DNA of 63,090 nucleotides, taken from contig JAIVJJ010000239.1 in assembly GCA_020200095.1 (NCBI GenBank), positions 1 through 63,090 on the forward strand, read 5' to 3'. Of this stretch, positions 1 to 63,090 are shown one piece after another. A program made the translations under genes and the position numbers. The stretch is from Acidobacteriota bacterium (GTDB lineage: Bacteria; Acidobacteriota; Blastocatellia; Pyrinomonadales; Pyrinomonadaceae). Within the stretch, counting starts at the first letter, position 1; every line of letters starts with the position of its first letter. A model generated the notes under the pieces. It had not been told where the DNA came from, did not search any database, and worked only from the letters and a program-made list of their open reading frames with translations.

Positions 1-212
1 GTGCGAATGTGCTTGCGACCCTGCATTTCCCAAATCGCCGTTACGGTTCCTTCTTTTTCAACTGTGTGATAAGAAACATCTTCTGCGTTTTCTATGGTTT
101 CTGAAGTTTCTGCCGGCGCATTTTCAGCAGTTTCGTTGTTTGTCGTTTCCGCGGTGTCGATTTCTGCATTACTTGTTTCTTCGGTCGCCGCGACAGTTCC
201 GTTTTCTGACAT
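1..212 (-). CDS. Partial gene, unrecognised, acidic N-terminus
   Basis: The gene starts with ATG at 212 and runs off the left edge of the window, so only about 70 N-terminal residues are visible. The first 45 residues are a low-complexity stretch rich in Glu, Thr, Asn and Ala, followed by a more ordered part containing TVEKEGTVTAIWEMQGRKH. No signal peptide is evident. I do not recognise the family; the acidic tail looks like a disordered extension added in front of a small folded domain. The start is supported by the AT-rich leader with a weak AAGGAGATTT-type ribosome site just upstream on the minus strand. Confidence 0.6.
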   Translation of the reverse strand, partial: MSENGTVAATEETSNAEIDTAETTNNETAENAPAETSETIENAEDVSYHTVEKEGTVTAIWEMQGRKHIR

Positions 213-615
213 TGATTATAAAAAATCTCCTTAAATTATTTTGTTTAATAAATGGTTGATTATAGACGGATTTTGACACAGCCCGAAAACACAAGCAAGC
301 GGAAATGGAAACTTAAACGATGAAAGTGAAAACTTATAGATAATAACTTAAAAAGGATGCAGGTAAAAACAGAAAATAAAATTAGTGGCTATTTTCATTT
401 TCAATCATCTCTTCTCAACGCGCGGCGCCAAAAATTGTCATTCGGTTATTCAATCTCCATTTCCTTGGCTTTACCTTCTCCTATTAATCGTAAAACTTAA
501 GAAACCGTTTATTAGATTGAAATTTTAGCCGCGGATTAACATAAAACGCAGTTTCAATCGTAAAGTTTGTTTTAAAAATGATTAGAAGATACGTTTTGCA
601 TATAATGATTTGAGA
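213..615. other. AT-rich intergenic region, no gene seen
   Basis: About 400 bases lie between two divergently transcribed genes. Open frames here are short and overlap the start of galT in antisense. It should hold the promoters of both flanking genes. A TATAAT hexamer at 601-606 lies just before the small ORF at 616, but I cannot pair it with a convincing -35 box. Confidence 0.5.
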
Positions 616-780
616 ATGCAAGATAAAAAAACGAAACCCGAAAAAACGCTGGTCGGAAAAATGCAAAAGAGGCGCGAAAAGATGGCGGACGAAAAACGTT
701 ATATTATTTATTACACTTTCGAGAAAAATGAAAAGATACCGGTAAAAATACCTGAAAGCGAGACGAAAAAAGATGTCTGA
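616..780 (+). CDS. Small basic protein (54 aa) overlapping galT start
   Basis: This ORF opens with ATG at 616 and ends with TGA at 778-780. Its stop overlaps the galT start (ATGTCTGA at 773-780), an arrangement typical of translational coupling. The product is 54 residues and strongly charged: a Lys/Arg-rich N-terminal half, then an aromatic stretch (RYIIYYTFEKNE) and a short polar tail. There is no signal peptide or membrane helix. I do not recognise it. The reading frame is continuous, the composition is protein-like and the overlap with galT argues for a real gene, but length alone cannot prove it. If real, it is the first gene of the galactose block. Confidence 0.5.
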   Translation: MQDKKTKPEKTLVGKMQKRREKMADEKRYIIYYTFEKNEKIPVKIPESETKKDV

Positions 781-1762
781 ACTCAGATGGAATCCGCTCA
801 TGGGCGAATGGTTAGCAACCGCTACGCAACGGCAAGACCGCACGTTTTTGCCACCCGCAAATTTCTGTCCGCTTTGCCCAACCGCGCCGGGCGGCTTTCC
901 GACAGAAATTCCCGAAGCGACTTACGATATTGTCGTTTTTGAAAATCGCTTTCCGAGTTTGAGTCCGAATCCGCCCGCGGCGGCGATTGAAGCGAGTGAG
1001 CTTTATCCGGTGCGTCCCGCGCAAGGCGAATGTGAAGTAATTGTTTATACGCCGAATCACAATTCTACTTTAGCAAACGAACCTGTCGAACAGATTTATA
1101 AATTAGTGCAGGTTTGGACGGACAGATTTCGAGAACTTTCTCAAATAGAATTTATAAAATACGTTTTCATTTTTGAAAATAAAGGCGAAGCAATCGGCGT
1201 AACTTTGCATCATCCGCACGGACAGATTTATGCTTATCCGTTCGTTCCGCCGCGCGTTGCGAGAGAATTGCAGCAATCACGTCTGCATCAAGAAAAAACC
1301 GGAAATTGTTTGCTTTGCGATATTTTAACCGAAGAAAAAAACGACGGGCGGCGAATTGTAACGGAAAACGAATCTTTCGTCGCATACATTCCGTTTTTCG
1401 CGCGTTACCCGTATGAACTGCACATTGCGGCAAAACGTCATTTGCAGGATTTGACGCAATTTTCAGAAGCCGAGCAATTGAATTTAGCTTTGATTTTAAA
1501 GCAAACTCTTGTTGCTTTCGACAAACTTTTCAATGTTTCGTTTCCTTATATGATGGTTTTGCACCAGCAGCCCTCGGACGGTAATAACTACGATTATTAT
1601 CACTTTCACCTCGAATTTTATCCGCCGATGCGAACAGCGACAAAATTAAAATACTTAGCGGGCAGCGAATCTGGCGCGGGAATGTTTATCAACGACACAC
1701 TGGCGGAAGAAAAAGCGGCGGAACTGCGCGGACACATCGAGCCGATTGTTCGCCAAATATGA
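773..1762 (+). CDS. galT: Galactose-1-phosphate uridylyltransferase
   Basis: GalT exchanges UMP between UDP-glucose and galactose-1-phosphate in the Leloir pathway in the cytoplasm. The 329-residue product has the HIT-superfamily layout. A zinc-type CPLC lies at residues 32-35, and the catalytic motif HPHGQ at 147-151 contains the His (H149) that carries the uridylyl group. A second LLCD cysteine site follows near 175, with HFHLEFYPP towards the C-terminus. The length matches the family (about 330-350). The start overlaps a small upstream ORF, and galK follows after 137 bases on the same strand, so the genes probably form one galactose-use unit. No damage is visible. Confidence 0.96.
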   Translation: MSELRWNPLMGEWLATATQRQDRTFLPPANFCPLCPTAPGGFPTEIPEATYDIVVFENRFPSLSPNPPAAAIEASELYPVRPAQGECEVIVYTPNHNSTLANEPVEQIYKLVQVWTDRFRELSQIEFIKYVFIFENKGEAIGVTLHHPHGQIYAYPFVPPRVARELQQSRLHQEKTGNCLLCDILTEEKNDGRRIVTENESFVAYIPFFARYPYELHIAAKRHLQDLTQFSEAEQLNLALILKQTLVAFDKLFNVSFPYMMVLHQQPSDGNNYDYYHFHLEFYPPMRTATKLKYLAGSESGAGMFINDTLAEEKAAELRGHIEPIVRQI

Positions 1763-1899
1763 TAATTACAGAAAGGCAAGGAAGAATTTTCAGGGATGGA
1801 CGGAATATAAAGGATAAAAATAAAACCCAAAGCAATCAATTCATTTAATCCTGTAAATCCTGTTTTATTTTCTCCGGGTCTCTGTGGTGAAAAATTTCT
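1763..1899. repeat. Intergenic imperfect inverted repeat (galT-galK)
   Basis: The spacer holds an imperfect dyad: AGGATAAAAATAAAAC on the left is roughly mirrored by GTTTTATTTTCTCC on the right, with direct copies of AATCCTGT between them and CTCTGTGGTG at the end. Phrases of this kind recur elsewhere in the window, for example ACCACGGAGAACACAGAG near 55150. It separates galT from galK without an obvious terminator. Confidence 0.45.
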
Positions 1900-3069
1900 A
1901 TGATAAATCTCAAACAAATTCGCGCCGATTTCCAAGAAATTTACAATCATGAACCGCGCCTTTTCCAGGCTCCCGGCAGAGTCAATCTTATCGGCGAACA
2001 CACCGATTACAACGGCGGTTTTGTTTTGCCGATGGCGATTGAATATGCGACGACGGTTGCAGCCGCGCCGCGTGAAGACAGAAAAATTCGTGTCCGCTCG
2101 GTAAATTTAAACGAAGAAGGCGAAATTGATTTGGACGCGCCGGAGCAAAAACTGCGTGGTTCGTGGATTGATTATGTTGAAGGCGTGGCGCGGATTTTGG
2201 AACGCCAAAACGCGAAATTGCGCGGCGCGGATTTGCTAATTGCTTCAGATGTGCCCACCGGCGCGGGACTTTCATCGTCCGCCGCATTGGAGATTTCCGT
2301 CGGTTTGGCTTTAAGTGAAATTTCCGGTTACACGGTTGAAAAAGTAAAACTTGCGCTCATCGGGCAAGCCGCCGAACACGAATTTGTCGGCGCGAAAGTC
2401 GGCATTATGGATCAATTCGTTTCGGCAATGGGAAAGAAAGGACACGCGCTTTTGATTGACTGCCGGGAGCTAAAAGCCAAGCAAGTTCCGCTTGATACAA
2501 AAGACGTTGTGATTGTCATTTGCAATTCAAACGTCAAACACGAACTCGCTTCCTCCGAATACAACACGCGCCGCGCGGAATGCGAAAAAGGCGTGGAAAT
2601 TTTGCGGAAGTTTTTACCGGATATTACACAATTGCGTGACGTAACTATCGAAGATTTTGAAAGGTATAAAGTGCATCTACCGGAAATTATCAAAAAACGT
2701 TGCCGCCACGTCGTCGCTGAAAACGCGCGAACTTTGGCGGCTACCGAAGCGTTAGGAAAAAGTCATTTGAAGGAATTCGGGCGATTAATGTGGCTTTCGC
2801 ACGCGAGTTTGCGCGACGATTATGAGGTAAGCTGCAAAGAATTGGATTTGTTAGTTTCGATTGCTGCTGATTGTGAAGGCGTTCTCGGCGCGCGAATGAC
2901 CGGCGGCGGATTCGGTGGCTCGACCGTAAATCTTGTGCGGCACGAGAATTTAAATAATTTTAGGAAAAAAACTTCAACTGAATATGAACGGCAAACAAAT
3001 ATTAAAACGGACATTTATGTTTCGGGCGCTGCGGAAGGAGCGAGAGAAGTTTTTAACGGTGAAATATGA
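1900..3069 (+). CDS. galK: Galactokinase
   Basis: GalK phosphorylates galactose with ATP to galactose-1-phosphate, the step before GalT. The 389-residue protein has all three GHMP-kinase signatures in order: the galactokinase motif GRVNLIGEHTDYNGG near residues 27-41, the phosphate-binding GAGLSSSAALE near 120-130, and the C-terminal glycine motif GARMTGGGFGGSTV near 335. The length equals that of the family. The ATG at 1900 is chosen because the N-terminus aligns with the usual distance to the first motif. galT lies upstream and a GalM-like gene downstream, so the context agrees with the function. Confidence 0.97.
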   Translation: MINLKQIRADFQEIYNHEPRLFQAPGRVNLIGEHTDYNGGFVLPMAIEYATTVAAAPREDRKIRVRSVNLNEEGEIDLDAPEQKLRGSWIDYVEGVARILERQNAKLRGADLLIASDVPTGAGLSSSAALEISVGLALSEISGYTVEKVKLALIGQAAEHEFVGAKVGIMDQFVSAMGKKGHALLIDCRELKAKQVPLDTKDVVIVICNSNVKHELASSEYNTRRAECEKGVEILRKFLPDITQLRDVTIEDFERYKVHLPEIIKKRCRHVVAENARTLAATEALGKSHLKEFGRLMWLSHASLRDDYEVSCKELDLLVSIAADCEGVLGARMTGGGFGGSTVNLVRHENLNNFRKKTSTEYERQTNIKTDIYVSGAAEGAREVFNGEI

Positions 3070-3072
3070 GTG

Positions 3073-3142
3073 GTGAACTATTAGTTGACAAAGAAAAATA
3101 TGAGCGTTTGTATTCACTAATAGTTAATCGTTCATAGTTCAC
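3073..3142. repeat. Nested inverted repeat between galK and GalM-like gene
   Basis: GTGAACTAT at 3073-3081 pairs with ATAGTTCAC at 3134-3142. Inside it, ACTATTAGT at 3077-3085 pairs with ACTAATAGT at 3116-3124. The element begins right after the galK stop and ends just before the next gene. It belongs with several other intergenic short-word repeats in this window. Confidence 0.55.
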
Positions 3143-3154
3143 ACTTAAAAACCT

Positions 3155-4003
3155 GTGGAAAGAATTAAGTATAAAAATCTACCAAATTGTCTTCGACTGA
3201 CAAACGACGAAATCGAAGTTGTTGTTACAACCGATGTCGGACCGCGAATTTTACGTTATGCTTTCCTCAAAGGCGAAAACATTTTTGGCGAACATTTCGA
3301 TGCAAAAGTCGAAACTGCGCTCGGAGAATTTAAGCCTTACGGCGGTCACCGTTTGTGGATTGCGCCGGAGAATATGCCGAATTCTTATACGCCGGATAAC
3401 GCGAGGGTCGAATATTTTTTCGATGAACAGAAAAATTCGATTCGCCTGATTCAAGCGATTGAGCCGGTAACAAAAACGCAAAAAGAAATCACCGTCGCTT
3501 TAGACGAAAAGGGAAGCGGCGTTTCGATAAATCACAAAATTACTAATTGCGGTTTGGAATCAACTGAAGTTGCTGCGTGGGCATTGACGATTATGCGCGG
3601 CGGTGGGGAAGCGTTGATTCCAAACGAGCCTTTTGCACCTTACGGCGCGGAGACTTTGCTTCCGGTAAGAAATTTAACCGTTTGGTCTTACACGGATTTG
3701 TCTGATTCGCGCTGGCTCCTCGGTAAAGATTTTATTCGTTTGAAAGTTGCTGCCGAAAAAAGCGAGCCGCAAAAAATCGGCGTTTTGAACAAACAAGGCT
3801 GGGCGCAATATCGTGCCGGAAATTTAGAATTTACCAAGCGCTTTGATTTTGTCGAAAATGCCGTTTATCCTGATATGAACTCAAATACCGAGCTTTATAC
3901 GGCGGGAGATTTCGTCGAAATCGAATCTCTTTCTCCTTTGCAGAAAATCAAACCGGATGAATCAGTCGAACACATTGAGCGGTGGAAACTTGATTTAGTC
4001 TAA
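3155..4003 (+). CDS. GalM-like / DUF4380-type protein
   Basis: This 282-residue protein begins with a GTG codon and has the N-terminal motif VVVTTDVGPRILRYAF typical of DUF4380 proteins. These resemble the galactose mutarotase beta-sandwich fold. A conserved GGHRLWIAPE follows near residues 63-72. The family is poorly characterised; the position directly after galT and galK suggests sugar handling, possibly anomer interconversion, but the active residues of classical GalM are not evident to me. There is no signal peptide, so it is probably cytoplasmic. The only reasonable start is GTG at 3155, placed just behind the inverted repeat and without a strong ribosome site. Confidence 0.7.
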   Translation: MERIKYKNLPNCLRLTNDEIEVVVTTDVGPRILRYAFLKGENIFGEHFDAKVETALGEFKPYGGHRLWIAPENMPNSYTPDNARVEYFFDEQKNSIRLIQAIEPVTKTQKEITVALDEKGSGVSINHKITNCGLESTEVAAWALTIMRGGGEALIPNEPFAPYGAETLLPVRNLTVWSYTDLSDSRWLLGKDFIRLKVAAEKSEPQKIGVLNKQGWAQYRAGNLEFTKRFDFVENAVYPDMNSNTELYTAGDFVEIESLSPLQKIKPDESVEHIERWKLDLV

Positions 4004-4137
4004 TAAAAAAATAACCGATTGCACAAATTTGTGTTGTATCGATAGCCTAAACGTCAGCACGATCTAAAAACTAAACCATATGTTGGCGCCAAGGCTACGG
4101 AACTTTTCCGAAATTCTCTGCATTTGCAAAACTTTAA

Positions 4138-6009
4138 TTAATCTTCGTGTTGATTCGAGTTTAGCAGACCGGGCGGCACAAGCAACTCGCCGCTTTTCGC
4201 GTCAATAATTCCGTTTGTTTCTTCTTCAATACTGATTGCCTGCGTGTACATATCTCCGGCAATCGGGCGACGGCGCATTTCGCGTTTGAACTCTTTGATA
4301 CGCCGCCATTTTTCTTCGGTTTCACCCGGTCCGCCGTAATCCGTAAAACCGAATCCGCCCCATTCGCTAATAACAAGCGGCGCTTGACCCCGATAAAAAT
4401 ACGGGTCGCCGGCAATCAATGGCTGCGCCGTTATGCCGTGCGTTTCTCCGGCGACAAGGCGGTCGAGCTTTGAAGCCCATACTTCAACATCTGGCGTATA
4501 AACGTGAGCGGTAAGCAGATGCGAACTTAGCCGCCCGCGCCGCGAAACGTGATTCCAACCGTCGTTGTCAACGACGAGCAGTTGCGGATAGTTAAGCCGC
4601 AGATAATCAAAAGTTTCCGATATGTATTTGCGCGTTTCGGCGTTGGTTTGAATGTCTTCAGCGCCCCAATCTTCGTTATATAAGCTCAAAATTGCGATTG
4701 ACGGATGCGAAGCGATAAAAACAAGCATTCGCTGTAATTCCGCCCAATGATTGTCGCGGCTTATCTGGCTTGAACTGTGCGGTGAAGGAACTTCAACCCA
4801 GAGCATCAACCCGATTTCGTCGGCAATATCGTAAATGCGCGGGTCAATCCCGGCAATGTGAACACGCGCCAGATTGCAGCCTAAACGCTTGATGGCGTAA
4901 AGATGCCGCCGCATTTCGTCAAACTTTGAAATGCCGGGCTGGTAAAGAATACCGTCAAGATAAATCGGCTCGTTGTTCAGATACATACGCCGACCATGAG
5001 CACTGATTTTGCGCAAACCAAAATGTGTTTCGATGCCCGTTACGTATTCGTCCGACGCAATCAATTCAGCCAGCAAATGATAAAGATTCGGCGAGGTTGG
5101 CGACCAAAATTTAACATCGGACATTTCGAGCGGAACACGCTGCACGCGCTCACCCGTCTCAAGCGGCAATTCAAATTCCGCCGTTACGGGAATTTGGTCT
5201 TTATTGCTGTGATTGTTCGTATTATGAGGCATGACCGTCAGCCGCAAACGATAAATGCCTGGGTCATGGATGCGCGTCGTAAAATCAAATTCAACCAGCC
5301 GCTCACGCAAGCCGCTGATAACTCCGAGCCGTGAGCGCAGACGATTGCGCCCGACCGGTTCAATCCAAACGCTGCGCACGGCGCCGGAAACCGTCTGATA
5401 CCAAATACCGCCTTGCTTATATACGCGCGAAGCCTGTTTGCCGCGCGGGATTTGAGCATCAATCGTATCAACAACACGAACGGTCAGGCGATTAATGGAT
5501 TTTAAGAGTTTCCCCGGCAGTTCATAAGAAAATGAAGTATATTCGCCGAAATGCACTTCTTCACCTTCAATCGTTTTGAGCAAAGAGCCGTTGAGCCAAA
5601 CACGCGTTTCGTAACCGCACGCGCCGAAAGTCAATTGCGTTAATGTGTTCTGCAGATTGTTCCACTCTTCGGGAATGCTGAAATCGCGTTCATACCACGC
5701 GACCGCTTCGTCGCTGTTTGTATAAAGGGACGAGGCTTCTTTGGCGTCTTTGACGGCAGCCAGATGCGATTCTATCGAACCGGGAAAAACGGCAGTTTCC
5801 GTAAAATCGTATTTGAGAAACCATTGTTCTTGTAGCCCTCGATTTTCAACGTCCAAAGCAAATCGCCATTCTCCGTCAAGCAACTCGGCAGCCGTTCGCC
5901 GAACAATCGAACGCGGCAGAGGATTAATTTTGTCTGCCGCCATATTCAGCAAATCGTGCTGGTCGAATTTATGCTCCGTATCAACGGTTGTCATATCATC
6001 TCTTGCCAT
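4138..6009 (-). CDS. Glycoside hydrolase family 2 (beta-galactosidase/glucuronidase type)
   Basis: The 623-residue protein shows GH2 architecture. A jelly-roll sugar-binding domain (about 40-225) contains WYERDFSIPEEW and an Arg/Trp-rich edge, an immunoglobulin-like domain follows (about 230-330), and a TIM barrel lies at about 335-600. The acid/base glutamate is E446 in LSLYNEDW, and the nucleophile is E549 in VISEWGGFGF. No signal peptide is visible, so it may act in the cytoplasm on imported glycosides. It converges on the galactose genes, which fits release of galactose from a beta-galactoside, although GH2 also contains glucuronidases and mannosidases. The C-terminal end is complete. Confidence 0.88.
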   Translation of the reverse strand: MARDDMTTVDTEHKFDQHDLLNMAADKINPLPRSIVRRTAAELLDGEWRFALDVENRGLQEQWFLKYDFTETAVFPGSIESHLAAVKDAKEASSLYTNSDEAVAWYERDFSIPEEWNNLQNTLTQLTFGACGYETRVWLNGSLLKTIEGEEVHFGEYTSFSYELPGKLLKSINRLTVRVVDTIDAQIPRGKQASRVYKQGGIWYQTVSGAVRSVWIEPVGRNRLRSRLGVISGLRERLVEFDFTTRIHDPGIYRLRLTVMPHNTNNHSNKDQIPVTAEFELPLETGERVQRVPLEMSDVKFWSPTSPNLYHLLAELIASDEYVTGIETHFGLRKISAHGRRMYLNNEPIYLDGILYQPGISKFDEMRRHLYAIKRLGCNLARVHIAGIDPRIYDIADEIGLMLWVEVPSPHSSSQISRDNHWAELQRMLVFIASHPSIAILSLYNEDWGAEDIQTNAETRKYISETFDYLRLNYPQLLVVDNDGWNHVSRRGRLSSHLLTAHVYTPDVEVWASKLDRLVAGETHGITAQPLIAGDPYFYRGQAPLVISEWGGFGFTDYGGPGETEEKWRRIKEFKREMRRRPIAGDMYTQAISIEEETNGIIDAKSGELLVPPGLLNSNQHED

Positions 6010-6258
6010 CTTTTTGTTGTCGAAAGCAGATTAAATTGTCGGATTGATGGTAAAGCTAAAATTATTAGATAAAATAGCAAACATTTCTAAAAATAAAAAC
6101 TTTTATTTGTTTGTAAAAGTAAAGTATTGCCACAGCGAAAGAAAATTGCAGCGCGTTAAAATCTTTGCTCGACTGCTGAGACTTAGTTGTGATTTGTTTT
6201 GTGTCGGTTGGCTGCGAATCAATTTATACAACTTTCTGGAATTTTCAGCAGGCAAAAT

Positions 6259-6909
6259 TTAATTTATATCCATTTCCGCAATTTGATAGTCATGCGATTT
6301 GGTCAAAAGTAGCAAAGCTAAAATCGAACCGACAAGACACATAAACAAATCGGTCTGCGTGTCCCAAAAATAGCCTTGCGTTCCGAGAAAACCTTCGACC
6401 TTTTCGCCGTTAATGATTGCCATTAACCATTCAAAAATTTCATAAAGCGCGGCGAAAGCAAGCGGAACGGCAATTGATAAAAAGAAAGTATAGCCTTTGC
6501 CGTCGACGGCGCGGCGGCGTATAAAAAGTTCGCGTGAAATGAGCGCGGGCGTAAAACCCTGCATAAAATGTCCGAGCTTGTCGTAATTGTTGCGCGTCCA
6601 ACCGAACAATTCCTTAAAGTATTCAAAAAGCGGATTTAGGGCGTAAGTATATTTTCCACCGACGATTAAAACAATACAGTGAACCAAGATGAGAACATAA
6701 ACCAGATTTGTAAAGCGAAAGCGCCGGTATGTGTAAGCGAGAATGGAAACGCCGATTAGGGCGGGAAAAACTTCCAAAAACCACGTAAAATAATCGCGCG
6801 GATTGATTGCCGACCAGATTAAAATGAGAAAGAAACCGACAAGTAAAAGGATGTGAAATTTACCGCTAGGCTGATTCATTTCTAATTTGCCGCGCTGCAA
6901 TCCAGACAT
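6259..6909 (-). CDS. YjdF-like (DUF2238) inner-membrane protein
   Basis: The 216-residue protein has five or six hydrophobic segments and the family core YDKLGHFMQGF near residues 105-115, followed by EIFEWL and WDTQTDL near 160-190. These are hallmarks of DUF2238 proteins such as E. coli YjdF. The function is unknown. A second start (ATG at 6877-6879, MNQPSG) is possible and would remove ten residues; neither start has a clear ribosome site. It stands alone between the GH2 gene and a secreted protein. Confidence 0.8.
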   Translation of the reverse strand: MSGLQRGKLEMNQPSGKFHILLLVGFFLILIWSAINPRDYFTWFLEVFPALIGVSILAYTYRRFRFTNLVYVLILVHCIVLIVGGKYTYALNPLFEYFKELFGWTRNNYDKLGHFMQGFTPALISRELFIRRRAVDGKGYTFFLSIAVPLAFAALYEIFEWLMAIINGEKVEGFLGTQGYFWDTQTDLFMCLVGSILALLLLTKSHDYQIAEMDIN

Positions 6910-7112
6910 TCAATAATGCGAATTTCTTCGATTACCGTTTTACTACAAGCGCGATACTGACCACCAAACGACGTGCCGTAAATCGAAAATCTTCTTCCAC
7001 AATATTTTTAATAAGCCGCTAATTTTCTTGCTGCTTCAACAAACTTCAAACTTGCCGCAAAAACAACATCTCATTGTGGTGCAAAGCATATAAACTGCAT
7101 CAATTTAAAAAC

Positions 7113-7865
7113 TTAAACAGGCACTAGCCGAACTCGAATACTTTGATAGTAAAGTCTTGTCAAACCTTCAAAACCCGAATCAGTTCCGACAAGAAGCCAC
7201 AATTCTCCGTTTGAGCTAGATTTGACATTGGTCGTGTGCTGATGAGAGCGTACAATCAAAGCAAACGGATAATATGGAAGGGCTTGTGAGCAGGGGATTC
7301 CGTTAGCTATATTTCCCGCTACCGAAGCCGCCGCGCCGCTCTGGGCTTGATTCCCTTTATCAACATTCATCCGCAAATAACCGTTTGATTGTAGAACCGC
7401 AAGCGGCTCAATCGGACTGGCTCCAGCCTTTAGAAAAACAGATTCGCCCGGCGCGCCGCCAATACCAACACAACCACTCGGCGCGTTTGAAGCAAGCGTA
7501 ATAACGTATTCGGCGCGGTAAGTTTGTCCCGCAATAATTCCATCTTCGACTGCCAGACGACGTTTTAGAAACATAAATAAATCGGCAGAATGATTGTTTC
7601 CCTGAATGTAAAATCCGCGTTGCGGCAAGCGCGTCAACTTTCGCGGCATAAAGCGAATTCCCGCAACTAAATCATAACCTGTTCCGATATTCGGCGGATA
7701 ATCGGCAAAATCCGCCGTCCAGCCCTGTGAACCGAATTTAAAATTGTAATTTAATTCAATAGCGCTGCTTTGAGCAAAAACAGAGGCTTTCAGAACAAAG
7801 AGCAACACAAAAAGAAAACAAAAATTCCGAAAAGATTTTTCAAATTTGAATTTTTTGTTCGACAT
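7113..7865 (-). CDS. Secreted protein, unknown
   Basis: The 250-residue product begins with a basic n-region and a hydrophobic core ending in KASVFAQ, so a signal peptide of about 31 residues is likely. The mature part contains aromatic and glycine-rich strands (FGSQGWTADFADYPP, YYPFALIVRSHQ), suggesting a beta-sandwich, and two isolated cysteines. I do not recognise the family; the layout resembles carbohydrate-binding or adhesin-like extracellular domains. It is separated from the E1 beta gene by about 85 bases, so it probably has its own expression unit or reads on from that gene. Confidence 0.72.
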   Translation of the reverse strand: MSNKKFKFEKSFRNFCFLFVLLFVLKASVFAQSSAIELNYNFKFGSQGWTADFADYPPNIGTGYDLVAGIRFMPRKLTRLPQRGFYIQGNNHSADLFMFLKRRLAVEDGIIAGQTYRAEYVITLASNAPSGCVGIGGAPGESVFLKAGASPIEPLAVLQSNGYLRMNVDKGNQAQSGAAASVAGNIANGIPCSQALPYYPFALIVRSHQHTTNVKSSSNGELWLLVGTDSGFEGLTRLYYQSIRVRLVPV

Positions 7866-7949
7866 AAAACACCTCGATTAAAAATTAAGTCGTGTATCAT
7901 CAAAAGAAATGTTGAAGAAAATCACATCTCAAACTGCTGACACCTTTTC

Positions 7950-8957
7950 CTAATATAATGCAAGTTTCCGCGCAGCTTCAACAATTTCATTCACTTGCGG
8001 CAAAAAATAATCTTCCATCTGCGGCGCGAACGGCACGGGCGCATCAATTGAAGCGACGCGAATGACGGGCGCGTCGAGCCATTCAAACGCTTCTTCAGCG
8101 ATGATGGCGGAAATCTCGCCGCCGATGCCGCCCGTCAAACTCGCTTCGTGCAGAATCATCACGCGGTTGGTTTTTTTAACACTGGCAAGAATTGCTTCTT
8201 TATCCAAGGGTGAAAGAGTTCGCAAATCAATCGTTTCAACCTGCAAACCGTCTTCTTTTTCCAAAATTTCCGCCGCGTCCAAGGCATTCAAGACTTGCGC
8301 TCCAAAAGTAATGATTGATAAATCTTTGCCTTCTCTGGCGACCCGTGCTTTGCCGATTTCGACAATATAATCGTCTTCGGGTAATTCTTCTCTCAATCTA
8401 GGCAGGCGATAAAGCTTTTTGTGTTCAAAAAACAAAACCGTATCAGGATCGCGGATTGCCGCCTTGATTAAACCTTTAGCATCATAAGCGGTCGAAGGTT
8501 CAACCATTTTTAATCCGGCAGTGTTCAAGAAAAATGATTCGGCATTCAAAGAATGAAACGGTCCGCCACGCACGCCGCCGCCACACGGACCCCTAAAAAC
8601 CGCGCCAATCGAGCCGCAGCCGCGATAACGCGATTTTGCCGCGTAATTCGTCAGCATATCAAAACCGGTCGAGATAAAATCTATAAACTGAAATTCAGCA
8701 ACCGGCTTCATCCCCATCAACGCCGCACCGCACGCCGCGCCCACAATCGCGGCTTCGCTAATCGGCGTATCAATCATTCGCTCCGCGCCAAATTGTTCGA
8801 TAAAACCTTCTGTAACTTTAAATGCGCCGCCGTATGCGCCAACGTCTTCGCCGATAACGAAAACGGTTTCGTCACGTGACATTTCTTCCCAAAGCCCTTG
8901 CCGTATCGCTTCCACCATTGTTACGGCTTTGTTAGCGGTTTTTACTGTTGCTGTCAT
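7950..8957 (-). CDS. 2-oxo acid dehydrogenase E1 component, beta subunit
   Basis: This is the beta half of a heterotetrameric thiamine-diphosphate E1 of pyruvate or branched-chain 2-oxo acid dehydrogenase. The 335-residue sequence is complete. It has the IGEDVGAYGGAFKVTEG N-terminal motif, DTPISEAAIVGAACGAAL, the RGPCGGGVRGGPFHS loop and the transketolase C-terminal domain (ILHEASLTGGIGGEIS). Substrate choice cannot be read from the sequence. The matching alpha subunit lies upstream on the same strand at 9944-10845 but is broken, and two small genes sit between the two halves, which is unusual. A broken E3 gene lies 6.5 kb away. Confidence 0.92.
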   Translation of the reverse strand: MTATVKTANKAVTMVEAIRQGLWEEMSRDETVFVIGEDVGAYGGAFKVTEGFIEQFGAERMIDTPISEAAIVGAACGAALMGMKPVAEFQFIDFISTGFDMLTNYAAKSRYRGCGSIGAVFRGPCGGGVRGGPFHSLNAESFFLNTAGLKMVEPSTAYDAKGLIKAAIRDPDTVLFFEHKKLYRLPRLREELPEDDYIVEIGKARVAREGKDLSIITFGAQVLNALDAAEILEKEDGLQVETIDLRTLSPLDKEAILASVKKTNRVMILHEASLTGGIGGEISAIIAEEAFEWLDAPVIRVASIDAPVPFAPQMEDYFLPQVNEIVEAARKLALY

Positions 8958-8965
8958 TCGTTAAA

Positions 8966-9406
8966 TTACTTTTCCAAGTCTTTCATTTCAAAATCGTTAT
9001 CGCTGAACAGACGGCTGACAGGCGTATGCGTCGACGGCTCGACTTCTTGATACTCACTTAAATCTTTTTGTAATTTTAAGACCGCTTTTGCGGCGCGTTC
9101 AAAATCGTCGCGCTCTATCTTTAAAGCGATTTTACCGTCGCGGTTTGGCATTTCGTTTAATTTTGTGAAACTTTTCAAGCGAATTTCGATCCGTGCGCCG
9201 CGCTTTAAAAATCCTTTACGGAATTTCACGTCTAAAATATCGTCGAGCGTAAAGCGAACTTCTTTGACGCCGTTTTTGATAACGCCGAAAATTCTTCCTT
9301 CAAACTCTAATACAATGCCCGCAGACGAAAATTTTCCGACGCCCGCAAAGCGCGAGAAATTTTCGTCTATCGTGAATGGAACGCTCGTGAAATTTATTTT
9401 CGACAT
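8966..9406 (-). CDS. Small uncharacterised protein, PH-fold-like pattern
   Basis: The 146-residue soluble protein contains alternating hydrophobic strands (FSSAGIVLEFEGRIF, VRFTLDDILDVKFRKG, ARIEIRLKSF) and a C-terminal amphipathic helix (ERAAKAVLKLQKDL). This pattern resembles bacterial PH-like or GRAM domains, but that is inference. It sits 9 bases upstream of E1 beta and 5 bases after the UPF0114 gene, so it is almost certainly co-transcribed with them. The C-terminus is polar and probably disordered. Confidence 0.7.
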   Translation of the reverse strand: MSKINFTSVPFTIDENFSRFAGVGKFSSAGIVLEFEGRIFGVIKNGVKEVRFTLDDILDVKFRKGFLKRGARIEIRLKSFTKLNEMPNRDGKIALKIERDDFERAAKAVLKLQKDLSEYQEVEPSTHTPVSRLFSDNDFEMKDLEK

Positions 9407-9410
9407 TTTT

Positions 9411-9923
9411 TTATGTTAAATCCTGCGCTCTGGTTTCGTCTTCTTCCGGGTGAATTTTCAGCTCGTCCATTTTTTCCTTTTCGCTGACGTAATTAAATGC
9501 CGCTAGCGCAAGAATAACCAGCGCGATGGAAACGCCGTAGTAAAGCGTTGTAAGCGCGTCTTCGCCCTGCAGCAATTTTTGCAGAAATTTGACCGCCATC
9601 ACCGGAATAATTACGAACGTGAATTTCGCCTTCAATTCGCTCAGGTTTCTGACCAGCATCCAGTCGGGAACTTTCAGTTCGCCGATAAAAAGCTCGTATA
9701 GGCTGATTGAAATAACCAGCAACGCCGTGGCGATTAAAATAGTATCCAGACAATCGAAGAGGGCAATCAGCGCGAAATCGTTTTTCGCTTCGCCCAAAGC
9801 AATCGAAACAACCGTTTTGAAGGTTTTATATACGCTCAAAATATACGCCGTCAGCGAACAGACGAATAAAACGAGAACGCCGACATAAGCTAGATAGCGC
9901 GATTTTTCAATTAACCATTTCAT
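9411..9923 (-). CDS. UPF0114 (YqhA-like) membrane protein
   Basis: The 170-residue protein has four hydrophobic helices and the UPF0114 core LVISISLYELFIGEL followed by PDWMLVRNLSELKAKF and a helix containing AVKFLQKLL. Family members are inner-membrane proteins of unknown role. It lies directly behind the remains of E1 alpha and 5 bases before the next small gene, so it is embedded in the oxo acid dehydrogenase transcript. The length and motif order are normal for the family. Confidence 0.85.
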   Translation of the reverse strand: MKWLIEKSRYLAYVGVLVLFVCSLTAYILSVYKTFKTVVSIALGEAKNDFALIALFDCLDTILIATALLVISISLYELFIGELKVPDWMLVRNLSELKAKFTFVIIPVMAVKFLQKLLQGEDALTTLYYGVSIALVILALAAFNYVSEKEKMDELKIHPEEDETRAQDLT

Positions 9924-9943
9924 TTATTAAGTTCAAAGTTGCC

Positions 9944-10845
9944 TTATTTTTCCAAAACTTTTTTCTTGAAAGCGGGCGGCACGATTCGATTGTCAAAAAC
10001 ATCGTAAGCCGCCGCAACCGCTTTGGGAAAAAGCGAGTCTTCAGCAATCGCCAAATCGTCTTCCAGATATTTTTCAACTTCGGCGACGATTGCGTTTAAT
10101 TCTTCGACGTGCGGGCGTGTTCAACCGCTTTTTTCATCGTTTCATAACACGCGACAATATCGTTTCCGTCAACTGTCAAACCTAAAATTCCGTAGCCGAT
10201 TGCCTTGTCAACGAAATGCGCGGCGGCGCATTGATTGCGCGTCGGCGTCGAATAAGCGTAACCGTTGTTTTCGATAATCGTAATCAAAGGCAATTTTTGA
10301 ACAGCGGCGAAATTCACGCCTTCGTGAAATGCCCCGGTCGAAGACGCGCCTTCGCCGATATAAGCGACGGCAACGCGATTTTCCTTTTTCATTCTGGCGG
10401 CAAGCAAAACACCCGTCATCACTGGAATCATATCGCCGAGATGCGAGATCGGACCGACAAAACCTTTTTCCAAATCGGCAAAATGAAACTGCACATCGGT
10501 TGCGCGGCTCGGCGCATTTGCCTTGCCGAGATATTGCGCGAAAATCGTGCGCGGGATTATTCCTTTAACAAAAACCGCGCCGATGTCGCGGATAAGCGGT
10601 GCGATAAAATCCTGTTTTTCGAGAGCAAAAGCTGTTCCGACTGCCGTTGCTTCCTGACCCAAAGACGTGAAGACTCCGCCCGTTAATTTCGCTTGACGCT
10701 TGAGTCTGACGGTTATTTCGTCAAACATTCGGGTCATTTTTAAAAAACGATATAATTCTAAAAGCTGTTCTCTAGTCAGAGAAGTTTCCAATTGGCAGGA
10801 AAGCGGTTGGTCATTTGATTTTTGCAGATTTGTTTTCGCGGTCAT
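9944..10845 (-). pseudogene. 2-oxo acid dehydrogenase E1 alpha, internal out-of-frame deletion
   Basis: The first 245 residues are a good E1 alpha. They have the N-terminal substrate region, HLGDMIPVMTGVLLAAR, the thiamine-diphosphate motif GEGASSTGAFHEGVNFAA and IIENNGYAYSTPT. The frame then breaks at about 10115, giving a false tail (EHARTSKN). In a second frame, from there to the TAA at 9944, the typical E1 alpha C-terminus resumes (EELNAIVAEVEKYLEDDLAIAEDSLFPK). The block normally joining the two, which follows KAVEHAR and holds the conserved TYR..GHxxxD phosphorylation-loop region (about 50-60 residues), is absent. The gene is therefore broken as given, either by a real deletion or by an assembly error. 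It heads the cluster that ends with E1 beta. Confidence 0.85.
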
Positions 10846-10851
10846 TTTATT

Positions 10852-10912
10852 AAAGTGAAAAAGTGTTTGAGCGATAACAAAACCTTTTCACAATTTCACA
10901 ATTTCACTTTTT
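10852..10912. repeat. GTGAAA/TTTCACAA word repeat
   Basis: Words of the form AAAGTGAAAAAGTG on the left and tandem TTTCACAATTTCACAATTTCAC on the right give an imperfect inverted repeat of about 60 bases. It contains the TGA stop (10904-10906) of the gene at 10904-11155 and lies just upstream of E1 alpha. It resembles the repeat at 59252-59315. Confidence 0.5.
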
Positions 10913-11155
10913 ACTTTGCAAGAAATATTTCCCAACACCAAATAGACTAATCAAAAGCCAGAAAAATTCAACTATGAAAGCGGAAAAATTAAAATTGTAG
11001 ATTAAAGAAACGATTATCAGGCTTGCACCGACAGCGTTGAGCAAAGAATAAAACAGACTGTCGCTGCGGATTTTTTCCAACTGCAGCGCGATATATGTGC
11101 AAATTATCACGCCGACGCCGAATGAGCCGATTAAATCATACCAGATGTATCGCAT
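10904..11155 (-). CDS. CBU_0592-like small membrane protein
   Basis: The 83-residue protein is almost entirely three hydrophobic helices with the opening YDLIGSFGVGVIICTYIALQL and a middle LLNAVGASLIIVSL. This matches the small CBU_0592-type membrane family as I remember it; the function is unknown. The start codon overlaps the restored stop of the gene upstream (TAATG at 11153-11157), indicating coupling. The C-terminal residues KK and the stop are contributed by a GTGAAA-type repeat. Confidence 0.75.
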   Translation of the reverse strand: MRYIWYDLIGSFGVGVIICTYIALQLEKIRSDSLFYSLLNAVGASLIIVSLIYNFNFSAFIVEFFWLLISLFGVGKYFLQSKK

Positions 11156-11318
11156 TATCTATCAATTTTTGATTGGCGGCGGCGAAGATTAACGATTCCC
11201 AAAATGAGAAAAACTGTGCCGAGCGAAATGTAGACAACTTTTGATTGAGATTGTAAAAACCGGCGAGGTAAAACGCTGCGGAAGCGACCAAAAACAAAAC
11301 AAAAGCTAATTTTAGCAT
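11155..11318 (-). pseudogene. Small two-helix membrane protein with one-base frameshift
   Basis: The uninterrupted frame from 11318 starts well (MLKLAFVLFLVASAAFYLAGF) but then becomes unlike a membrane protein. Shifting frame by one base after LAGF gives SQSKVVYISLGTVFLILGI and then a basic NLRRRQSKIDR end, with a TAA that overlaps the next start codon as TAATG. A run of five T at the switch point would restore the frame if it were six. This is therefore a membrane protein of about 54 residues interrupted by a homopolymer deletion, real or from sequencing. The restored form is strongly supported by the coupling with the CBU_0592-like gene. Confidence 0.65.
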
Positions 11319-11379
11319 AATAAACCTTCTTTTTCTAATTTACTTAATCTTTATACGGTGAACGTTGCGAAACGTTCGG

Positions 11380-12393
11380 TTATTTACCTGACGAAAATTT
11401 TGCGACCAAACCGTTTGCGCCGACCGCCCAAGTCGCGTTTTTGCCTTTGGATTGCACGGCATTGTAATTTCCTTTGTCGAGATTTTTCCAAGTTTTCCCG
11501 CCGTCGAAAGAAATATCAGAGCCGTTTGAGCCGACGGCAATCAAAGTTTTTTTATCAACAAACGCTACGCCCGAACGATAACCGTTTAAGCCTTTGGCTG
11601 AACTCCAAGTTTTTCCCGCATCATTTGTAAAAGCTAAATTATTTGTAATTTCATTCGGCTTTTCATAATTTCCGCCGACGATTACGCCGCGTTTTTTATC
11701 TCGCATTGCAATCGAAAAAATTCCGCTTCCCGCCGTTCCTTTAGGCATAGGCGTGTCGGCGACAAACCAATTTAAGCCGCGATTGTTCGAACGAAAAACT
11801 CTCGCTTCGTTTCCGCCCGAAACTAAAAACACATCCATTTTGCCGTTTGTAATTAAACAAGTTCCACTCGCGGCAAACGCGGCTTCACCCTCTTTCGCAT
11901 TCGGCATTTGTTTGCTGTCAAGAACCTTCCACGTTTCGCCATCTTCGGTTTTGAGTAAAAGGTATTTGCCCTCAACCGGGTCTGACATCGCAATTCCGTG
12001 CGTTTTATCCCAAAAAGCAAACGCGTCGAAAAACGCGCGTTTGTTTGTATTTTTGAATTGCAGCTTCCACGTCGCGCCGCCGTCCGAAGTTTTATAAATA
12101 CGCGAATTCTCGCCTTCGCCGATACTCAAAAGATAAGCCTCTTCAGCGTTAAACGCTTCGACATCGCGGAAATCCAATTTTTCCGCATCGGGAACTTTGC
12201 CGACTGTCCAATTCTTTCCGCCATCAATTGTTTTTAGAAAAGTTCCTTGCGCTCCGCTTGCCCAAATGATTTTTTCATTGACAACCGAAAGCCCGCGCAA
12301 ACTCGCTTTTGTATCAACCGACTGCTTCTGCCATTGTGCGCTGGCAACAACAGCCAAAAGAAAAATATTTAATAGCAAAAATACAACTTTCAT
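11380..12393 (-). CDS. Secreted YCF48/BNR-type beta-propeller protein
   Basis: The 337-residue protein has an N-terminal signal peptide ending near VASAQ. It then carries repeated propeller blades with the signature of a Gly-Lys-Thr-Trp turn: TIDGGKNWTVG, TSDGGATWKL, TNDAGKTWSS and SFDGGKTWKN. These are YCF48-like or BNR/Asp-box repeats as in photosystem II assembly factor homologues, common in secreted proteins of non-photosynthetic bacteria. It probably acts in the periplasm or outside the cell; its ligand is unknown. It is the first gene of a minus-strand run leading towards the small membrane genes, separated from them by about 60 bases. Confidence 0.85.
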   Translation of the reverse strand: MKVVFLLLNIFLLAVVASAQWQKQSVDTKASLRGLSVVNEKIIWASGAQGTFLKTIDGGKNWTVGKVPDAEKLDFRDVEAFNAEEAYLLSIGEGENSRIYKTSDGGATWKLQFKNTNKRAFFDAFAFWDKTHGIAMSDPVEGKYLLLKTEDGETWKVLDSKQMPNAKEGEAAFAASGTCLITNGKMDVFLVSGGNEARVFRSNNRGLNWFVADTPMPKGTAGSGIFSIAMRDKKRGVIVGGNYEKPNEITNNLAFTNDAGKTWSSAKGLNGYRSGVAFVDKKTLIAVGSNGSDISFDGGKTWKNLDKGNYNAVQSKGKNATWAVGANGLVAKFSSGK

Positions 12394-12430
12394 ATTTGTT
12401 AAAACTTAATCGTCTGAAGTAAAGTTAATT

Positions 12431-13666
12431 TTAATAAACCATTCTGGTTCTCAATGTTCCTCGAACTTTTTTCAAAATCGCAAATGCTTCGCCGGATAGC
12501 TCCGTGTCAATATCCAGAATCACATAACCGATTTCATCGTTTGTTTTCAAATACTGACCTAAAATATTGATGCCGCGCTCCGACATTTTCGAGTTTATTT
12601 CCGACAGAACGCCCGGAATATTTTGGTGAATGTGCAAAATCCGATGCGTTCCGGCTTGCAGCGGAAGATTAACGGCGGGAACAGTGTGCGAGCCATTTGA
12701 CGTGCCGAGTTCCATATAATTTATCAGTTTCGCCGTTACGTCTAGACCTATATTCGCCTGTGCTTCTTCGGTCGAGCCGCCAATGTGCGGCGTTAAAATC
12801 ACATTCGATAAATTTTGCAAATCGCACGCGAAATGGTCTCCGTTCTTTTCGGGTTCGTCGGGAAAAACGTCAATCGCCGCGCCGCTAATCACGCCACTTT
12901 CAATTGCATTTTTCAAAGCCTTCAAATCAACCACGTCGCCGCGGCTGTAATTTAAAAAAACGCTTCCTTTCTGCATTATCGAAAGCGTTTCATCATTTAT
13001 CATATTGCGCGTCGTCGCGTCCGAAGGAACGTGCAAGGTTACAATGTTCGACTGCATTAGTAAACCTTTCAAATCACGAATTTGCTTGGCGTTTCCGTGC
13101 GGCAATTTGGTTAAAATATCGTAATAAATCACGTTCATTCCGAGCGCTTCCGCCATCACCGAAACTTGCGAACCGATATTGCCGTAACCAATAATTCCAA
13201 GCGTTTTGCCGCGAAGTTCAAAACTTCCTTTTGCTTCTTTGAGCCAAACACCTTTGTGCGCCGCCGCGTTTTTATCCGTGATTTTGCGAATCAGCATCAC
13301 GCACAGACCGATTATCAACTCCGCAACCGAGCGCGTATTTGAATACGGCGCATTAAAAACGGCAATACCTCTTTGCGTCGCACTTCGCAAATCAATTTGA
13401 TTGACGCCGATACAAAACGCGCCGATTGCCAAAAGTTTGTCGGCTTTTTCGAGAACTTTTGCGGTAACGTGCGTCTTCGAGCGAATACCCAAAATATGGA
13501 CGCCTTTTATTTCTTTAATTAAATCCGCTTCACTCAACGCGCCGGAAAGTTTTTTTATTTCCGCGTATCCGCTCGCATTTAATTCTTCAACTGCCGAATC
13601 CGAGATATTTTCGAGCAGCAGAATTTTTATTTTGCTGCGCGGGTAAGATGTCTGTGTGGTTTTCAT
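12431..13666 (-). CDS. serA: D-3-phosphoglycerate dehydrogenase
   Basis: SerA oxidises 3-phosphoglycerate to start serine synthesis. The 411-residue protein matches the E. coli-type layout. It has a substrate domain with IGAFCIGVNQIDL and NTRSVAELIIG, a Rossmann domain with LGIIGYGNIGSQV near residue 160, the catalytic Arg/Glu/His triad regions (NYSRGDVVD, DVFPDEP, LTPHIGGSTEEAQ) and a C-terminal ACT domain (HIHQNIPGVLSEINS). The ACT domain implies serine feedback. The length is typical and no damage is visible. It is divergent from the toxin-antitoxin genes. Confidence 0.95.
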   Translation of the reverse strand: MKTTQTSYPRSKIKILLLENISDSAVEELNASGYAEIKKLSGALSEADLIKEIKGVHILGIRSKTHVTAKVLEKADKLLAIGAFCIGVNQIDLRSATQRGIAVFNAPYSNTRSVAELIIGLCVMLIRKITDKNAAAHKGVWLKEAKGSFELRGKTLGIIGYGNIGSQVSVMAEALGMNVIYYDILTKLPHGNAKQIRDLKGLLMQSNIVTLHVPSDATTRNMINDETLSIMQKGSVFLNYSRGDVVDLKALKNAIESGVISGAAIDVFPDEPEKNGDHFACDLQNLSNVILTPHIGGSTEEAQANIGLDVTAKLINYMELGTSNGSHTVPAVNLPLQAGTHRILHIHQNIPGVLSEINSKMSERGINILGQYLKTNDEIGYVILDIDTELSGEAFAILKKVRGTLRTRMVY

Positions 13667-13693
13667 AAAATTGTAATTGTAAGCAATTTAGTC

Positions 13694-13722
13694 TTGAAGG
13701 CAAAGAGATTGGTATGTAAAAT
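13694..13722 (+). promoter_or_regulatory. Sigma70-type promoter of toxin-antitoxin pair
   Basis: TTGAAG at 13694-13699 and TAAAAT at 13717-13722 are 17 bases apart. A transcription start 6-7 bases downstream would fall on or beside the ATG at 13729, so the message would be leaderless or nearly so. Confidence 0.5.
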
Positions 13723-13728
13723 CTATTT

Positions 13729-13944
13729 ATGACCAAACTTTTAGAAAAAGCATTTAGCGAAGCGTCGAGACTGCCGACAGCGATGCAAAATATGATTGCC
13801 GAAAGATTGCTCGAAGATATCAACGCCGAAGCCAAATGGGACGATAGTTTCGCCGCGTCGCAAGACGAACTCTCACGCTTGGCGGACGAAGCCGTCGCTG
13901 ATTTTCAGACGGGAAAAACCAAACCGCTCGAAGAAGTTTTGTGA
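13729..13944 (+). CDS. Antitoxin of ParE/RelE-type module
   Basis: The 71-residue acidic protein has a helical core (LLEKAFSEASRLP, MQNMIAERLLEDI) and an acidic C-terminal tail, the usual arrangement of small antitoxins that wrap their toxin. Its stop overlaps the GTG start of the next gene by four bases (GTGA at 13941-13944), which is characteristic of toxin-antitoxin operons with the antitoxin first. No DNA-binding motif is obvious to me. The promoter directly in front leaves almost no leader. Confidence 0.75.
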   Translation: MTKLLEKAFSEASRLPTAMQNMIAERLLEDINAEAKWDDSFAASQDELSRLADEAVADFQTGKTKPLEEVL

Positions 13945-14210
13945 AATCACACGCAGGCGAAAAATTTTGGAAAGCGTTTGAAAATCTACCTGCCCAAATC
14001 CAGCGTCGATCGCGTGAAGCCTATCGTTTATGGCAGGAAAATCCTTTTCACCCAAGCCTTCAATTCAAACAAATTCATTCAAACAAACCGATTTTCTCCG
14101 TGCGCGTCGGCGTCGGTTGGCGGGCAGTTGGCATAAAGCAGGATGAAACTATGATTTGGTTTTGGATTGGCTCACACACCGAATATGACAAATTGATTTC
14201 AAAACTTTAG
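13941..14210 (+). CDS. ParE/RelE-superfamily toxin
   Basis: The 89-residue basic protein starts with GTG overlapping the antitoxin stop. The pattern FWKAFENLPAQIQRRSREAYRLW followed by NPFHPSLQFKQI and RVGVGWRAVGIK, ending in a strand WFWIGSHTEYDKLI, is that of RelE/ParE-fold toxins such as the phage-derived Gp49/HigB-like branch. These act either as ribosome-dependent mRNA nucleases or as gyrase poisons, and the sequence does not tell which. The C-terminal His (SHTEYD) is in the usual place for a catalytic residue. The module appears intact. Confidence 0.8.
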   Translation: MKSHAGEKFWKAFENLPAQIQRRSREAYRLWQENPFHPSLQFKQIHSNKPIFSVRVGVGWRAVGIKQDETMIWFWIGSHTEYDKLISKL

Positions 14211-14285
14211 ACGGTAAATTTGGTTAGACTTTTGAGATTGTAGATTTTCTCGCTTTCGGAATCTTTGAACGATTTAATGACAGTT

Positions 14286-14756
14286 TTATTTAATCGCTTT
14301 TGTAAATTGTGAATCGCTTATTCGCCCAGACTTATATTTCTCAAATTCATCTCCGCTTGTAGAAAATTTTCTCATGTCTGAATCACAAATTCGCCGAGCA
14401 TTAATGCCTTTTATAGGATTCGTATATCCTCTATTGATACTTATCTCCAAATCAATAATTTCTTCTTTGAACCAATCACATTTTCTTGAGTTCCATTCCG
14501 CATTTATGTTTCCATTTATTAAAGTTAAAGAAATTAGATTACCGTTATAGTATTCCAGTTTTTTCTGAAAATTAGAAGCGACATTTTGCAAAGGTAAATC
14601 AACTTTAACATTTGAAACTTCCAAGATTTGTCTATTGCTTACAAATTGATTCGATGTCGAATTATTCAAACTTGAAATTTCTGGTTTAATACATCCTAAA
14701 AAACTGATAGAACAAATAACCAACGTAACTGCTAACGTAAGTAATGATTTTTTCAT
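14286..14756 (-). CDS. Putative lipoprotein, unknown
   Basis: The 156-residue product has a signal sequence and lipobox ISFLGC, predicting lipid attachment at Cys22. The mature part is polar, with isolated cysteines (CDW, RRICDSD) and no recognised domain. The DNA is noticeably more AT-rich than its neighbours and it lies between two toxin-antitoxin modules, so it may be acquired cargo. It begins only 3 bases after the antitoxin-like gene upstream on the same strand. Confidence 0.7.
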   Translation of the reverse strand: MKKSLLTLAVTLVICSISFLGCIKPEISSLNNSTSNQFVSNRQILEVSNVKVDLPLQNVASNFQKKLEYYNGNLISLTLINGNINAEWNSRKCDWFKEEIIDLEISINRGYTNPIKGINARRICDSDMRKFSTSGDEFEKYKSGRISDSQFTKAIK

Positions 14757-14759
14757 AAA

Positions 14760-14996
14760 TTAAAGTTTGTCATAATCTTCCGCTTCTATGTCAGGTGCTT
14801 TTGCTAAAATTTCGCGTGCTTTTTCCCAATCGCCTTTAGCGGCGCGTTCAGCAAAGGTCTTACCGGCGTTCCAACTTGAAATTTGGCTTGCCAATGCCAG
14901 CGCAATAAACTCGTCGAGCGTCATTTCTTCGTCTTCGGCAATTGTCTTTGCTTGACGAAACAGCGTATCCGGGATTTTCGTGTTAATCGTGGTCAT
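14760..14996 (-). CDS. Probable antitoxin partner of PIN toxin
   Basis: The 78-residue protein begins MTTINTKIPDTLFRQAKTIAEDEEMTLDEFIALALASQI, a ribbon-helix-helix-like DNA-binding pattern of antitoxins. An acidic tail follows (DIEAEDYDKL). The start ATG follows directly after the stop of the PIN gene in its restored frame (TAAATG), so the two are one unit with the toxin first, which is the less usual order. It probably represses its own promoter and neutralises the nuclease. Confidence 0.7.
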   Translation of the reverse strand: MTTINTKIPDTLFRQAKTIAEDEEMTLDEFIALALASQISSWNAGKTFAERAAKGDWEKAREILAKAPDIEAEDYDKL

Positions 14997-15421
14997 TTAT
15001 AAATCTCCGACGTGTTGTAAAAACTCCTTCGGCGTAACTAATTGTATATCAAAATCGGTTGCGGCAGGAAAGTCTTTTTTATTATAAGTGATAATAAAAT
15101 CGACGCTCGCACGGCAAGTTTGAGAATAAACGCATCGTTCGGGTCTTTTGCCAACGAACGCCACAAGTAAAAAATATCGTTAAATTCAGCGATTGCGCAA
15201 AGTCCGTTCAGGAAAACGTTAACATCCAACTCGGAAATAAAATCTTTCATTTCGGGACGCTTCAAAACATCTTCGTATTCGAGCAGTAAAGCGGTCGAAA
15301 CATTCACCTGCCAGCGCGAATCATCGAGTTTGTCGAGCAAAAGATTTGCCGCTCCACGTTTTGAACGAAAAGCGGCAACCAAAATGTTTGTATCTAAAAT
15401 GATTTGCAGAATTTGCTTCAT
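14997..15421 (-). pseudogene. PIN-domain toxin with one-base frameshift
   Basis: The N-terminal part is a PIN nuclease: LDTNILVAAFRSKRGAAN carries the first catalytic Asp, LLEYEDVLKRPEM the Glu, and DPNDAFILKLA the Asp pair. The original frame then ends in an unnatural basic tail (SLIIKKTFLPQPILIYN). One base away, the expected last strand and tail appear (DFIITYNKKDFPAATDFDI and on to EFLQHVGDL), with a stop immediately before the antitoxin ATG. One base is therefore missing near 15110. As given, the fourth acidic site is lost and the toxin should be inactive; restored, it would be a VapC-like endoribonuclease of about 140 residues. Confidence 0.75.
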
Positions 15422-15424
15422 TGA

Positions 15425-16688
15425 CTACATATGAATCGTCAAATCGTGAACGCCTTCCGCTGCTTCCATAACAGATTCGCTGACGGTCGGGTGCGCGTGA
15501 ATCGTTCTGCCTAATTCGTCGGCGGTTGTTTCCAATTGCATTGCAACGCAGGCTTCGGCTAACAATTCCGTTGCGTGCGGTCCGATGATGTGAACGCCAA
15601 GAACTTCGTCGTATTTTTTCTCGGAGACGATTTTTACGAAACCGTCGGTTTCGCCTAAGATACGCGCTTTGCCCGATGCCGAAAAAGGGAATTTGCCGAC
15701 TTTTACGTCGTAGCCTTCTTCTTTCGCTTTCGCTTCCGTTAAGCCGACGCTGGCAACTTCCGGGTCGCAATATGTGCAATTTGGGACGAGGCGCATATTG
15801 ATTGGCTCGACCTTTTTGCCCGCGAGTTTTTCGACGACCATAATGCCTTCTTTCGACGCTAGATGCGCGAGCCAGGGCGTCGCGATAACGTCGCCAATGG
15901 CGAAAACGTTCGGTTCGGCGGTTTCGCAGTATTCGTTAACTTCGACTGTGCCGCGTTCGGAAACTTTGACTTTTGTGTTTTCGAGTCCGAGGTTTTCGAG
16001 ATACGGCATTCGTCCGACGGCGACGAGGAACATTTCGGCTTCAAAGGAAACGTCCGCGCCTTTGTCGTTTTTGCCCGTTGCTTTAACGCCGTTTTTTGAT
16101 TTGGTGAGTTTTTCGAGTTTGATTCCGGTTTCGACTTTTATTCCTTGTTTTTTGAAACTGCGGGCGAGTTCTTTGGAAACTTCTTCATCTTCGACGGGAA
16201 CAATTCGAGGCAGAAATTCGATAACCGTCGTTTCGCATCCGAAGCGCGCATAGAGCAATGATTATATTTTTCGTTTCAACCGTTTGCCTTTTGCCGTCGT
16301 CGGCTGTTACTTCGATTTTTCCTGCGCCCGTAATTTTGCCGAAGCCGTTGAACACGGTAACTTTATTTTTCTTCATCAAATACGACACGCCCGACGAATT
16401 TTTGGAAACGACATCGCCTTTGCGTTTTTGAACTTGCGTCCAATCAAAGTCTAGATTATCAACCTTGATACCGTAATCGCTAAAATGTCCGGCTTGCTGG
16501 TAAAGATGCGCCGCCATCAAAAGAGCTTTGGTCGGAATGCAGCCGCGAAGCCCGCACGTTCCGCCTAATCTCGCATCTTTTTCCTTTTCAATCAATGCTA
16601 CTTTTAATCCTACCTGCGCTCCGCGAACCGCCGCGACATAGCCGCCCGGACCCGAACCGATAATTGTTACGTCAAATTGTTCTGCCAA
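15425..16688 (-). pseudogene. lpdA: Dihydrolipoyl dehydrogenase (E3), internal deletion
   Basis: E3 reoxidises dihydrolipoamide in 2-oxo acid dehydrogenase complexes. The N-terminal part (16688 down to about 16258) holds the FAD motif GSGPGGYVAAVRGAQ and the redox disulfide region GGTCGLRGCIPTKALL. The second part (about 16250 to 15425) in another frame begins LYARFGCETTVIEFLPR and includes VAVGRMP, the second FAD motif NVFAIGDVIATPWLAH and the C-terminal HAHPTVSE dyad. Between KNIIIA and LYARFG, about 45-50 residues are absent. They include the ATG..PxxPG strand and the start of the NAD motif (IIGAGAVGVEFA). The gene is therefore broken as given. The stop is followed 3 bases later by the PIN gene start. 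Confidence 0.87.
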
Positions 16689-16800
16689 TGTTTTATCCTC
16701 TTTTATAAAATTTATTTTGGAATGCTAAAAAAGATATTATAGAAACTTAAACCGTTTCAGGCTAGTTAAGAGAAAAAACTTGCATTAAACTATAAAAACT

Positions 16801-17163
16801 ATGGAACATACAAAGGAATTTTTGGAGATTGCCGAAGATGCGCGAAGCCGCGTGAAGGAAATTTCGGTTGATGAAACTTTGGAAAAAGTAAAAAACGGTG
16901 CGAATTTAATTGACGTGCGCGAAGACAATGAATGGAACGACGGACACGCGGTGGGCGCGACGCACATCGGGCGCGGCGTTATCGAGCGCGATATTGTCGG
17001 CAAGTTTCCTCACAAAAACGCTGAACTTATTTTATATTGCGGCGGTGGTTATCGCTCTGCTCTTGCGGCAGACAATTTGCAGAAAATGGGTTATCGAAAC
17101 GTGCTTTCGATGGCTGGCGGCTGGACGGCTTGGAAGGAAGCAAACGCGTCGACTGAATCATAA
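16801..17163 (+). CDS. Rhodanese-like domain protein
   Basis: The 120-residue single-domain protein has LIDVREDNEW (CH2A-type motif), GHAVGATHIGRG and the active-site loop CGGGYRSA with catalytic cysteine. It ends with GWTAWKEA, the standard rhodanese end. It transfers sulfane sulfur or acts as a redox or signalling protein; the substrate is unknown. There is no signal peptide. The start ATG lies shortly after a TATAAA box at 16791-16796, hinting at a very short leader. Confidence 0.9.
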   Translation: MEHTKEFLEIAEDARSRVKEISVDETLEKVKNGANLIDVREDNEWNDGHAVGATHIGRGVIERDIVGKFPHKNAELILYCGGGYRSALAADNLQKMGYRNVLSMAGGWTAWKEANASTES

Positions 17164-17498
17164 ATTTGTGAGTTTTCAAACACACGACATTGTCGTGCCT
17201 CCAGTTACTTTATGCTTTACATCTGCTAATGAGAAGCCTAACCACTAGCACCTATGTTAGTCAAGGAAGACTCCCTACAATACCTCGAAGTATAATTACA
17301 ATAAAAATACGAAGAGTTTTTGTCTCTGCAAGTCGATGGACGAGAATTGTTGAAATACAAAATACGCTGTGCATAAAAACCCTTTACCGGTCGCTGTCGA
17401 GAGCATAGAAGATTGGTCTGGAACGATGGCAGAGAGTTATCTGCAGAGCTATTCTGTGTAAAGATAAAAAAATACAATTTACTAACGCCCTTCAAAAA

Positions 17499-17528
17499 TA
17501 CGTAGTTCCACGTAGGCAAATTACGTGG
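17499..17528. promoter_or_regulatory. Three ACGT-core repeats, candidate regulator site
   Basis: TACGTAG (17499-17505), CACGTAG (17509-17515) and TACGTGG (17522-17528) are closely spaced direct copies of one seven-base word with a palindromic ACGT core. Such clustered sites are typical of NarL/FixJ-class response regulators; the link is inference. They lie 330 bases upstream of the hendecad-repeat gene, with an IS3 remnant between. Confidence 0.4.
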
Positions 17529-17604
17529 ACACACGGATTTTCATTTCCCTCTGACAGATTTATATTTGATTCAAGACTAAAACATTCATATTTGTTTGAT
17601 TGCA

Positions 17605-17712
17605 GGCTTAACATCCTTCCATAACAGTGAATGACCGCACAGCGGTCTCGGTTATCAAACGCCTGACGAATTCAGAAAAGATTGGGAAAGGCGGCAGAAA
17701 GTATTGAAATGA
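17605..17712 (+). pseudogene. 3' remnant of IS3-family transposase (OrfB)
   Basis: One frame reads NSE, a stop, then PHSGLGYQTPDEFRKDWE and RRQKVLK ending in TGA at 17710-17712. This is the conserved C-terminal end of IS3-family integrase-type transposases (usual form NxERPHSALGYxTPxEF). The TGA at 17632-17634 stands where Arg (CGA) is expected, a one-base decay mutation. Nothing convincing of the rest of the element is visible upstream, so this is an old degraded insertion. The remainder of 17164-17861 holds no gene I can support. Confidence 0.7.
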
Positions 17713-17861
17713 CTTACGGCAATTTATGAAATGTCAAGAAACTGAAATTTCAATTAATTTATTCAGACAGAATAGATAAAAAACACAATCAGGTTAGAGT
17801 ATAGGATGTATTGATGTTAATTACTCTGCCTTACAAATCTTAAAATTATAGGAAAATACAA

Positions 17862-19412
17862 ATGAAAATTAGAATTATGAAACAATTTAACGGTTTTCGC
17901 GCGCTTTTTAGCATCGTCGCCATAGTAATGGTATTTACCATAGTTAATATCAATTCCGCTTATGCTATAGATCCAAGCGCAAGCCCAACTCCAGAGGCAA
18001 GCCCAAGCCCGAATCCAACCCCGTATAAAAAAGAGAGAAAACACAGCGATACCGAACTTGAGAAACTACGGGGCAAAATAACGGAAGTTCTCACTACAGT
18101 TGAGGATGTCTCTAACACAATCACGCCGGGCAACACCAATGCTAAAAAACGCTTTACGGCAGCAAAATCAAAACTCGCGGCATTTTCTTTGGATGATTTG
18201 GACACGCTTAGTGAAAGTATTAACCTTGAGGAAGTGGATGATGAGTTAGTGGTCGCCAAGGAAAAGCTTGAAAAAATTAAGCCGGTTATGAAGGCTGCCT
18301 ATGCGCAGCTCGGCGTGGATTCGTGGAAAACATCCGGCGATAATGATTCAAGCGATGATCCTGCCGCTTTGAAATCAACGCTGCCCGGCATTGATGGACC
18401 CGATGCCGTCTGCCAGGCGCTAATCGGTGCGGGGCGTGCCAAATTAGATGTAGTTATTGCCGCGAACGCCGCGTATATAGCGACTAAAATATTAGATATC
18501 GCCTTCAACCGAGGTTGTAATCAAGTTGTTGTTGCGGGCGTTATCGTTCTCGGAGCAGGCGGCGTCGGCGGCGGCAACAGCAGTTTAGCGTGTATTGTCA
18601 CCGACGGACTTTTATTCGCCGCCGAGCAGGTGCGAGATAAAGTTAATGCTTGTGATGATAATTTTACTGAAAGGTCAGTTGACACAGCCGTAAAGCGGAT
18701 GGAAACTATTCATACGGATTTAGACAACAGCATTATCAACGACAACAACAACGCAACTAGTATCATCGCAAACGATAACAGTAACAAAACCAATATAATC
18801 AACGATGCCGCCACTAACAAAACGACTATTACCACGGCAGTAACCGATGCTAAAACTTTTATTGATGGCAACGCGACGACTAATAAAAACACGATTGTCG
18901 CCGATGCGTTAGCCAACAAAAATACGATTACAAGCGCGATAAATACCGGCACCACAACCGTTACGACAGCGGTAGGCGACGGAACGACGACAATCCTTAT
19001 CAATGACAATAAGAACAAGAACACGATTGTCGAAGATGCGAAAACTAACAAAGAATTTGTTGTAGATAATGCGAAAACCAACAAGGAATTTTTGCTGCGG
19101 ATGCAAATCGAGGCGGATTTATCATCAACAGACGGCGCGACTTTCGTTGCGATGTTTCTGACACCGGGTAATGTCTGCGCTCCTGTGCTGAACGATAAAG
19201 GTGTTGCTCAAAGCAGCCAGCAGTGTGGTTATCTCGACTTTGCCCGTGCCATCGTCGCTCAGACCATCGCCAATCTTGCCGGCTCGAATACAGCGCTGGC
19301 TAATTCGTTCCTTACTAAGGGCGATACTTATAAATCATCAGGGGATTACAGACAGGCTTATCAAAATTACCGCTTGGCATATAAGACAGCCGCCGGGATA
19401 AGCACTAAGTAA
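17862..19412 (+). CDS. Secreted protein with eleven 11-residue repeats
   Basis: The 516-residue product has a signal peptide ending near NSAYA and a Pro/Ser linker (residues 37-54). A helical region follows (60-150), then a glycine-rich hydrophobic segment (220-245) flanked by cysteines. Residues 292-412 are eleven uninterrupted 11-residue repeats, and the C-terminal domain (415-516) has paired cysteines and a TPR-like end (KGDTYKSSGDYRQAYQNY). Period-11 repeats with Ile/Val at positions 10 and 11 are the mark of right-handed (hendecad) coiled coils, as in long surface stalks. I do not recognise the family. A second start (ATG at 17880) is possible. It lies in an accessory patch beside an IS remnant, with a terminator downstream. 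Confidence 0.8.
   Translation: MKIRIMKQFNGFRALFSIVAIVMVFTIVNINSAYAIDPSASPTPEASPSPNPTPYKKERKHSDTELEKLRGKITEVLTTVEDVSNTITPGNTNAKKRFTAAKSKLAAFSLDDLDTLSESINLEEVDDELVVAKEKLEKIKPVMKAAYAQLGVDSWKTSGDNDSSDDPAALKSTLPGIDGPDAVCQALIGAGRAKLDVVIAANAAYIATKILDIAFNRGCNQVVVAGVIVLGAGGVGGGNSSLACIVTDGLLFAAEQVRDKVNACDDNFTERSVDTAVKRMETIHTDLDNSIINDNNNATSIIANDNSNKTNIINDAATNKTTITTAVTDAKTFIDGNATTNKNTIVADALANKNTITSAINTGTTTVTTAVGDGTTTILINDNKNKNTIVEDAKTNKEFVVDNAKTNKEFLLRMQIEADLSSTDGATFVAMFLTPGNVCAPVLNDKGVAQSSQQCGYLDFARAIVAQTIANLAGSNTALANSFLTKGDTYKSSGDYRQAYQNYRLAYKTAAGISTK
18735..19097 (+). repeat. Eleven tandem 33-bp (11-aa) coding repeats
   Basis: The units correspond to residues 292-412: INDNNNATSII, ANDNSNKTNII, NDAATNKTTIT and so on to DNAKTNKEFLL, with no insertions between units. 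Asn or Thr dominate positions 5-8, Lys is frequent at 7 and Ile/Val/Leu/Thr occupy 10-11. The DNA of the copies has diverged, so the period is kept at the protein level. The last two units are nearly identical. Confidence 0.9.
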
Positions 19413-19574
19413 TTTACAGAACACACTCGTTTGCGGCTCAAGGCGATTAGTACAAAAATGCAGTTAATTACAAACGCGCTTTTACGTCGTATCGCTAAGC
19501 AGACAAAGCGGCTATCAGTTCGTCAACACTGGCAAGTAATTATTGCAGTTAATTAAATACTTCGGCGGAAAGAT

Positions 19575-19608
19575 AAAAAGCCGTGAGCGTCAAAACTTGC
19601 GGCTTTTT
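19575..19608. terminator. Bidirectional hairpin terminator
   Basis: AAAAAGCCG (19575-19583) pairs with CGGCTTTTT (19600-19608) around a 16-base loop, giving T-runs on both strands. It lies between the convergent hendecad-repeat gene and the response-regulator gene and can serve both. Confidence 0.75.
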
Positions 19609-19671
19609 GATTGGGATTGATTGGCAATTCGGCGCGAATGATTGGCGTCGGAAATCAATTGTTGCTTTGAC

Positions 19672-20325
19672 TCAAAGCAATTCGGATTTGTGGGCAAGAG
19701 CGAATTTTATAAGTACGTGACTGCCTTTCAGGTCGAGTTTCTGGCAGATGTTGGCACGGTGCGTTTCGACCGTGCGGTAACTGATGAAAAGTTCTTCGGC
19801 AATCTCTTTGCTGGTTTTGTATTCAGCGATGAGTTTGAGAACGCGGCGTTCGGTCGGCGTGAGGTCTTTGATGCCGTTTTTTTCCTTGGTTAAAGCGGCG
19901 GCGCGGCTGCTGCGTTTAATGAGATAAGACGTTAGAACGGAACTCGCGTAATGTTGTCCTCTGGCAACTGATTTAATGCAGCTGACAATATCCGTCAAGG
20001 CGCTGTCTTTTAAAACGTAGCCTTTGACGCCTAAATTAACCGCTTCGTTGACCATATCTTCGTCGCGTTGAATTGTCAGAAAAACCATTTCAACATTCAA
20101 CTTCTTTTCTCGCACGGCGCGGGCGACCGCGAAGCCGTCCATCAGCGGCATATCAATATCCAGCACGGCAACTTGCGGCTGGTATTTTGCGATTGCTTCG
20201 AGCGCGGCGCGTCCGTCGCTCGCTTCCGTCAAGACTTTTAACGCGGCATCGGCTTCGATAGCCTGCCTTAAACCTTGACGAACAATCGGATGGTCGTCGG
20301 CGATGATTAAAGTTATTTCACTCAT
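19672..20325 (-). CDS. NarL/LuxR-type response regulator
   Basis: The 217-residue protein has a receiver domain with the acidic pair DD (residues 10-11), phospho-acceptor Asp56 in AVLDIDMP, Thr in FLTIQ and Lys in YVLKDSA. A C-terminal LuxR helix-turn-helix follows (LTPTERRVLKLIAEYKTSKEIAEEL). It is the output of the histidine kinase directly upstream; the kinase stop and this start overlap as TAATG. The target genes are unknown. The family binds ACGT-type or TAC-type repeated sites, and one such cluster lies at 17499-17528, but linking them is speculation. Confidence 0.94.
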   Translation of the reverse strand: MSEITLIIADDHPIVRQGLRQAIEADAALKVLTEASDGRAALEAIAKYQPQVAVLDIDMPLMDGFAVARAVREKKLNVEMVFLTIQRDEDMVNEAVNLGVKGYVLKDSALTDIVSCIKSVARGQHYASSVLTSYLIKRSSRAAALTKEKNGIKDLTPTERRVLKLIAEYKTSKEIAEELFISYRTVETHRANICQKLDLKGSHVLIKFALAHKSELL

Positions 20326-23312
20326 TAATTAATCGGTAATTTGATGCTGATAATTGTTCCTTTTCCGGCTGTTGAATAAACGTGGAATTCGCCACCGAGC
20401 ATCCGCGCGCGTTCGGCAATGCCGAGCAGACCGAAACCGCCGCCATTGGCGCGAGTTTTTTCCGTGTCGAAGCCTTTGCCGTTGTCTTCAATTGTAATTT
20501 CAACCGTTCGCTCGCGTCTTTCAACACGGATTTTCGCAAGGCTTGCATCCGCGTGTTTAATAATGTTGTTGACGCTTTCCTGTACAATGCGATAAACGTT
20601 GATTTCCGAATCTTCGGGAAACGCGCCGTCAATCGAATCGATTTCAAAGCTGAATTCGGTTGCGTCGGACGACGCGCGGCGCAACATTGATTCAATCGCT
20701 TTGGTCAAACCCAAATGGTCAAGCTGATACGGGCGAAGATTGTATGTGATTTCCTTGACTTCGTTTAACGCTTCGGTCGCCGCGCCCGCGATTTCGTCCA
20801 ACTGCTCGAAGGCGCGTTCGTAATTTTCCCGCGCGGTCAAACTCAAAACGGCGCGGTTTTTGATTATCACAAGGCTTTGCCCCAAACCGTCGTGCAGCTC
20901 GGCGGCGATGCGTTTTCGGTCCTGTTCCTGCGACTCAATCAAGCGGCGCGAAAACGCTTCCTGAACGTGATGCGCCCGTTTGAGAACGGCGACGCGGCGG
21001 TTGTAAATCAAAAAGCCAAGACCGATAAGCGAGCAAACAATCAATGCCGCGAACCACCAGGTTCTCCAAAAAGGCGGCTGCACAATGACGCGAATCATCG
21101 CGCCGCTTTCGTTCCAAACGCCGTCGCTGTTCGCCGCGATAACCCGAAAATTATACTCGCCCGGCGGAACGTAAGAATAATAAGCCGCGCGGCGGTTTCC
21201 GGCTTCAATCCAATCGTCGTTCAAGCCTTCGAGCTTATACCGAAACCGGACTTGTTCCGGCTTAATAAAGCTCAAACCGGTGTAATTTATCTCCAAATCG
21301 TTTTTGCCCGGCGCGATTTCGAGTTCGTCGCTGAAAGCCACGCTTTCACGGTCAATCATCGCCGATTCGATGACGACCGGCGGCGGCAGCGGATTGATCG
21401 AAACCGCTGCCGGGTCAATGACGGCAGCGCCGTCCTGTGTCGGAAACCAGAGCCGCCCGTCGCGGGTTTTGACGCCTGCCGGTTGTGTTCCGCCGTTACA
21501 TTCCGTATTTAGCAATCCATCCTGTTTGCCGTAAGCAACTGACGTAACAACGTTAATTTTTCCCGCTGCGAAATCTTCGAGCTGACTTTTAGCGACGCGG
21601 TAAATGCCGCGATTTGAACTCATCCATAAATTGCCGCGCTCGTCTTCAAGAATCTGAAAAACACCGTCGTTGAAAAGCCCCTCCGCAGTCGTGTAATTAA
21701 TGAATTTTCCATCTTGAAAACGATTCAATCCTCTGTCGTAAGTCCCAATCCAAAACGTGCCGCTCGCATCTTCATAAATACTGCGGACGCGGTTGCCGGA
21801 CAAACCGTTCTGCTCGGTGTAATTGACAAAAGATTCGCCGTCAAAGCGCGACAACCCGCCGTAAGTTCCAATCCACAAATCACCATTCCCGTCTTCGTAG
21901 ATAATTTTGACATTGTGGCCCGCCAACCCGTCGCGCGTCGTAAAAAGTTTTGCCGCGCCGTCGCCGTCAAGACGAATCAAACCTTTATTGGTTCCAAACC
22001 AAAGACTTCCGGCTCTGTCCGGGTGAATGTCGTAGATTTCGAAATTTATGCCTAAAAGTTTTGTTATCGATTCCTCGAAGTCAGTAAATTTTTCGTCTTT
22101 GAAGCGAAGCAAGCCGTCAATCCCCCCGATCCACAACGCGCCTTCGCGGTCTTCGGCAAGCGCGAACATCGCTTTCGCTTCGGCGTAGTTGGTAAATTTA
22201 CCGTCTTTATAGCGGCTCACATTATTTGCGGCAATCCAAATCTCACCCGCGCTCATTTCCAGAATCGCGGAAACATTACCGTTGCCAAGCCCCTGACTTG
22301 TCGTTAAAACTGTAATAATTTCTCGATTTAACTGTTTCAGACCACGCGCGAAAGTGCCGCACCAAATTGTTCCTTCACGGTCCTGATAAATTGAAATAAT
22401 GCCGTTACTGGCAATCGCATCGCTCGTTGAACTTTCCTGCGGTTTTATCAATTCGACGAATCGTTCGTTTTGCAGAACGTACAAAGCGCCGCTCGCCGTG
22501 CCGAACCACATCTGACCTTGACGATCCTGGAAAGCCGACGTGAAGTTTTGCTGCAACGGAAAATACTGCACAGGCGATTGAAAGTCTCCGCCTTTCAACT
22601 TATACAAACCGCCGTCGCGCCTCCCGATCCAGAGGTCGCCGGCGCGGTCTTCAAAAATCACGCTCGTGTATTCGCTGTTCAGTGCGTCGCCGGTCGGATG
22701 AGTTTCTAAAATACCGTTTTTAAGGCGGTAATATGCCGTATTGTCCCAAAACCACAACCCGTCTGGAGATTTTCCGAAATATGTTCGATCCGGGTATGGT
22801 TGTTTGAAAAGAATTTCAAAAAAATCATTTTTCAGCCGCCCAACGGTATTATGAGTCCCCACCAGCAGTTCCCCGTTTTCGTCTCCGGCGATAGTCTTGA
22901 CAAGGTTATGGGGCAAACCTTCGTCCGCGCTAAAGCTATTAAACTCACCGTTTTGATAACGGGTCAAGCCGCCGTCTTCGGTGCCGAGCCACAACGCGCC
23001 GTCCGCGCTTTCATACATATTCGCAAAACGATTGCTTCTGATGCCGGGAGAATTTGTCGTGTTGAAAACGGTGAATTTCGCGCCATCGTAACGCACCGCG
23101 CCGTCGAGCGTCGTAAACCAGAGATAGCCGTCGCGTGTTTGCAAAATAGCCTTGACGCTGTTTTGCGGCAGCCCACTGTCCGTATCCCGCGAATCGAAAT
23201 GATATTTGTCGGCATACACGTCCGGGACACAAAAAATTCCGATTAACAGACCGCCAAACCAAATTTGAAGCGAGAAGTTTAAGAGGTGATTTATCTTTGT
23301 CAAGGCTTTCAT
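20325..23312 (-). CDS. Two-component regulator propeller histidine kinase
   Basis: The 995-residue sensor has a signal or anchor segment (about 1-34) and a large periplasmic part of repeated propeller blades with the pattern DGYLWFTTLDGAVRYDG, GALWLGTEDGGLTRY, GNLWMSSNRGIYRV. A Y_Y_Y-type beta-sandwich follows (RFRYKLEGLNDDWIEAG), then one membrane helix (about 757-777). The cytoplasmic kinase is of HisKA_3 type, with His807 in AAELHDGLGQ, an N-box near NNIIKHAD and G-box DNGKGFD near 945. This architecture is known from polysaccharide-sensing regulators, although here the kinase is NarX/DesK-like and pairs with the NarL-type regulator encoded next. The gene is intact. Confidence 0.93.
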   Translation of the reverse strand: MKALTKINHLLNFSLQIWFGGLLIGIFCVPDVYADKYHFDSRDTDSGLPQNSVKAILQTRDGYLWFTTLDGAVRYDGAKFTVFNTTNSPGIRSNRFANMYESADGALWLGTEDGGLTRYQNGEFNSFSADEGLPHNLVKTIAGDENGELLVGTHNTVGRLKNDFFEILFKQPYPDRTYFGKSPDGLWFWDNTAYYRLKNGILETHPTGDALNSEYTSVIFEDRAGDLWIGRRDGGLYKLKGGDFQSPVQYFPLQQNFTSAFQDRQGQMWFGTASGALYVLQNERFVELIKPQESSTSDAIASNGIISIYQDREGTIWCGTFARGLKQLNREIITVLTTSQGLGNGNVSAILEMSAGEIWIAANNVSRYKDGKFTNYAEAKAMFALAEDREGALWIGGIDGLLRFKDEKFTDFEESITKLLGINFEIYDIHPDRAGSLWFGTNKGLIRLDGDGAAKLFTTRDGLAGHNVKIIYEDGNGDLWIGTYGGLSRFDGESFVNYTEQNGLSGNRVRSIYEDASGTFWIGTYDRGLNRFQDGKFINYTTAEGLFNDGVFQILEDERGNLWMSSNRGIYRVAKSQLEDFAAGKINVVTSVAYGKQDGLLNTECNGGTQPAGVKTRDGRLWFPTQDGAAVIDPAAVSINPLPPPVVIESAMIDRESVAFSDELEIAPGKNDLEINYTGLSFIKPEQVRFRYKLEGLNDDWIEAGNRRAAYYSYVPPGEYNFRVIAANSDGVWNESGAMIRVIVQPPFWRTWWFAALIVCSLIGLGFLIYNRRVAVLKRAHHVQEAFSRRLIESQEQDRKRIAAELHDGLGQSLVIIKNRAVLSLTARENYERAFEQLDEIAGAATEALNEVKEITYNLRPYQLDHLGLTKAIESMLRRASSDATEFSFEIDSIDGAFPEDSEINVYRIVQESVNNIIKHADASLAKIRVERRERTVEITIEDNGKGFDTEKTRANGGGFGLLGIAERARMLGGEFHVYSTAGKGTIISIKLPIN

Positions 23313-23476
23313 ACTTTAGGCAAGACGAAACAGTTTGACAAGATTCACATTGATTACCAGATTTTATAACTTGTCGTTAGCGTATTATAATCAGGAAAAG
23401 CTGAAATTGTAAATTTTATACTTTTAGTTTTAATTTTAATCAAGTGCTTTTATTCTAAGTGTGGAGAGGAAATTAT

Positions 23477-24629
23477 ATGCCGGTAGAATCAGTAAAGGAA
23501 CAACCGACCGACCAGATAAAAACGCGAATTGAAACCGATTCGATGGGCGAAATCGCGGTTGTGGCGGACAAGTATTGGGGCGCGCAGACCGAAAGAAGCC
23601 TGCATCATTTCAACATTGGTTTCGACATGATGCCGCGCGAGATGATTCGTGCTCTCGGCATTTTGAAAAAGGCGGCGGCGATTGTAAATTTCGACTTGGA
23701 GAAACTCGAGGAAGACAAGAAAAACTTAATCGTTCAAGCCGCCGATGAAGTTGTCGCGGGCAAACTTGACGCGCATTTTCCTTTGCGAGTCTGGCAGACT
23801 GGAAGCGGAACGCAAACAAACATGAACGCCAATGAAGTTATCTCAAATCGCGCTATCGAAATCGCGGGCGGCGAGATGGGCAGCAAAAAGCCGATTCACC
23901 CGAATGATGACGTGAACAAATCGCAGTCTTCCAACGACACTTTTCCGACGGCGATGTATATTGCTGCCGCGGAAACGGTGAACGCGCTCATACCGGAAGC
24001 GCAAAGGCTTCACGACGCGATTGACGCAAAAGCGAAAGAATTTGCCGACGTTGTAAAAATCGGCAGAACGCATTTACAGGATGCGACGCCTTTGACTGTC
24101 GGACAGGAATTTGGCGGCTGGGCAAGTTTGATTGAAAGAGACGTTGAGCGTTTGCGAATGGTTTTGGAAGGACTTTACGATTTAGCGATTGGCGGAACGG
24201 CGGTCGGAACGGGTTTATCCGACACAATCAGAAGCGATGACGATGGTCGCCGCGCAGGTTTTGGGTAACGACGCGTCAATTGGTTTTGCTGGTTCGCAAG
24301 GGAATTTTGAACTTAATGTTTTCAAGCCGGTGATGATTCACAACTTTCTGCACTCGGTTCGTTTATTAAAAGACGCTTGTCACGGATTTGTTGATTTCTG
24401 CGTCAACGGCATCGAATTAAATCGGCAACAAATTGATAAATATCTAAATGATTCCTTAATGCTCGTTACGGCTCTAAATCAACACATCGGTTACGACAAC
24501 GCCGCAAAAATCGCTAAACACGCGCATAAAAAAGGAATTAATCTGCGCGAGTCGGCAATTGAATTGGGAATTTTGGACGGCGAGAAATTTGATGAATTAG
24601 TTAAGCCGGAGGAAATGACGCATCCGTAA
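23477..24629 (+). pseudogene. fumC: Class II fumarate hydratase, internal deletion
   Basis: FumC interconverts fumarate and malate in the TCA cycle. The start ATG at 23477 has a GAGAGGA ribosome site. The first 249 residues are normal ([68 protein letters not shown]). At about 24224 the sequence jumps, out of frame, to [19 protein letters not shown] and continues to a normal C-terminus at 24629. The missing block of about 80 residues contains the superfamily signature GSSxMPxKxN and its catalytic serine loop. As given the gene cannot make active enzyme. Confidence 0.88.
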
Positions 24630-24690
24630 AATAGCAGGCAGCGACAATATTCTGGTCTTCGCGTGTTTGCGCTACCGACTTAAATTAATT

Positions 24691-25260
24691 TTATTTTTCT
24701 TCAAACCTATACTTAAAATCAGTTGAGTTTTGCCGCAGCAAAACCCAATTTTCAAAAACTTCCGGGTTTTGCAGCCAAATGGTGAACCATTCGGCAATTT
24801 CCTGTTTTTCGGCTCGTTTTTCAGGCGCAACCTTTTCATTCCTGGCAATCATTCGCGCCCGATTCTTACCTTTAATCGCCGTTTCGCGCATGAGGCGAAG
24901 TCCTTCGCGGTCGTTTTCGGCAATAAATTTTCTGCGTAAATTTTCAAGTTGTCGAATTGAAACGAGAGCTTGCTTAAAGTCGGAAAATTTCAGAATGTTG
25001 CGAAACATCGGAGCATAAGGCGATTCTAAACGACGTTCAACATCCAGCTCCATAATTTCCGCGTGGCGAAGCTCAGCACCTTCGTCGGCTAAAAGACGCG
25101 CTAGTATCATTGGACTTTCGACCGCACTACTGCCAAAATTTTCACGCACTGCCTTTTCAATCGCAATAATTTCCTTCGCGCCGACCGATTCGCAGTCGAG
25201 CTTTTCCCATACTTCAATGATTAAATCAACTTTCGTGCGCGAGTTATACATAAGCAGCAA
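24691..25260 (-). CDS. Uncharacterised helical protein
   Basis: The 189-residue protein is charged and predicted to be nearly all helix (VDLIIEVWEKLDCESVGAKEI, LRHAEIMELDVERRLESP, ENLRRKFIAENDREGLRLMRE). There is no signal peptide or membrane segment. I do not recognise the family. The first codons MLLM permit two starts, of which the second (three residues later) may be the real one. It follows rfaE2 on the same strand after a short repeat, so it could share the transcript. Confidence 0.65.
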   Translation of the reverse strand: MLLMYNSRTKVDLIIEVWEKLDCESVGAKEIIAIEKAVRENFGSSAVESPMILARLLADEGAELRHAEIMELDVERRLESPYAPMFRNILKFSDFKQALVSIRQLENLRRKFIAENDREGLRLMRETAIKGKNRARMIARNEKVAPEKRAEKQEIAEWFTIWLQNPEVFENWVLLRQNSTDFKYRFEEK

Positions 25261-25317
25261 GCAGTAAGCAGTTTAGAAGAAAACTCAAAAAGTTTCTGCT
25301 CACTGTTCACTGCTCAC
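25254..25317. repeat. GCAGTAA/TTCACTGCTCA repeat overlapping rfaE2 3' end
   Basis: Tandem GCAGCAA, GCAGTAA, GCAG at 25254-25271 face CTGCTCACTGTTCACTGCTC at 25296-25315, forming an imperfect inverted repeat. On the minus strand the right arm supplies the last codons (VSSEQ) and the stop of rfaE2. Confidence 0.55.
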
Positions 25318-25791
25318 AATTTTAATCAAATCCGTTGATGAATGATTTTTCCGGTCGCCGACGATGGCAACTTGCCCGCCGCACTCGATAACAATTTCAC
25401 GTTCCGGCACATTTTCAATCGTGTAATCCGTGCCTTTGGCGTGAAAGTTCGGGCGAATCGCGCGAATTAATTCTTCAACCGTTGGTTCGTGAAAAATTGT
25501 TACGTAATCTACAAACTTTAAAGCGGAAACGATTTCAGCACGTTCCTGTTCAGGCATAAACGGGCGATTTTCGCCTTTTAATTTTCGAACTTGTTCGTCG
25601 GAATTAATTCCTACAATCAGACAATCACCCAGTTCGCGCGCGCCTGCCAAATATCGAATGTGTCCGACGTGAAAAAGGTCGAAACAGCCGTTTGCCAGAA
25701 CGATTCTTTTATTTTTTTGGCGTTCGATTGCCGCTCGCGCCAGAAGACGATTTCTTTCTAAAATCGGCGCGAAAAAGTTTGCTGAGTTCAT
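25300..25791 (-). CDS. rfaE2: D-glycero-beta-D-manno-heptose 1-phosphate adenylyltransferase
   Basis: This enzyme makes ADP-heptose for lipopolysaccharide inner core. The 163-residue nucleotidyltransferase has the cytidylyltransferase-like motif [16 protein letters not shown] near 33-48, [18 protein letters not shown] and the C-terminal STDLIKIV. It overlaps rfaE1 by four bases (ATGA at 25788-25791), so kinase and adenylyltransferase are translationally coupled. In E. coli the two are fused as HldE. The last five residues and the stop come from an intergenic repeat. Confidence 0.94.
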
Positions 25792-26612
25792 TGCGTTCGT
25801 TGAATTGTTTGCGTTTTATGTTCTACTTTCGCATATTTTGATAAAGATTCAATTAGTTCTTCTGAGCTGACCGAAGCTGTTCCTTTTTTCATTACGACGA
25901 TTCCGCCCGCGTGATTTGCCAGATTCGCCGCATCGGAAAAATTCAAACCTGATGCCAGACCTAAAGCGTAAGCGGCGATAACCGTATCGCCCGCGCCCGT
26001 TACGTCAATCGGTTCTTTCGCGCCGATTGCCTCAAACTGCACAGGCGATTTGTCTTTTTCAATAAGCAGCATTCCTTTGTTTCCACGCGTAACGAGCAAA
26101 GACTGAAAGCCAAGTTTTTGGCAAAGATTAACACAATCTTTCTGGGTAAAATCCTTACCCAAAATTTGCTCTACTTCTTCCTGATTCGGCGTAGCTGTCG
26201 TTGCCTTCGGAAAATTTTCGTAATCAATACGAATAACTTGCTGGCGCGGAGCGTAATGCTGACCTGCCAAAACGCGCACCTTTGTTGTTGTTTGATATTT
26301 TTCGCTTACTACGACGTAATCGCAATTAACCTTTGATTGGCAAAGTTTTTCCAAAAGCGCTTCTCCGTTTCTATCCTTTCCGACAATGCCGATTAAGGTT
26401 GCTTTTCCGCCGAGCGACGCGACATTAACCGCCGCATTTGCTGCGGCGCCCGCCAAAGTTTTGGTTTCGTCGTGACGCAAAATAAAGACTGGAGCTTCAC
26501 GCGAAACGCGGGCAATCGTGCCGTATAAAAACTGGTCGGCAACTAAATCGCCGATGATGACGATTTTCTTTTCGGTAAATTTTTCACGGATAATGTCGGA
26601 AAGATTGATCAT
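25788..26612 (-). CDS. rfaE1: Heptose-7-phosphate kinase with internal in-frame deletion
   Basis: RfaE1 is a PfkB/ribokinase-family enzyme that phosphorylates heptose-7-phosphate at C1. The N-terminal half ([45 protein letters not shown]) and the C-terminal anion-hole motif [15 protein letters not shown] with its catalytic Asp are present. However, the sequence passes directly from [10 protein letters not shown] to [14 protein letters not shown]. In relatives about 55 residues lie between these two points, including the conserved SDYxKG loop and the VDPK strand. The product is 274 residues instead of about 330, and the reading frame is kept. Activity is doubtful if the deletion is real. Confidence 0.85.
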
Positions 26613-26742
26613 TTTCTCCGAAACTTTAAGAGTTTTTTCACGACAGTTTACGCGGATTGCACAACTTATTGAAAATAAAATTTAATTTGTGTTATCTGTT
26701 GTTTCACCTGAAATAATGAAAACTACTACAAATCAAGAAATA

Positions 26743-26781
26743 AACAAAAAGGTTGAAAACCCTAAACAAGCCTTCAACCTT
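26743..26781 (-). terminator. Rho-independent terminator of FG-GAP gene
   Basis: On the minus strand AAGGTTGAA and TTCAACCTT form a 9-bp stem around a 15-base loop, followed by TTTTTGTTT. It begins about 26 bases after the FG-GAP gene. Confidence 0.75.
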
Positions 26782-26806
26782 CTATTATTTGACGATTCTG
26801 AAAAAA

Positions 26807-27579
26807 TTAATGTGTGTCGTGGCTGGCAATCGGAAAATCGCCCGACGCTCCCCACTGAGCGCTGGTCAAACCGCCGTCCGTGCTGCGTAAAATGTAAAAA
26901 ACTCCGGTTGCATCACGCCAGACGGCAATATCGGTTTTACCGTCGCCGTCATAATCGTTTTGGGCAGTTATATCGCCGGCTACAAGAGCTCCGCCCGTAG
27001 ATCCAAACGCAGCTGACCTTAATCCTCCATTTGAACTCTGGCGAATAAACCAGGTGAGAGCTGAATTTTCAGTTGCGCCTTCCCGAACTACCGCAATATC
27101 GGTTTTGCCGTCGCCGTCATAATCACCCGGAACAACCAAATCACTACTAAAGCCCCAGGGAATTGCCAGCAAAGTATTATTGCTGGTTTGAAGAATATAG
27201 AAAATACCTTGCGCGGTAGGACTAGCGCCGGGACAAATTGAACGCCTACAACAACGTTATTAGAGCTATTTATACGATACCAAATTCCATTCGTCTCACG
27301 CCAAACGCTGATGTCGCCTTTACCATCGCCGTCATAATCACCTGGAGTTTGGTAATCGGTAGTCGTAGAGCCAAACGGTTGAGAAAGGAAACCGCCGCCG
27401 CTTTTATTGATATACCAAACGTTATTGCTTGGGCGAAAAACTGAATAATCGGCTTTGTTATCGCCGTCAAAATCCAGAGCTTTACGCAAGCTAAGTTGAG
27501 CCGAAGCCGAAATTGCTAAAAACACTACACAGGCAAACATTACACCAATTTTGCCGCTTTTGGTAAAGATATTTTTCAT
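26807..27579 (-). pseudogene. Secreted FG-GAP/VCBS repeat protein, internal deletion
   Basis: The gene encodes a signal peptide ending ISASAQ followed by repeats of the calcium-binding type DYDGDGKTDIAVWR. After VVVGVQF (about 27235) the frame is lost. In the next frame PGASPTAQGIFYILQTSNN resumes and leads into PGDYDGDGKTDIAVV and two further repeats to the stop at 26807. Part of one repeat, about 25 residues with its DYDGDGK core, is missing. The repeats are close relatives of those in the subtilase encoded just upstream. An assembler could collapse such repeats, so an artefact is plausible. Confidence 0.82.
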
Positions 27580-27791
27580 TTTTTTTCCTTCTTTAATTCT
27601 TAAAGGCTATTTAGACGGAGTTTACGCTAATCAATTAATAATATCAAATATACTACCTATTGATTGTTAAATGCAATGATTTTCATTGTTTGTCAAAGCA
27701 CGAAAATAATTGTATTACGCTAAATTTTAGTCTTACCAATTTAGACGCCATTTTTTTACGAAAAGTTTGAAACAAATAAAAATCTTAAAAA

Positions 27792-30227
27792 TTATTGGCT
27801 TTGCATAGAATTGGCGGGAATTTTCATCGCCGAATTTCCCCAGCCAAAAGCCGAAAAACCCGACGAACTTTTCTGAACATAGAAGATGCCCGCTTCTGTT
27901 TGATTGACATTTGGTCGCCAAACGGCAAAATCCATTTTACCGTCGCCATCATAATCGCCCGGCGCCGGCAAGTCTCCGGTTGTTCCGAATTGAAAAGAGC
28001 TGAAGTTTGAGTTTGAGCTTTTTAAATAATACCAAGCTCCGTTTGTTATTCGCCAGACGGCAAAGTCGGTTTTCCCGTCGCCGTCATAATCGGCAGGGAT
28101 GATTTTATCCGTTGTCGAATCACCGAACGCGACACCGATTACTTCGTTATTAGAGCTTTTTCGAACAAAAAATGTATTTGCCGGCGAATCGTTTACCGGA
28201 CGATAAACGGCAAAATCTGCTTTTCCGTCCCCATCGTAATCGCCGCGTAAAGGCTTATCCGTCGCTTTGCCGAATTGAACCGAGCGAAAACCGCTGGTTG
28301 TGCCGAGGATATACCAAACCAATGTATTATTTACCGAGCGCGTGACGGCAAAATCAACTTTCCCGTCGCCGTCAAAATCCTGTGAAATGTTTGGATTATC
28401 GCCTGTTTGACCGAACTGAACCGCTTGCAAAGCGTTATCCGAACTACGCAGAAGGTAAAATGTGCCGTTTGAATTGCGCCAGACGGCAATATCGGTTTTG
28501 CCGTCACCGTCAAAATCATTCGGAACCGCGATGTCGTCGGCGAAAAGTCCGAAATTGACAGACGCATATCCATTAGTGCTTTGATAATTGTGCCAAATCA
28601 TCGTGCCGCCGTTGTTTTGAATCGCTGAATAATCAGTACGCCCGTCGCCGTCAAAATCCAAAACTCGGTTCGGGTTTGCAATGGCGCCGGATTGATTGAC
28701 GGTGAAAATAGTCCCGCCGATGTTGATATTTCCTGTACGCGTTACGCCTGGGTTTGCCTGCACGTTGAATGTAACAGCGTCATTTCCGCTTCCTGGGTTT
28801 CCGCTTGTAACCGTAATCCAACTCGAGTTGCTGATTGCCGAATAATCGCAATTTGCAGGGGATATAACACTGACGCTGGAGTTGCCGCCGCCTGAATTAA
28901 GATTCGCTTGATTTAGCGAAAGACTGAAATTGCAAACGGTTTGAGTTTGCAAAGCGCGAAAAACATTTAATCTTCCGCCTGATTTGACTACACCGTTCCA
29001 TTGCGGGAGCAGATCAACCGTATTCATCAGAGTTGCTTTTAACGACGCAACGGAAAGATTCGGATTATAGCTGGAAAGAAGCGCCGCCGCGCCCGCCCCG
29101 TGCGGCGAAGACATTGAAGTTCCGCTCAAACTTCTATATGAACTGTCTGAAGAATTGAAAGTGCTTAAAATGTTTTCACCCGGCGCGGCAATGTCAACGC
29201 TCGTCGCACCGTAATTTGAAAAGCCTGCCCGTTCATCGGTTGAAGTCGAAGCAGCTACAGACAGAATACTCGGACTTGTATAGCTAGCTGGATAAAACGG
29301 TGAGTTTTCAATATTTCGACCGTTGTTTCCCGGCGCGAAGACATTCAGAATTCCGGCGTTTCCCATCGCGTCGAGCGCATCTTTCGTCGCTTGGTCGTAT
29401 CCGCAAGCCTCACCGCAATCGCCGTAGGAATTATTTGTTACGCGAATGTTGACGCCGCGATTTTTCATCATTCGGACATAGTTATAAGCGTTAACGAGCA
29501 TTGCGGAGGTACTGTCAGTGCCATTCGGACTATAAATTTTTATCGCCATCAATCGAACGTTCCAATTTACGCCGACAACACCGAGATTATTATTTCCAAC
29601 CGCGCCGATTATTCCGGCAACGTGCGTTCCGTGTCCGCCGGCATCATCTATCGGGTTGGAATCGTTGTAGAAAAAATCGTACCCGTAATAATCGTCAACA
29701 AAACCGTTACCGTCATCGTCAATGCCGTTTCCGTTTATCTCACCGGGATTTTTCCACATATTTGTCGCTAGATCTTGATGATTATAAGCGATGCCTGAAT
29801 CAATGACGGCAACAACGGTGTTTGCGCTTCCCGTAGTTAAATCCCAGGCAGCGGGCGCGGAAATCTTCTGCATTGCGTAAAGCTGGGGAAATTGCGGGTC
29901 GCTGGGTGTAGCAAGTAAATGATAATAATAATTAGGTTGCACTGCTTCGATTCCAGCAAGATTTTTATAGCGGGCAACTGCTTGCTCAACCGATAAATTT
30001 CCGGGAATTTTGACGCGCTGCCAACCGAGGTTAGGAAATTCTTCGAGAACACTTGCGCCTATCCGCGAATTTGCAGAATATGCCGATGCTGATGCCGTAC
30101 CATTTTTATATTTAACAAGCAATTCTCCGTCAGCATAAAGTTTTTCGCCCTTTTGCGCCAAAACAAATTGGCTCGAGACGGAAAATAACAAAGCGAAATA
30201 AAAAATAAACCGGACAGCTTTCGTCAT
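27792..30227 (-). CDS. Secreted S8 subtilisin-like protease with FG-GAP repeats
   Basis: The 811-residue protein has a signal peptide (to about 24) and a propeptide (25-110). The subtilase domain carries catalytic Asp143 (VIDSGI), His199 (GGHGTHVAG) and Ser371 (LSGTSMSSPH), with the oxyanion Asn in TNNSYG or APGNNG. A BACON-like beta-sandwich follows (about 435-535; NSSWITVTSG), then six or seven FG-GAP repeats (DFDGDGKTDIAVWR) that probably bind calcium and form a propeller. It is exported and may degrade proteins outside the cell. The catalytic set is complete. Confidence 0.93.
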   Translation of the reverse strand: MTKAVRFIFYFALLFSVSSQFVLAQKGEKLYADGELLVKYKNGTASASAYSANSRIGASVLEEFPNLGWQRVKIPGNLSVEQAVARYKNLAGIEAVQPNYYYHLLATPSDPQFPQLYAMQKISAPAAWDLTTGSANTVVAVIDSGIAYNHQDLATNMWKNPGEINGNGIDDDGNGFVDDYYGYDFFYNDSNPIDDAGGHGTHVAGIIGAVGNNNLGVVGVNWNVRLMAIKIYSPNGTDSTSAMLVNAYNYVRMMKNRGVNIRVTNNSYGDCGEACGYDQATKDALDAMGNAGILNVFAPGNNGRNIENSPFYPASYTSPSILSVAASTSTDERAGFSNYGATSVDIAAPGENILSTFNSSDSSYRSLSGTSMSSPHGAGAAALLSSYNPNLSVASLKATLMNTVDLLPQWNGVVKSGGRLNVFRALQTQTVCNFSLSLNQANLNSGGGNSSVSVISPANCDYSAISNSSWITVTSGNPGSGNDAVTFNVQANPGVTRTGNINIGGTIFTVNQSGAIANPNRVLDFDGDGRTDYSAIQNNGGTMIWHNYQSTNGYASVNFGLFADDIAVPNDFDGDGKTDIAVWRNSNGTFYLLRSSDNALQAVQFGQTGDNPNISQDFDGDGKVDFAVTRSVNNTLVWYILGTTSGFRSVQFGKATDKPLRGDYDGDGKADFAVYRPVNDSPANTFFVRKSSNNEVIGVAFGDSTTDKIIPADYDGDGKTDFAVWRITNGAWYYLKSSNSNFSSFQFGTTGDLPAPGDYDGDGKMDFAVWRPNVNQTEAGIFYVQKSSSGFSAFGWGNSAMKIPANSMQSQ

Positions 30228-30349
30228 TAAATAAACCTCAGTAGAAAAATTTTAAAGATGCAGTTATTTTAAGCTTTTCGAGAAAGGGAAACAAACAGAT
30301 TCAAACGAGACATTCAAACTGCTTTGTACCGACCGCCAATTAAAAAGTG

Positions 30350-30424
30350 GGGCGGCTAGTGGGATTCGAACCCACGACATCTTGAACCACAATCAAGCGC
30401 TCTAACCACTGAACTATAGCCGCC
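30350..30424 (-). tRNA. tRNA-His (GUG)
   Basis: On the minus strand GGCGGCT and AGCCGCC form the acceptor stem. The D arm is AGTTCAGTGGTTAGAGC-like, and the anticodon stem CTTGA/TCAAG encloses loop TTGTGGT with anticodon GTG. The T arm is GTGGGTTCGAATCCCAC. The discriminator is C, as expected for tRNA-His. Confidence 0.96.
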
Positions 30425-30470
30425 ATAAAATTATTTAGATTAAAAACATCTAAATTTGCGAAGCCCTTAA

Positions 30471-30499
30471 TTATTACAAAATTTTTCTTCTTAATTCAA
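30471..30499 (-). promoter_or_regulatory. Candidate promoter of tRNA-His
   Basis: On the minus strand TTGAAT (30499-30494) and TAATAA (30476-30471) are 17 bases apart, about 45 bases before the tRNA. A small hairpin (TTTAGAT/ATCTAAA) lies between promoter and tRNA. Confidence 0.4.
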
Positions 30500-30557
30500 G
30501 CCGTAAAAGCCTTTGAGTTTTATTTTTCCGAAAAGGTTGCAATAACATTTTCGCTAT

Positions 30558-30597
30558 AAAAAGCGAGCAACAACCTAATGATTATCACTCGCTTTTT
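30558..30597 (-). terminator. Terminator downstream of split tRNA-Arg
   Basis: AAAAAGCGAG (30558-30567) pairs with CTCGCTTTTT (30588-30597) with a 20-base loop. It starts 18 bases after the 3' end of tRNA-Arg and separates it from tRNA-His. Confidence 0.75.
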
Positions 30598-30653
30598 TAT
30601 TTTGAAAATTTGAATGCCCCCGGCACGACTCGAACGTGCGACCCACAGCTTAG

Positions 30654-31303
30654 CTTACCTCACTTGGTTTCCCAAGCCCTGTTTCCCAAAAGAAAAACAA
30701 GTTGAAAGTCTGGACTATATCTTAGGCATTTCAGCCTGAGCGCGTTTAGTCTCTACGGTGTCTCTGTGTAATCTTCGGCAAAGTTGATACCTTTTGCCTG
30801 GTTGTTTTTAGGATTTGCGACGCGAATCGTAAAACACTTTCCGACCGTTTCCGGTTTGAAGTAATAACACTGGTCGGTGTCAGGACAATAAACGCAAAAA
30901 ACGTCAATCTGTGATTTATCAATTTGCTTTCCGTGCGAACCGTTTATGTCAGCCCACCAGCTTTTCATTGGAATCTGGACTGAACCATTTACGGCTCGGC
31001 GATATTTGACCTGAATTCTTATAAAACGATTGTCTTTATAAGCCGCCAAATCAAACGGCGCGTGTTCGGTTGCCGGAAACAAAACTACGAATCCTTTTTC
31101 AACCAAATCACAGAAAGCCTTCGCAACTCCTAAATCGCCTTTGTTTTTCGTATGATGAATTATCATTTCCACTTATTTTCAAAGGCTTTCACAAAGTTCC
31201 CTCGGTGTTGTCATAGGATTTTTCGCAAAATCCCTTAGATATTCACCGATATAGCGCTCTCCACTGTATAAATTACTTATTCTCTATACAGGCTCCTTAT
31301 TTA
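30654..31303 (-). ncRNA. Self-splicing group I intron
   Basis: The 650-nt intron follows a U (exon end CUU), and exon CUU pairs with internal guide GAG to give the U-G wobble of P1. P2 is CTGTATA/TATACAG, and a P5-like hairpin is GGATTTT-GCG-AAAAATCC. The conserved R strand GUAGAGACUAAA (about 30744-30758) and S strand AAGAUAUAGUCC (30712-30723) form P7 through GACUA/UAGUC. P8 is AGGC/GCCT, and a P9 hairpin CTTGG-GAAA-CCAAG has a GNRA loop. The intron ends in G (GGTAAG, 30654). Start and end resemble cyanobacterial tRNA-Leu introns, while the S strand resembles endonuclease-bearing introns; I leave the subgroup open. Confidence 0.9.
30753..31172 (-). CDS. PD-(D/E)XK homing endonuclease in the intron
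   Basis: The 139-residue protein starts with GTG at 31172 (or ATG at 31166) inside the intron. It has the fold pattern of intron-encoded PD-(D/E)XK enzymes such as I-Ssp6803I: an N-terminal helix (GDLGVAKAFCDLVEKGFVVLFP), then APFDLAAYKDNRFIRIQVKYR. There the first catalytic Asp lies in PFDLAAY and the usual acidic residue of the E-X-K site is Gln in QVKY, as in that family. It would cleave intron-less tRNA-Arg alleles and promote intron spread. The stop TAG (30755-30753) lies within the P7 R strand, so coding sequence and ribozyme core overlap. The frame is intact, which suggests recent activity. Confidence 0.87.
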   Translation of the reverse strand: MEMIIHHTKNKGDLGVAKAFCDLVEKGFVVLFPATEHAPFDLAAYKDNRFIRIQVKYRRAVNGSVQIPMKSWWADINGSHGKQIDKSQIDVFCVYCPDTDQCYYFKPETVGKCFTIRVANPKNNQAKGINFAEDYTETP

Positions 31304-31353
31304 AAGGCTGTTGCTCTATCCAACTGAGCTACGAGAGCATAAGGCACTAAAAG

Positions 31354-31382
31354 ATGTTAGCGACTGTCGTTTTTTAAGTCAA
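31354..31382 (-). promoter_or_regulatory. Sigma70-type promoter of tRNA-Arg
   Basis: On the minus strand TTGACT (31382-31377) and TAACAT (31359-31354) are separated by 17 bases, with the tRNA 5' end 16 bases further on. The -35 box overlaps the stop codon of the small membrane protein upstream. Confidence 0.65.
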
Positions 31383-31498
31383 ATAGCGTGAAACATAAAT
31401 GAAACAAGCGCAATTATAATTGCGATTAACAAAGGTAAAAGCTGGTAAATTAAATTCCAGAGTGCGTCATCTTTGAATGTAAATTTAGGAAGTTTCAT
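31379..31498 (-). CDS. Small one-helix membrane protein (39 aa)
   Basis: This short ORF starts with ATG at 31498, inside the last codons of cmk (14-nt overlap), and ends with TGA at 31381-31379. The product begins MKLPKFTFKDDALWNLIYQL and continues with about 18 hydrophobic residues (LPLLIAIIIALVSFMF) that form one membrane helix. Overlap with cmk implies coupled translation. I do not recognise it. The same design, a tiny membrane protein overlapping the preceding stop, is seen at 55226-55321, which makes a chance ORF less likely. Confidence 0.6.
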   Translation of the reverse strand: MKLPKFTFKDDALWNLIYQLLPLLIAIIIALVSFMFHAI

Positions 31499-32171
31499 AA
31501 TTCATCTTCTGCCTTTCACGCACGACGCGCACCATTTGTTCAAAAACTTCCGTCAAATCCATCTCGCTTGTGTCAATCACAATTGCATCTTCGGCAATCA
31601 TTAAAGGCGAATCAGCGCGGGAAACGTCGCGTTCATCGCGTTGATTTATTTCTTCTAAAGTTTGTTCAAAAGTTGTCGTCCGACCTTTTTGCAAATCTTC
31701 TTTAAAACGCCTTTGCGCTCTTGCTTCCGGCTTTGCGGTTAGAAAAAACTTCACGTCTGCGTTTGGAAAAACGACAGTGCCAATATCGCGCCCATCCAGA
31801 ACACAGCCTTTCGGCGCGTTTTCTCCAAGCCGTCTTTGATGTTCGACAAGAATTTTTCGCACGTCAGAAATTGTCGAGACAATCGAAGCTAATTGTCCGA
31901 CTTGCGCACTGCGAATTTCGGTTGAAACATCTGTTCCGTTTAATAAAACCTGTAAATTTTCTGGTTCGCCGACTAATTCAATTTTTGCTTTTTGGGCAAA
32001 TTCGACGACGATTTCTTCGTTTTCCTCATCAACACTTGCCTCCAAAACAGCCAAGCCAACGGCGCGGTACATTGCGCCCGTGTCGAGATAGAGCAAGCCC
32101 AATTCTTTGGCTAACATTTTACCGAGCGTGGATTTTCCGGCGCCCGAAGGTCCATCAATGGCGATAATCAT
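31485..32171 (-). CDS. cmk: Cytidylate kinase
   Basis: Cmk phosphorylates CMP and dCMP. The 228-residue protein has the P-loop GPSGAGKSTLGK (residues 6-17), LYLDTGAMYRAVGL, the CMP-binding insert with DVSTEIRS and the signature LDGRDIGTVVFPNADVKFFLTA. The LID region with RRFKEDLQKG and a C-terminal DTSEMDLTEV follow. The length is normal. The start follows a GCAGTCA tandem repeat. Upstream on the same strand are the DUF6176 and threonine aldolase genes. Confidence 0.96.
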   Translation of the reverse strand: MIIAIDGPSGAGKSTLGKMLAKELGLLYLDTGAMYRAVGLAVLEASVDEENEEIVVEFAQKAKIELVGEPENLQVLLNGTDVSTEIRSAQVGQLASIVSTISDVRKILVEHQRRLGENAPKGCVLDGRDIGTVVFPNADVKFFLTAKPEARAQRRFKEDLQKGRTTTFEQTLEEINQRDERDVSRADSPLMIAEDAIVIDTSEMDLTEVFEQMVRVVRERQKMNYETS

Positions 32172-32213
32172 CAGCAGTCAGCAGTCAGCAGTCAGTAGAA
32201 TTGACTGATTGAC
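32172..32213. repeat. Tandem GCAGTCA heptamer repeat
   Basis: Three head-to-tail copies of GCAGTCA with a partial fourth (32174-32199) are followed by the inverted-type words TTGACTGATTGACT. The array fills the spacer between cmk and the DUF6176 gene and abuts the cmk start codon. It resembles the heptanucleotide repeats known from cyanobacteria. Confidence 0.7.
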
Positions 32214-32220
32214 TTTGATT

Positions 32221-32559
32221 TCAATTTTTAGGAAAATTTTCTAAATCAATCAAAAGTTCAAGTTTTTTACCGTCTTCCCAAGTTTCGCGCTTAAAGTTTT
32301 GATGATACTCGTCTATTTCGTGAACGGAAGTTTCCGCCGCTTGTCTAGCTTTTTCAAAACTTTCGGCTTTCATTAAATAAATCAAAAAATCACCCTCGTC
32401 GGTTTGGTCGAGAAAAGCCGTTTCCAGAATCACGGATTCGTCGCGCAAAGTCGCTAAGACTTCATCTTTTCTGTCGTTGATAAATTTTGACCACTCGCGT
32501 ACTTTTTCGAGTGAGTTTGGCTTGAGTTTGATTTTTACACAATTTGTTTGGTAGCTCAC
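32221..32559 (-). CDS. DUF6176-family small protein
   Basis: The 112-residue soluble protein has CVKIKLKPNSLEKVREWSKFIN, DEVLATLRDESVILETAFLDQT and DFLIYLMKAESFEKARQA. I recall this pattern as the DUF6176 family, a ferredoxin-like fold related to stress-type monooxygenase dimers. The function is unknown. Its start overlaps the threonine aldolase stop by four bases (ATGA), so it is translated from the same message. Confidence 0.72.
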   Translation of the reverse strand: MSYQTNCVKIKLKPNSLEKVREWSKFINDRKDEVLATLRDESVILETAFLDQTDEGDFLIYLMKAESFEKARQAAETSVHEIDEYHQNFKRETWEDGKKLELLIDLENFPKN

Positions 32560-33587
32560 TTGATAATTTTCTCCATCGCTTTGAGCGTTGTTTCAATATC
32601 TTCTTTTGAAACGTCGTAGTGCGTAACCATCCGAATTGAATTACCGAAAGCGGAAGCTAAGATTCCGTGTTCTTTTAATTTCGCGCAGATTTCGCCAGCG
32701 GTAATTTCTGCATTTGAAACGTCGAAAATCACGATGTTCGTTGCGACTTTTTCCGCGTCAATCGAAACGCCTTTCAGATTTGCCACGCCTTCCGTCAACC
32801 TTTTCGCGTTTTCGTGGTCGAGGTGCAAAATCTTTGGCGTTTCTGTCATAGCAATCAAACCAGCCGCCGCTAGAACACCGACTTGACGCATACCGCCGCC
32901 GAGTCGTTTACGCCAGACACGCGCTTCTTCGATAAAATCTTTCGTACCCAAAAGCATCGAACCGACCGGCGCGCCCAAACCCTTCGACAAACAAAACTGC
33001 ACCGAATCGCAATTTTTTGAAAGTTCGGCTACACTTTCATTCAAAGCGACCGAAGCATTAAAAATTCTCGCTCCGTCAAGGTGTACGGGAATGGTTAGAT
33101 TGTGCGCTTTCTCGCAAATTTCATCGGTTCTATCTTTTGTCAAAATTGTTCCGCCAGCGAGATTGTGCGAATTTTCCAGACAAACCAAACCCGTCGGGCA
33201 AGCGTAATAAGGTTGATTCGTGTGCAAAGCCGAACTAATTTCGTCCCAAGTCAAAATGCCGCTTCCGTCCGCGCTTCGCACAGGGCGGACAAGAACGCCC
33301 GCAACAACCGAAGGCGTTCCCATTTCATAATTAAAAATATGCCCGCGTTCTTCGATGATAATTTCGTCGCCCGCTTTCGTATGCAATTTAACGGCGATTT
33401 GATTGCCCATAGAACCCGTCGGACAAAAAAGCGCGGCTTCCTTGCCGAAAATCTCGGCGGCTTTTTCTTGTAGTAAATTTACAGTCGGGTCTTCTGCGTA
33501 AACGTCATCTCCGACTTCCGCTGCCGCCATCGCTTTCCGCATGGCAGAGGTTGGTTTTGTAACCGTGTCGCTTCGTAAGTCAATCAT
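32556..33587 (-). CDS. ltaE: Low-specificity L-threonine aldolase
   Basis: This PLP enzyme cleaves threonine/allo-threonine to glycine and acetaldehyde. The 343-residue protein has DLRSDTVTKPTSAMRKAM at the N-terminus, the GDDVYAEDPTVN motif, VHLDGARIFNA with the cofactor-ring Asp, and the Schiff-base lysine in CLSKGLGAPVGSML. RLGGGMRQVG follows. A TTG start 12 bases upstream is also open, but the ATG at 33587 places the conserved N-terminus correctly. It heads the aldolase-DUF6176-cmk run. Confidence 0.94.
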   Translation of the reverse strand: MIDLRSDTVTKPTSAMRKAMAAAEVGDDVYAEDPTVNLLQEKAAEIFGKEAALFCPTGSMGNQIAVKLHTKAGDEIIIEERGHIFNYEMGTPSVVAGVLVRPVRSADGSGILTWDEISSALHTNQPYYACPTGLVCLENSHNLAGGTILTKDRTDEICEKAHNLTIPVHLDGARIFNASVALNESVAELSKNCDSVQFCLSKGLGAPVGSMLLGTKDFIEEARVWRKRLGGGMRQVGVLAAAGLIAMTETPKILHLDHENAKRLTEGVANLKGVSIDAEKVATNIVIFDVSNAEITAGEICAKLKEHGILASAFGNSIRMVTHYDVSKEDIETTLKAMEKIIK

Positions 33588-33607
33588 TTTAATAACCAAT
33601 TAATTTT

Positions 33608-34639
33608 CTAGTTCAACCAAATATGATATAGATAACGGCTGCGTTTCCTTAAATCCCAATTTGCATAACGTACCGCTTCGTTAAGCCGATAATTATATAA
33701 ATCCAGATTTCCTTCTTTCTCAAACTGAGGCTTCAGTTCTTCCAAAACATCAACCTTTTTTTGCCAATGTTCTGCTTCATTTTCAGTCAAATCAAGCGCG
33801 GTGAATTTTAAACTGTGTTTTTTCAAAACAATTGCTAAAGCCGTGTTTTCGGGCAAAAGATTTTCTTTATCTTCCAGATTACTTATCCATTGCGTATAAA
33901 AAATTCCCATTTGTCCAAAAGGCTTTAGAATTGGAATCGTTTGTTTCATTGTTTCTTCCAAATTATCAACGTAATAAAGCGTATCAATCGAAATAATGCA
34001 GTCAAAAATTTTAGGCTCGAAGCTCAGGCGATTCATATTTCCAACGCTAAAAGAGAGACGCTCATTTTTTTCAGTTGTTCTTTGACATGCTTGTTTAATC
34101 GCTTCTTCCGAGATGTCTATACCTTGGAAAAACGCGCCTGTTTGATTTTGTAGATACTCGGTTATAAAACCGTTTCCGCACCCTAAATCAAGAACGCGGT
34201 AACCAGCATTTAATTTCAAAACTTCAAGCAGCTTATTTAATTGAAAAACATCTGCCAAACCGTGTTGACATAAGTTTTTGCTGTAAACCCTTTCGCAAAA
34301 AAGCGCGTGAGCAGAACTTTTTACTGCCTTGCTAAAGAAATTATTGTATTCATAAAGCCATAAAGGATTGTCAATTTCAATCGCCTTTCTTGCAAGTTTT
34401 CCTTTTTCCGTGAGTGCAAAAATGCCGTCCGTTTCTGATAAATAATTTTTAGCAGCTAAATTTTCATATGCCTCAGACCAATCAACCAGATATTTACCAA
34501 ACCAGATATTTCCAAACCTTTTCAAATTTTCAACGGTAGATTCACTGCCGGCTTCGATGCCCGCCATCAAACCGTAACGATTTGCAAGCCAGCCAACCGT
34601 AATCAACAATTGCTTCTCGGCTTCGGTAAATTCTTTCAT
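33608..34639 (-). CDS. SAM-dependent methyltransferase with winged-helix N-terminus
   Basis: The 343-residue protein has an N-terminal helical, winged-helix-like region (about 1-90; AAKNYLSETDGIFALTEKGKLARKA). This is as seen in O-methyltransferase-type enzymes. A class I Rossmann domain follows with motif I VLDLGCGNGFITEYL near 147-161, QGIDISEEAI, FDCIISIDTLYYVDNLEET and a C-terminal region specific to the family. The substrate is unknown. It is separated from threonine aldolase by about 20 bases on the same strand. Confidence 0.84.
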   Translation of the reverse strand: MKEFTEAEKQLLITVGWLANRYGLMAGIEAGSESTVENLKRFGNIWFGKYLVDWSEAYENLAAKNYLSETDGIFALTEKGKLARKAIEIDNPLWLYEYNNFFSKAVKSSAHALFCERVYSKNLCQHGLADVFQLNKLLEVLKLNAGYRVLDLGCGNGFITEYLQNQTGAFFQGIDISEEAIKQACQRTTEKNERLSFSVGNMNRLSFEPKIFDCIISIDTLYYVDNLEETMKQTIPILKPFGQMGIFYTQWISNLEDKENLLPENTALAIVLKKHSLKFTALDLTENEAEHWQKKVDVLEELKPQFEKEGNLDLYNYRLNEAVRYANWDLRKRSRYLYHIWLN

Positions 34640-34666
34640 AAGATGAACGGCATTGCAGGTGAATCG

Positions 34667-35242
34667 TTAAAGGGGTTTCAATACGAATTTTTTCGTGTCC
34701 CAATCGGCGCGTTTCGTTCCGGCTTGATAGGCGCTTTCCAAAAACTGCAAAATCGTTTCGCGTGGCGATTTCGCTTTTCTCGCTTCGTCATACATCAAAA
34801 GCGCGAGATGACTGCCGTTTGATTCACCCCAAAATGCTGCCTCTGGCTGCAATTTCTCTTCCGTCAAACCTTTTGGTTCGGGTGCAGTGTAAGAATAAAA
34901 TGCCGGTGCAGGAATGTTGTCATCGCCCGCCCAGAAACCGAAACTGATGACTTCCTGCGAATAAGCCTCGCGCTCAACTGTTCCCGCGTTTTCGCGTACG
35001 GGCGCGGGCTTTCCCGAAAATCTGGTCAAAGCCAAATCGAAACATGGAATCGGGCGCGTCGTCAAACCGCGCGTTGAAACGTAAAGCGCGACGTTCCACC
35101 AGTGATTCATCGGCGGAAAAAGCGCGAGTCGAATTTTTCCGACAATCTGCAAATAAAGATGCAGCGTGTTTTTCGTCGGTTTCCACTGCGAAAGCGGAAG
35201 CGGCGGAAAAGCCATTTCCTTTTCAAAACCTGTTTGATTCAT
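34667..35242 (-). CDS. DUF5996 protein with internal in-frame deletion
   Basis: The 191-residue product begins PPLPLSQWKPTKNTLHLYLQ and NHWWNVALYVSTRGLTTRPIP and ends with FWAGDDNIPAPAFYSYTAPEP and the LALLMYDEAR tail. These are the ends of DUF5996 proteins, which are about 300 residues long. The sequence goes straight from RPIPC to FDLALTRFSGKPAP, so about 110 central residues (usually including the long FDFIDH..L and Phe/Trp-rich middle) are missing, with the frame kept. The function of the family is unknown. The deletion may be an assembly artefact. Confidence 0.75.
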   Translation of the reverse strand: MNQTGFEKEMAFPPLPLSQWKPTKNTLHLYLQIVGKIRLALFPPMNHWWNVALYVSTRGLTTRPIPCFDLALTRFSGKPAPVRENAGTVEREAYSQEVISFGFWAGDDNIPAPAFYSYTAPEPKGLTEEKLQPEAAFWGESNGSHLALLMYDEARKAKSPRETILQFLESAYQAGTKRADWDTKKFVLKPL

Positions 35243-35250
35243 AAAATTGT

Positions 35251-35523
35251 TTACTTCGCCGGAAGCGTTTCAAAAAATAAATCGTCTGGGTAACAATAGC
35301 CCCAATCTTCGCCCGACTCGAACGATTTGATAATTGCGTGGTTGGTAGCGTGAAAATGTTTCGTCGCGTGTTTGTTCGGCGACGAATCGCAACAGCCGAC
35401 GTGACCGCAAATCTCACATAAACGCAAATGAACCCAACGGTCGCCCGTTTTCAGACAATCTTCGCAACCGTCCGCACTCGGCGTAACCTTCTGGATTTCC
35501 CTTAAATGTTCACAACCGTTCAT
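35251..35523 (-). CDS. UBP-type zinc-finger protein
   Basis: The 90-residue protein is one ZnF-UBP domain. CEHL, CEDCLKTGDRWVHLRLCEICGHVGCCDSS, HATKHFHATNHAII and the WGYCY end provide the Cys/His ligand set. The domain binds ubiquitin tails in eukaryotes; in bacteria its role is unknown, and it is common as a stand-alone protein in Acidobacteriota and Actinobacteria. The ATG at 35523 precedes the first ligand by two residues. Confidence 0.9.
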   Translation of the reverse strand: MNGCEHLREIQKVTPSADGCEDCLKTGDRWVHLRLCEICGHVGCCDSSPNKHATKHFHATNHAIIKSFESGEDWGYCYPDDLFFETLPAK

Positions 35524-35682
35524 TTTTCCACCTCATTTTTTTAGATAAATTAACCACAGATTAACACAAATAAAAGAAACAAAGTTTAGCTGCGAAGATA
35601 CGTTAAAATTTCAAGAAGAAAATTCTATTGCCCCCGAAACAAACCAAAGACGCGAAAAAAGCAAAAGCGAAAAAGAAAAAAT

Positions 35683-36291
35683 TTACTCAGCCACTACAAC
35701 TTTCACTTCGCCGTGCGTTTTTCGCAACATATCAGTCAGAGATTCGCCTAAGCCTTCCAAAATTCCGCGCATCTTTTCATCTTTTATTTCGTCGCTGCTG
35801 CCGTCGAACATTTCGTGGACTTTAGCGACTGCAATTTCTTTCGGCAAAACATTGACCAGCAAAATCGAAAGAACGCCGCGCAAATGATTTAAACAACGAA
35901 TGCCGCCGAATGCGCCGGGCGAAGCCGTTATCATCGCCGCTACTTTTCCCTTAAACGCTGCGGCTAATTTAACGTCGCCGTTCGCCCGCGAAGTCCAGTC
36001 AATCGCGTTTTTTAATGCGGCTGATAGCGAAGCGTTATATTCGGGACAAGCGATTAACAACCCGTCGTGTTCGAGCAGAAGCTTTTGCAGTTTCGTAGCG
36101 TTTTCGGGAAAGCCTTCTTTTTCCTGAATGTCGGCGTCGTAAATCGGCATCGCGTAATCGCGCAAATCAATGTATGTAACTTCAGCGCCAGCGTTTTCCG
36201 CGCCTCGAATCGCGGTTTTCAAAACTCTTTTATTGTATGAATGCTCGCGCAGGCTTCCAGCGAACGCTAAAATTTTCGGTCGTTTCGACAT
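35683..36291 (-). CDS. NADPH-dependent FMN reductase / quinone reductase
   Basis: The 202-residue flavodoxin-fold protein has the phosphate-binding loop GSLREHSYNKRVLK (residues 12-25), MPIYDAD and the FMN-ring loop CPEYNASLSAALKNAIDWTSR. It also carries ITASPGAFGGIRCLNHL, as in ChrR/YieF-type reductases. It transfers electrons from NAD(P)H to quinones, chromate or azo compounds as a stress defence. It is a single gene, divergent from the carbonic-anhydrase-like gene. Confidence 0.9.
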   Translation of the reverse strand: MSKRPKILAFAGSLREHSYNKRVLKTAIRGAENAGAEVTYIDLRDYAMPIYDADIQEKEGFPENATKLQKLLLEHDGLLIACPEYNASLSAALKNAIDWTSRANGDVKLAAAFKGKVAAMITASPGAFGGIRCLNHLRGVLSILLVNVLPKEIAVAKVHEMFDGSSDEIKDEKMRGILEGLGESLTDMLRKTHGEVKVVVAE

Positions 36292-36433
36292 TAAATTCTC
36301 CCTTGCTTGTTTTTGTGTTCAAAGAAAAGTTTGCCACGGGACGTTGAACACTGCAATTGTCAATTCATAAATTAATGCACTTGTTTTTCTTTGCATTCTT
36401 GCACCATTGCATTAAAATTTCCCAAAATCGTTT

Positions 36434-36970
36434 ATGATTAAAACTTTTCAAAATCTCTCTCCAAAAATTCACAAAACGGCATTCGTCGCCGAAAACGCAA
36501 TTGTCATTGGAGATGTGGAAATCGGCGCGGAATCCAGCGTTTGGTTTGGCTCTGTTCTTAGAGGCGATGTCAATTACATTCGCGTCGGCGCGCGAACTAA
36601 CATTCAAGACGGCAGCGTTATTCACGTTTCAAGCAAAACGCATCCGACCATTTTAGAAGATGAAGTAACGCTTGGACATCGCGTTACGCTTCACGGCTGC
36701 CACGTCGAGACGGGTTGTTTAATCGGCATTGGCGCGATTATTTTGGACGGCGCGAGAATCGGCAAAAATTCGCTCGTCGCTGCCGGCTCGCTCGTTACGC
36801 CCGGCACGCAAATTCCACCGCGCTCACTCATAATGGGAAGCCCGGCACGGGTTAAGCGGAAATTAAGCGACGATGAGTTTTACAATTTGGCTCGCTTTTG
36901 GCAGAATTACACAGAACTTTTGAAGATTTATAAACAAGAACAAGGGATTAAGGAGCAAAAATATAAATGA
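36434..36970 (+). CDS. Gamma-carbonic anhydrase-like hexapeptide protein
   Basis: The 178-residue protein is a left-handed beta-helix with about six hexapeptide turns (VIGDVEIGAESSVWFGSVLRGD, IRVGARTNIQDGSVIHV). The metal His ligands lie in IHVSSKTH and TLGHRVTLHGCHV. A C-terminal helix (SDDEFYNLARFW) follows. It belongs to the YrdA/PaaY/CaiE branch, some members of which bind zinc or iron and show carbonic anhydrase activity. Its stop overlaps the next start (ATGA at 36967-36970). Confidence 0.88.
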   Translation: MIKTFQNLSPKIHKTAFVAENAIVIGDVEIGAESSVWFGSVLRGDVNYIRVGARTNIQDGSVIHVSSKTHPTILEDEVTLGHRVTLHGCHVETGCLIGIGAIILDGARIGKNSLVAAGSLVTPGTQIPPRSLIMGSPARVKRKLSDDEFYNLARFWQNYTELLKIYKQEQGIKEQKYK

Positions 36971-37800
36971 ATTTATTTCGTCCGAGCCGGAGCGTTACGC
37001 TCTGGCTTATTATTATTTTCAGCTTTACATTTGTACAAGCGCAAAATTCATCAAACGGCATTGATAATTCGACTAAAAGCACGAAAAACGAATCTGCATC
37101 TTCAAAGAAATCAACAAATTTTTTTCCGCGTCGCATTGAAAACGACTTTTCCGGCAGCAAATCTTTCTCTCCGGTCAAAACCCGAATTGATAACGAATAC
37201 GAAAAGCAAACCGAATCGGGCAGTAATAAGGAATGGGGTTATTATGCCGGTTCTTTCACTGTTCACAAAGATTTGAAAGGCGAATCACAAAAGGCGCCGG
37301 TCGTGTTGTTCGGCATCCGCCACGCGTGGTCAATGAAAAATAATCCGAGTCATCGGTTCAGATATTATATGGATTTAAATCCGCTGATTATCGTTAATTA
37401 CCGTCAGAGACGATTGGTGCAGACTTCGCCTAGTACAACCGCAGTCGTCAACGGTGACCGCAAAACCGTTTTTGGCGTCGGTTTTGTTCCGCTTGGCTTG
37501 CAGTTTAACTGGCGAAACAGCAAGAAAATACAGCCATACATAGCTGGAGGTATGGGCGTTGCGTTATTTAACAAGAAGTTTCCCGATAACCGCTCAGCGC
37601 TCGAACCCGACGAAATCGGAAACCGGTTTCAAATTATGCCCGAATTCGGCGCAGGCGTTGAAATTAGAAATTCGGAAACTAAAAGCTATTTTATCGGCTA
37701 CAAATACCACCATATGTCCAACGGTTACACTGCGCCGCTAAATGTTGGCTATAATACTAATATGGTTTATTTTGGAATGTATTTGCAAAGAGGAAGATAG
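36967..37800 (+). CDS. Acyloxyacyl hydrolase / PagL-like outer-membrane protein 1
   Basis: The 277-residue protein has a signal peptide (to about 26, ending VQAQ), a polar linker and a beta-barrel domain. The end FIGYKYHHMSNGYTAPLNVGYN carries the His-Ser pair of lipid A 3-O-deacylases of the PagL type, with a closing barrel strand MVYFGMYL. PagL removes an acyl chain from lipid A in the outer membrane. The start overlaps the carbonic-anhydrase-like gene. A second, related gene follows, so the two are tandem paralogues. Confidence 0.8.
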   Translation: MNLFRPSRSVTLWLIIIFSFTFVQAQNSSNGIDNSTKSTKNESASSKKSTNFFPRRIENDFSGSKSFSPVKTRIDNEYEKQTESGSNKEWGYYAGSFTVHKDLKGESQKAPVVLFGIRHAWSMKNNPSHRFRYYMDLNPLIIVNYRQRRLVQTSPSTTAVVNGDRKTVFGVGFVPLGLQFNWRNSKKIQPYIAGGMGVALFNKKFPDNRSALEPDEIGNRFQIMPEFGAGVEIRNSETKSYFIGYKYHHMSNGYTAPLNVGYNTNMVYFGMYLQRGR

Positions 37801-37882
37801 CTGTGAAGTTTGGTTTATGCTTAAAATACGAGCATTCGGTGTGTGTTTTAGGATTCGAATAATATCAATTAAGGAAAAATTT

Positions 37883-38632
37883 ATGCGAAAATTTTCTGCT
37901 AATCTCGCATCCGTGATTAGTATTTTTTTTATTACGGTTGTCGGCATCTTGTCAGTATTCGGACAAACGGCTTCAAATGAATTTGCGGATAAAAGCAGAA
38001 ACAACGCGGCGAATGAAAACGCTGCGGTCACTCAAATTAGTGATTCCGAAGCGTTTGATAAGAAAAACGAGCTTTCCGTTTTAGGCGGATTTGTGCCGGA
38101 AACAGTGCGACTTTATGGCGGTTCGAGAAAATCAACCTATGGATTCGCTTCCATTCAATACTCGCGCCGGATTGCTTCCAGCGAAAGTCTAGCGCTCAAA
38201 TACCAAATTGATTTTATACCGCTTGCCTTAATCAATTACGAACGGCAGAGAGTTGTTCAAATAACGCCGAATACTTTTGATGTTGAACGCGAGCGCGAGA
38301 CCGTTTACGGCATCGGATTTGCGCCAGTCGGTCTGCAATTAAATTTTCGTCGTAAAAAGAAAGTCCAACCATTTATCGGGCTGACCCTTGGCATGATTTA
38401 TTTCGCCAAATCCATTCCCGACGACCGCAGTCCGGTTTTCCCTGACCGATTCGGCACGCACTTAAACTTTGTTACATCAGGCGGCGGCGGTGTCGAATTC
38501 GCAACCGCATCGGAACGCTCGTACACCGTCGGTTTCAAACTGCAACACATTTCTAACGCTTCGAGAGGCAACATCAATCCCGGCTTTGACCAGAGTTTAT
38601 TTTACTTCGGCTATACTTTTAAAAAATGGTAA
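37883..38632 (+). CDS. Acyloxyacyl hydrolase / PagL-like outer-membrane protein 2
   Basis: I chose ATG at 37883 because a signal peptide (MRKFSANLASVISIFFITV) follows and AAGGA lies nine bases before it; the frame is open for 47 more codons upstream. The 249-residue protein parallels its neighbour: YQIDFIPLALINYERQRVVQ, VYGIGFAPVGLQLNFRRKKKVQPFIGL, SIPDDRSPVFPDRFGTHLNF and the active-site region VGFKLQHISNASRGNINPG with His and Ser. It therefore arose by duplication. Both probably trim lipid A, which fits the heptose genes elsewhere in the window. Confidence 0.8.
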   Translation: MRKFSANLASVISIFFITVVGILSVFGQTASNEFADKSRNNAANENAAVTQISDSEAFDKKNELSVLGGFVPETVRLYGGSRKSTYGFASIQYSRRIASSESLALKYQIDFIPLALINYERQRVVQITPNTFDVERERETVYGIGFAPVGLQLNFRRKKKVQPFIGLTLGMIYFAKSIPDDRSPVFPDRFGTHLNFVTSGGGGVEFATASERSYTVGFKLQHISNASRGNINPGFDQSLFYFGYTFKKW

Positions 38633-38643
38633 AGGTTTGAGAA

Positions 38644-40050
38644 ATGGCTAATACAAATCCGGCACGCGGTATGCGCGATTTTTTGCCCGTTGACGTTCGG
38701 CGGCGCGAATACGTTATCGGAATTATCAAAGAAGTTTACGAATCTTACGGTTTCGAGCCGCTTGAAACTCCGGCGGTTGAGAATCTCGAAACTTTGACGG
38801 GCAAATACGGCGAAGAAGGCAATCAGTTAATCTTCAAAATCTTAAAACGCGGTGAACACGAAAAATCAGGCGAAGCGGATTTGGCTTTGCGCTACGATTT
38901 AACCGTTCCGCTCGCCCGCGTTGTGGCAAATCACAAAAACGATTTACCGAAATTTTTCAAACGCTATCAAATCCAACCCGTCTGGCGAGCCGACAGACCT
39001 GCACGTGGCAGATTTAGAGAGTTTTACCAATGCGATGTTGATGCGATTGGTTCAAACTCTATGATTGTCGAAGCGGAACTCTGCGCGGCGGTGAGCGAAA
39101 TTTTACTAAGATTGGGATTTAAGAATTATGAAATTCGTATCAATCATAGAGAAATTCTACGCGGCATGTTGAATGCGGCTGGAATCAATGAACAATTTCA
39201 TATTGAAGCACTAACAATTATTGACAAAAAAGATAAGACTGGAATTGAAAAAATGAATGATGACCTTAACCATCTGACAAAGATGGTTAAGGGAGCATTA
39301 ACTCTTAAAGACTTATTTTTGAAGATTCTAGAACGGCAATTACAAATCATTGAACAAAGTGAAATAGAACCTTTTTCGGGGTTTGAAGAGGCGCGCATTG
39401 CTTTAGCTAATTCGATAAACAATGCAAGTTTAGATTATTTATCAGGATTTATTCGGAATAGTAATAATGGAGTCTCTGAAATTAGAAACATTTTAGCTTT
39501 AGTATCAGGAACGTCTGCGGCGGGGAATATAAAAGTTGACTTAAGCCTTGCACGTGGTTTGTCATATTACACAGGCGCAATTTTTGAAATAAATGTTCCC
39601 GACCTTGCCGGTTCGCTCGGCGGAGGCGGGCGTTACGACGGTCTTATTGGAATGTTCGGCAAAGAACAAATTCCGGCGTGCGGTTTCTCGCTCGGACTCG
39701 AAAGAATTCTTGTCGTGATGGACGAGCGCGGAATGTTTCCCGCCGAATTGCAAAACGCTTCGGCGGACGTTTTGGTAACGGTTTGGAACGGAGAAACAAT
39801 CTCCGAATCGCTCGAACTTGCAACGGATTTACGCGCTCAAGGCTTACGCGTTCTCGTCTATCCCGAAGCCGACAAACTCGGCAAACAATTTAAATACGCT
39901 TCATCAATCAATGTTCCGTTTGTTGCAATTTTAGGCGACGAAGAACGAGCCGAAGGTTTGGTTGCGCTTAAAAATATGCAGACAGGCGAGCAAAAAACAA
40001 TTAGTAGAAATGAAGTTGCGGAAACAATAAAAATTCATAAGCAAGTTTAG
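38644..40050 (+). CDS. hisS: Histidyl-tRNA synthetase
   Basis: This class II synthetase charges tRNA-His, which is encoded about 8 kb away. The 468-residue protein has motif 1 (RGMRDFLPVDVRRREYV), motif 2 (RPARGRFREFYQCDVDAIG), the histidine-A loops LDRGLSYYTGAIFE-like (ARGLSYYTGAIFE) and GGGGRYDGL, and motif 3 (CGFSLGLERILVV). An anticodon-binding domain follows. A middle region (about 195-300) is longer and lower in GC than the rest, as in eukaryotic-like HisRS. The start ATG lies 12 bases after the previous gene. Confidence 0.96.
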   Translation: MANTNPARGMRDFLPVDVRRREYVIGIIKEVYESYGFEPLETPAVENLETLTGKYGEEGNQLIFKILKRGEHEKSGEADLALRYDLTVPLARVVANHKNDLPKFFKRYQIQPVWRADRPARGRFREFYQCDVDAIGSNSMIVEAELCAAVSEILLRLGFKNYEIRINHREILRGMLNAAGINEQFHIEALTIIDKKDKTGIEKMNDDLNHLTKMVKGALTLKDLFLKILERQLQIIEQSEIEPFSGFEEARIALANSINNASLDYLSGFIRNSNNGVSEIRNILALVSGTSAAGNIKVDLSLARGLSYYTGAIFEINVPDLAGSLGGGGRYDGLIGMFGKEQIPACGFSLGLERILVVMDERGMFPAELQNASADVLVTVWNGETISESLELATDLRAQGLRVLVYPEADKLGKQFKYASSINVPFVAILGDEERAEGLVALKNMQTGEQKTISRNEVAETIKIHKQV

Positions 40051-40110
40051 GAAAATAAAAACTGTCATAAAAAATGCTTCGCCAGTGTTTTATAAACAGA
40101 GGAAAAAATT

Positions 40111-41259
40111 ATGCGTTATCAATTATGCTTAGGAACGATATTGACGATTTTTATTGGTTTTACTACAAATTGTTCAGCTCAGAAAAAATCTGCTGATGTT
40201 GTAACTTTCCCAAAAATACAAACCTACGGAAAAATTACTGAAATCAGTAAATTGAGCGAAGCGCGGGCGGCGCATACGGCAACTCGTTTGAAAGACGGAA
40301 AAATTTTAATCGCGGGCGGAATGGAGCGCAACGATGTGTTTTTTGACGACGCAGATATTTTTGACCCGAAAACAAACGGCTTCGCCAAAGCAAGAAGTAA
40401 AATGAGTGTTAAGCGCGTCAGTCATACGGCAACGCTTTTGCCCGATGGAAAAGTTTTGATTGTCGGCGGTTGGGCAAGCAATTTGCCTGAAATGAGCGCA
40501 GAAATTTACGACCCGCAGACGGAAACATTCTCGACCGTCGGAAATACAAACCGCCGTCGTTCGGGTCACACGGCGACGCTTCTTAGAAATGGCAGAGTTT
40601 TAATCACAGGCGGCTTTGACGGAAGGGAAAATCTCAGCGAAGCCGAAATATTTAATCCGCAGAACAACTCTTTTACATTAATCGGAAAAATGAAAAGCGC
40701 GCGCGCGGTACACGCAGCAACCGAATTAGCAGACGGCAGAATTTTGTTGACGGGCGGCGCGTTTGTTCGCGGACAAATTTTATCAAGTGCGGAAATTTTC
40801 AACCCGAAAGATAACAGCTTTAGCTTTACAAAAGCGATGAATTCTGTGCGTTACAAACACGATTCGGTAAGACTTTCGGACAATCGCGTTTTGATTTTCG
40901 GTGGCTCTGATAACCGCGATTGGAACGGACAATATAAAAGTGCAGAGATATTTGACCCAAAAACGAATGAATTTGCGCAGAGCAGCGATATGAATTTTGC
41001 GCGTTTCAAAATCGAGGGAGCTGCAGTTTTACTTAAAGACGGTAAAGTGTTTATAGGCGGTGGTGGTGAGGGCGCAGAAGTTTTCGATCCGAAAACAAAC
41101 AGTTTTACAAAAACGGAAGGCAAATTTAGCGAGCCGCTTTATTACGCGACGGTTACACTTTTAGACGATGAACGTGCATTGATTGTCGGCGGATACGGAC
41201 GAGGTACACGCGAAATTGGTCCGGTGAGCACAAATCGCGCTTGGATTTTTCAATTGTAA
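40111..41259 (+). CDS. Secreted Kelch-repeat protein
   Basis: The 382-residue protein has a signal sequence (MRYQLCLGTILTIFIGFTTNCSAQ), possibly with a lipobox around Cys21. Six Kelch blades of about 50 residues follow, with the pattern HTATRLKDGKILIAGGM, AEIFDPKTNSF. This predicts a six- or seven-bladed propeller on the cell surface or in the periplasm. Ligand and role are unknown. It lies 60 bases after hisS and may be independently expressed. Confidence 0.87.
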   Translation: MRYQLCLGTILTIFIGFTTNCSAQKKSADVVTFPKIQTYGKITEISKLSEARAAHTATRLKDGKILIAGGMERNDVFFDDADIFDPKTNGFAKARSKMSVKRVSHTATLLPDGKVLIVGGWASNLPEMSAEIYDPQTETFSTVGNTNRRRSGHTATLLRNGRVLITGGFDGRENLSEAEIFNPQNNSFTLIGKMKSARAVHAATELADGRILLTGGAFVRGQILSSAEIFNPKDNSFSFTKAMNSVRYKHDSVRLSDNRVLIFGGSDNRDWNGQYKSAEIFDPKTNEFAQSSDMNFARFKIEGAAVLLKDGKVFIGGGGEGAEVFDPKTNSFTKTEGKFSEPLYYATVTLLDDERALIVGGYGRGTREIGPVSTNRAWIFQL

Positions 41260-41383
41260 CCAACTTCTTAAATTAAATAAAAACATATAAATACTTGCTC
41301 CAAAGCAACTGTAAACGCGGCAAGATACATCAGATTTTTAAGTTTTAACCACAATTTACAGAAAATTTCACACAGGAGAATTT

Positions 41384-43399
41384 ATGAAATTTCCAAATTT
41401 AAAGGGGGTTTTTTTACTAATCCTTGTGCTTATTTTTGCCATTAATTCCCAAGCCACAACACCGAGAGGATCTGATGAAAAAGATATTGAGAGAGAGATT
41501 GAGCGCCTTTTATTAAAACGTGATGTTAGCGATTTAGCAAACGAACTGGCACAAAAGAAATCCGCCCGCACAACCACTGATTTATTAATAAATTTAAGCG
41601 TCTTTGCCCGCGCAGGGCATCGCCTTCGGGTTCACGAAACTCTCAAAGAAATCGCCAAGGATTTTTCCTCATCTCCAAATCAGACACAGACTTACAATGT
41701 CGCGCGGAAAGCAATCGGCAAAGAAGATTTGACTGCACAAAAGATTTTTTACGAACAAATTGCTGCCAATGGCGATGACGGAGTAAGCATTTTTATAAAT
41801 CTGTGGCGAGAAAAAAGTGATGTTCGTGAACTTGAAAATTGGTTAAAGATTCGGGCGCAAAATAGCGAAATGTGGTGGTATGAATGGCTTCGATTGAAAC
41901 AGTCGCTCGGCACAGCAGATGAAATTTATAATGAACTGATGCAGAAAATTCGGGAAAATCCTTCTAACTTTTCTCTTGTCCAGAAATATCTGCAAGCGGT
42001 CTCATACGCCATATACTCTTCAGTTGGTCTCGATAATGTTAAATATAAACAAGACGTTTCTTGGTTAGCCGGTGTTGTGGAAACCAATTTGGCTTATGAG
42101 GCTTATGAACTAGGAGCTTATCTTAAAGAGCATAATCCTTTTGTTGCCGCCAAACTTTTTGAAAAATCTCTTTCCTTAACTTTTACACAAAAGGATTTGG
42201 AATTATTTCGACAGAGGGCTTTTCGTTTTGTTTCGATACAACCGGTAGTGAAAAACCCGGAAAAACAATTGCGCTTCTGGACAAAAACGGTATTGGCGCA
42301 GGCTTATCAAAAAAATAATCAACCGCATTTGGCGCAACCGATTGTCGAGGAATTAACGGCAATGGACACGAGCGATATTCTACGGGATAATTCTTTCGGT
42401 CTCGCCGGAGCAGTTCAGGCAAGTTCCGGTCAGCGCGTTGTCGAATCAAAAATCCTACAAGATGAAGCCGAAAACGAAAATTCGGTGGCTTACTGGCTAA
42501 ATCGAGTGTCATATTATTCGGGGCGCAAAGAGGAAGAACAGGTTTGGCAAACTTTTACAAAGGTTTTGGAGAAATTTGAATATAAGCCGAACGGGATTAG
42601 TGCCTCTGAATCGCGCTTGCAGATTTTGCGTAGCCTAAAATGGTTTGGCAAAAATCACAAAAAAAATGAAACAGAAGATTTTTTTCGCCGCGAATTCAGT
42701 AGGGCAATAGCTGAAAGCGATTCAAAATATATCTTTACATTGGCACGAATAGTCAATGATGATTTCGACAATTTGCTCGACGAATTCTTTACTAACAGCG
42801 AGCTTCTACCGCAGATTTTAGCTGTCCGTGTAAGTTGGCGCCAGGAAGAAAAGTATCTCATAGAAGAAGTGATGGAAAGCAAAAAATGGGATGCAAAAAA
42901 ACGCGAACTCGTCTGGAATCAATTAACAATTCTAGCGCGAAAAGATATCAGAAACCGTGCCTTTTCGCTTGCTGAAGCAATGACTTCACAAAATGCAAAT
43001 CGAGACGCAATCTCGCTTTTGGAAGAATGCCTGAAAATCGCACCGGAAGGATATGAAGGCAATTTAAACTACAAGCGTAATGACGTTGAACGTGAATTAT
43101 TCGATGCGTATATTAAAAGCGCAGATTGGCAAAAAGCGGAAAAAATGTTTTTTGGCGGTTACCGCTATTGGAGCGATGAACTTAGTAAAATTTCCATTGC
43201 CGCCGCGAAAAGCGCGAAGATTGCCGATGCTTTGGGTTTGTGGAAAATAAATGCGAATCTTGATCGCCGAAATTTAACCGGTCTTGAGGAATTAGCCAAA
43301 ACGGATGCCAAACCGCTCTTGCGCAAATTTTACCTAGAAATGAAAAAACGCGATCCGTTAACTGAAATACCGGATAGAGCTTTGCGTTTTTTGCAATAG
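41384..43399 (+). CDS. Secreted helical-repeat protein, unknown
   Basis: The 671-residue protein starts with a signal peptide (to about residue 26, NSQATT). The rest is charged and helical, with TPR-like helix pairs (ANELAQKKSARTTTDLLINLSVFARAG, ENWLKIRAQNSEMWWYEWL, AKIADALGLWKINANLD). It may be a periplasmic alpha-solenoid scaffold. No catalytic motif is seen and I do not recognise the family. An AT-rich leader with GGAGAATTT precedes the ATG. A broken gene fragment lies directly behind it. Confidence 0.78.
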   Translation: MKFPNLKGVFLLILVLIFAINSQATTPRGSDEKDIEREIERLLLKRDVSDLANELAQKKSARTTTDLLINLSVFARAGHRLRVHETLKEIAKDFSSSPNQTQTYNVARKAIGKEDLTAQKIFYEQIAANGDDGVSIFINLWREKSDVRELENWLKIRAQNSEMWWYEWLRLKQSLGTADEIYNELMQKIRENPSNFSLVQKYLQAVSYAIYSSVGLDNVKYKQDVSWLAGVVETNLAYEAYELGAYLKEHNPFVAAKLFEKSLSLTFTQKDLELFRQRAFRFVSIQPVVKNPEKQLRFWTKTVLAQAYQKNNQPHLAQPIVEELTAMDTSDILRDNSFGLAGAVQASSGQRVVESKILQDEAENENSVAYWLNRVSYYSGRKEEEQVWQTFTKVLEKFEYKPNGISASESRLQILRSLKWFGKNHKKNETEDFFRREFSRAIAESDSKYIFTLARIVNDDFDNLLDEFFTNSELLPQILAVRVSWRQEEKYLIEEVMESKKWDAKKRELVWNQLTILARKDIRNRAFSLAEAMTSQNANRDAISLLEECLKIAPEGYEGNLNYKRNDVERELFDAYIKSADWQKAEKMFFGGYRYWSDELSKISIAAAKSAKIADALGLWKINANLDRRNLTGLEELAKTDAKPLLRKFYLEMKKRDPLTEIPDRALRFLQ

Positions 43400-43434
43400 T
43401 TCTGAAATGATTTGGAGGTACAATCCAAAAATAA

Positions 43435-43656
43435 AACCAAAAGAAAATCTCAGGCGTACTCAACACACCTTCGGGCGACGTTCCAATCCTCGAAGGGAGT
43501 TTTACAGACGGTAATCTGTTGCTCAAACTTGATGCGGGCGGTGACGATATTTTTTTGAGCGGAAAAGTAACGGCAGACTGCCAAATCTCCGGTGAAGTTT
43601 CCGGGTCAACCTATAAAGGAACTTTTGAATTGAAGCGAGTCGGCGATATCTCGTAG
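43435..43656 (+). pseudogene. C-terminal fragment of a secreted beta-rich protein
   Basis: The frame is open from 43435 to TAG at 43654-43656 and reads KISGVLNTPSGDVPILEGSF, TDGNLLLKLDAGGDDIFLSGK and TYKGTFELKRVGD. This is a typical lipocalin-like or META-type module that in Acidobacteriota often ends larger secreted enzymes. There is no start codon or signal peptide, and stops lie just upstream. It is a truncated remnant or the surviving end of a gene whose body is deleted. Confidence 0.6.
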
Positions 43657-43708
43657 GGCGAGACCCGGCTTTAGAATGGGTTCTGGCTTATCCTAGAATA
43701 AAATAAAT

Positions 43709-44305
43709 ATGACCGAACAAATTATCAAAAATTATCTTGCTGACGCAATTGAATCTTTCCGCAATTACAAAAAAATGGCGGAAAGGGCAATGGCGCAGGT
43801 TTCGGACGAAGAATTTTTTCGTACGATTGATGGAGAAGCCAATTCGATTGCGACAATTACGAAACACATCGGCGGAAACTTGCGTTCGCGCTGGAGTGAT
43901 TTTTTAACTTCAGATGGCGAAAAGCCCAACCGCAACCGCGATTCGGAATTTGTCGCTGATGGTGACACGCGCACCGGGTTGATGCAGTTTTGGGAAAACG
44001 GCTGGCAAACGCTTTTTGATTCGCTCGAATCTTTGAAAACGGAAGATTTAGGAAAAATTGTCAAAATTCGCGGCGAAGATTTCACCGTTGTCAAAGCTAT
44101 TAACCGCGCGGCGATGCACACGGCTTCGCACATCGGACAAATCACGGTTTTAGCCAAACATTTTCGCGCGTCGGACTGGCAAACTTTGAGTGTTCCGAAA
44201 AATAAATCGGCGGAATTTAATCAGTATTTGTCGGAAAAAACGGATAAGGGAAATTATCTTGAAGCAACGCGGGAATTTGCGGAGAAGGAAAGGAATAGAA
44301 ACTAA
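43709..44305 (+). CDS. DinB-like (DUF1572) protein
   Basis: The 198-residue protein is a four-helix bundle of the DinB/YfiT type. The putative metal-binding histidines are in ITKHIGGN (near 52) and in AAMHTASHIGQI (near 134-141). DUF1572 proteins belong here; some relatives are thiol-dependent transferases. The length is normal and the frame intact. It is monocistronic, between the fragment at 43435 and a convergent small secreted protein. Confidence 0.85.
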   Translation: MTEQIIKNYLADAIESFRNYKKMAERAMAQVSDEEFFRTIDGEANSIATITKHIGGNLRSRWSDFLTSDGEKPNRNRDSEFVADGDTRTGLMQFWENGWQTLFDSLESLKTEDLGKIVKIRGEDFTVVKAINRAAMHTASHIGQITVLAKHFRASDWQTLSVPKNKSAEFNQYLSEKTDKGNYLEATREFAEKERNRN

Positions 44306-44368
44306 TAGATAAATATAAGTTGAGCGAGAGGAGAGTAGATTCACGCTCAAAATCTTTGCTTAAACTTA

Positions 44369-44656
44369 TTAACGAATTCTGACGCGGTTGATAATTCTGG
44401 TTACAACTCTACCGTTCGGCATATATCTTGTTTGATAAGTTTCACGGTAAAGTCGTCTGCCGACGCGAACATTGCGCGTTTGGGTTACCACACGAACGGT
44501 GCGGTAATTACGACGATTGTTACGTCTGTTTTGTCCCAGTTGAATTTGGATTTGCGGTGCCACGACGTTGTTTGCGGTAGTCGTTTTTGCTTCGGTTGAA
44601 AATGCCGTGAAAGCTATCGAAGCCAAAAGCATTGATAATGTTAATAATTTTTTCAT
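44369..44656 (-). CDS. Small secreted Arg-rich protein
   Basis: The 95-residue product has a signal peptide ending about residue 23 (FSTEAK), then a strongly basic mature part with patterns RRNNRRNYRTVRVV, GRRLYRETYQTRY and IINRVRIR. The predicted isoelectric point is very high. I do not recognise it; a periplasmic nucleic-acid- or lipopolysaccharide-binding role is possible. A GAGGAGAAAAAA ribosome site precedes the ATG. Confidence 0.72.
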   Translation of the reverse strand: MKKLLTLSMLLASIAFTAFSTEAKTTTANNVVAPQIQIQLGQNRRNNRRNYRTVRVVTQTRNVRVGRRLYRETYQTRYMPNGRVVTRIINRVRIR

Positions 44657-44901
44657 TTTTTTCTCCTCAGTAAAATTTATAGACGGTTTAACTCTCTCAA
44701 ATTTTAATCAACGAGTGTTGCCGCCTGTATTTATAGACACCACAAATTTTCATTTAGTTACTTTTCCCCAAGTAATTTAATTCGGTTGAAAAAATAAGCC
44801 GCAAGACGAATAAAATCTACTATCAAACATCAAATAAGACATATAGAAACGCCAAATTATTTAACCAGTAAATTTTGTGCTAATCTGTTGTTTCGTTTTT
44901 T

Positions 44902-46077
44902 ATGCGCTCAATCTCTATTTTAGGTTCAACCGGTTCAATCGGCTGCAACACGCTGAAGGTTGTCGAACATCTTCGAGACGAATTTCGCGTCGTCGCGCTC
45001 GGCGCGGGAAAAAACGTGGAAAAACTCGCCGAACAGGTTTTACGATTTGAGCCTGAGCTTGTCGCCGTCGAAAACGAAACTTGCGCCGAAGATTTACTTC
45101 GGAGAATTTCAAATTTCAAATCTCAGATTCCAAAAATTGTTGTCGGTGAACAAGGTCTAATCGAAGTTGCCACGATTGTAGAAGCGGAAACAGTTGTTTC
45201 GGCGACAGTCGGCGCGGTTGGTTTCGTGCCGACGCTGCGGGCTTTGGAAGCGGGAAAAAGAGTTGCGCTCGCCAATAAAGAAACTCTCGTAATGGCGGGC
45301 GAGTTAATGACAAAAGTGGCGCGGGAAAATCGAGCCGAAATTTTGCCCGTTGATTCGGAACACAACGCCATTCATCAATGCTTGCGCGGCGAATCAAAAG
45401 AAGAAGTCAAACGCTTGATTTTAACTGCTTCCGGCGGACCTTTTCGCACGAAATCCAAACAAGAAATTGAAAATGCGACGCGCGAAGAAGCCTTAAATCA
45501 TCCGACGTGGAATATGGGCGACAAGATTACGATTGACTGTGCGACCTTGATGAACAAAGGCTTGGAAGTTATTGAAGCGCATTGGCTTTTCGGTTTTGGC
45601 GCGAATGAAGTTTCCGTTGTCGTACATCCACAATCAGTTGTTCATTCGATGATTGAGCTGATTGACGGTTCTATAATCGCGCAGCTCGGTGTAACTGATA
45701 TGCGCCACGCTATTCAATACGCTTTGACATATCCGAAACGGCAACCAAATTGCCAGCCACCGCTTGATTTTGCTCGAGTATCGCAATTAACTTTTGAAAA
45801 TCCTGATTTAGAAAAATTTCCGTGCTTAGATCTGGCTTACAAAGCATTGAAAATTGGCGGAACAATGTCAGCCGTTTTGAATGCTGCGAATGAAATCGCT
45901 GTTCAAGCGTTTTTAGACGACAAAATTCGCCTCTCAGACATTCCGAAAATTATCGAAAGCGTTATGAATAAACACGAAACAAAACCTGTAACAAGTCTCG
46001 AAAATGTTTTAGAATGTGATAGAGAAGCGCGAAACGAAGCTTTGTGTTTGGTGACGGCGCAGAGCGTTGCGGTTTAG
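44902..46077 (+). CDS. dxr: 1-deoxy-D-xylulose 5-phosphate reductoisomerase
   Basis: Dxr makes methylerythritol phosphate, the first committed step of the MEP isoprenoid pathway. The 391-residue protein has the NADPH motif GSTGSIGCNTLKVV (8-21), ALANKETLVMAG, the metal-binding LPVDSEHNAIHQCL (Asp and Glu), SGGPFR and NHPTWNMGDKITIDCATLMNKGLE with the catalytic loop. It is complete. It heads a plus-strand run with rseP and ispG, as is common. Confidence 0.96.
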   Translation: MRSISILGSTGSIGCNTLKVVEHLRDEFRVVALGAGKNVEKLAEQVLRFEPELVAVENETCAEDLLRRISNFKSQIPKIVVGEQGLIEVATIVEAETVVSATVGAVGFVPTLRALEAGKRVALANKETLVMAGELMTKVARENRAEILPVDSEHNAIHQCLRGESKEEVKRLILTASGGPFRTKSKQEIENATREEALNHPTWNMGDKITIDCATLMNKGLEVIEAHWLFGFGANEVSVVVHPQSVVHSMIELIDGSIIAQLGVTDMRHAIQYALTYPKRQPNCQPPLDFARVSQLTFENPDLEKFPCLDLAYKALKIGGTMSAVLNAANEIAVQAFLDDKIRLSDIPKIIESVMNKHETKPVTSLENVLECDREARNEALCLVTAQSVAV

Positions 46078-46097
46078 CTAAACTTTGGAGAAAATTT

Positions 46098-46715
46098 ATG
46101 ACAGGCGTATTGGAATTGCCGAAAACAGAACCTGCAATCAAATCGAAAAGGAATGGCGAGCCGAAAACTTTTCGCTGGACGCGAAAGAAATACTATCAAC
46201 TTGCCGAATTGGGATTTTTCGAGGGAAAGCGAGTTGAATTGATTGAAGGAGAAATTGTCGAAATGTCGCCGATGAAACAAGCCCATGCTACGGCTGTGAG
46301 ATTAATAATTGATGTTTTGCGAAAAATTTTTATCAAAGGTTATGTAATTGACAGCCAACTTCCGTTAAGTTTTAGCAGCATTAACGAACCGGAACCCGAT
46401 GTTGCGGTGGTTAAAGGCGAAGTTAGAGATTTTAGCCAATCGCATCCGAAAACCGCCGAATTGATAATTGAAGTTTCCGACACCACGCTCCAAAATGACC
46501 GTACGAAAAAAGCCAGCCTTTACGCGAAAAATAAAATTCAGGATTATTGGATTTTGAACCTGCAAAATCGTTGTTTGGAAGTTTATCGCCGCCCGATTCG
46601 TGATAAAAAACTCGGCTTTGTTTATACTGAAATTCAGATTTTAACCGAAATTGAAACTGTTTCTCTTCTGGTAAAACCGGAAAGCAAAATTAAGATTGCC
46701 GATTTGTTACCGTAA
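46098..46715 (+). CDS. Uma2 family (DUF820) putative endonuclease
   Basis: I chose ATG at 46098, which has GGAG eight bases before it; the frame also opens at 46044 inside dxr. The 205-residue protein has the PD-(D/E)XK-like Uma2 pattern: RVELIEGEIVEMSPM, EPEPDVAVVKGE, AELIIEVSDTTLQNDRTKKASLYAKNKIQDYWILN. This places an Asp, a Glu and a Lys where a nuclease site would be. Uma2 genes are very abundant in cyanobacteria and related large genomes, and their role is unclear. Here one interrupts the conserved dxr-rseP order. Confidence 0.85.
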   Translation: MTGVLELPKTEPAIKSKRNGEPKTFRWTRKKYYQLAELGFFEGKRVELIEGEIVEMSPMKQAHATAVRLIIDVLRKIFIKGYVIDSQLPLSFSSINEPEPDVAVVKGEVRDFSQSHPKTAELIIEVSDTTLQNDRTKKASLYAKNKIQDYWILNLQNRCLEVYRRPIRDKKLGFVYTEIQILTEIETVSLLVKPESKIKIADLLP

Positions 46716-46824
46716 AATTCGCGTTTGACCGAAGAGTAGGGTGAGTTTTACACTTTAGTTTGCAACTTGGCTGGCGAAATTTGTTTCTAAACCGCCAAGT
46801 AATCTTTAATAAGGAATTTATACA

Positions 46825-48195
46825 ATGCCTGATTTTATTATAGTAATTTTAGCAGTAATTTTTGTTCTTGGTATCGCTATTAACATTCATGAGTTTGGAC
46901 ATTTCGCAGTTGCCAAACTTCTCGGAATGCGCGTTGACGCGTATTCGTTTTTCGGATTGGGTCCGCGCATTTGGGGCTTCAAACGTGGACATACAGATTA
47001 CCGCATCAGCGCGATTCCTTTAGGCGCGTATGTCAAACTTTACGGTGACGAATCGAATTCAGGTCTCGAAGGCAAAGATGACCAAGGCGAAATTGTTCCC
47101 GAATCGGAGCTTTACGAACTGCGCCCACGCTGGCAGAAATTTTTGGTAATGATCGGCGGACCGTTTATGAATATTATGCTCGCGCTGGCAATTCCGTTTT
47201 TCGGGGCGTTGATCTACGGCGTTCCTTCGATGCCCGCGCCGATTATCGGAATGGTTAAATCCGGCGGCGCGGCAGAGCAGTCGGGAATTAAGGTTGGCGA
47301 TAGAATAATCGGGTTCGACGGAATTGAAAATCCGACGTGGGATCGTATTCGCAACGATTCACTGGTTGCTCCTGAAAAGGAAATTCCAGTTGTTGTTGAA
47401 CGCGGTGGGCAAAAAGTTCCGCTAACGATTAAACCGAGTAAAATTGAACAAGACGGAAACGTCATCGGCTCGCTCGATTTAGAACCTGAAATGGAAGCCG
47501 AGCCAGTTGTTGTCGGAGAAATTCAGCCCGATATGCCAGCCGCCGCGTCAGGTTTACAAAAAGGCGATTGGATTGTTTCGGTCAACGGAAAGCCGGTTCG
47601 TAACCGATTGGAAATGAAAAATTTTATTTCTGAAGCCAAAGACCAGCCGTTAAATCTTTCCATCAATCGCAATGGTGAGCGCAAGGAGATTTCGACTCGT
47701 GCCAAACAAAGCGAAGGCGGCGATTGGCTGATTGGTATTAAGTTCGGAAACACAATCGAAAGCGCGAGAGAACCTGTTGGAGTTGCGCAAGCCGCGAGCT
47801 TTGCCGTCAATTCAAATCTGGAAGTTATCCGTCTGACCGGAAAAGTTTTCGGACAGCTTTTTTCAGGTCAGCGTTCCGTAAAGGATGCCGGTGTTGCCGG
47901 ACCAATCGGAATCGTGCAGATTATCTCGCAAATTGTTCGTGAAGCCGGTTTTGTTGGGTTAATTTCTATCCTCGCGGTAATAAGTTTGAACTTGGGCGTT
48001 TTTAATCTTTTGCCGATTCCGATGCTCGACGGCGGTCAAATTGCGGTTTTAGGAATCGAAGGCTTTTTAGGTTTGTTCGGTTTAACGCTTTCGATGGCGG
48101 TCAAAGAAAAAATTCAGCTTGCCGGTTTAGCGATAATTTTGCTGCTGATGGTCTTTACTTTGTTTTTGGATATTTCGCGGCTGGTCGGAAGATAA
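46825..48195 (+). CDS. rseP: RIP metalloprotease RseP (site-2 protease)
   Basis: The 456-residue inner-membrane protease has the zinc motif HEFGH (H22, E23, H26) in the first helix. Two PDZ domains follow (about 145-220 and 230-300; GVPSMPAPIIGMVKSGGAAEQ, QPDMPAAASGLQKGDWI), then the conserved third helix LNLGVFNLLPIPMLDGG with the zinc Asp, and a C-terminal membrane helix. It cleaves anti-sigma factors and signal-peptide remnants within the membrane. The gene is complete and lies between the Uma2 gene and ispG. Confidence 0.95.
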   Translation: MPDFIIVILAVIFVLGIAINIHEFGHFAVAKLLGMRVDAYSFFGLGPRIWGFKRGHTDYRISAIPLGAYVKLYGDESNSGLEGKDDQGEIVPESELYELRPRWQKFLVMIGGPFMNIMLALAIPFFGALIYGVPSMPAPIIGMVKSGGAAEQSGIKVGDRIIGFDGIENPTWDRIRNDSLVAPEKEIPVVVERGGQKVPLTIKPSKIEQDGNVIGSLDLEPEMEAEPVVVGEIQPDMPAAASGLQKGDWIVSVNGKPVRNRLEMKNFISEAKDQPLNLSINRNGERKEISTRAKQSEGGDWLIGIKFGNTIESAREPVGVAQAASFAVNSNLEVIRLTGKVFGQLFSGQRSVKDAGVAGPIGIVQIISQIVREAGFVGLISILAVISLNLGVFNLLPIPMLDGGQIAVLGIEGFLGLFGLTLSMAVKEKIQLAGLAIILLLMVFTLFLDISRLVGR

Positions 48196-48284
48196 AACGA
48201 ATTAAAGGCAATAGCATTGCTTTCCGCACGTTCATCAGCATACGGCAAGTTGGTATTGGTAATTTATTCAATTTAACTTTTTTG

Positions 48285-48326
48285 TAGCGTTTGTGATATT
48301 GGTTTTTATGTCGCAAACGCTATAAT
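48285..48326 (+). promoter_or_regulatory. ispG promoter flanked by a 9-bp inverted repeat
   Basis: TAGCGTTTG (48285-48293) and CAAACGCTA (48314-48322) are perfect inverted copies 20 bases apart. TTGGTT (48299-48304) and TATAAT (48321-48326) form a promoter with a 16-base spacer between and over the arms. The right arm overlaps the -10 box, so a dimeric protein bound here would block transcription of ispG. Confidence 0.6.
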
Positions 48327-48344
48327 GATTTTCGGGAAACGGTT

Positions 48345-49460
48345 ATGAGAAGAAAATCAAAGGCAGTAATGGTTCGCAACGTTCAAATCGGCGGCGATGC
48401 GCCAATCGCCGTCCAATCAATGACAAAAACCGATACGGCGAAGGTGGAAGAAACCGTCAAACAAATCGAAGAAATGGTCGTGGCGGGGTGTGAGATTGTC
48501 CGCCTTGCCGTTAAAGATGAAGAGGACGCAATCGGGCTTAAAGAAATCCGAAAGCGAACAAACGTTCCGCTCGTTGCCGACATTCATTACAATTATAAAA
48601 TGGCTTTAATGGCTTTAGACGCCGGAATTGATAAACTGCGGCTTAATCCCGGAAACATTGGCTCGATTGATAGAGTCAGAGAAGTTGTCCGCGCAACGGA
48701 AGCGCAAGGCGTTCCGATTAGAATCGGTGTCAACGGCGGCTCGCTCGAAAAAGATTTATTAAAAAAATACGGCACGGCTACACCCGAAGCGATGGTCGAA
48801 TCAGGCTTGCGACACGTGAGGATTTTAGAAGATTTAGGATTTTCCGATATTGTGATTTCTTTGAAAGCATCCGACGTTCAGCGCACAGTTGCCGCATATC
48901 GTTTGATGTCGGAAAAGGTTGATTACCCGTTGCATCTTGGCGTAACGGAGGCGGGAACACCGTTTGGCGGAACTATAAAATCTTCAATCGGTTTGGGAAT
49001 TTTATTGCACGAAGGCATCGGTGACACGATTCGCGTTTCTCTAGCGGCTGAACCACACGAAGAAGTTCGTGTCGGTTGGGAAATTCTGAAATCTCTCGGC
49101 TTGCGTCAACGCGGCGTTACCATTGTCGCGTGTCCGACGTGCGGGCGGCTCGATATTGATAATTTTGTTGAAATCGTTACGGAAGTTGAACGTCGCCTCG
49201 CCCACGTCGAAGAACCTTTGCATTTATCAATTATGGGTTGCGCAGTCAACGGTCCTGGCGAAGCGCACGATTCGCAACTCGGCATTACATTCGGGCGTAA
49301 CGTCGGAATGATTTTCAAAAACGGCGTTCCGATGCGCCGAGTTTCGGGCGCTGATATTGTTGAAGAATTCGTGAAAGAAGTTGAAATTTTGCGCAAAGAA
49401 GGCGCGAATGCAAAGTCTTTGAGCGCGGACAAACCACTTGTACAGATTTTGACAAAGTAA
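48345..49460 (+). CDS. ispG: 4-hydroxy-3-methylbut-2-enyl diphosphate synthase
   Basis: IspG is the [4Fe-4S] enzyme of the penultimate MEP step. The 371-residue protein has the TIM-barrel start (IGGDAPIAVQSMTKTDT), LRLNPGNIG and the reductase-like end. There the cluster cysteines occur in IVACPTCGRLD (two Cys) and MGCAVNGPGEA (third Cys). The length equals the E. coli form, with no plant-type insertion. Its own promoter with an inverted repeat lies just upstream. Confidence 0.96.
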   Translation: MRRKSKAVMVRNVQIGGDAPIAVQSMTKTDTAKVEETVKQIEEMVVAGCEIVRLAVKDEEDAIGLKEIRKRTNVPLVADIHYNYKMALMALDAGIDKLRLNPGNIGSIDRVREVVRATEAQGVPIRIGVNGGSLEKDLLKKYGTATPEAMVESGLRHVRILEDLGFSDIVISLKASDVQRTVAAYRLMSEKVDYPLHLGVTEAGTPFGGTIKSSIGLGILLHEGIGDTIRVSLAAEPHEEVRVGWEILKSLGLRQRGVTIVACPTCGRLDIDNFVEIVTEVERRLAHVEEPLHLSIMGCAVNGPGEAHDSQLGITFGRNVGMIFKNGVPMRRVSGADIVEEFVKEVEILRKEGANAKSLSADKPLVQILTK

Positions 49461-49487
49461 TTGCGGAAAGATATTGACCTTTGAATT

Positions 49488-49904
49488 TCATATCGCCAGC
49501 AAATTGAACGGGTAAAAAGGCAAATTACGCACGATTGTAAAAATAATCGAAACAATAAGAAGTCCCCACAGCGCAAAGGGCGGAAACGCTTTGAACGAAA
49601 GCCCGCGCCCGCGCGCGGCAACCAAAAACATTGATAGAAATATGTAACCGAAGATAAAAGTGTAAACGGGCAGCAGCGCGTTAAAGTGAAGCGCGTCTAA
49701 AATATCGCCGTGAAAAAGCGCGTGAAATCCGCGGGTCAAACCGCAACCCGGACAAGCAATACCGGTCATTGCGTAAAGCGGACAAACTGGGAAAAATTTC
49801 GCTGTTGTCGGATTAAAATAATGGACGACGAACGCGCCTGTTATTGCCGCTAAAATTCCCGTAGCCGCAAAAACGCGCTTGGTGTTTGAAGATTTCTCGG
49901 ACAT
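49488..49904 (-). CDS. DUF2752 membrane protein
   Basis: The 138-residue protein has three hydrophobic helices and the DUF2752 core CPLYAMTGIACPGCGLTRGFHALFHGDILDALHFN, whose cysteines form a conserved CPxCGxTR motif. The function is unknown. Its start overlaps the stop of the TonB-like gene upstream (TAATG at 49902-49906), so it is coupled to it. Confidence 0.87.
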   Translation of the reverse strand: MSEKSSNTKRVFAATGILAAITGAFVVHYFNPTTAKFFPVCPLYAMTGIACPGCGLTRGFHALFHGDILDALHFNALLPVYTFIFGYIFLSMFLVAARGRGLSFKAFPPFALWGLLIVSIIFTIVRNLPFYPFNLLAI

Positions 49905-50914
49905 TATTTGCTTCTGAAAATAGCCGACAATGACCTGCCGATTTCGTTATGAGTATTCATTGTGGGCTTTCCTTTTTCAAAAATCACAATCAATTTTTGT
50001 AGTTCAGCCAGAACTTCGGCAGAAGCATCTTGCGGCGCGCTTTGGGAAAACTGTCTTAAAATTTGGGCGGCGTTCGAGCGTTCATTTGGATTGCGATAAA
50101 GTTCAAGCGCCTTGCTTAAATTCACACCCAGATTAAACTGCCACAAACTTAGCTCGTCGTTTCCGAGTCGACTTTGAAGGGAAAAAATGAGAATTTGCGA
50201 AACAGAAATTTGTTCCGGCGTCGGCGGATTCGGAATCGGCAAACGTATTTCACCGGTCATTGAAGATGATACACTTCCATCAGGCTTTTTCACGATACTT
50301 CGTCTAAAAACCGGCTGATTATCTTCCGACGCATTTGCCTGCCTTTCAACTTCGGCGCGTTTCATTTGCGCTATTTTTTCGAGTAGTTCCAATTCATTTG
50401 TCCATTCAGGTTGGAACGCTTTAGCAATGGTCGCAAAGGAAAAATATTTGAGTGTCGGCGTTTTTTCGAGAAGTGCCAAATCATAACCGATTTTAGACCA
50501 ACTCGCTCTTTCAATCGTAAATTTATAAACCAGAACGCCGGTCGCTTTTATGGCTTGACCGTCGACGTTGCGCGTGATTCTAAACTTTGTTTTGCGGGCA
50601 GCTTCTTCCGATGAAATTTTGAGCGAAGGATGACCGGAAACGGCATTAGCCGAAATGACGTTGCCGTCTTCATCAATTGTAATCTCAACGCGAACCGTGC
50701 CTTCCGCACCGGCTTCTCTCGCTTCAATCGGAAAGACGGGTTTTGCCAGATATATGGCTTTGGCGTTTACTACGCCTCTAACCTCGCCAACCGTAAAAAG
50801 TTCCGGCGCAGTCGGTCTTGTTCCGTCTTTCATCTCCGGCTGTTGTGAAAAAGTCCCGGTCGAGAAAAACAACAAAACAAAAATTGATAAAATTAAAACT
50901 GTTTGATGCTTCAT
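49904..50914 (-). CDS. Secreted TonB C-terminal-domain protein
   Basis: I chose ATG at 50914 (GGAG eight bases upstream) rather than the start nine codons earlier. A signal peptide ends near TGTFSQ. A TonB/TolA C-terminal domain follows (AIYLAKPVFPIEAREAGAEGTVRVEITIDEDGNVISANAVSGHP), then a helical region with low-complexity polar stretches. Instead of the usual N-terminal anchor plus proline spacer, the TonB domain comes first, so this is not a classical energy transducer and may be a periplasmic partner of one. A paralogue lies just upstream. Confidence 0.82.
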   Translation of the reverse strand: MKHQTVLILSIFVLLFFSTGTFSQQPEMKDGTRPTAPELFTVGEVRGVVNAKAIYLAKPVFPIEAREAGAEGTVRVEITIDEDGNVISANAVSGHPSLKISSEEAARKTKFRITRNVDGQAIKATGVLVYKFTIERASWSKIGYDLALLEKTPTLKYFSFATIAKAFQPEWTNELELLEKIAQMKRAEVERQANASEDNQPVFRRSIVKKPDGSVSSSMTGEIRLPIPNPPTPEQISVSQILIFSLQSRLGNDELSLWQFNLGVNLSKALELYRNPNERSNAAQILRQFSQSAPQDASAEVLAELQKLIVIFEKGKPTMNTHNEIGRSLSAIFRSK

Positions 50915-51025
50915 AAATTTCTCCGCTTGCCGCAGATTCATGATATTGTGCCGACAAAACGCTTGAAACTCTCGCTGCCAAACATTCGCCGATTAGCAAT
51001 TTGATATACGAAGACGTTGCAAAGA

Positions 51026-51997
51026 TTATTGATTTCTGAACAGTTTCGACATAATTTGACCGATTTGCTGCCGGTCTTCCGTCGTCGGATTCGACTTTTC
51101 CAAAGTTTCCAAGATTTTTTGTATTTCAGCGATATATTCAGCCGAAATTTTACTCGGCGCGGATTGAATTTGTTGGCGAAGCGAATCTAAGACTCTTTGC
51201 CGTTCGTTTGTGTATCGGAGTTTCGATACAGCCCAACTCAGACTCAAACCCGTATTAAACTGCCACAAATTCGTTTCATCACTTCCGAGGCGACTTTGCA
51301 GCGCAGCAATCAAAGATTGTGAAATCGCAATTCGCTCCGGATCGTCTTGATTGTCGGATTTAACGGCTTGTTCCGTAATTACCTTTTTGACAGTTGTTCC
51401 GTCCGGTCTTTTTTCCGTACTTTCGCTGATTTTTTTTTCGCTTGTGACAATCGGTTGAGAAACGCTTGTAACTTCAGTTTGTTTTATTTCCGCCAATTTT
51501 TGAAGCTATTCTTTTTCTGATGTCCAATCCGTTTGAAAAAGTTTGGCGATTGCATTCGTATTCAGAAATACCAGCGACGGAGCGTGTTGCACGCTTGCTA
51601 AATCATAACCGACCTTAAGCCAATTCGGCGTTGCGTCCGCTACAAAATTATAGACCAAAACGCCCGTTACCTTTACGGCTTGACTGCTTAAAAGAGTCGG
51701 TTTGAACTTTGATTGTAGCGCGGCTTCACGCGCGGCTTCGCGCAAAAGCGGATGACCTGAAACTGGGTTTGCCGAAACAACATTTCCTTCTTCGTCAATT
51801 TCAACCTGCACATTGACCGCGCCCTCTGCATTAACGGCACGAGCGGCTGCCGGATAAGCGGGTTTGCCTAAAGACAATGCTTTGCCATTTACAACGCCGC
51901 CCGATATTGTCTTTACTTGCGCCGGCGTTGTTTGCGCGACAGCGGTTGAAAAACCGAACGAAAGAATAGAAAGAATAAGAAAAATCTGCCTTTTCAT
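51026..51997 (-). pseudogene. TonB-domain paralogue with in-frame TAG
   Basis: The first part (51997-51506) has a signal peptide (TAVAQ) and the TonB domain (ALSLGKPAYPAAARAVNAEG, VQVEIDEEGNVVSANPVSGHP) and ends at DWTSEKE. The second part continues in the same frame (LQKLAEIKQTEVTSV) to 51026. In the intact paralogue the matching segment reads EWTNELELLEKIAQMK, so the TAG at 51503-51505 replaces a Leu codon (TTG to TAG is one base). The gene is a pseudogene, has a read error, or is read through. Length and domain order equal those of the neighbour. Confidence 0.8.
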
Positions 51998-52105
51998 AAT
52001 TTACTCCTTTTTTGTGAAAGTCGAGATAGGCAATTTTAGAATTTATTTTCGCAAAGGTAAAGAATTTTATTTCTGCAAATTAAACCTAAAATCCAAAATC
52101 AAAAA

Positions 52106-53152
52106 TTAAAATCCACTTGCCATCTGCATAAAAAGCGCGTCGGTGGCGATTTTGCGATTGATGTTAACTTGGAAATTTTCGCGCATCTTTTCGATTTCCG
52201 AAAGCCACGAAGCGAGGCGTTTGCTTTCGACATTTTGCGCCAGATTTTTTATTTGCGGCAAAATATCAAAATTGACCACCTGTGTCTCGTTTCCGAGTTT
52301 TACAACCCAAACATCGTGAATCAAAGTTTCCAAAATCTCCAGCGATGCGTCGTAATTGTCTTTATTTTTTGCGTCGTTCATTTCTTCAGCGGTTCTTAAA
52401 AGTACAGAGCGGTCTTCTCTGAGCAAAAGGCTTTGCAAAACTTTCAGCATCGCCTCGCGTCCTTCCCGAAACTTGCCCAAATCAATTTCCAGAGCGCGTC
52501 CGATGCTTCCATTTGAAAGCCTCGCTAAAAGTTCGGCGTCGGTAGGCGAAAATTTTTTCGTGCCGAGCAAAAACTCTTCAATTTCTTTTTTATCAATCGG
52601 TGCAAAACGGATTGTCTGGCAGCGCGAGCGAATTGTCGGCAGAAGCGTATCGGGACGCGACGAAATAAGAAAAATGTACGAGGTCGGTGGAGGTTCTTCT
52701 AAAGTTTTGAGCAGCGCGTTGGCAGCATTGTCTTTAGCAATATTAAGTTTCTCCGCATCATCAATCAGGAAAAACCGCGCTTTGGCTTCATACGGGCGAA
52801 AATTCGCTTCGGTTACAAGTTCACGAATCGCATCAACCAGAATACTGTTTTTGTATGGAATTACCGTTCCGATGTCAGAATGTTCGCTAAAGATAACCTT
52901 CTCAAAGTCGTCTTTTTTATCAGATTTTGGAAACTCAAACTTTCCGGCGCGTCGGCAACTGGCGCAAACATCGCAGGCTTCAAAGTTTTTCGGATTTTGG
53001 CAAACAAACGCTTTTGCAATTTCGAGCGCGAATTGCTTTTTTCCGACGCCTTCCGCGCCCGCTAACAGAAGCGAATGCGGGATTCTTTCGGATGAAAGCA
53101 TTCTGCGCAAAACTTCTTTAACGTGATTATTACCGATTAGTTTTTCAAACAT
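52106..53152 (-). CDS. holB: DNA polymerase III subunit delta'
   Basis: HolB is part of the clamp loader that opens the beta clamp. The 348-residue AAA+ protein has Walker A GAEGVGKKQFALE (residues 33-45) and the four-cysteine zinc module CQNPKNFEACDVCASC. FLIDDAEKLNIAKDNAANALLKTLEEPP (Walker B/linker region) follows, and the sensor region SRPDTLLPTIRSRCQTIRF contains the SRC motif. The length is normal. It follows tmk on the same strand, an order found in many bacteria. Confidence 0.93.
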   Translation of the reverse strand: MFEKLIGNNHVKEVLRRMLSSERIPHSLLLAGAEGVGKKQFALEIAKAFVCQNPKNFEACDVCASCRRAGKFEFPKSDKKDDFEKVIFSEHSDIGTVIPYKNSILVDAIRELVTEANFRPYEAKARFFLIDDAEKLNIAKDNAANALLKTLEEPPPTSYIFLISSRPDTLLPTIRSRCQTIRFAPIDKKEIEEFLLGTKKFSPTDAELLARLSNGSIGRALEIDLGKFREGREAMLKVLQSLLLREDRSVLLRTAEEMNDAKNKDNYDASLEILETLIHDVWVVKLGNETQVVNFDILPQIKNLAQNVESKRLASWLSEIEKMRENFQVNINRKIATDALFMQMASGF

Positions 53153-53253
53153 ATTCTAGCCGACAAAACTCAGAGTTTGATAAATAAGAAATCAAACGTT
53201 GGCTTTTATTTTTTATCTTTAAATTCTTTGTATCTCGGCTTTTCGTCAGTTTA

Positions 53254-53889
53254 TTATTTGTGTCCTAAAAAATCCGAAACGATTTTCAAAACTTTTTTGT
53301 GAACCTTTTCAACCGAATCGTTTGCATCAATTACCCGAAAACGCTGCGGTTCATTTTTTGCAATTTTTAGATAACCCGCCCGCACGCGCGAATAAAAATC
53401 GGATGTTTCCGAATCCATCCGATTTTTTTGTTCGCCTTTCCGGTTGCGCGAATTTGTTCGCGCGAGCGCTTTTTCAATTGGCAAATCAAAGAAAAGCGTT
53501 AAATCCGTTTTGAGTCCGTCGGTGGCAAGATTGATAACTTGATTAACCGTTTCTTCTGAAAAGCCGCGACCTGCGCCTTGATAAGCGAAAGTGGCATCGG
53601 CATAACGGTCTGAAACGACTATTTTCCCCTGTTTTAAGGCAGGTTTGATGAGAAAATCAACGTGCTGAGCACGGTCAGCAGCAAACAAGAGAAGTTCGGC
53701 AAGAGGTGAAACGTTTTCTTCGGTTTCAAGAAATGCTTCGCGCAGACGTCTGCCTAAAGGCGTTCCGCCCGGCTCGCAGGTAGTTAAAACATCAAATTTT
53801 TGTAGGCGAAGCGCGCCGGCAAGCATACGCAACTGCGTAGATTTGCCGCTCCCGTCAATTCCTTCAAAAGTTATAAATTTTCCGCGCAA
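53254..53889 (-). CDS. tmk: Thymidylate kinase
   Basis: Tmk phosphorylates dTMP to dTDP. The 211-residue protein has the P-loop FEGIDGSGKSTQLRML, the DR(Y/X) motif VSDRYADATFAYQGAGRG and the TREPGGT-type loop as TCEPGGTPLGRRLRE. Here Cys stands in the place of the usual Arg of TREPGGT, a modest oddity. The hfq gene starts 6 bases upstream of its start, so the genes are co-transcribed. Confidence 0.94.
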   Translation of the reverse strand: MRGKFITFEGIDGSGKSTQLRMLAGALRLQKFDVLTTCEPGGTPLGRRLREAFLETEENVSPLAELLLFAADRAQHVDFLIKPALKQGKIVVSDRYADATFAYQGAGRGFSEETVNQVINLATDGLKTDLTLFFDLPIEKALARTNSRNRKGEQKNRMDSETSDFYSRVRAGYLKIAKNEPQRFRVIDANDSVEKVHKKVLKIVSDFLGHK

Positions 53890-53895
53890 AAATTT

Positions 53896-54126
53896 TTAAT
53901 CCGAAACTGTTGTCTTTTTTCGCTCCTGTGAAATGGTCGAGATGGCGTGCTTAAAAATCAAAAAATCCTGCTCTCCCACATCAAGCAAAATTGAAAATTT
54001 ATCAAAACTTTTGATTCTCCCGGAAAGCGTCGAGCCGGACAAAAGGTGAGTAATCACGCTTTGTTTTTCCCGCCGCGCCGTGTTTAGAAACGCATCCTGT
54101 ATGTTTTGGGCAGTAAATTTTTCCAT
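53896..54126 (-). CDS. hfq: RNA chaperone Hfq
   Basis: The 76-residue protein carries the Sm1 motif (VITHLLSGSTLSGRIKSFDKFSILL) and a diverged Sm2 motif (DFLIFKHAISTIS) where the classical form is YKHAIST. N-terminal AQNIQDAFLNTARREKQ corresponds to the usual SLQDPFLNALRRER. It forms a hexamer that pairs small RNAs with mRNAs. There is only a short C-terminal tail (QERKKTTVSD). The miaA-hfq gene order is conserved in many bacteria. Start and ribosome site are clear. Confidence 0.94.
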   Translation of the reverse strand: MEKFTAQNIQDAFLNTARREKQSVITHLLSGSTLSGRIKSFDKFSILLDVGEQDFLIFKHAISTISQERKKTTVSD

Positions 54127-54217
54127 AACATTTTCTCTTTATCTATTTGTTTGGTGGGATTGCAAATATAAGTATAAAACAGATTTATAGATACAACAAG
54201 AAAAACTTCATAAGTTT

Positions 54218-55162
54218 TTATAATTTAATCAGCTTCCAAAATTTCTGTTGTGTTTCCGCTTTATCGCCGAAGCCTTCAAGCCAAATAACGTCTGCTTCGC
54301 GCCGAAACCAAGTAAGCTGGCGTTTGGCGTAATTGCGCACGTCTTGCTTGGTTTGCTCAATCGCGCTTTCCAAAGTTCTCTCGCCGCGCAAGTATTCGCA
54401 GACTCGCCGATAACCGTGCGCACCGAGCGCGTTCGTGTCGTCTTCTACGCCGTGCTCGCGCAAATGTTTCACCTCTTCGACTAAACCGGTTGCAAAATGT
54501 TTTTCGGCTCGCTTGTTTATTCTTTCATATAAACTCTCACGCGGCGGATTTAAGGCGAAAATTCTTATTCGATGAGCAAATTCGGGCGCTTTGGCGCGAT
54601 TCGGTTGAATTTCGGATAAACGATTTCCAGTTTGAAAATAAACTTCGAGCGCCCGCGCCACGCGCACATAATCACGAGGAAAAAGTTTTCCGGCGGATTT
54701 TCGGTCAACTCTTTTTAAGATTTTATAAAGATGCTCCGCGCCTTTTGTTTCTTTTATTTTCTTTAACTTTACTCGTAAATGCGCGTTAGTTTTCGGACTT
54801 TCAAAAAAAGGCTCGCGTAATGCTCGTAAGTAAAAGCCCGTTCCGCCAACAAGAATCGGCACATTTCCCCTTTCTTCGATTTCTTTGATCTTTTCCGCTG
54901 CGTCACGTGCCCAATCCGCCCCCGTGTAATTTGTATTCGGCGAAACGTAATCAAATAAATGATGCGGAACGCCACGCATTTCTTCCTTTGTAACTTTCGC
55001 CGTAGCGATTTTGATTTCTTTATAAATCTGTACCGAATCACAATTGATAATCTCACCGTCGATTCGTAAAGCGAGTTCAATTCCGAGTTCGCTTTTGCCC
55101 GAAGCGGTCGGACCAACGATAGCATAGATTGGTTTTTGAAGATTTTTTACCACGGAGAACAC
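54218..55162 (-). CDS. miaA: tRNA dimethylallyltransferase
   Basis: MiaA adds an isopentenyl group to A37 of tRNAs that read U-starting codons. The 314-residue protein has the P-loop GPTASGKSELGIEL, the tRNA-contact ISCDS-type loop IINCDSVQIYKE, VPHHLFDYV, LVGGTGFYLRALR and the C-terminal KRQLTWFR. The open frame begins with GTG at 55162 inside a CTCTGTGTT-type repeat; a second GTG at 55153 would give MVKNLQKPIYAIVG and is equally likely, so the first three residues may not be real. It supplies the isoprenoid-using counterpart to the MEP genes. Confidence 0.94.
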   Translation of the reverse strand: MFSVVKNLQKPIYAIVGPTASGKSELGIELALRIDGEIINCDSVQIYKEIKIATAKVTKEEMRGVPHHLFDYVSPNTNYTGADWARDAAEKIKEIEERGNVPILVGGTGFYLRALREPFFESPKTNAHLRVKLKKIKETKGAEHLYKILKRVDRKSAGKLFPRDYVRVARALEVYFQTGNRLSEIQPNRAKAPEFAHRIRIFALNPPRESLYERINKRAEKHFATGLVEEVKHLREHGVEDDTNALGAHGYRRVCEYLRGERTLESAIEQTKQDVRNYAKRQLTWFRREADVIWLEGFGDKAETQQKFWKLIKL

Positions 55163-55220
55163 AGAGTAACACAGAGAAAATACGGGAGAAAATCAACAAA
55201 TCTCTGGGAAACTCTGTAGT
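55150..55220. repeat. ACACAGAG / CTCTG inverted repeat at miaA start
   Basis: CCACGGAGAACACAGAGTAACACAGAG on the left is partly mirrored by CTCTGGGAAACTCTGTAGTG at 55202-55220 (imperfect). It overlaps the first codons of miaA and shares words with the galT-galK spacer repeat (CTCTGTGGTG). Confidence 0.45.
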
Positions 55221-55225
55221 GAATT

Positions 55226-55321
55226 TTATTCTGAATAAATTGCCAGCCTAATCAGTGCGATTAGCATAATTAAGCAAAGCAAGATGAGCGAACCGATAAT
55301 TTGATTACGAGAGAATTTCAT
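55226..55321 (-). CDS. Small one-helix membrane protein (31 aa)
   Basis: The ORF starts with ATG at 55321, sharing one base with the stop of the SpoIID gene (TGATG), and ends with TAA at 55228-55226. The product is MKFSRNQIIGSLILLCLIML followed by IALIRLAIYSE, a short basic head and one membrane helix. The TGATG junction implies coupled translation. No family is recognised. It parallels the 39-residue protein behind cmk. Confidence 0.55.
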   Translation of the reverse strand: MKFSRNQIIGSLILLCLIMLIALIRLAIYSE

Positions 55322-57681
55322 CAATAAGCCTTTGTTAAATCAATTCCCGTGTAATAATGCTTCAAAATCGCGTCATATTTTACGCCCATTTTTGCCAAGC
55401 CATAAGCACCATATTGGCACATTCCGACGCCATGTCCCCAGCCGCGTCCCGTGAATGAATACGAAGTTGCGCGACCTGTCGAATCATATCGTTTATTAAT
55501 CACGAAAAGCTGTTCGTTCAAACGCAAAGCTGAGCGTATTTTTCCGCCTTTCAAGTGAAATATGCCGTTTGTGCCGACGATTTCCAAATCAATTGCGCGG
55601 CGTGAAAAACCTTGTCGAGCGATGCGAACATCAATCAGAGAGCCAATTCCGCGCACGTAACGCGAAAGGCGCGATTGAACGGTCGAAGGCGAGAGATTTG
55701 TATTCCAAAGCGTGAAACTCGACATTCTTTCCGCCGTCGCCGTCACCGTTGTCGGTTCAATTTCTAAATAAACGACTTCACTCAAACCGTTTGTTTGGAA
55801 ATTAACTGTTTCGCCGCCGACCAGCGCGGTTTCTTTGACTTGATAAAAATCGTCGCCGAATTTTCGCAGCAGAAAAACATCTGGTCGTACGATTAATTGT
55901 TTTTCAGTTTTTCCGACTCGCAAAACGAGTTTTCCGTTCTCACTCGATTTCGCAACGCCGCTTTGCAGCGACGGAAACCATTTCTTTTTTGTGTAAATCT
56001 GCTTGATAAGGCGCAGCATTTTCGCGCGTGAAAACGCTTTGTTCGGCTTTAAGGTTAAATCCGGGTAAAGCGAGAAAAAGGCGTCGCGGAATAAAATGGC
56101 AACGTCGGCACGGCGCGGTTGCGGAATTTCGCTTGCATCATCAAAGGTAAGTTGATAATTAATGTCGGCTTCCGACAAAAGCGTGTTGGCATAATTATCG
56201 CCGTAAATCATAGCGGACAAAATTCTGGCTAGTTCCAAAGGCTTTGCCGATTCTTTATTAATGTTTGGAAAAGGTTTTGCGAAACGAATCGCCAATTGAT
56301 TCAGCCAATTCGAAAGTTCGCTGTCGGTCGGTGGGTCTTCAAAAAAATCATCATTTAATTGTACGGTGCTGAGTTGAAAGCCGTTGACAGCTAAAAGCGA
56401 CATCAAGCGCACAAGTTCAAGATTTTTCTCGTCGCGCATTTTCGCTGAAAGGCGCACGGTTTTTATCAAAAAAGGTTCAAAATATTTATGACCTTCGAGC
56501 GAACACTCTACACCACGCAAGTAAGGCTCGTTAACGTCGAAGATGTTTTCGGAATTCTCTGTTCTTCCACCACAAGTAGAAGTATAATAAGCAGTTATTG
56601 GCTTACCTTTGTAAGTTGCGACCACACCGCGTGTTTCCAAAACAGCTTGCGTTCCCATTTTGCTTTCCGAAGAATGACCTTTATAAACCTGCGAGCGAAT
56701 CGTTGGAAGCAGGTCGAAACCTTGCTTACCGAATTGTCCGATGTTGGCAATGGCGTAAGTTCTGGCGGCGACAGCTTGTGCTTTCTGCGCTTCGATTGCA
56801 GGCAGAGAAAGCTCATTCGGTACAACACCGAGCAGATAATCTTCCAGCGAGACGGCGTTGACAACCGTCAAACTTCCGCGCGAATTAACGAAAACCTCAA
56901 TTTTTCCGCGATACGCTTTCCCGTTAAAACGCACGGGAATGGCGCGTTCATTGATTGAGCCGAAAGCCACAGATTTGAGTGAAGAAAATTTCGCCGTATC
57001 GCTTGCGCCATTAACAATTACTTCGCGCAGATTCGGATTGATTGCAGCATTGGTTGAATTACTTGAAACAATCGGTCTAACATTGTTCGGGTCGGAATTG
57101 CTTGTAGATGTTGAAATTATACTTCTGACTTCGGATTTTGAATTTTTGGCAATTTCACCGGAGAGTTTTACGGCTTCTTCTGATAGCTGCGTAAACTTTT
57201 CCGTTATGATTTCTACCGTTCCGAAACCTTTTTCGCCCAATACAGCCTTAAACTCGTTGGCTTCTTCAATGGTTTCTTTTTTATCGCCGATTCTTACACG
57301 CCAAACGTTTGTTTTCGCGTCCAGCAAAACAAACGTTTTTTCGCCGGTTGCTTCACGCGCGTCCTTTGCTACATCGTCGGCTTCCGGGCGCGTTGCAATA
57401 TTCGGAATTTCAAAATAATAAATCTCGAAAACGGGCGGACGATACGAACGCGCCGAAACGCTTATTTTATTGGTGGATAAAAATTTTTGCGGTTCGTCGG
57501 GACTCACCGCGACCAGTGACGAGTCGGTAGTTGTTATTGAAACGCTTCGAGCGTTAGTTGCTAAACCGATTCGAATTACCGGTTCAGAGGCAAGATGAAA
57601 ATATCCTGTTTCAGCGGCTAAAATGTTTGAGAAAGAAAAAATAAAAACGATTGAAAATAATAAAAAATTGCGTAATTTCAT
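55321..57681 (-). CDS. SpoIID/LytB-domain protein
   Basis: I chose ATG at 57681 (MKLRNFLLFSIVFIFSFS), where a signal peptide begins; the frame is open for 13 codons more. The 786-residue protein has a SPOR-like region (about 80-190) and the SpoIID domain with LSLPAIEAQKAQAVAARTYAIANIG and TCGGRTENSENIFD. A long insertion follows, and the C-terminal part of SpoIID reads GRGWGHGVGMCQYGAYGLA. SpoIID-type enzymes are lytic transglycosylases acting on peptidoglycan; LytB is an amidase enhancer. Non-sporulating diderms use them in cell-wall remodelling. Confidence 0.88.
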   Translation of the reverse strand: MKLRNFLLFSIVFIFSFSNILAAETGYFHLASEPVIRIGLATNARSVSITTTDSSLVAVSPDEPQKFLSTNKISVSARSYRPPVFEIYYFEIPNIATRPEADDVAKDAREATGEKTFVLLDAKTNVWRVRIGDKKETIEEANEFKAVLGEKGFGTVEIITEKFTQLSEEAVKLSGEIAKNSKSEVRSIISTSTSNSDPNNVRPIVSSNSTNAAINPNLREVIVNGASDTAKFSSLKSVAFGSINERAIPVRFNGKAYRGKIEVFVNSRGSLTVVNAVSLEDYLLGVVPNELSLPAIEAQKAQAVAARTYAIANIGQFGKQGFDLLPTIRSQVYKGHSSESKMGTQAVLETRGVVATYKGKPITAYYTSTCGGRTENSENIFDVNEPYLRGVECSLEGHKYFEPFLIKTVRLSAKMRDEKNLELVRLMSLLAVNGFQLSTVQLNDDFFEDPPTDSELSNWLNQLAIRFAKPFPNINKESAKPLELARILSAMIYGDNYANTLLSEADINYQLTFDDASEIPQPRRADVAILFRDAFFSLYPDLTLKPNKAFSRAKMLRLIKQIYTKKKWFPSLQSGVAKSSENGKLVLRVGKTEKQLIVRPDVFLLRKFGDDFYQVKETALVGGETVNFQTNGLSEVVYLEIEPTTVTATAERMSSFTLWNTNLSPSTVQSRLSRYVRGIGSLIDVRIARQGFSRRAIDLEIVGTNGIFHLKGGKIRSALRLNEQLFVINKRYDSTGRATSYSFTGRGWGHGVGMCQYGAYGLAKMGVKYDAILKHYYTGIDLTKAY

Positions 57682-57851
57682 AGCTGGAATGATAACAAAG
57701 AAGGTTTCCGTCTGCGACAAAAACTAAGATGTTTTATAATTTGAATAAAGATGCTCGACCGGCAACAATCAAACGCGCTTGCGTCACCAAGAAAGAATTG
57801 TTGAAGGATTTATTCTTGCACAACCTCTATAAACTAATTAACAATAATGAG

Positions 57852-59231
57852 TTATCTGGCAACCGCTTGCGGGCTAAAAATAAGGCGATGCCAGCGCAAA
57901 TAACTGCGTGCGCTGTCGGCTTCGTTTTTCATCAATTTAATATAGCCGGTTTGCACGTATAGCATTTTGTCTTCCGTCCACTCGAGCTTGATTATCGGAT
58001 TGAACGAAACGAGCGTGTTTTCATCAGGCAGCGTACCGGCGGGGAGATTTGGCGTTTGATTCGGCGTTTGATTTGCGTTTGTGATTGTACTTGTTTGCGC
58101 GTTAATGTTTGAGTTCACTTCTCCGCCTTGTTCTTTTCGTTGCAGTTCTTCATCAAACGCTTGTGAAGAGACAAGTAATTGGTTACGAAGCGGAATCGCG
58201 GCTTGCGTTGGCGCGTCGCCAATCGCGTCATAAATTCTCACTTGCCTTTCAAAAGCAACAGCAACTTTTGCTGAATCAGGCGACCAGACCGGCTGCACCG
58301 AAGTTAAATTATCGTCAAGACGACGTTCACGTCCGTTTTTTTCGACTAGGCGCGGTCTGCCCATCGGTGTGAATTGTTCGGTTTTGCCTTCGGCTTGATA
58401 TTGCAAATAATTCCACTCCTGATAAGTTGCGGCAAGCGCGACTAAAGCGGAACTATCAGGTGACCAAATATAATAAAAATATATCAAACCTTCATTTTGT
58501 GTGATTGGTTTTACATCGCCACCGTTTGAGTCGCAGATATAAATCTGCTCGGTGCGAAAAGTTAGAACCATCTTTGGCTGCTCAACTTGCGGCGTCGGTG
58601 TAGCGGGTGGATTGACATTAGCGTTTTCGGCATTCGCATCTGTATTATTTGTGTTTTGAGTATTTGAATTCGCATCTGTGCCCACATTGGCTTCGTTGTT
58701 AGGCGAACTGTTTGCCTGATTTGCAGTTTGATTTGAAGCGTTCTCGGGCGTCGCGGAGTTTGTTTGTCCGCTACGCACCATTGCGACAAAAGCCACTGCG
58801 CTCGAATCGGGCGACCAGACAATTGTGTCTTGAAAATGCACAGCCATTCCGTCGTGCGTGATTTTTCGCAGAAGTTTGCCGTCAGCCGCATACATATCGA
58901 GGCGAAATTCAGAAGGCAAATCTCCGACTCGGTGATAAATGGCTAAAACTTTTTGTTTGTCAGGCGAGGAAACAGTTTTATCGAGCAATTCCTGCGTGCG
59001 GTTTTGGTCAAAATCCGCTTGCACGGCGGCGTTTCTTTCTTCTGTTTGGACAGTTTCATTTACCGGAGGCGCAGGAACATCGGTTTCAAAACGAAAGTTC
59101 AATTTCAAAGCAGGAACATCGCGTAATGAAGCGGGCGCAACAGTCGGCGTTTCAAAAATATTTCTTTGACAACCAAATGTTACCAGCAGAGGCGTAAGTA
59201 AAAGAAATCTTACAAAGTTTCGCTTAAACAT
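57852..59231 (-). CDS. Lipoprotein with TolB-like propeller repeats
   Basis: The 459-residue protein has a lipobox VTFGC, predicting Cys21 lipidation. A linker follows, then PD40/TolB-type blades with the recurrent VWSPDSSAVAF, IWSPDSSALVAL and VWSPDSAKVAVAF. A long Asn/Ala/Thr/Pro-rich linker separates the first blade from the others (about residues 160-215) and a second lies near 385-410. It is probably anchored to a membrane as a surface sensor or scaffold. The function is unknown. Confidence 0.82.
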   Translation of the reverse strand: MFKRNFVRFLLLTPLLVTFGCQRNIFETPTVAPASLRDVPALKLNFRFETDVPAPPVNETVQTEERNAAVQADFDQNRTQELLDKTVSSPDKQKVLAIYHRVGDLPSEFRLDMYAADGKLLRKITHDGMAVHFQDTIVWSPDSSAVAFVAMVRSGQTNSATPENASNQTANQANSSPNNEANVGTDANSNTQNTNNTDANAENANVNPPATPTPQVEQPKMVLTFRTEQIYICDSNGGDVKPITQNEGLIYFYYIWSPDSSALVALAATYQEWNYLQYQAEGKTEQFTPMGRPRLVEKNGRERRLDDNLTSVQPVWSPDSAKVAVAFERQVRIYDAIGDAPTQAAIPLRNQLLVSSQAFDEELQRKEQGGEVNSNINAQTSTITNANQTPNQTPNLPAGTLPDENTLVSFNPIIKLEWTEDKMLYVQTGYIKLMKNEADSARSYLRWHRLIFSPQAVAR

Positions 59232-59251
59232 AATTTATCAAAAATAAAACT

Positions 59252-59315
59252 AAAAGGTGAAAATGTGAATAAGTGAAAAAGAAACTTGAGCTACAAGAAA
59301 AACTTTCACCTTTTT
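59252..59315. repeat. AAAAGGTGAAA word repeat between two convergently read ends
   Basis: AAAAGGTGAAAATGTGAATA and AAGTGAAAAAG on the left are matched in inverted form by CTTTCACCTTTTT (59303-59315). The repeat lies between the propeller lipoprotein start and the M61 peptidase end and resembles the repeat at 10852-10912. Confidence 0.5.
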
Positions 59316-59322
59316 ATCCTTT

Positions 59323-61251
59323 TCAAATTTCTTTTCCTTTGCGTCGGCTGCGTTTTCCCGACTTTACCTTAAAATTTTCTCTCATCGAAAAAACTAAAAA
59401 ATTTACTTTAACGGCGCGTTTAAGTATTTCGGACGGATTTTCTACCGGCACGATTTTATAATCTTGTTTCGCTTGTCCGCCGAGCGTAACTTCGATGTCG
59501 CGCAAGGTGTCAAAGCGGAAAACGGTTAATTTTATTTTATCGCCGGGTTTCTTCTCGCTGATGTAGCTTGTCAAAAATGTTTGACTTGCGCGGTTTCCGT
59601 CAATCGCAACAATCTGGTCATTAGCGTTCAAACCGAATTGATAAGCGGGCGTGTCCGAAGGAAGAGCGCGAACCATTAATTTATCTCCGTCCTGCGCGAG
59701 ACTTCCGCCGAGAAACGCTTGTTTCTTCGCACTGCTGTCAAGATTTATTCGCAAACCGACGCCGTTTAAGATTCGGTTGTAATCAATATCTTCAGTTCCG
59801 CGCACGTATTTACGGAAAAAATCGTCGAGACTTCTGCCAGCCATCCTTTCCGCCGTTCTTTGAAAATCTTCTGGCGTGTAATTGCGATTCTTTTTGTAAA
59901 ACTCGTTGTAAAGATAACGCATTACATCGTCCATAGATTTCGCGCCTTTCGAAGCGGCGCGAATTTCAGTGTCGAGCAAAAAGTTGACGAGTTCGCCTTT
60001 GTCGTAATAGGAAATTTGATTGTTAACCGAGTTTTCATCTTGGCGGTAATACTTAATCCAAGCGTCAAAACTCGCATTTTCGAGGCTGGTTTCAAATCGT
60101 CCGGGGCGATTTTGCAATGCTTGAATGAGCGCGGTTTTACTATCTAAAACGTCTTTATCGCTGATTAAACCGGCGCGGCGCATCAAAACGCCTTCGTAAT
60201 AAGCCGTTCCGCCTTCGGCAACCCAAAGAAGTTTTGTGTAATTTTCGTTTTCGTAATCAAACGGTCCGAGCGCGTCAGGGCGAATTCGTTTGACGTTCCA
60301 CAAGTGAAAATACTCGTGCGCGACTAAATTTAAAAAACCTCTATAACTCGCTTCGGGTTTAAAACCAAACCGATTCCATTGCAGCGCGGTTGAATTAAGA
60401 TGTTCGAGACCGCCGCCGCCGCGTAAATTTACGATAAAAAGATAATCTTTGTAGGGAATTTCTCCGAAAATCTCGACGCCCTGCGCGACAATTTTTTCGA
60501 TGTCTTTGGCGGTTTTTTCCAAATCGTAGTTTCCTTGACCTTCAAAAACGATGCGGTGTGGAACGCCACGAAAATCGAAAGTCGTTTCTATGAAATTGCC
60601 GACTTCAAATGGCGAATCATACAAAACGTCAAAGTTTTCAGCGCGAAATGTATTAATTTGATTTGCGACTTTTGGCAAACCCGTTGCGACTTTCCAATTT
60701 CCGTAGGGAACAACTCTTACCGTCGAAGGCAGATTTAATCCGTCTTTCGGAAACATCAAAAGCGCAGCGTTGTTGAAAAAAGCGTGATCTGAATTTAATT
60801 CATTTGTGCGAACCGTTAATTCGTTAGCGTAAACATTGTATCGGGCGACAATCTCCTTTGCCCCTTTAGTATCAACCTGCCAGGTGTTTTTGTTAATCTT
60901 TCGCCATTCAAGATTTTTACCGCTCGCATCTTTGGCGGAGAAATCTTCGACGTGCCGCGCGTATTCACGAATCAAATAACTTCCCGGCGTCCAAACCGGC
61001 ATTTTCAGTTCGGCTTTATCGGATATGTTCGCGGGGCGGTAACGCATTTCGACTTCCAAAAGATGTGTCCAAGGCTTCGACATCGAAATTGTATAGCTGA
61101 TGTCGGTCGAAGCGACCGGTTTTGTTTCGACAACCGGTGCCGGTTTTTTTGCTGTCGTCTTTTTTCGTTGGGCAGGCGTTTCTTGATACATAGAAAAAAT
61201 AAGGGCAAAAATTAAGATTGATAAGATTTTTAGATTCGTTGTTTTTTGCAT
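59323..61251 (-). CDS. M61-family glycyl aminopeptidase with PDZ domain
   Basis: I chose ATG at 61251 over a TTG six codons earlier. The 642-residue protein has a signal peptide ending near ETPAQ, a Lys/Pro-rich linker and an N-terminal beta-domain with PVWTPGSYLIREYARH. The gluzincin site VAHEYFHLWNVKRIRP (His312, Glu313, His316) follows with WVAEGGTAYYEG downstream, and a C-terminal PDZ domain holds AYQFGLNANDQIVAIDG. M61 enzymes are periplasmic aminopeptidases. The gene is complete. Confidence 0.92.
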   Translation of the reverse strand: MQKTTNLKILSILIFALIFSMYQETPAQRKKTTAKKPAPVVETKPVASTDISYTISMSKPWTHLLEVEMRYRPANISDKAELKMPVWTPGSYLIREYARHVEDFSAKDASGKNLEWRKINKNTWQVDTKGAKEIVARYNVYANELTVRTNELNSDHAFFNNAALLMFPKDGLNLPSTVRVVPYGNWKVATGLPKVANQINTFRAENFDVLYDSPFEVGNFIETTFDFRGVPHRIVFEGQGNYDLEKTAKDIEKIVAQGVEIFGEIPYKDYLFIVNLRGGGGLEHLNSTALQWNRFGFKPEASYRGFLNLVAHEYFHLWNVKRIRPDALGPFDYENENYTKLLWVAEGGTAYYEGVLMRRAGLISDKDVLDSKTALIQALQNRPGRFETSLENASFDAWIKYYRQDENSVNNQISYYDKGELVNFLLDTEIRAASKGAKSMDDVMRYLYNEFYKKNRNYTPEDFQRTAERMAGRSLDDFFRKYVRGTEDIDYNRILNGVGLRINLDSSAKKQAFLGGSLAQDGDKLMVRALPSDTPAYQFGLNANDQIVAIDGNRASQTFLTSYISEKKPGDKIKLTVFRFDTLRDIEVTLGGQAKQDYKIVPVENPSEILKRAVKVNFLVFSMRENFKVKSGKRSRRKGKEI

Positions 61252-61416
61252 TACTTTTACAAACTCCAAATTAATGTAAGGAAAATTAAATTTTACACGA
61301 AAAAAGTAAAATTGCGTTAGTCAGACGTTAAAGTCAATCTTGATAATAATTAAACAGATTAAAAAAGTAAAAAATGATGGCGCGATAAAATTGGAAGTTG
61401 GAAGCGTTTTATTCGT

Positions 61417-61785
61417 TTACGATGAAAACAACTTAACTTCTTCATCGTCGTGCGGCAGTTTAATCAAACGCTCAAATCTAAAATTAATTTTTTCAAGCAA
61501 TTTACTGGAACTTTCGTTATCCTGCGAGGCGATGGCGAGAATGCGTTTCAAACCTAAAAAGTCTCTGCCATATTTCATCACGGCTTCTGCACTTTCGACG
61601 GCATAACCTTTCTTCTCAAACTGCGGCAGAAAAGCGAAACCGATATCCGCGTCGGGCAATGAATCTCGTTTGACGAAGCCGCAAATTCCAATCGGCGTTT
61701 GACCCGCTTTTAACTCAACCGCCCACATTCCAAAGCCAAATTGTTTATAGGTTTCCGTAAAACGGCTCTCGATATAATCAAATAA
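61417..61785 (-). pseudogene. GNAT acetyltransferase lacking its N-terminus
   Basis: The open frame from 61785 reads LFDYIESRFTETYKQFGFGM then WAVELKAGQTPIGICGFVKR, DIGFAFLPQFEKKGYAVESAEAVMKYG and NESSSKLLEKINFRFERLI. This is the RimJ/RimL-type GNAT pattern with acetyl-CoA-binding loop QFEKKGYA. The usual first 60 or so residues (ETERLxLRP.. region) are missing, and a TGA lies directly upstream. The upstream gene (HEPN-like) runs into it out of frame, so a deletion joined two genes here. Confidence 0.75.
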
Positions 61786-62522
61786 TCAATGAAATAGTCA
61801 ATAATTTCTGTGGTTGATTCTACTAATAAGAAAAATGCTGTTTTAACAAACGCTATCAACTCATCAATTGTAAGTTCGGCTTCGTCACCTCGACCGAAAG
61901 TAACTCCTATTGAATCCGATGTAACTATTAGTCTATTCTTTCGTTCATAGTTAATTCCAAGACCTTTTATAATTGGCGGTTTGTTATGAACCCATCTGTT
62001 TCTGTAGTTCATTGTTTTAATCCAATCATCTGATTCAACCAATTTACAAATTGGATTTGCTATTGGATGAATCGGTGAAGTATTTCTCAAACTCTTTCCA
62101 ATATTGGTCAATTTATCGCTTTGCATATTTTTTCTAAAATCTTTTAAGTCTTGTTTACTAAATCCAAGAATATTTATAATTGCTTCAGTTAAATGTTCTT
62201 TGACAGCAAACATTCGTAAAGCGGTATCATCTGCATAAAATTTCCCAAAGAATATAGCGTATCTTTCATTTGGTGGTTTACATTTTTCTCTATACCACAC
62301 AATTTGCATGAGAGATTCAAGTAAGGCATATCTTACTTCTTCAAGTGATGAAGTAGCATCTTGAAGGCAAACAGCGGCAATAGGTATTTTGCTTTCGGGA
62401 GGAAATCTTATTGAGATGATATCAGGTGAAAAATTTAATGTTGCAATTTGGATATCATGTACTGAAGGCAAACTTTCTTCGATCTTCAAAGCCGTTTCTC
62501 TATCAAGTTTGCCTCTACTCAT
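61710..62522 (-). CDS. HEPN-like protein, C-terminus replaced by out-of-frame GNAT DNA
   Basis: The 270-residue ORF is AT-rich and helical, with the motif RNRWVH (Arg174, His179), which fits the R-x4-H signature of HEPN ribonucleases. Residues up to about 248 (TEIIDYFIDYLI) look genuine; the last 22 are GNAT DNA read in the wrong frame, so the true C-terminus is lost. The ATG abuts the end of an IS5-type element, so the 5' part may also be cut. I know no exact family; HEPN proteins are often toxins or defence effectors, but this is inference. Confidence 0.5.
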   Translation of the reverse strand: MSRGKLDRETALKIEESLPSVHDIQIATLNFSPDIISIRFPPESKIPIAAVCLQDATSSLEEVRYALLESLMQIVWYREKCKPPNERYAIFFGKFYADDTALRMFAVKEHLTEAIINILGFSKQDLKDFRKNMQSDKLTNIGKSLRNTSPIHPIANPICKLVESDDWIKTMNYRNRWVHNKPPIIKGLGINYERKNRLIVTSDSIGVTFGRGDEAELTIDELIAFVKTAFFLLVESTTEIIDYFIDYLIISRAVLRKPINNLALECGRLS

Positions 62523-62524
62523 TA

Positions 62525-63090
62525 GGTTCTGTTGACATAACTATCTGAGCCAAACAATTGTGCTGGCAAACTGCACAAAACTTAAATAGTTCTTTGCCAA
62601 TTTATCAAATCTGGAAAACACTCTCCGAAAGTGTTTCAATTTCCCGATGCAGCATTCAATCAAATGACGTTCTTTGTATAAATCCGTGTCAATCAATCGT
62701 TGAATTTTGCGATTTATTCTTGACGGAATGACCGCTTCGGAGTTTCTTTTCTTTAACAGCAGAATAAATTTGTCCGAATCATAACCTTTATCGGCAATGA
62801 CGTAATCGGGAAATAAGTTTTCAATTAAGGCTTCGGCTTGCGTGATGTCGTTTCGCTCGCCACCCGTTAAAATAAAACGAATCGCATTGCCGAGCGAGTC
62901 AGTCGCCAAATGGATTTTGGTCGAATGTCCGCCGCGACTTCTGCCTAAAGATTGCTGCCCGTGTTTTTTTTCGCTCCGGCAGCACAGGCGTGTGATCGCA
63001 CAATTGTCGAATCAATCAGCAGATATTCCAAATCGCGGTCTTGGCTCATCTGCTCAAATAGTTTTTCAAAGATGCCGAGTTGCGACCAAT
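62525..63090 (-). mobile_element. IS5-family insertion sequence, cut by window end
   Basis: The element end is placed at 62525, where GGTTCTGTTGAC (62525-62536) looks like a terminal repeat flanked by TA (62523-62524). The transposase is encoded on the minus strand in two overlapping frames. The other end lies outside the window, so neither target duplication nor the second terminal repeat can be checked. Confidence 0.75.
62541..63090 (-). CDS. IS5-family DDE transposase made by -1 frameshift (partial)
   Basis: The upstream frame (63090 to TAG at 62945) reads LGIFEKLFEQMSQDRDLEYL and LIDSTIVRSHACAAGAKKN with the first catalytic Asp. The downstream frame reads HGQQSLGRSRGGHSTKIHLA then TDSLGNAIRFILTGGERND, with the second Asp in VIADKGYDSD and the Glu in LYKERHLIECCIGKL. 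The frames join at GCGAAAAAAAAC (about 62965), which contains the slippery heptamer A-AAA-AAC in the zero frame. A -1 slip gives the full enzyme. Dual-frame transposases of this sort are known in the IS427 group of IS5. Confidence 0.85.

Follow-up and report, generated by a model that had tools for sequence, protein, structure and literature searches.

In a 63,090-nt stretch of acidobacterial DNA (contig JAIVJJ010000239.1, here called the window) two halves of a tRNA gene stand 650 nt apart and enclose an open reading frame. Can a normal tRNA still be made from this gene, and, if the halves are separated by an intron, do the intron and its reading frame belong together? The original prediction, made from the sequence alone, took the interruption for a group I intron encoding a homing endonuclease in a probable acidobacterium, and the nearest named records are indeed Acidobacteria and Pyrinomonadaceae MAGs.

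The interrupted tRNA gene and its ribozyme core

The halves had been predicted to form a tRNA-Arg(UCU). This was confirmed by ARAGORN, which returned, for the joined exons, tRNA-Arg(tct) with a canonical cloverleaf, the anticodon UCU and every stem paired. From the unspliced gene the program produced only a mis-phased 'tRNA-Stop', and with default settings nothing. The labels 'tRNA-Thr', 'tRNA-Ser' and 'tRNA-Stop' that it attached to split genes were rejected as phase errors, and the exon ends were set by covariance model. The split is common to the window and nine further relatives, and all ten joined genes are tRNA-Arg(tct); the split tRNA is not a product of chance. The features of the locus, all on the minus strand, are the following.

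31304-31338 (-): 5' exon of tRNA-Arg(UCU), positions 1-34, last base U34 (ARAGORN on the joined exons; same split in 9 relatives)
30654-31303 (-): group I intron, 650 nt, between anticodon bases U34 and C35, last base G (joined tRNA, covariation, model R1)
31293-31296 (-): internal guide GGAG, its GAG forming P1 with exon CUU, with U34.G next to the cut (sequence; invariant in 15 relatives)
31264-31291 (-): P2 hairpin (CTGTATAGA / TTTATACAG), double-sided changes in 6 of 9 pairs
31254-31259 (-): 5' strand of P3, GAGCGC, partner 30738-30743, double-sided changes in 5 of 6 pairs, 100% paired
31202-31249 (-): P4 (31244-31249 with 31202-31207) around the P5 hairpin, 100% paired
31190-31196 (-): 5' strand of P6, CTTTGTG, double-sided changes in 7 of 7 P6 pairs
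30753-31172 (-): reading frame of 139 aa in loop L6, GTG start or ATG at 31166, predicted PDDEXK_5 homing-type endonuclease (Pfam, profile, fold)
30762-30768 (-): 3' strand of P6, CACAGAG, from codons near the 3' end of the reading frame, thus in dual use (sequence, covariation)
30712-30751 (-): P7 5' strand, P3 3' strand, P8 hairpin, J8/7 AAGATAT and P7 3' strand, the G-binding core (sequence, covariation)
30663-30676 (-): P9.1 hairpin with GNRA loop (CTTGG GAAA CCAAG), double-sided changes in 5 of 5 pairs
30615-30653 (-): 3' exon of tRNA-Arg(UCU), from C35 to the discriminator base A73, without an encoded CCA (ARAGORN, exons joined)
30348-30423 (-): tRNA-His(GUG), the downstream neighbour, which stands beside tRNA-Arg(UCU) in many relatives too

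The 5' exon ends in ..GCCTT, the intron in ..GTAAG, and the 3' exon starts with CTAAGC... The U before the intron and the G at its end had been pointed out beforehand; U34 pairs with a G of the guide, so that P1 is CUU:GAG with a U.G pair.

The Rfam group I model RF00028 did not report the window copy, either at the gathering score or at E<=10, therefore the structure was tested directly by covariation. The set consisted of 15 introns with the interior of the reading frame cut out, from Acidobacteriota (one of them naturally without a reading frame), Gammaproteobacteria, Exiguobacterium and Anaerolineae. Over P2, P3, P4, P6, P7, P8 and P9.1, including the P3/P7 pseudoknot, 98.3% of the cells were paired, compared with 77.6% in shuffles and 29-39% with slid partners; the helices were picked by reading the sequences, and both controls were still far lower. 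Pairing reached 100% in P3, P4 and P8, 99% in P7 and 94% in P6. Both sides changed in 29 of the 44 core pairs, and in 18 of 28 pairs of the P3-P8 core, which is present and conserved together with its pseudoknot. The covariation shows a conserved group I core, and the predicted group I intron after U34 is supported.

The proposed check with the Rfam model gave a divided answer. A sister intron of the same genus without a reading frame (L147) matched RF00028 over the full model length (31.4 bits, E 1.9e-6), and the window copy had no match. The gathering score of the model is 50 bits, above the score of the sister intron and likewise above that of the tRNA-Leu(UAA) intron of the same genome (37.5 bits); missing it is a matter of the score cut-off and not a biological feature. 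In the original prediction the lack of a group I model match was to count against the intron; taken literally this is what was found for the window copy, and it is overruled by the covariation and the sister intron. Our own covariance model of the intron 3' core (R1, 17 rows) matches the window at 30654-30758, the window copy being one of its rows.

The insertion site and the sequence resemble those of tRNA-Leu introns, and subgroup IC3 was considered. The cyanobacterial tRNA-Leu(UAA) introns are of the Anabaena type, belong to group IC3 and are inserted after U34; the Anabaena intron is not known to contain a reading frame. Their P1 and 3' end are similar to those of the window's intron, but the host tRNA is different. 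With R1, Leu(UAA) introns were found too, including one in the window's genome.

The reading frame in loop L6 and its probable movement

A PD-(D/E)XK endonuclease of the I-Ssp6803I kind had been predicted, and the check suggested for it, a Pfam search for PDDEXK_5, gave a match to PF11645 at 4.4e-39 (134.1 bits, cut-off 26.1). The profile and fold searches agreed. A profile of 26 relatives found I-Ssp6803I in the PDB (2OST) at 3.4e-12, and the predicted fold (pLDDT 87.7) had the same entry as best PDB match (E 4.3e-9, TM 0.74). The residues D41, Q54 and K56 are invariant in the 26 relatives and aligned with 2OST. The larger profile was needed for this match: phmmer with the single sequence found nothing in the PDB, and a profile of nine sequences reached only E about 0.9. 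Searches of NCBIfam and of plasmids yielded nothing useful for the endonuclease, and PHROGs returned an unnamed family only. On sequence and fold prediction, the 139-aa product is an I-Ssp6803I-like PD-(D/E)XK protein and a predicted endonuclease. Codons near the end of its gene build the 3' strand of P6; as each of the seven pairs of this helix has double-sided changes, coding sequence and ribozyme are tied to each other there.

Some intron proteins have acquired maturase roles, thus the protein might be a splicing helper, or else an unrelated nuclease. We give this hardly any credence: sister introns without the reading frame keep the core, the fold and the invariant residues match those of I-Ssp6803I, and there are free-standing relatives without an intron, always by tRNA-Arg(UCU).

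It is interesting to compare the intron with its counterparts in the same genus, where it measures 650 or 653 nt with the reading frame and 236-237 nt without it. At four-fold sites the endonuclease gene of the window is 84% identical to that of two other genomes, G002 or G026, a rough margin, as only 45-50 sites could be compared; the corresponding values are 64/55% for cmk and 39/42% for the other neighbour. Because congeners have the intron without the reading frame, and because its silent sites are better conserved than those of the flanking genes, the endonuclease gene seems to be a later arrival than the intron. The intron cores with and without the reading frame are equally similar (85-93%), therefore the two need not move as a unit. 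The simplest reading of these sequence comparisons is a recent spread of the endonuclease gene through introns that already existed.

Alternatively, an ancestor of the class could simply have passed on intron and endonuclease jointly, with the enzyme being kept and homing lost. The cmk, tRNA-Arg, tRNA-His locus is syntenic across genera and the intron occurs widely within the class, as this would predict. We nevertheless regard it as unlikely: the presence of the endonuclease varies inside one genus, its silent sites have diverged far less than those of the neighbours, some copies are decaying (a stop in G026, a frameshift in G018), and at the same site there are other introns with a LAGLIDADG reading frame instead.

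R1 matched in 72 of the 162 genomes of the class and, outside it, in six genomes of a 297-genome sample of the phylum; by these matches, tRNA introns of this kind are common in the class and few elsewhere in the phylum. The host tRNAs of 90 resolved loci were Arg(UCU) with insertion after U34 (32) or after position 36 (2), CAU tRNAs (Ile/fMet; 22), Leu(UAA) (20) and Lys(CUU) (14). The two introns after position 36 (L156 and L159, in G090 and G094) are 302 and 214 nt long and mark a second insertion site. Arg(UCU) introns contain a PDDEXK_5 reading frame, a LAGLIDADG one, or none. The LAGLIDADG introns (L142, L145, L157, L161 and L162) are 648-665 nt long and occupy the same site; the assignment was scored for L142 only and made by the DLAWLAGIIDGEGC motif for the other four. 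The window's bin contains three introns: besides that in Arg(UCU), there is one in Leu(UAA) with an HNH reading frame and one in Lys(CUU) with a second PDDEXK_5 reading frame. This last, a 714-nt group I intron (L050 1530-2360 on G000:C201, and L171), has a reading frame that extends into the ribozyme, across P7, P8 and the 3' strand of P7. In another genome of the class (G131) a tRNA-fMet intron, L221, encodes an I-Ssp6803I-like protein (PDDEXK_5, 9e-48).

The probable need for splicing

If the element is what it appears to be, the intron would fold after transcription, a guanosine would attack after U34 at the U.G pair of P1, and the joined exons would give a normal tRNA-Arg(UCU). The endonuclease, translated from loop L6, would cut intron-less tRNA-Arg(UCU) genes around the anticodon, and the intron and/or the endonuclease gene would be copied into the cut genes during repair. 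By splitting the target the intron would protect its host, and the use of the end of the reading frame as the P6 3' strand would couple enzyme and ribozyme. We consider it highly probable that the window carries such a mobile group I intron and that this account of splicing and homing holds as a whole.

The host would depend on splicing if the split gene were its only reader of AGA, a codon used 8.9 times per 1000 codons in the reading frames of the window. Each of five intron-less relatives has the exact intact arm, AGAGCANNNGCCTTCTAAGC, but it was found in none of 21 relatives with the intron; G022 has a candidate arm with one mismatch. The window's bin, however, does contain one exact intact tRNA-Arg(UCU) arm, on contig C453; a second intact copy, together with a lack of spliced RNA, had been named in the original prediction as counting against the intron. 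This contig could mean that the intron is dead or a poor splicer and that an intact gene with a full anticodon arm stands in for the split one, which would then be a pseudogene. Against this, C453 has a GC content of 51.5%, compared with 44% for the window, and it bears a second tRNA-His, duplicating the Arg-His locus. It also matches a genome of another genus (G012, genus g5; flank 74%, tRNA-His 99% identical), in which tRNA-Arg(UCU) is itself interrupted by an intron of 275 nt. A further contig of the bin, C150 (L082), resembles C453 (L081): they have about 52-55% GC and hold second copies of tRNA-Arg(UCU), tRNA-His, tRNA-Gly and tRNA-Cys. It is most likely that C453 is mis-binned, and the same is probable for C453 and C150 as a pair. 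The exons of the split gene are intact and fully paired, its core is intact, no intron-bearing relative has the exact intact arm, and the covariation shows long-term selection on the core. A pseudogene is therefore very improbable. The split gene is apparently the organism's only tRNA-Arg(UCU) and AGA reader, and thus its splicing would be essential.

Relatives inside and outside introns

A scan of 84,980 genomes found 49 loci with at least 49% identity to the endonuclease, all 49 of them in or beside tRNA-Arg(UCU); altogether this holds for 52 of the 52 relatives found at that threshold, intron-borne or free-standing, which come from Acidobacteriota, Gammaproteobacteria, Exiguobacterium, Anaerolineae, Myxococcales, Actinomycetota and phages. 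The gene lies within an intron in Acidobacteriota, Sedimenticola, Wenzhouxiangella, another gammaproteobacterium, Exiguobacterium and Anaerolineae. The genes of Actinomycetota are free-standing and oriented divergently from an intact tRNA-Arg(UCU), and in a Myxococcales MAG the gene abuts the tRNA. It stands beside tRNA-Arg(UCU) also in the viral contigs L138 and L139, in Synechococcus phage Sf-FR1 (55%) and in Acinetobacter phage Herod (39%). In the tree the free-standing actinobacterial genes form one clade (99/92); the intron-borne genes were not recovered as a clade, although a single clade is still allowed. We considered whether mycobacteria carry a tRNA altered for simple resistance; the available arms do not support this, because several mycobacteria retain the GCCTTCTAAGC core beside the endonuclease gene. 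Distant PDDEXK_5 genes occur in tRNA clusters of Salmonella phage vB_SenA_SM5 (Kuttervirus; L270, next to a tRNA-Asn by ARAGORN, annotated as tRNA-Met) and of Moranbacteria (L135 and L137, next to tRNA-Thr/Tyr).

Some intron-less relatives are accompanied by broken tRNAs. On the viral contig IMGVR_UViG_3300029568_000024 (L139, 2924-3518) a broken tRNA encloses, between its two halves, a relative of the window endonuclease and an intact tRNA-Arg(UCU). The acceptor strands of the broken tRNA pair; its anticodon arm is interrupted and resembles that of tRNA-Arg(UCU). At L076 (1464-2034) and L077 (1469-2100; endonuclease on the plus strand) a PDDEXK_5 gene and an intact tRNA-Gly(CCC) interrupt a second tRNA-Gly(CCC) in its anticodon, and the two halves of this broken tRNA are left with pairing acceptor strands; in a similar tRNA-Gly(CCC) cassette (L071, after 954) only the 3' half is left. 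One-half scars beside intron-less PDDEXK_5 relatives were found, besides L071, at L070, L127 and L063. The Arg-like 3' half at L127 (about 3453-3490) starts at CTAAG, exactly at C35, where the 3' exon of the intron-bearing gene starts. At L063 (about 1915-1955) a tRNA-His half is downstream of a PDDEXK_5 gene that follows an intact tRNA-His. There were 13 half-tRNA motifs in 74 kb near PDDEXK_5 genes, a few of them ordinary tRNA-array or intron neighbours, compared with 15 in 245 kb farther off.

The scars support cutting by the endonuclease in the anticodon region, and they suggest a second route of survival, in which the gene would bring a replacement tRNA with it; the tRNA-Gly(CCC) unit of L076, L077 and L071 looks like a mobile cassette of this kind. 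We lean slightly towards a more general reading, that PDDEXK_5 proteins are a class of anticodon-targeting homing genes, one tRNA isoacceptor per lineage, with three interchangeable modes of survival: the gene may be part of a group I intron, it may break the original tRNA at the anticodon and supply an intact substitute there (tRNA-Gly(CCC) at L076 and L077, tRNA-Arg(UCU) at L139), or it may stand next to the tRNA. The window would then hold the intron form for tRNA-Arg(UCU).

The closest known system is the tRNA-fMet intron of Synechocystis with I-Ssp6803I, likewise a PD-(D/E)XK endonuclease in a group I intron within a tRNA anticodon loop. The two proteins share the fold (TM 0.74) and the aligned D..Q.K residues, but they are only about 17% identical in the structural alignment and their host tRNAs differ (fMet and Arg(UCU)); the overlap of the end of the reading frame with P6 is a further difference. 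The reading frame of L221 is closer to I-Ssp6803I than that of the window.

According to Hausner et al. 2014 (PMC3984707), most group I introns of bacteria interrupt genes for tRNA and rRNA. The original prediction held a tRNA-Arg(UCU) host to be undescribed, and here it was mistaken: PMC4853749 reports that tRNA-Arg-TCT contains putative group I introns in Ca. Thiomargarita nelsonii and also, with reference to MacGregor et al. 2013, in Beggiatoa 'BOGUAY', and gives no reading frame or structure. These share with the window the host tRNA and the group I assignment; the genes, from Gammaproteobacteria, are much shorter (324 bp with exons in T. nelsonii), and no endonuclease, structure or insertion site is described for them. 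The 'group I introns' of 22-49 nt in cyanobacterial tRNA-Arg(ACG), Gly and Lys (PMC5733544) are too short for such a ribozyme and were not taken as a precedent. In the collaborative homing described for cyanophage psbA (PMC6083498, citing Zeng et al. 2009), the free-standing nuclease F-CphI is aimed at an intron site; there, as in the window's lineage, intron and nuclease gene can live apart. F-CphI has another nuclease fold, a protein-coding target and is confined to phages, whereas the window's lineage has a tRNA as its predicted target and occurs in several bacterial phyla as well as in phages.

In the open-access literature we did not find described a PDDEXK endonuclease in tRNA-Arg(UCU), an acidobacterial host of a tRNA-Arg(UCU) intron, or the free-standing series and the replacement-tRNA cassettes; this absence is weak evidence, because only open-access papers were covered. 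Relative to the literature found, new are the class-wide tRNA introns (72/162 genomes), with PDDEXK, LAGLIDADG or no reading frame in those of Arg(UCU), the double use of the last codons as P6 3' strand, the tie of all 52 relatives to tRNA-Arg(UCU), and the presence of some intron-less relatives, along with an intact substitute tRNA, inside a tRNA broken in its anticodon.

Default ARAGORN and the Rfam gathering thresholds both miss the split gene here, therefore genomes like this one can seem to be without tRNA-Arg(UCU), tRNA-Lys(CUU) or tRNA-Leu(UAA). These loci offer a natural series for asking how self-splicing introns and homing endonuclease genes become associated: in one lineage, at one tRNA, the endonuclease gene is free-standing (actinobacteria, phages), intron-borne (Acidobacteriota, Gammaproteobacteria, Exiguobacterium, Anaerolineae), or missing from the same intron in close relatives, and elsewhere another class of endonuclease occupies the same tRNA-Arg(UCU) intron.
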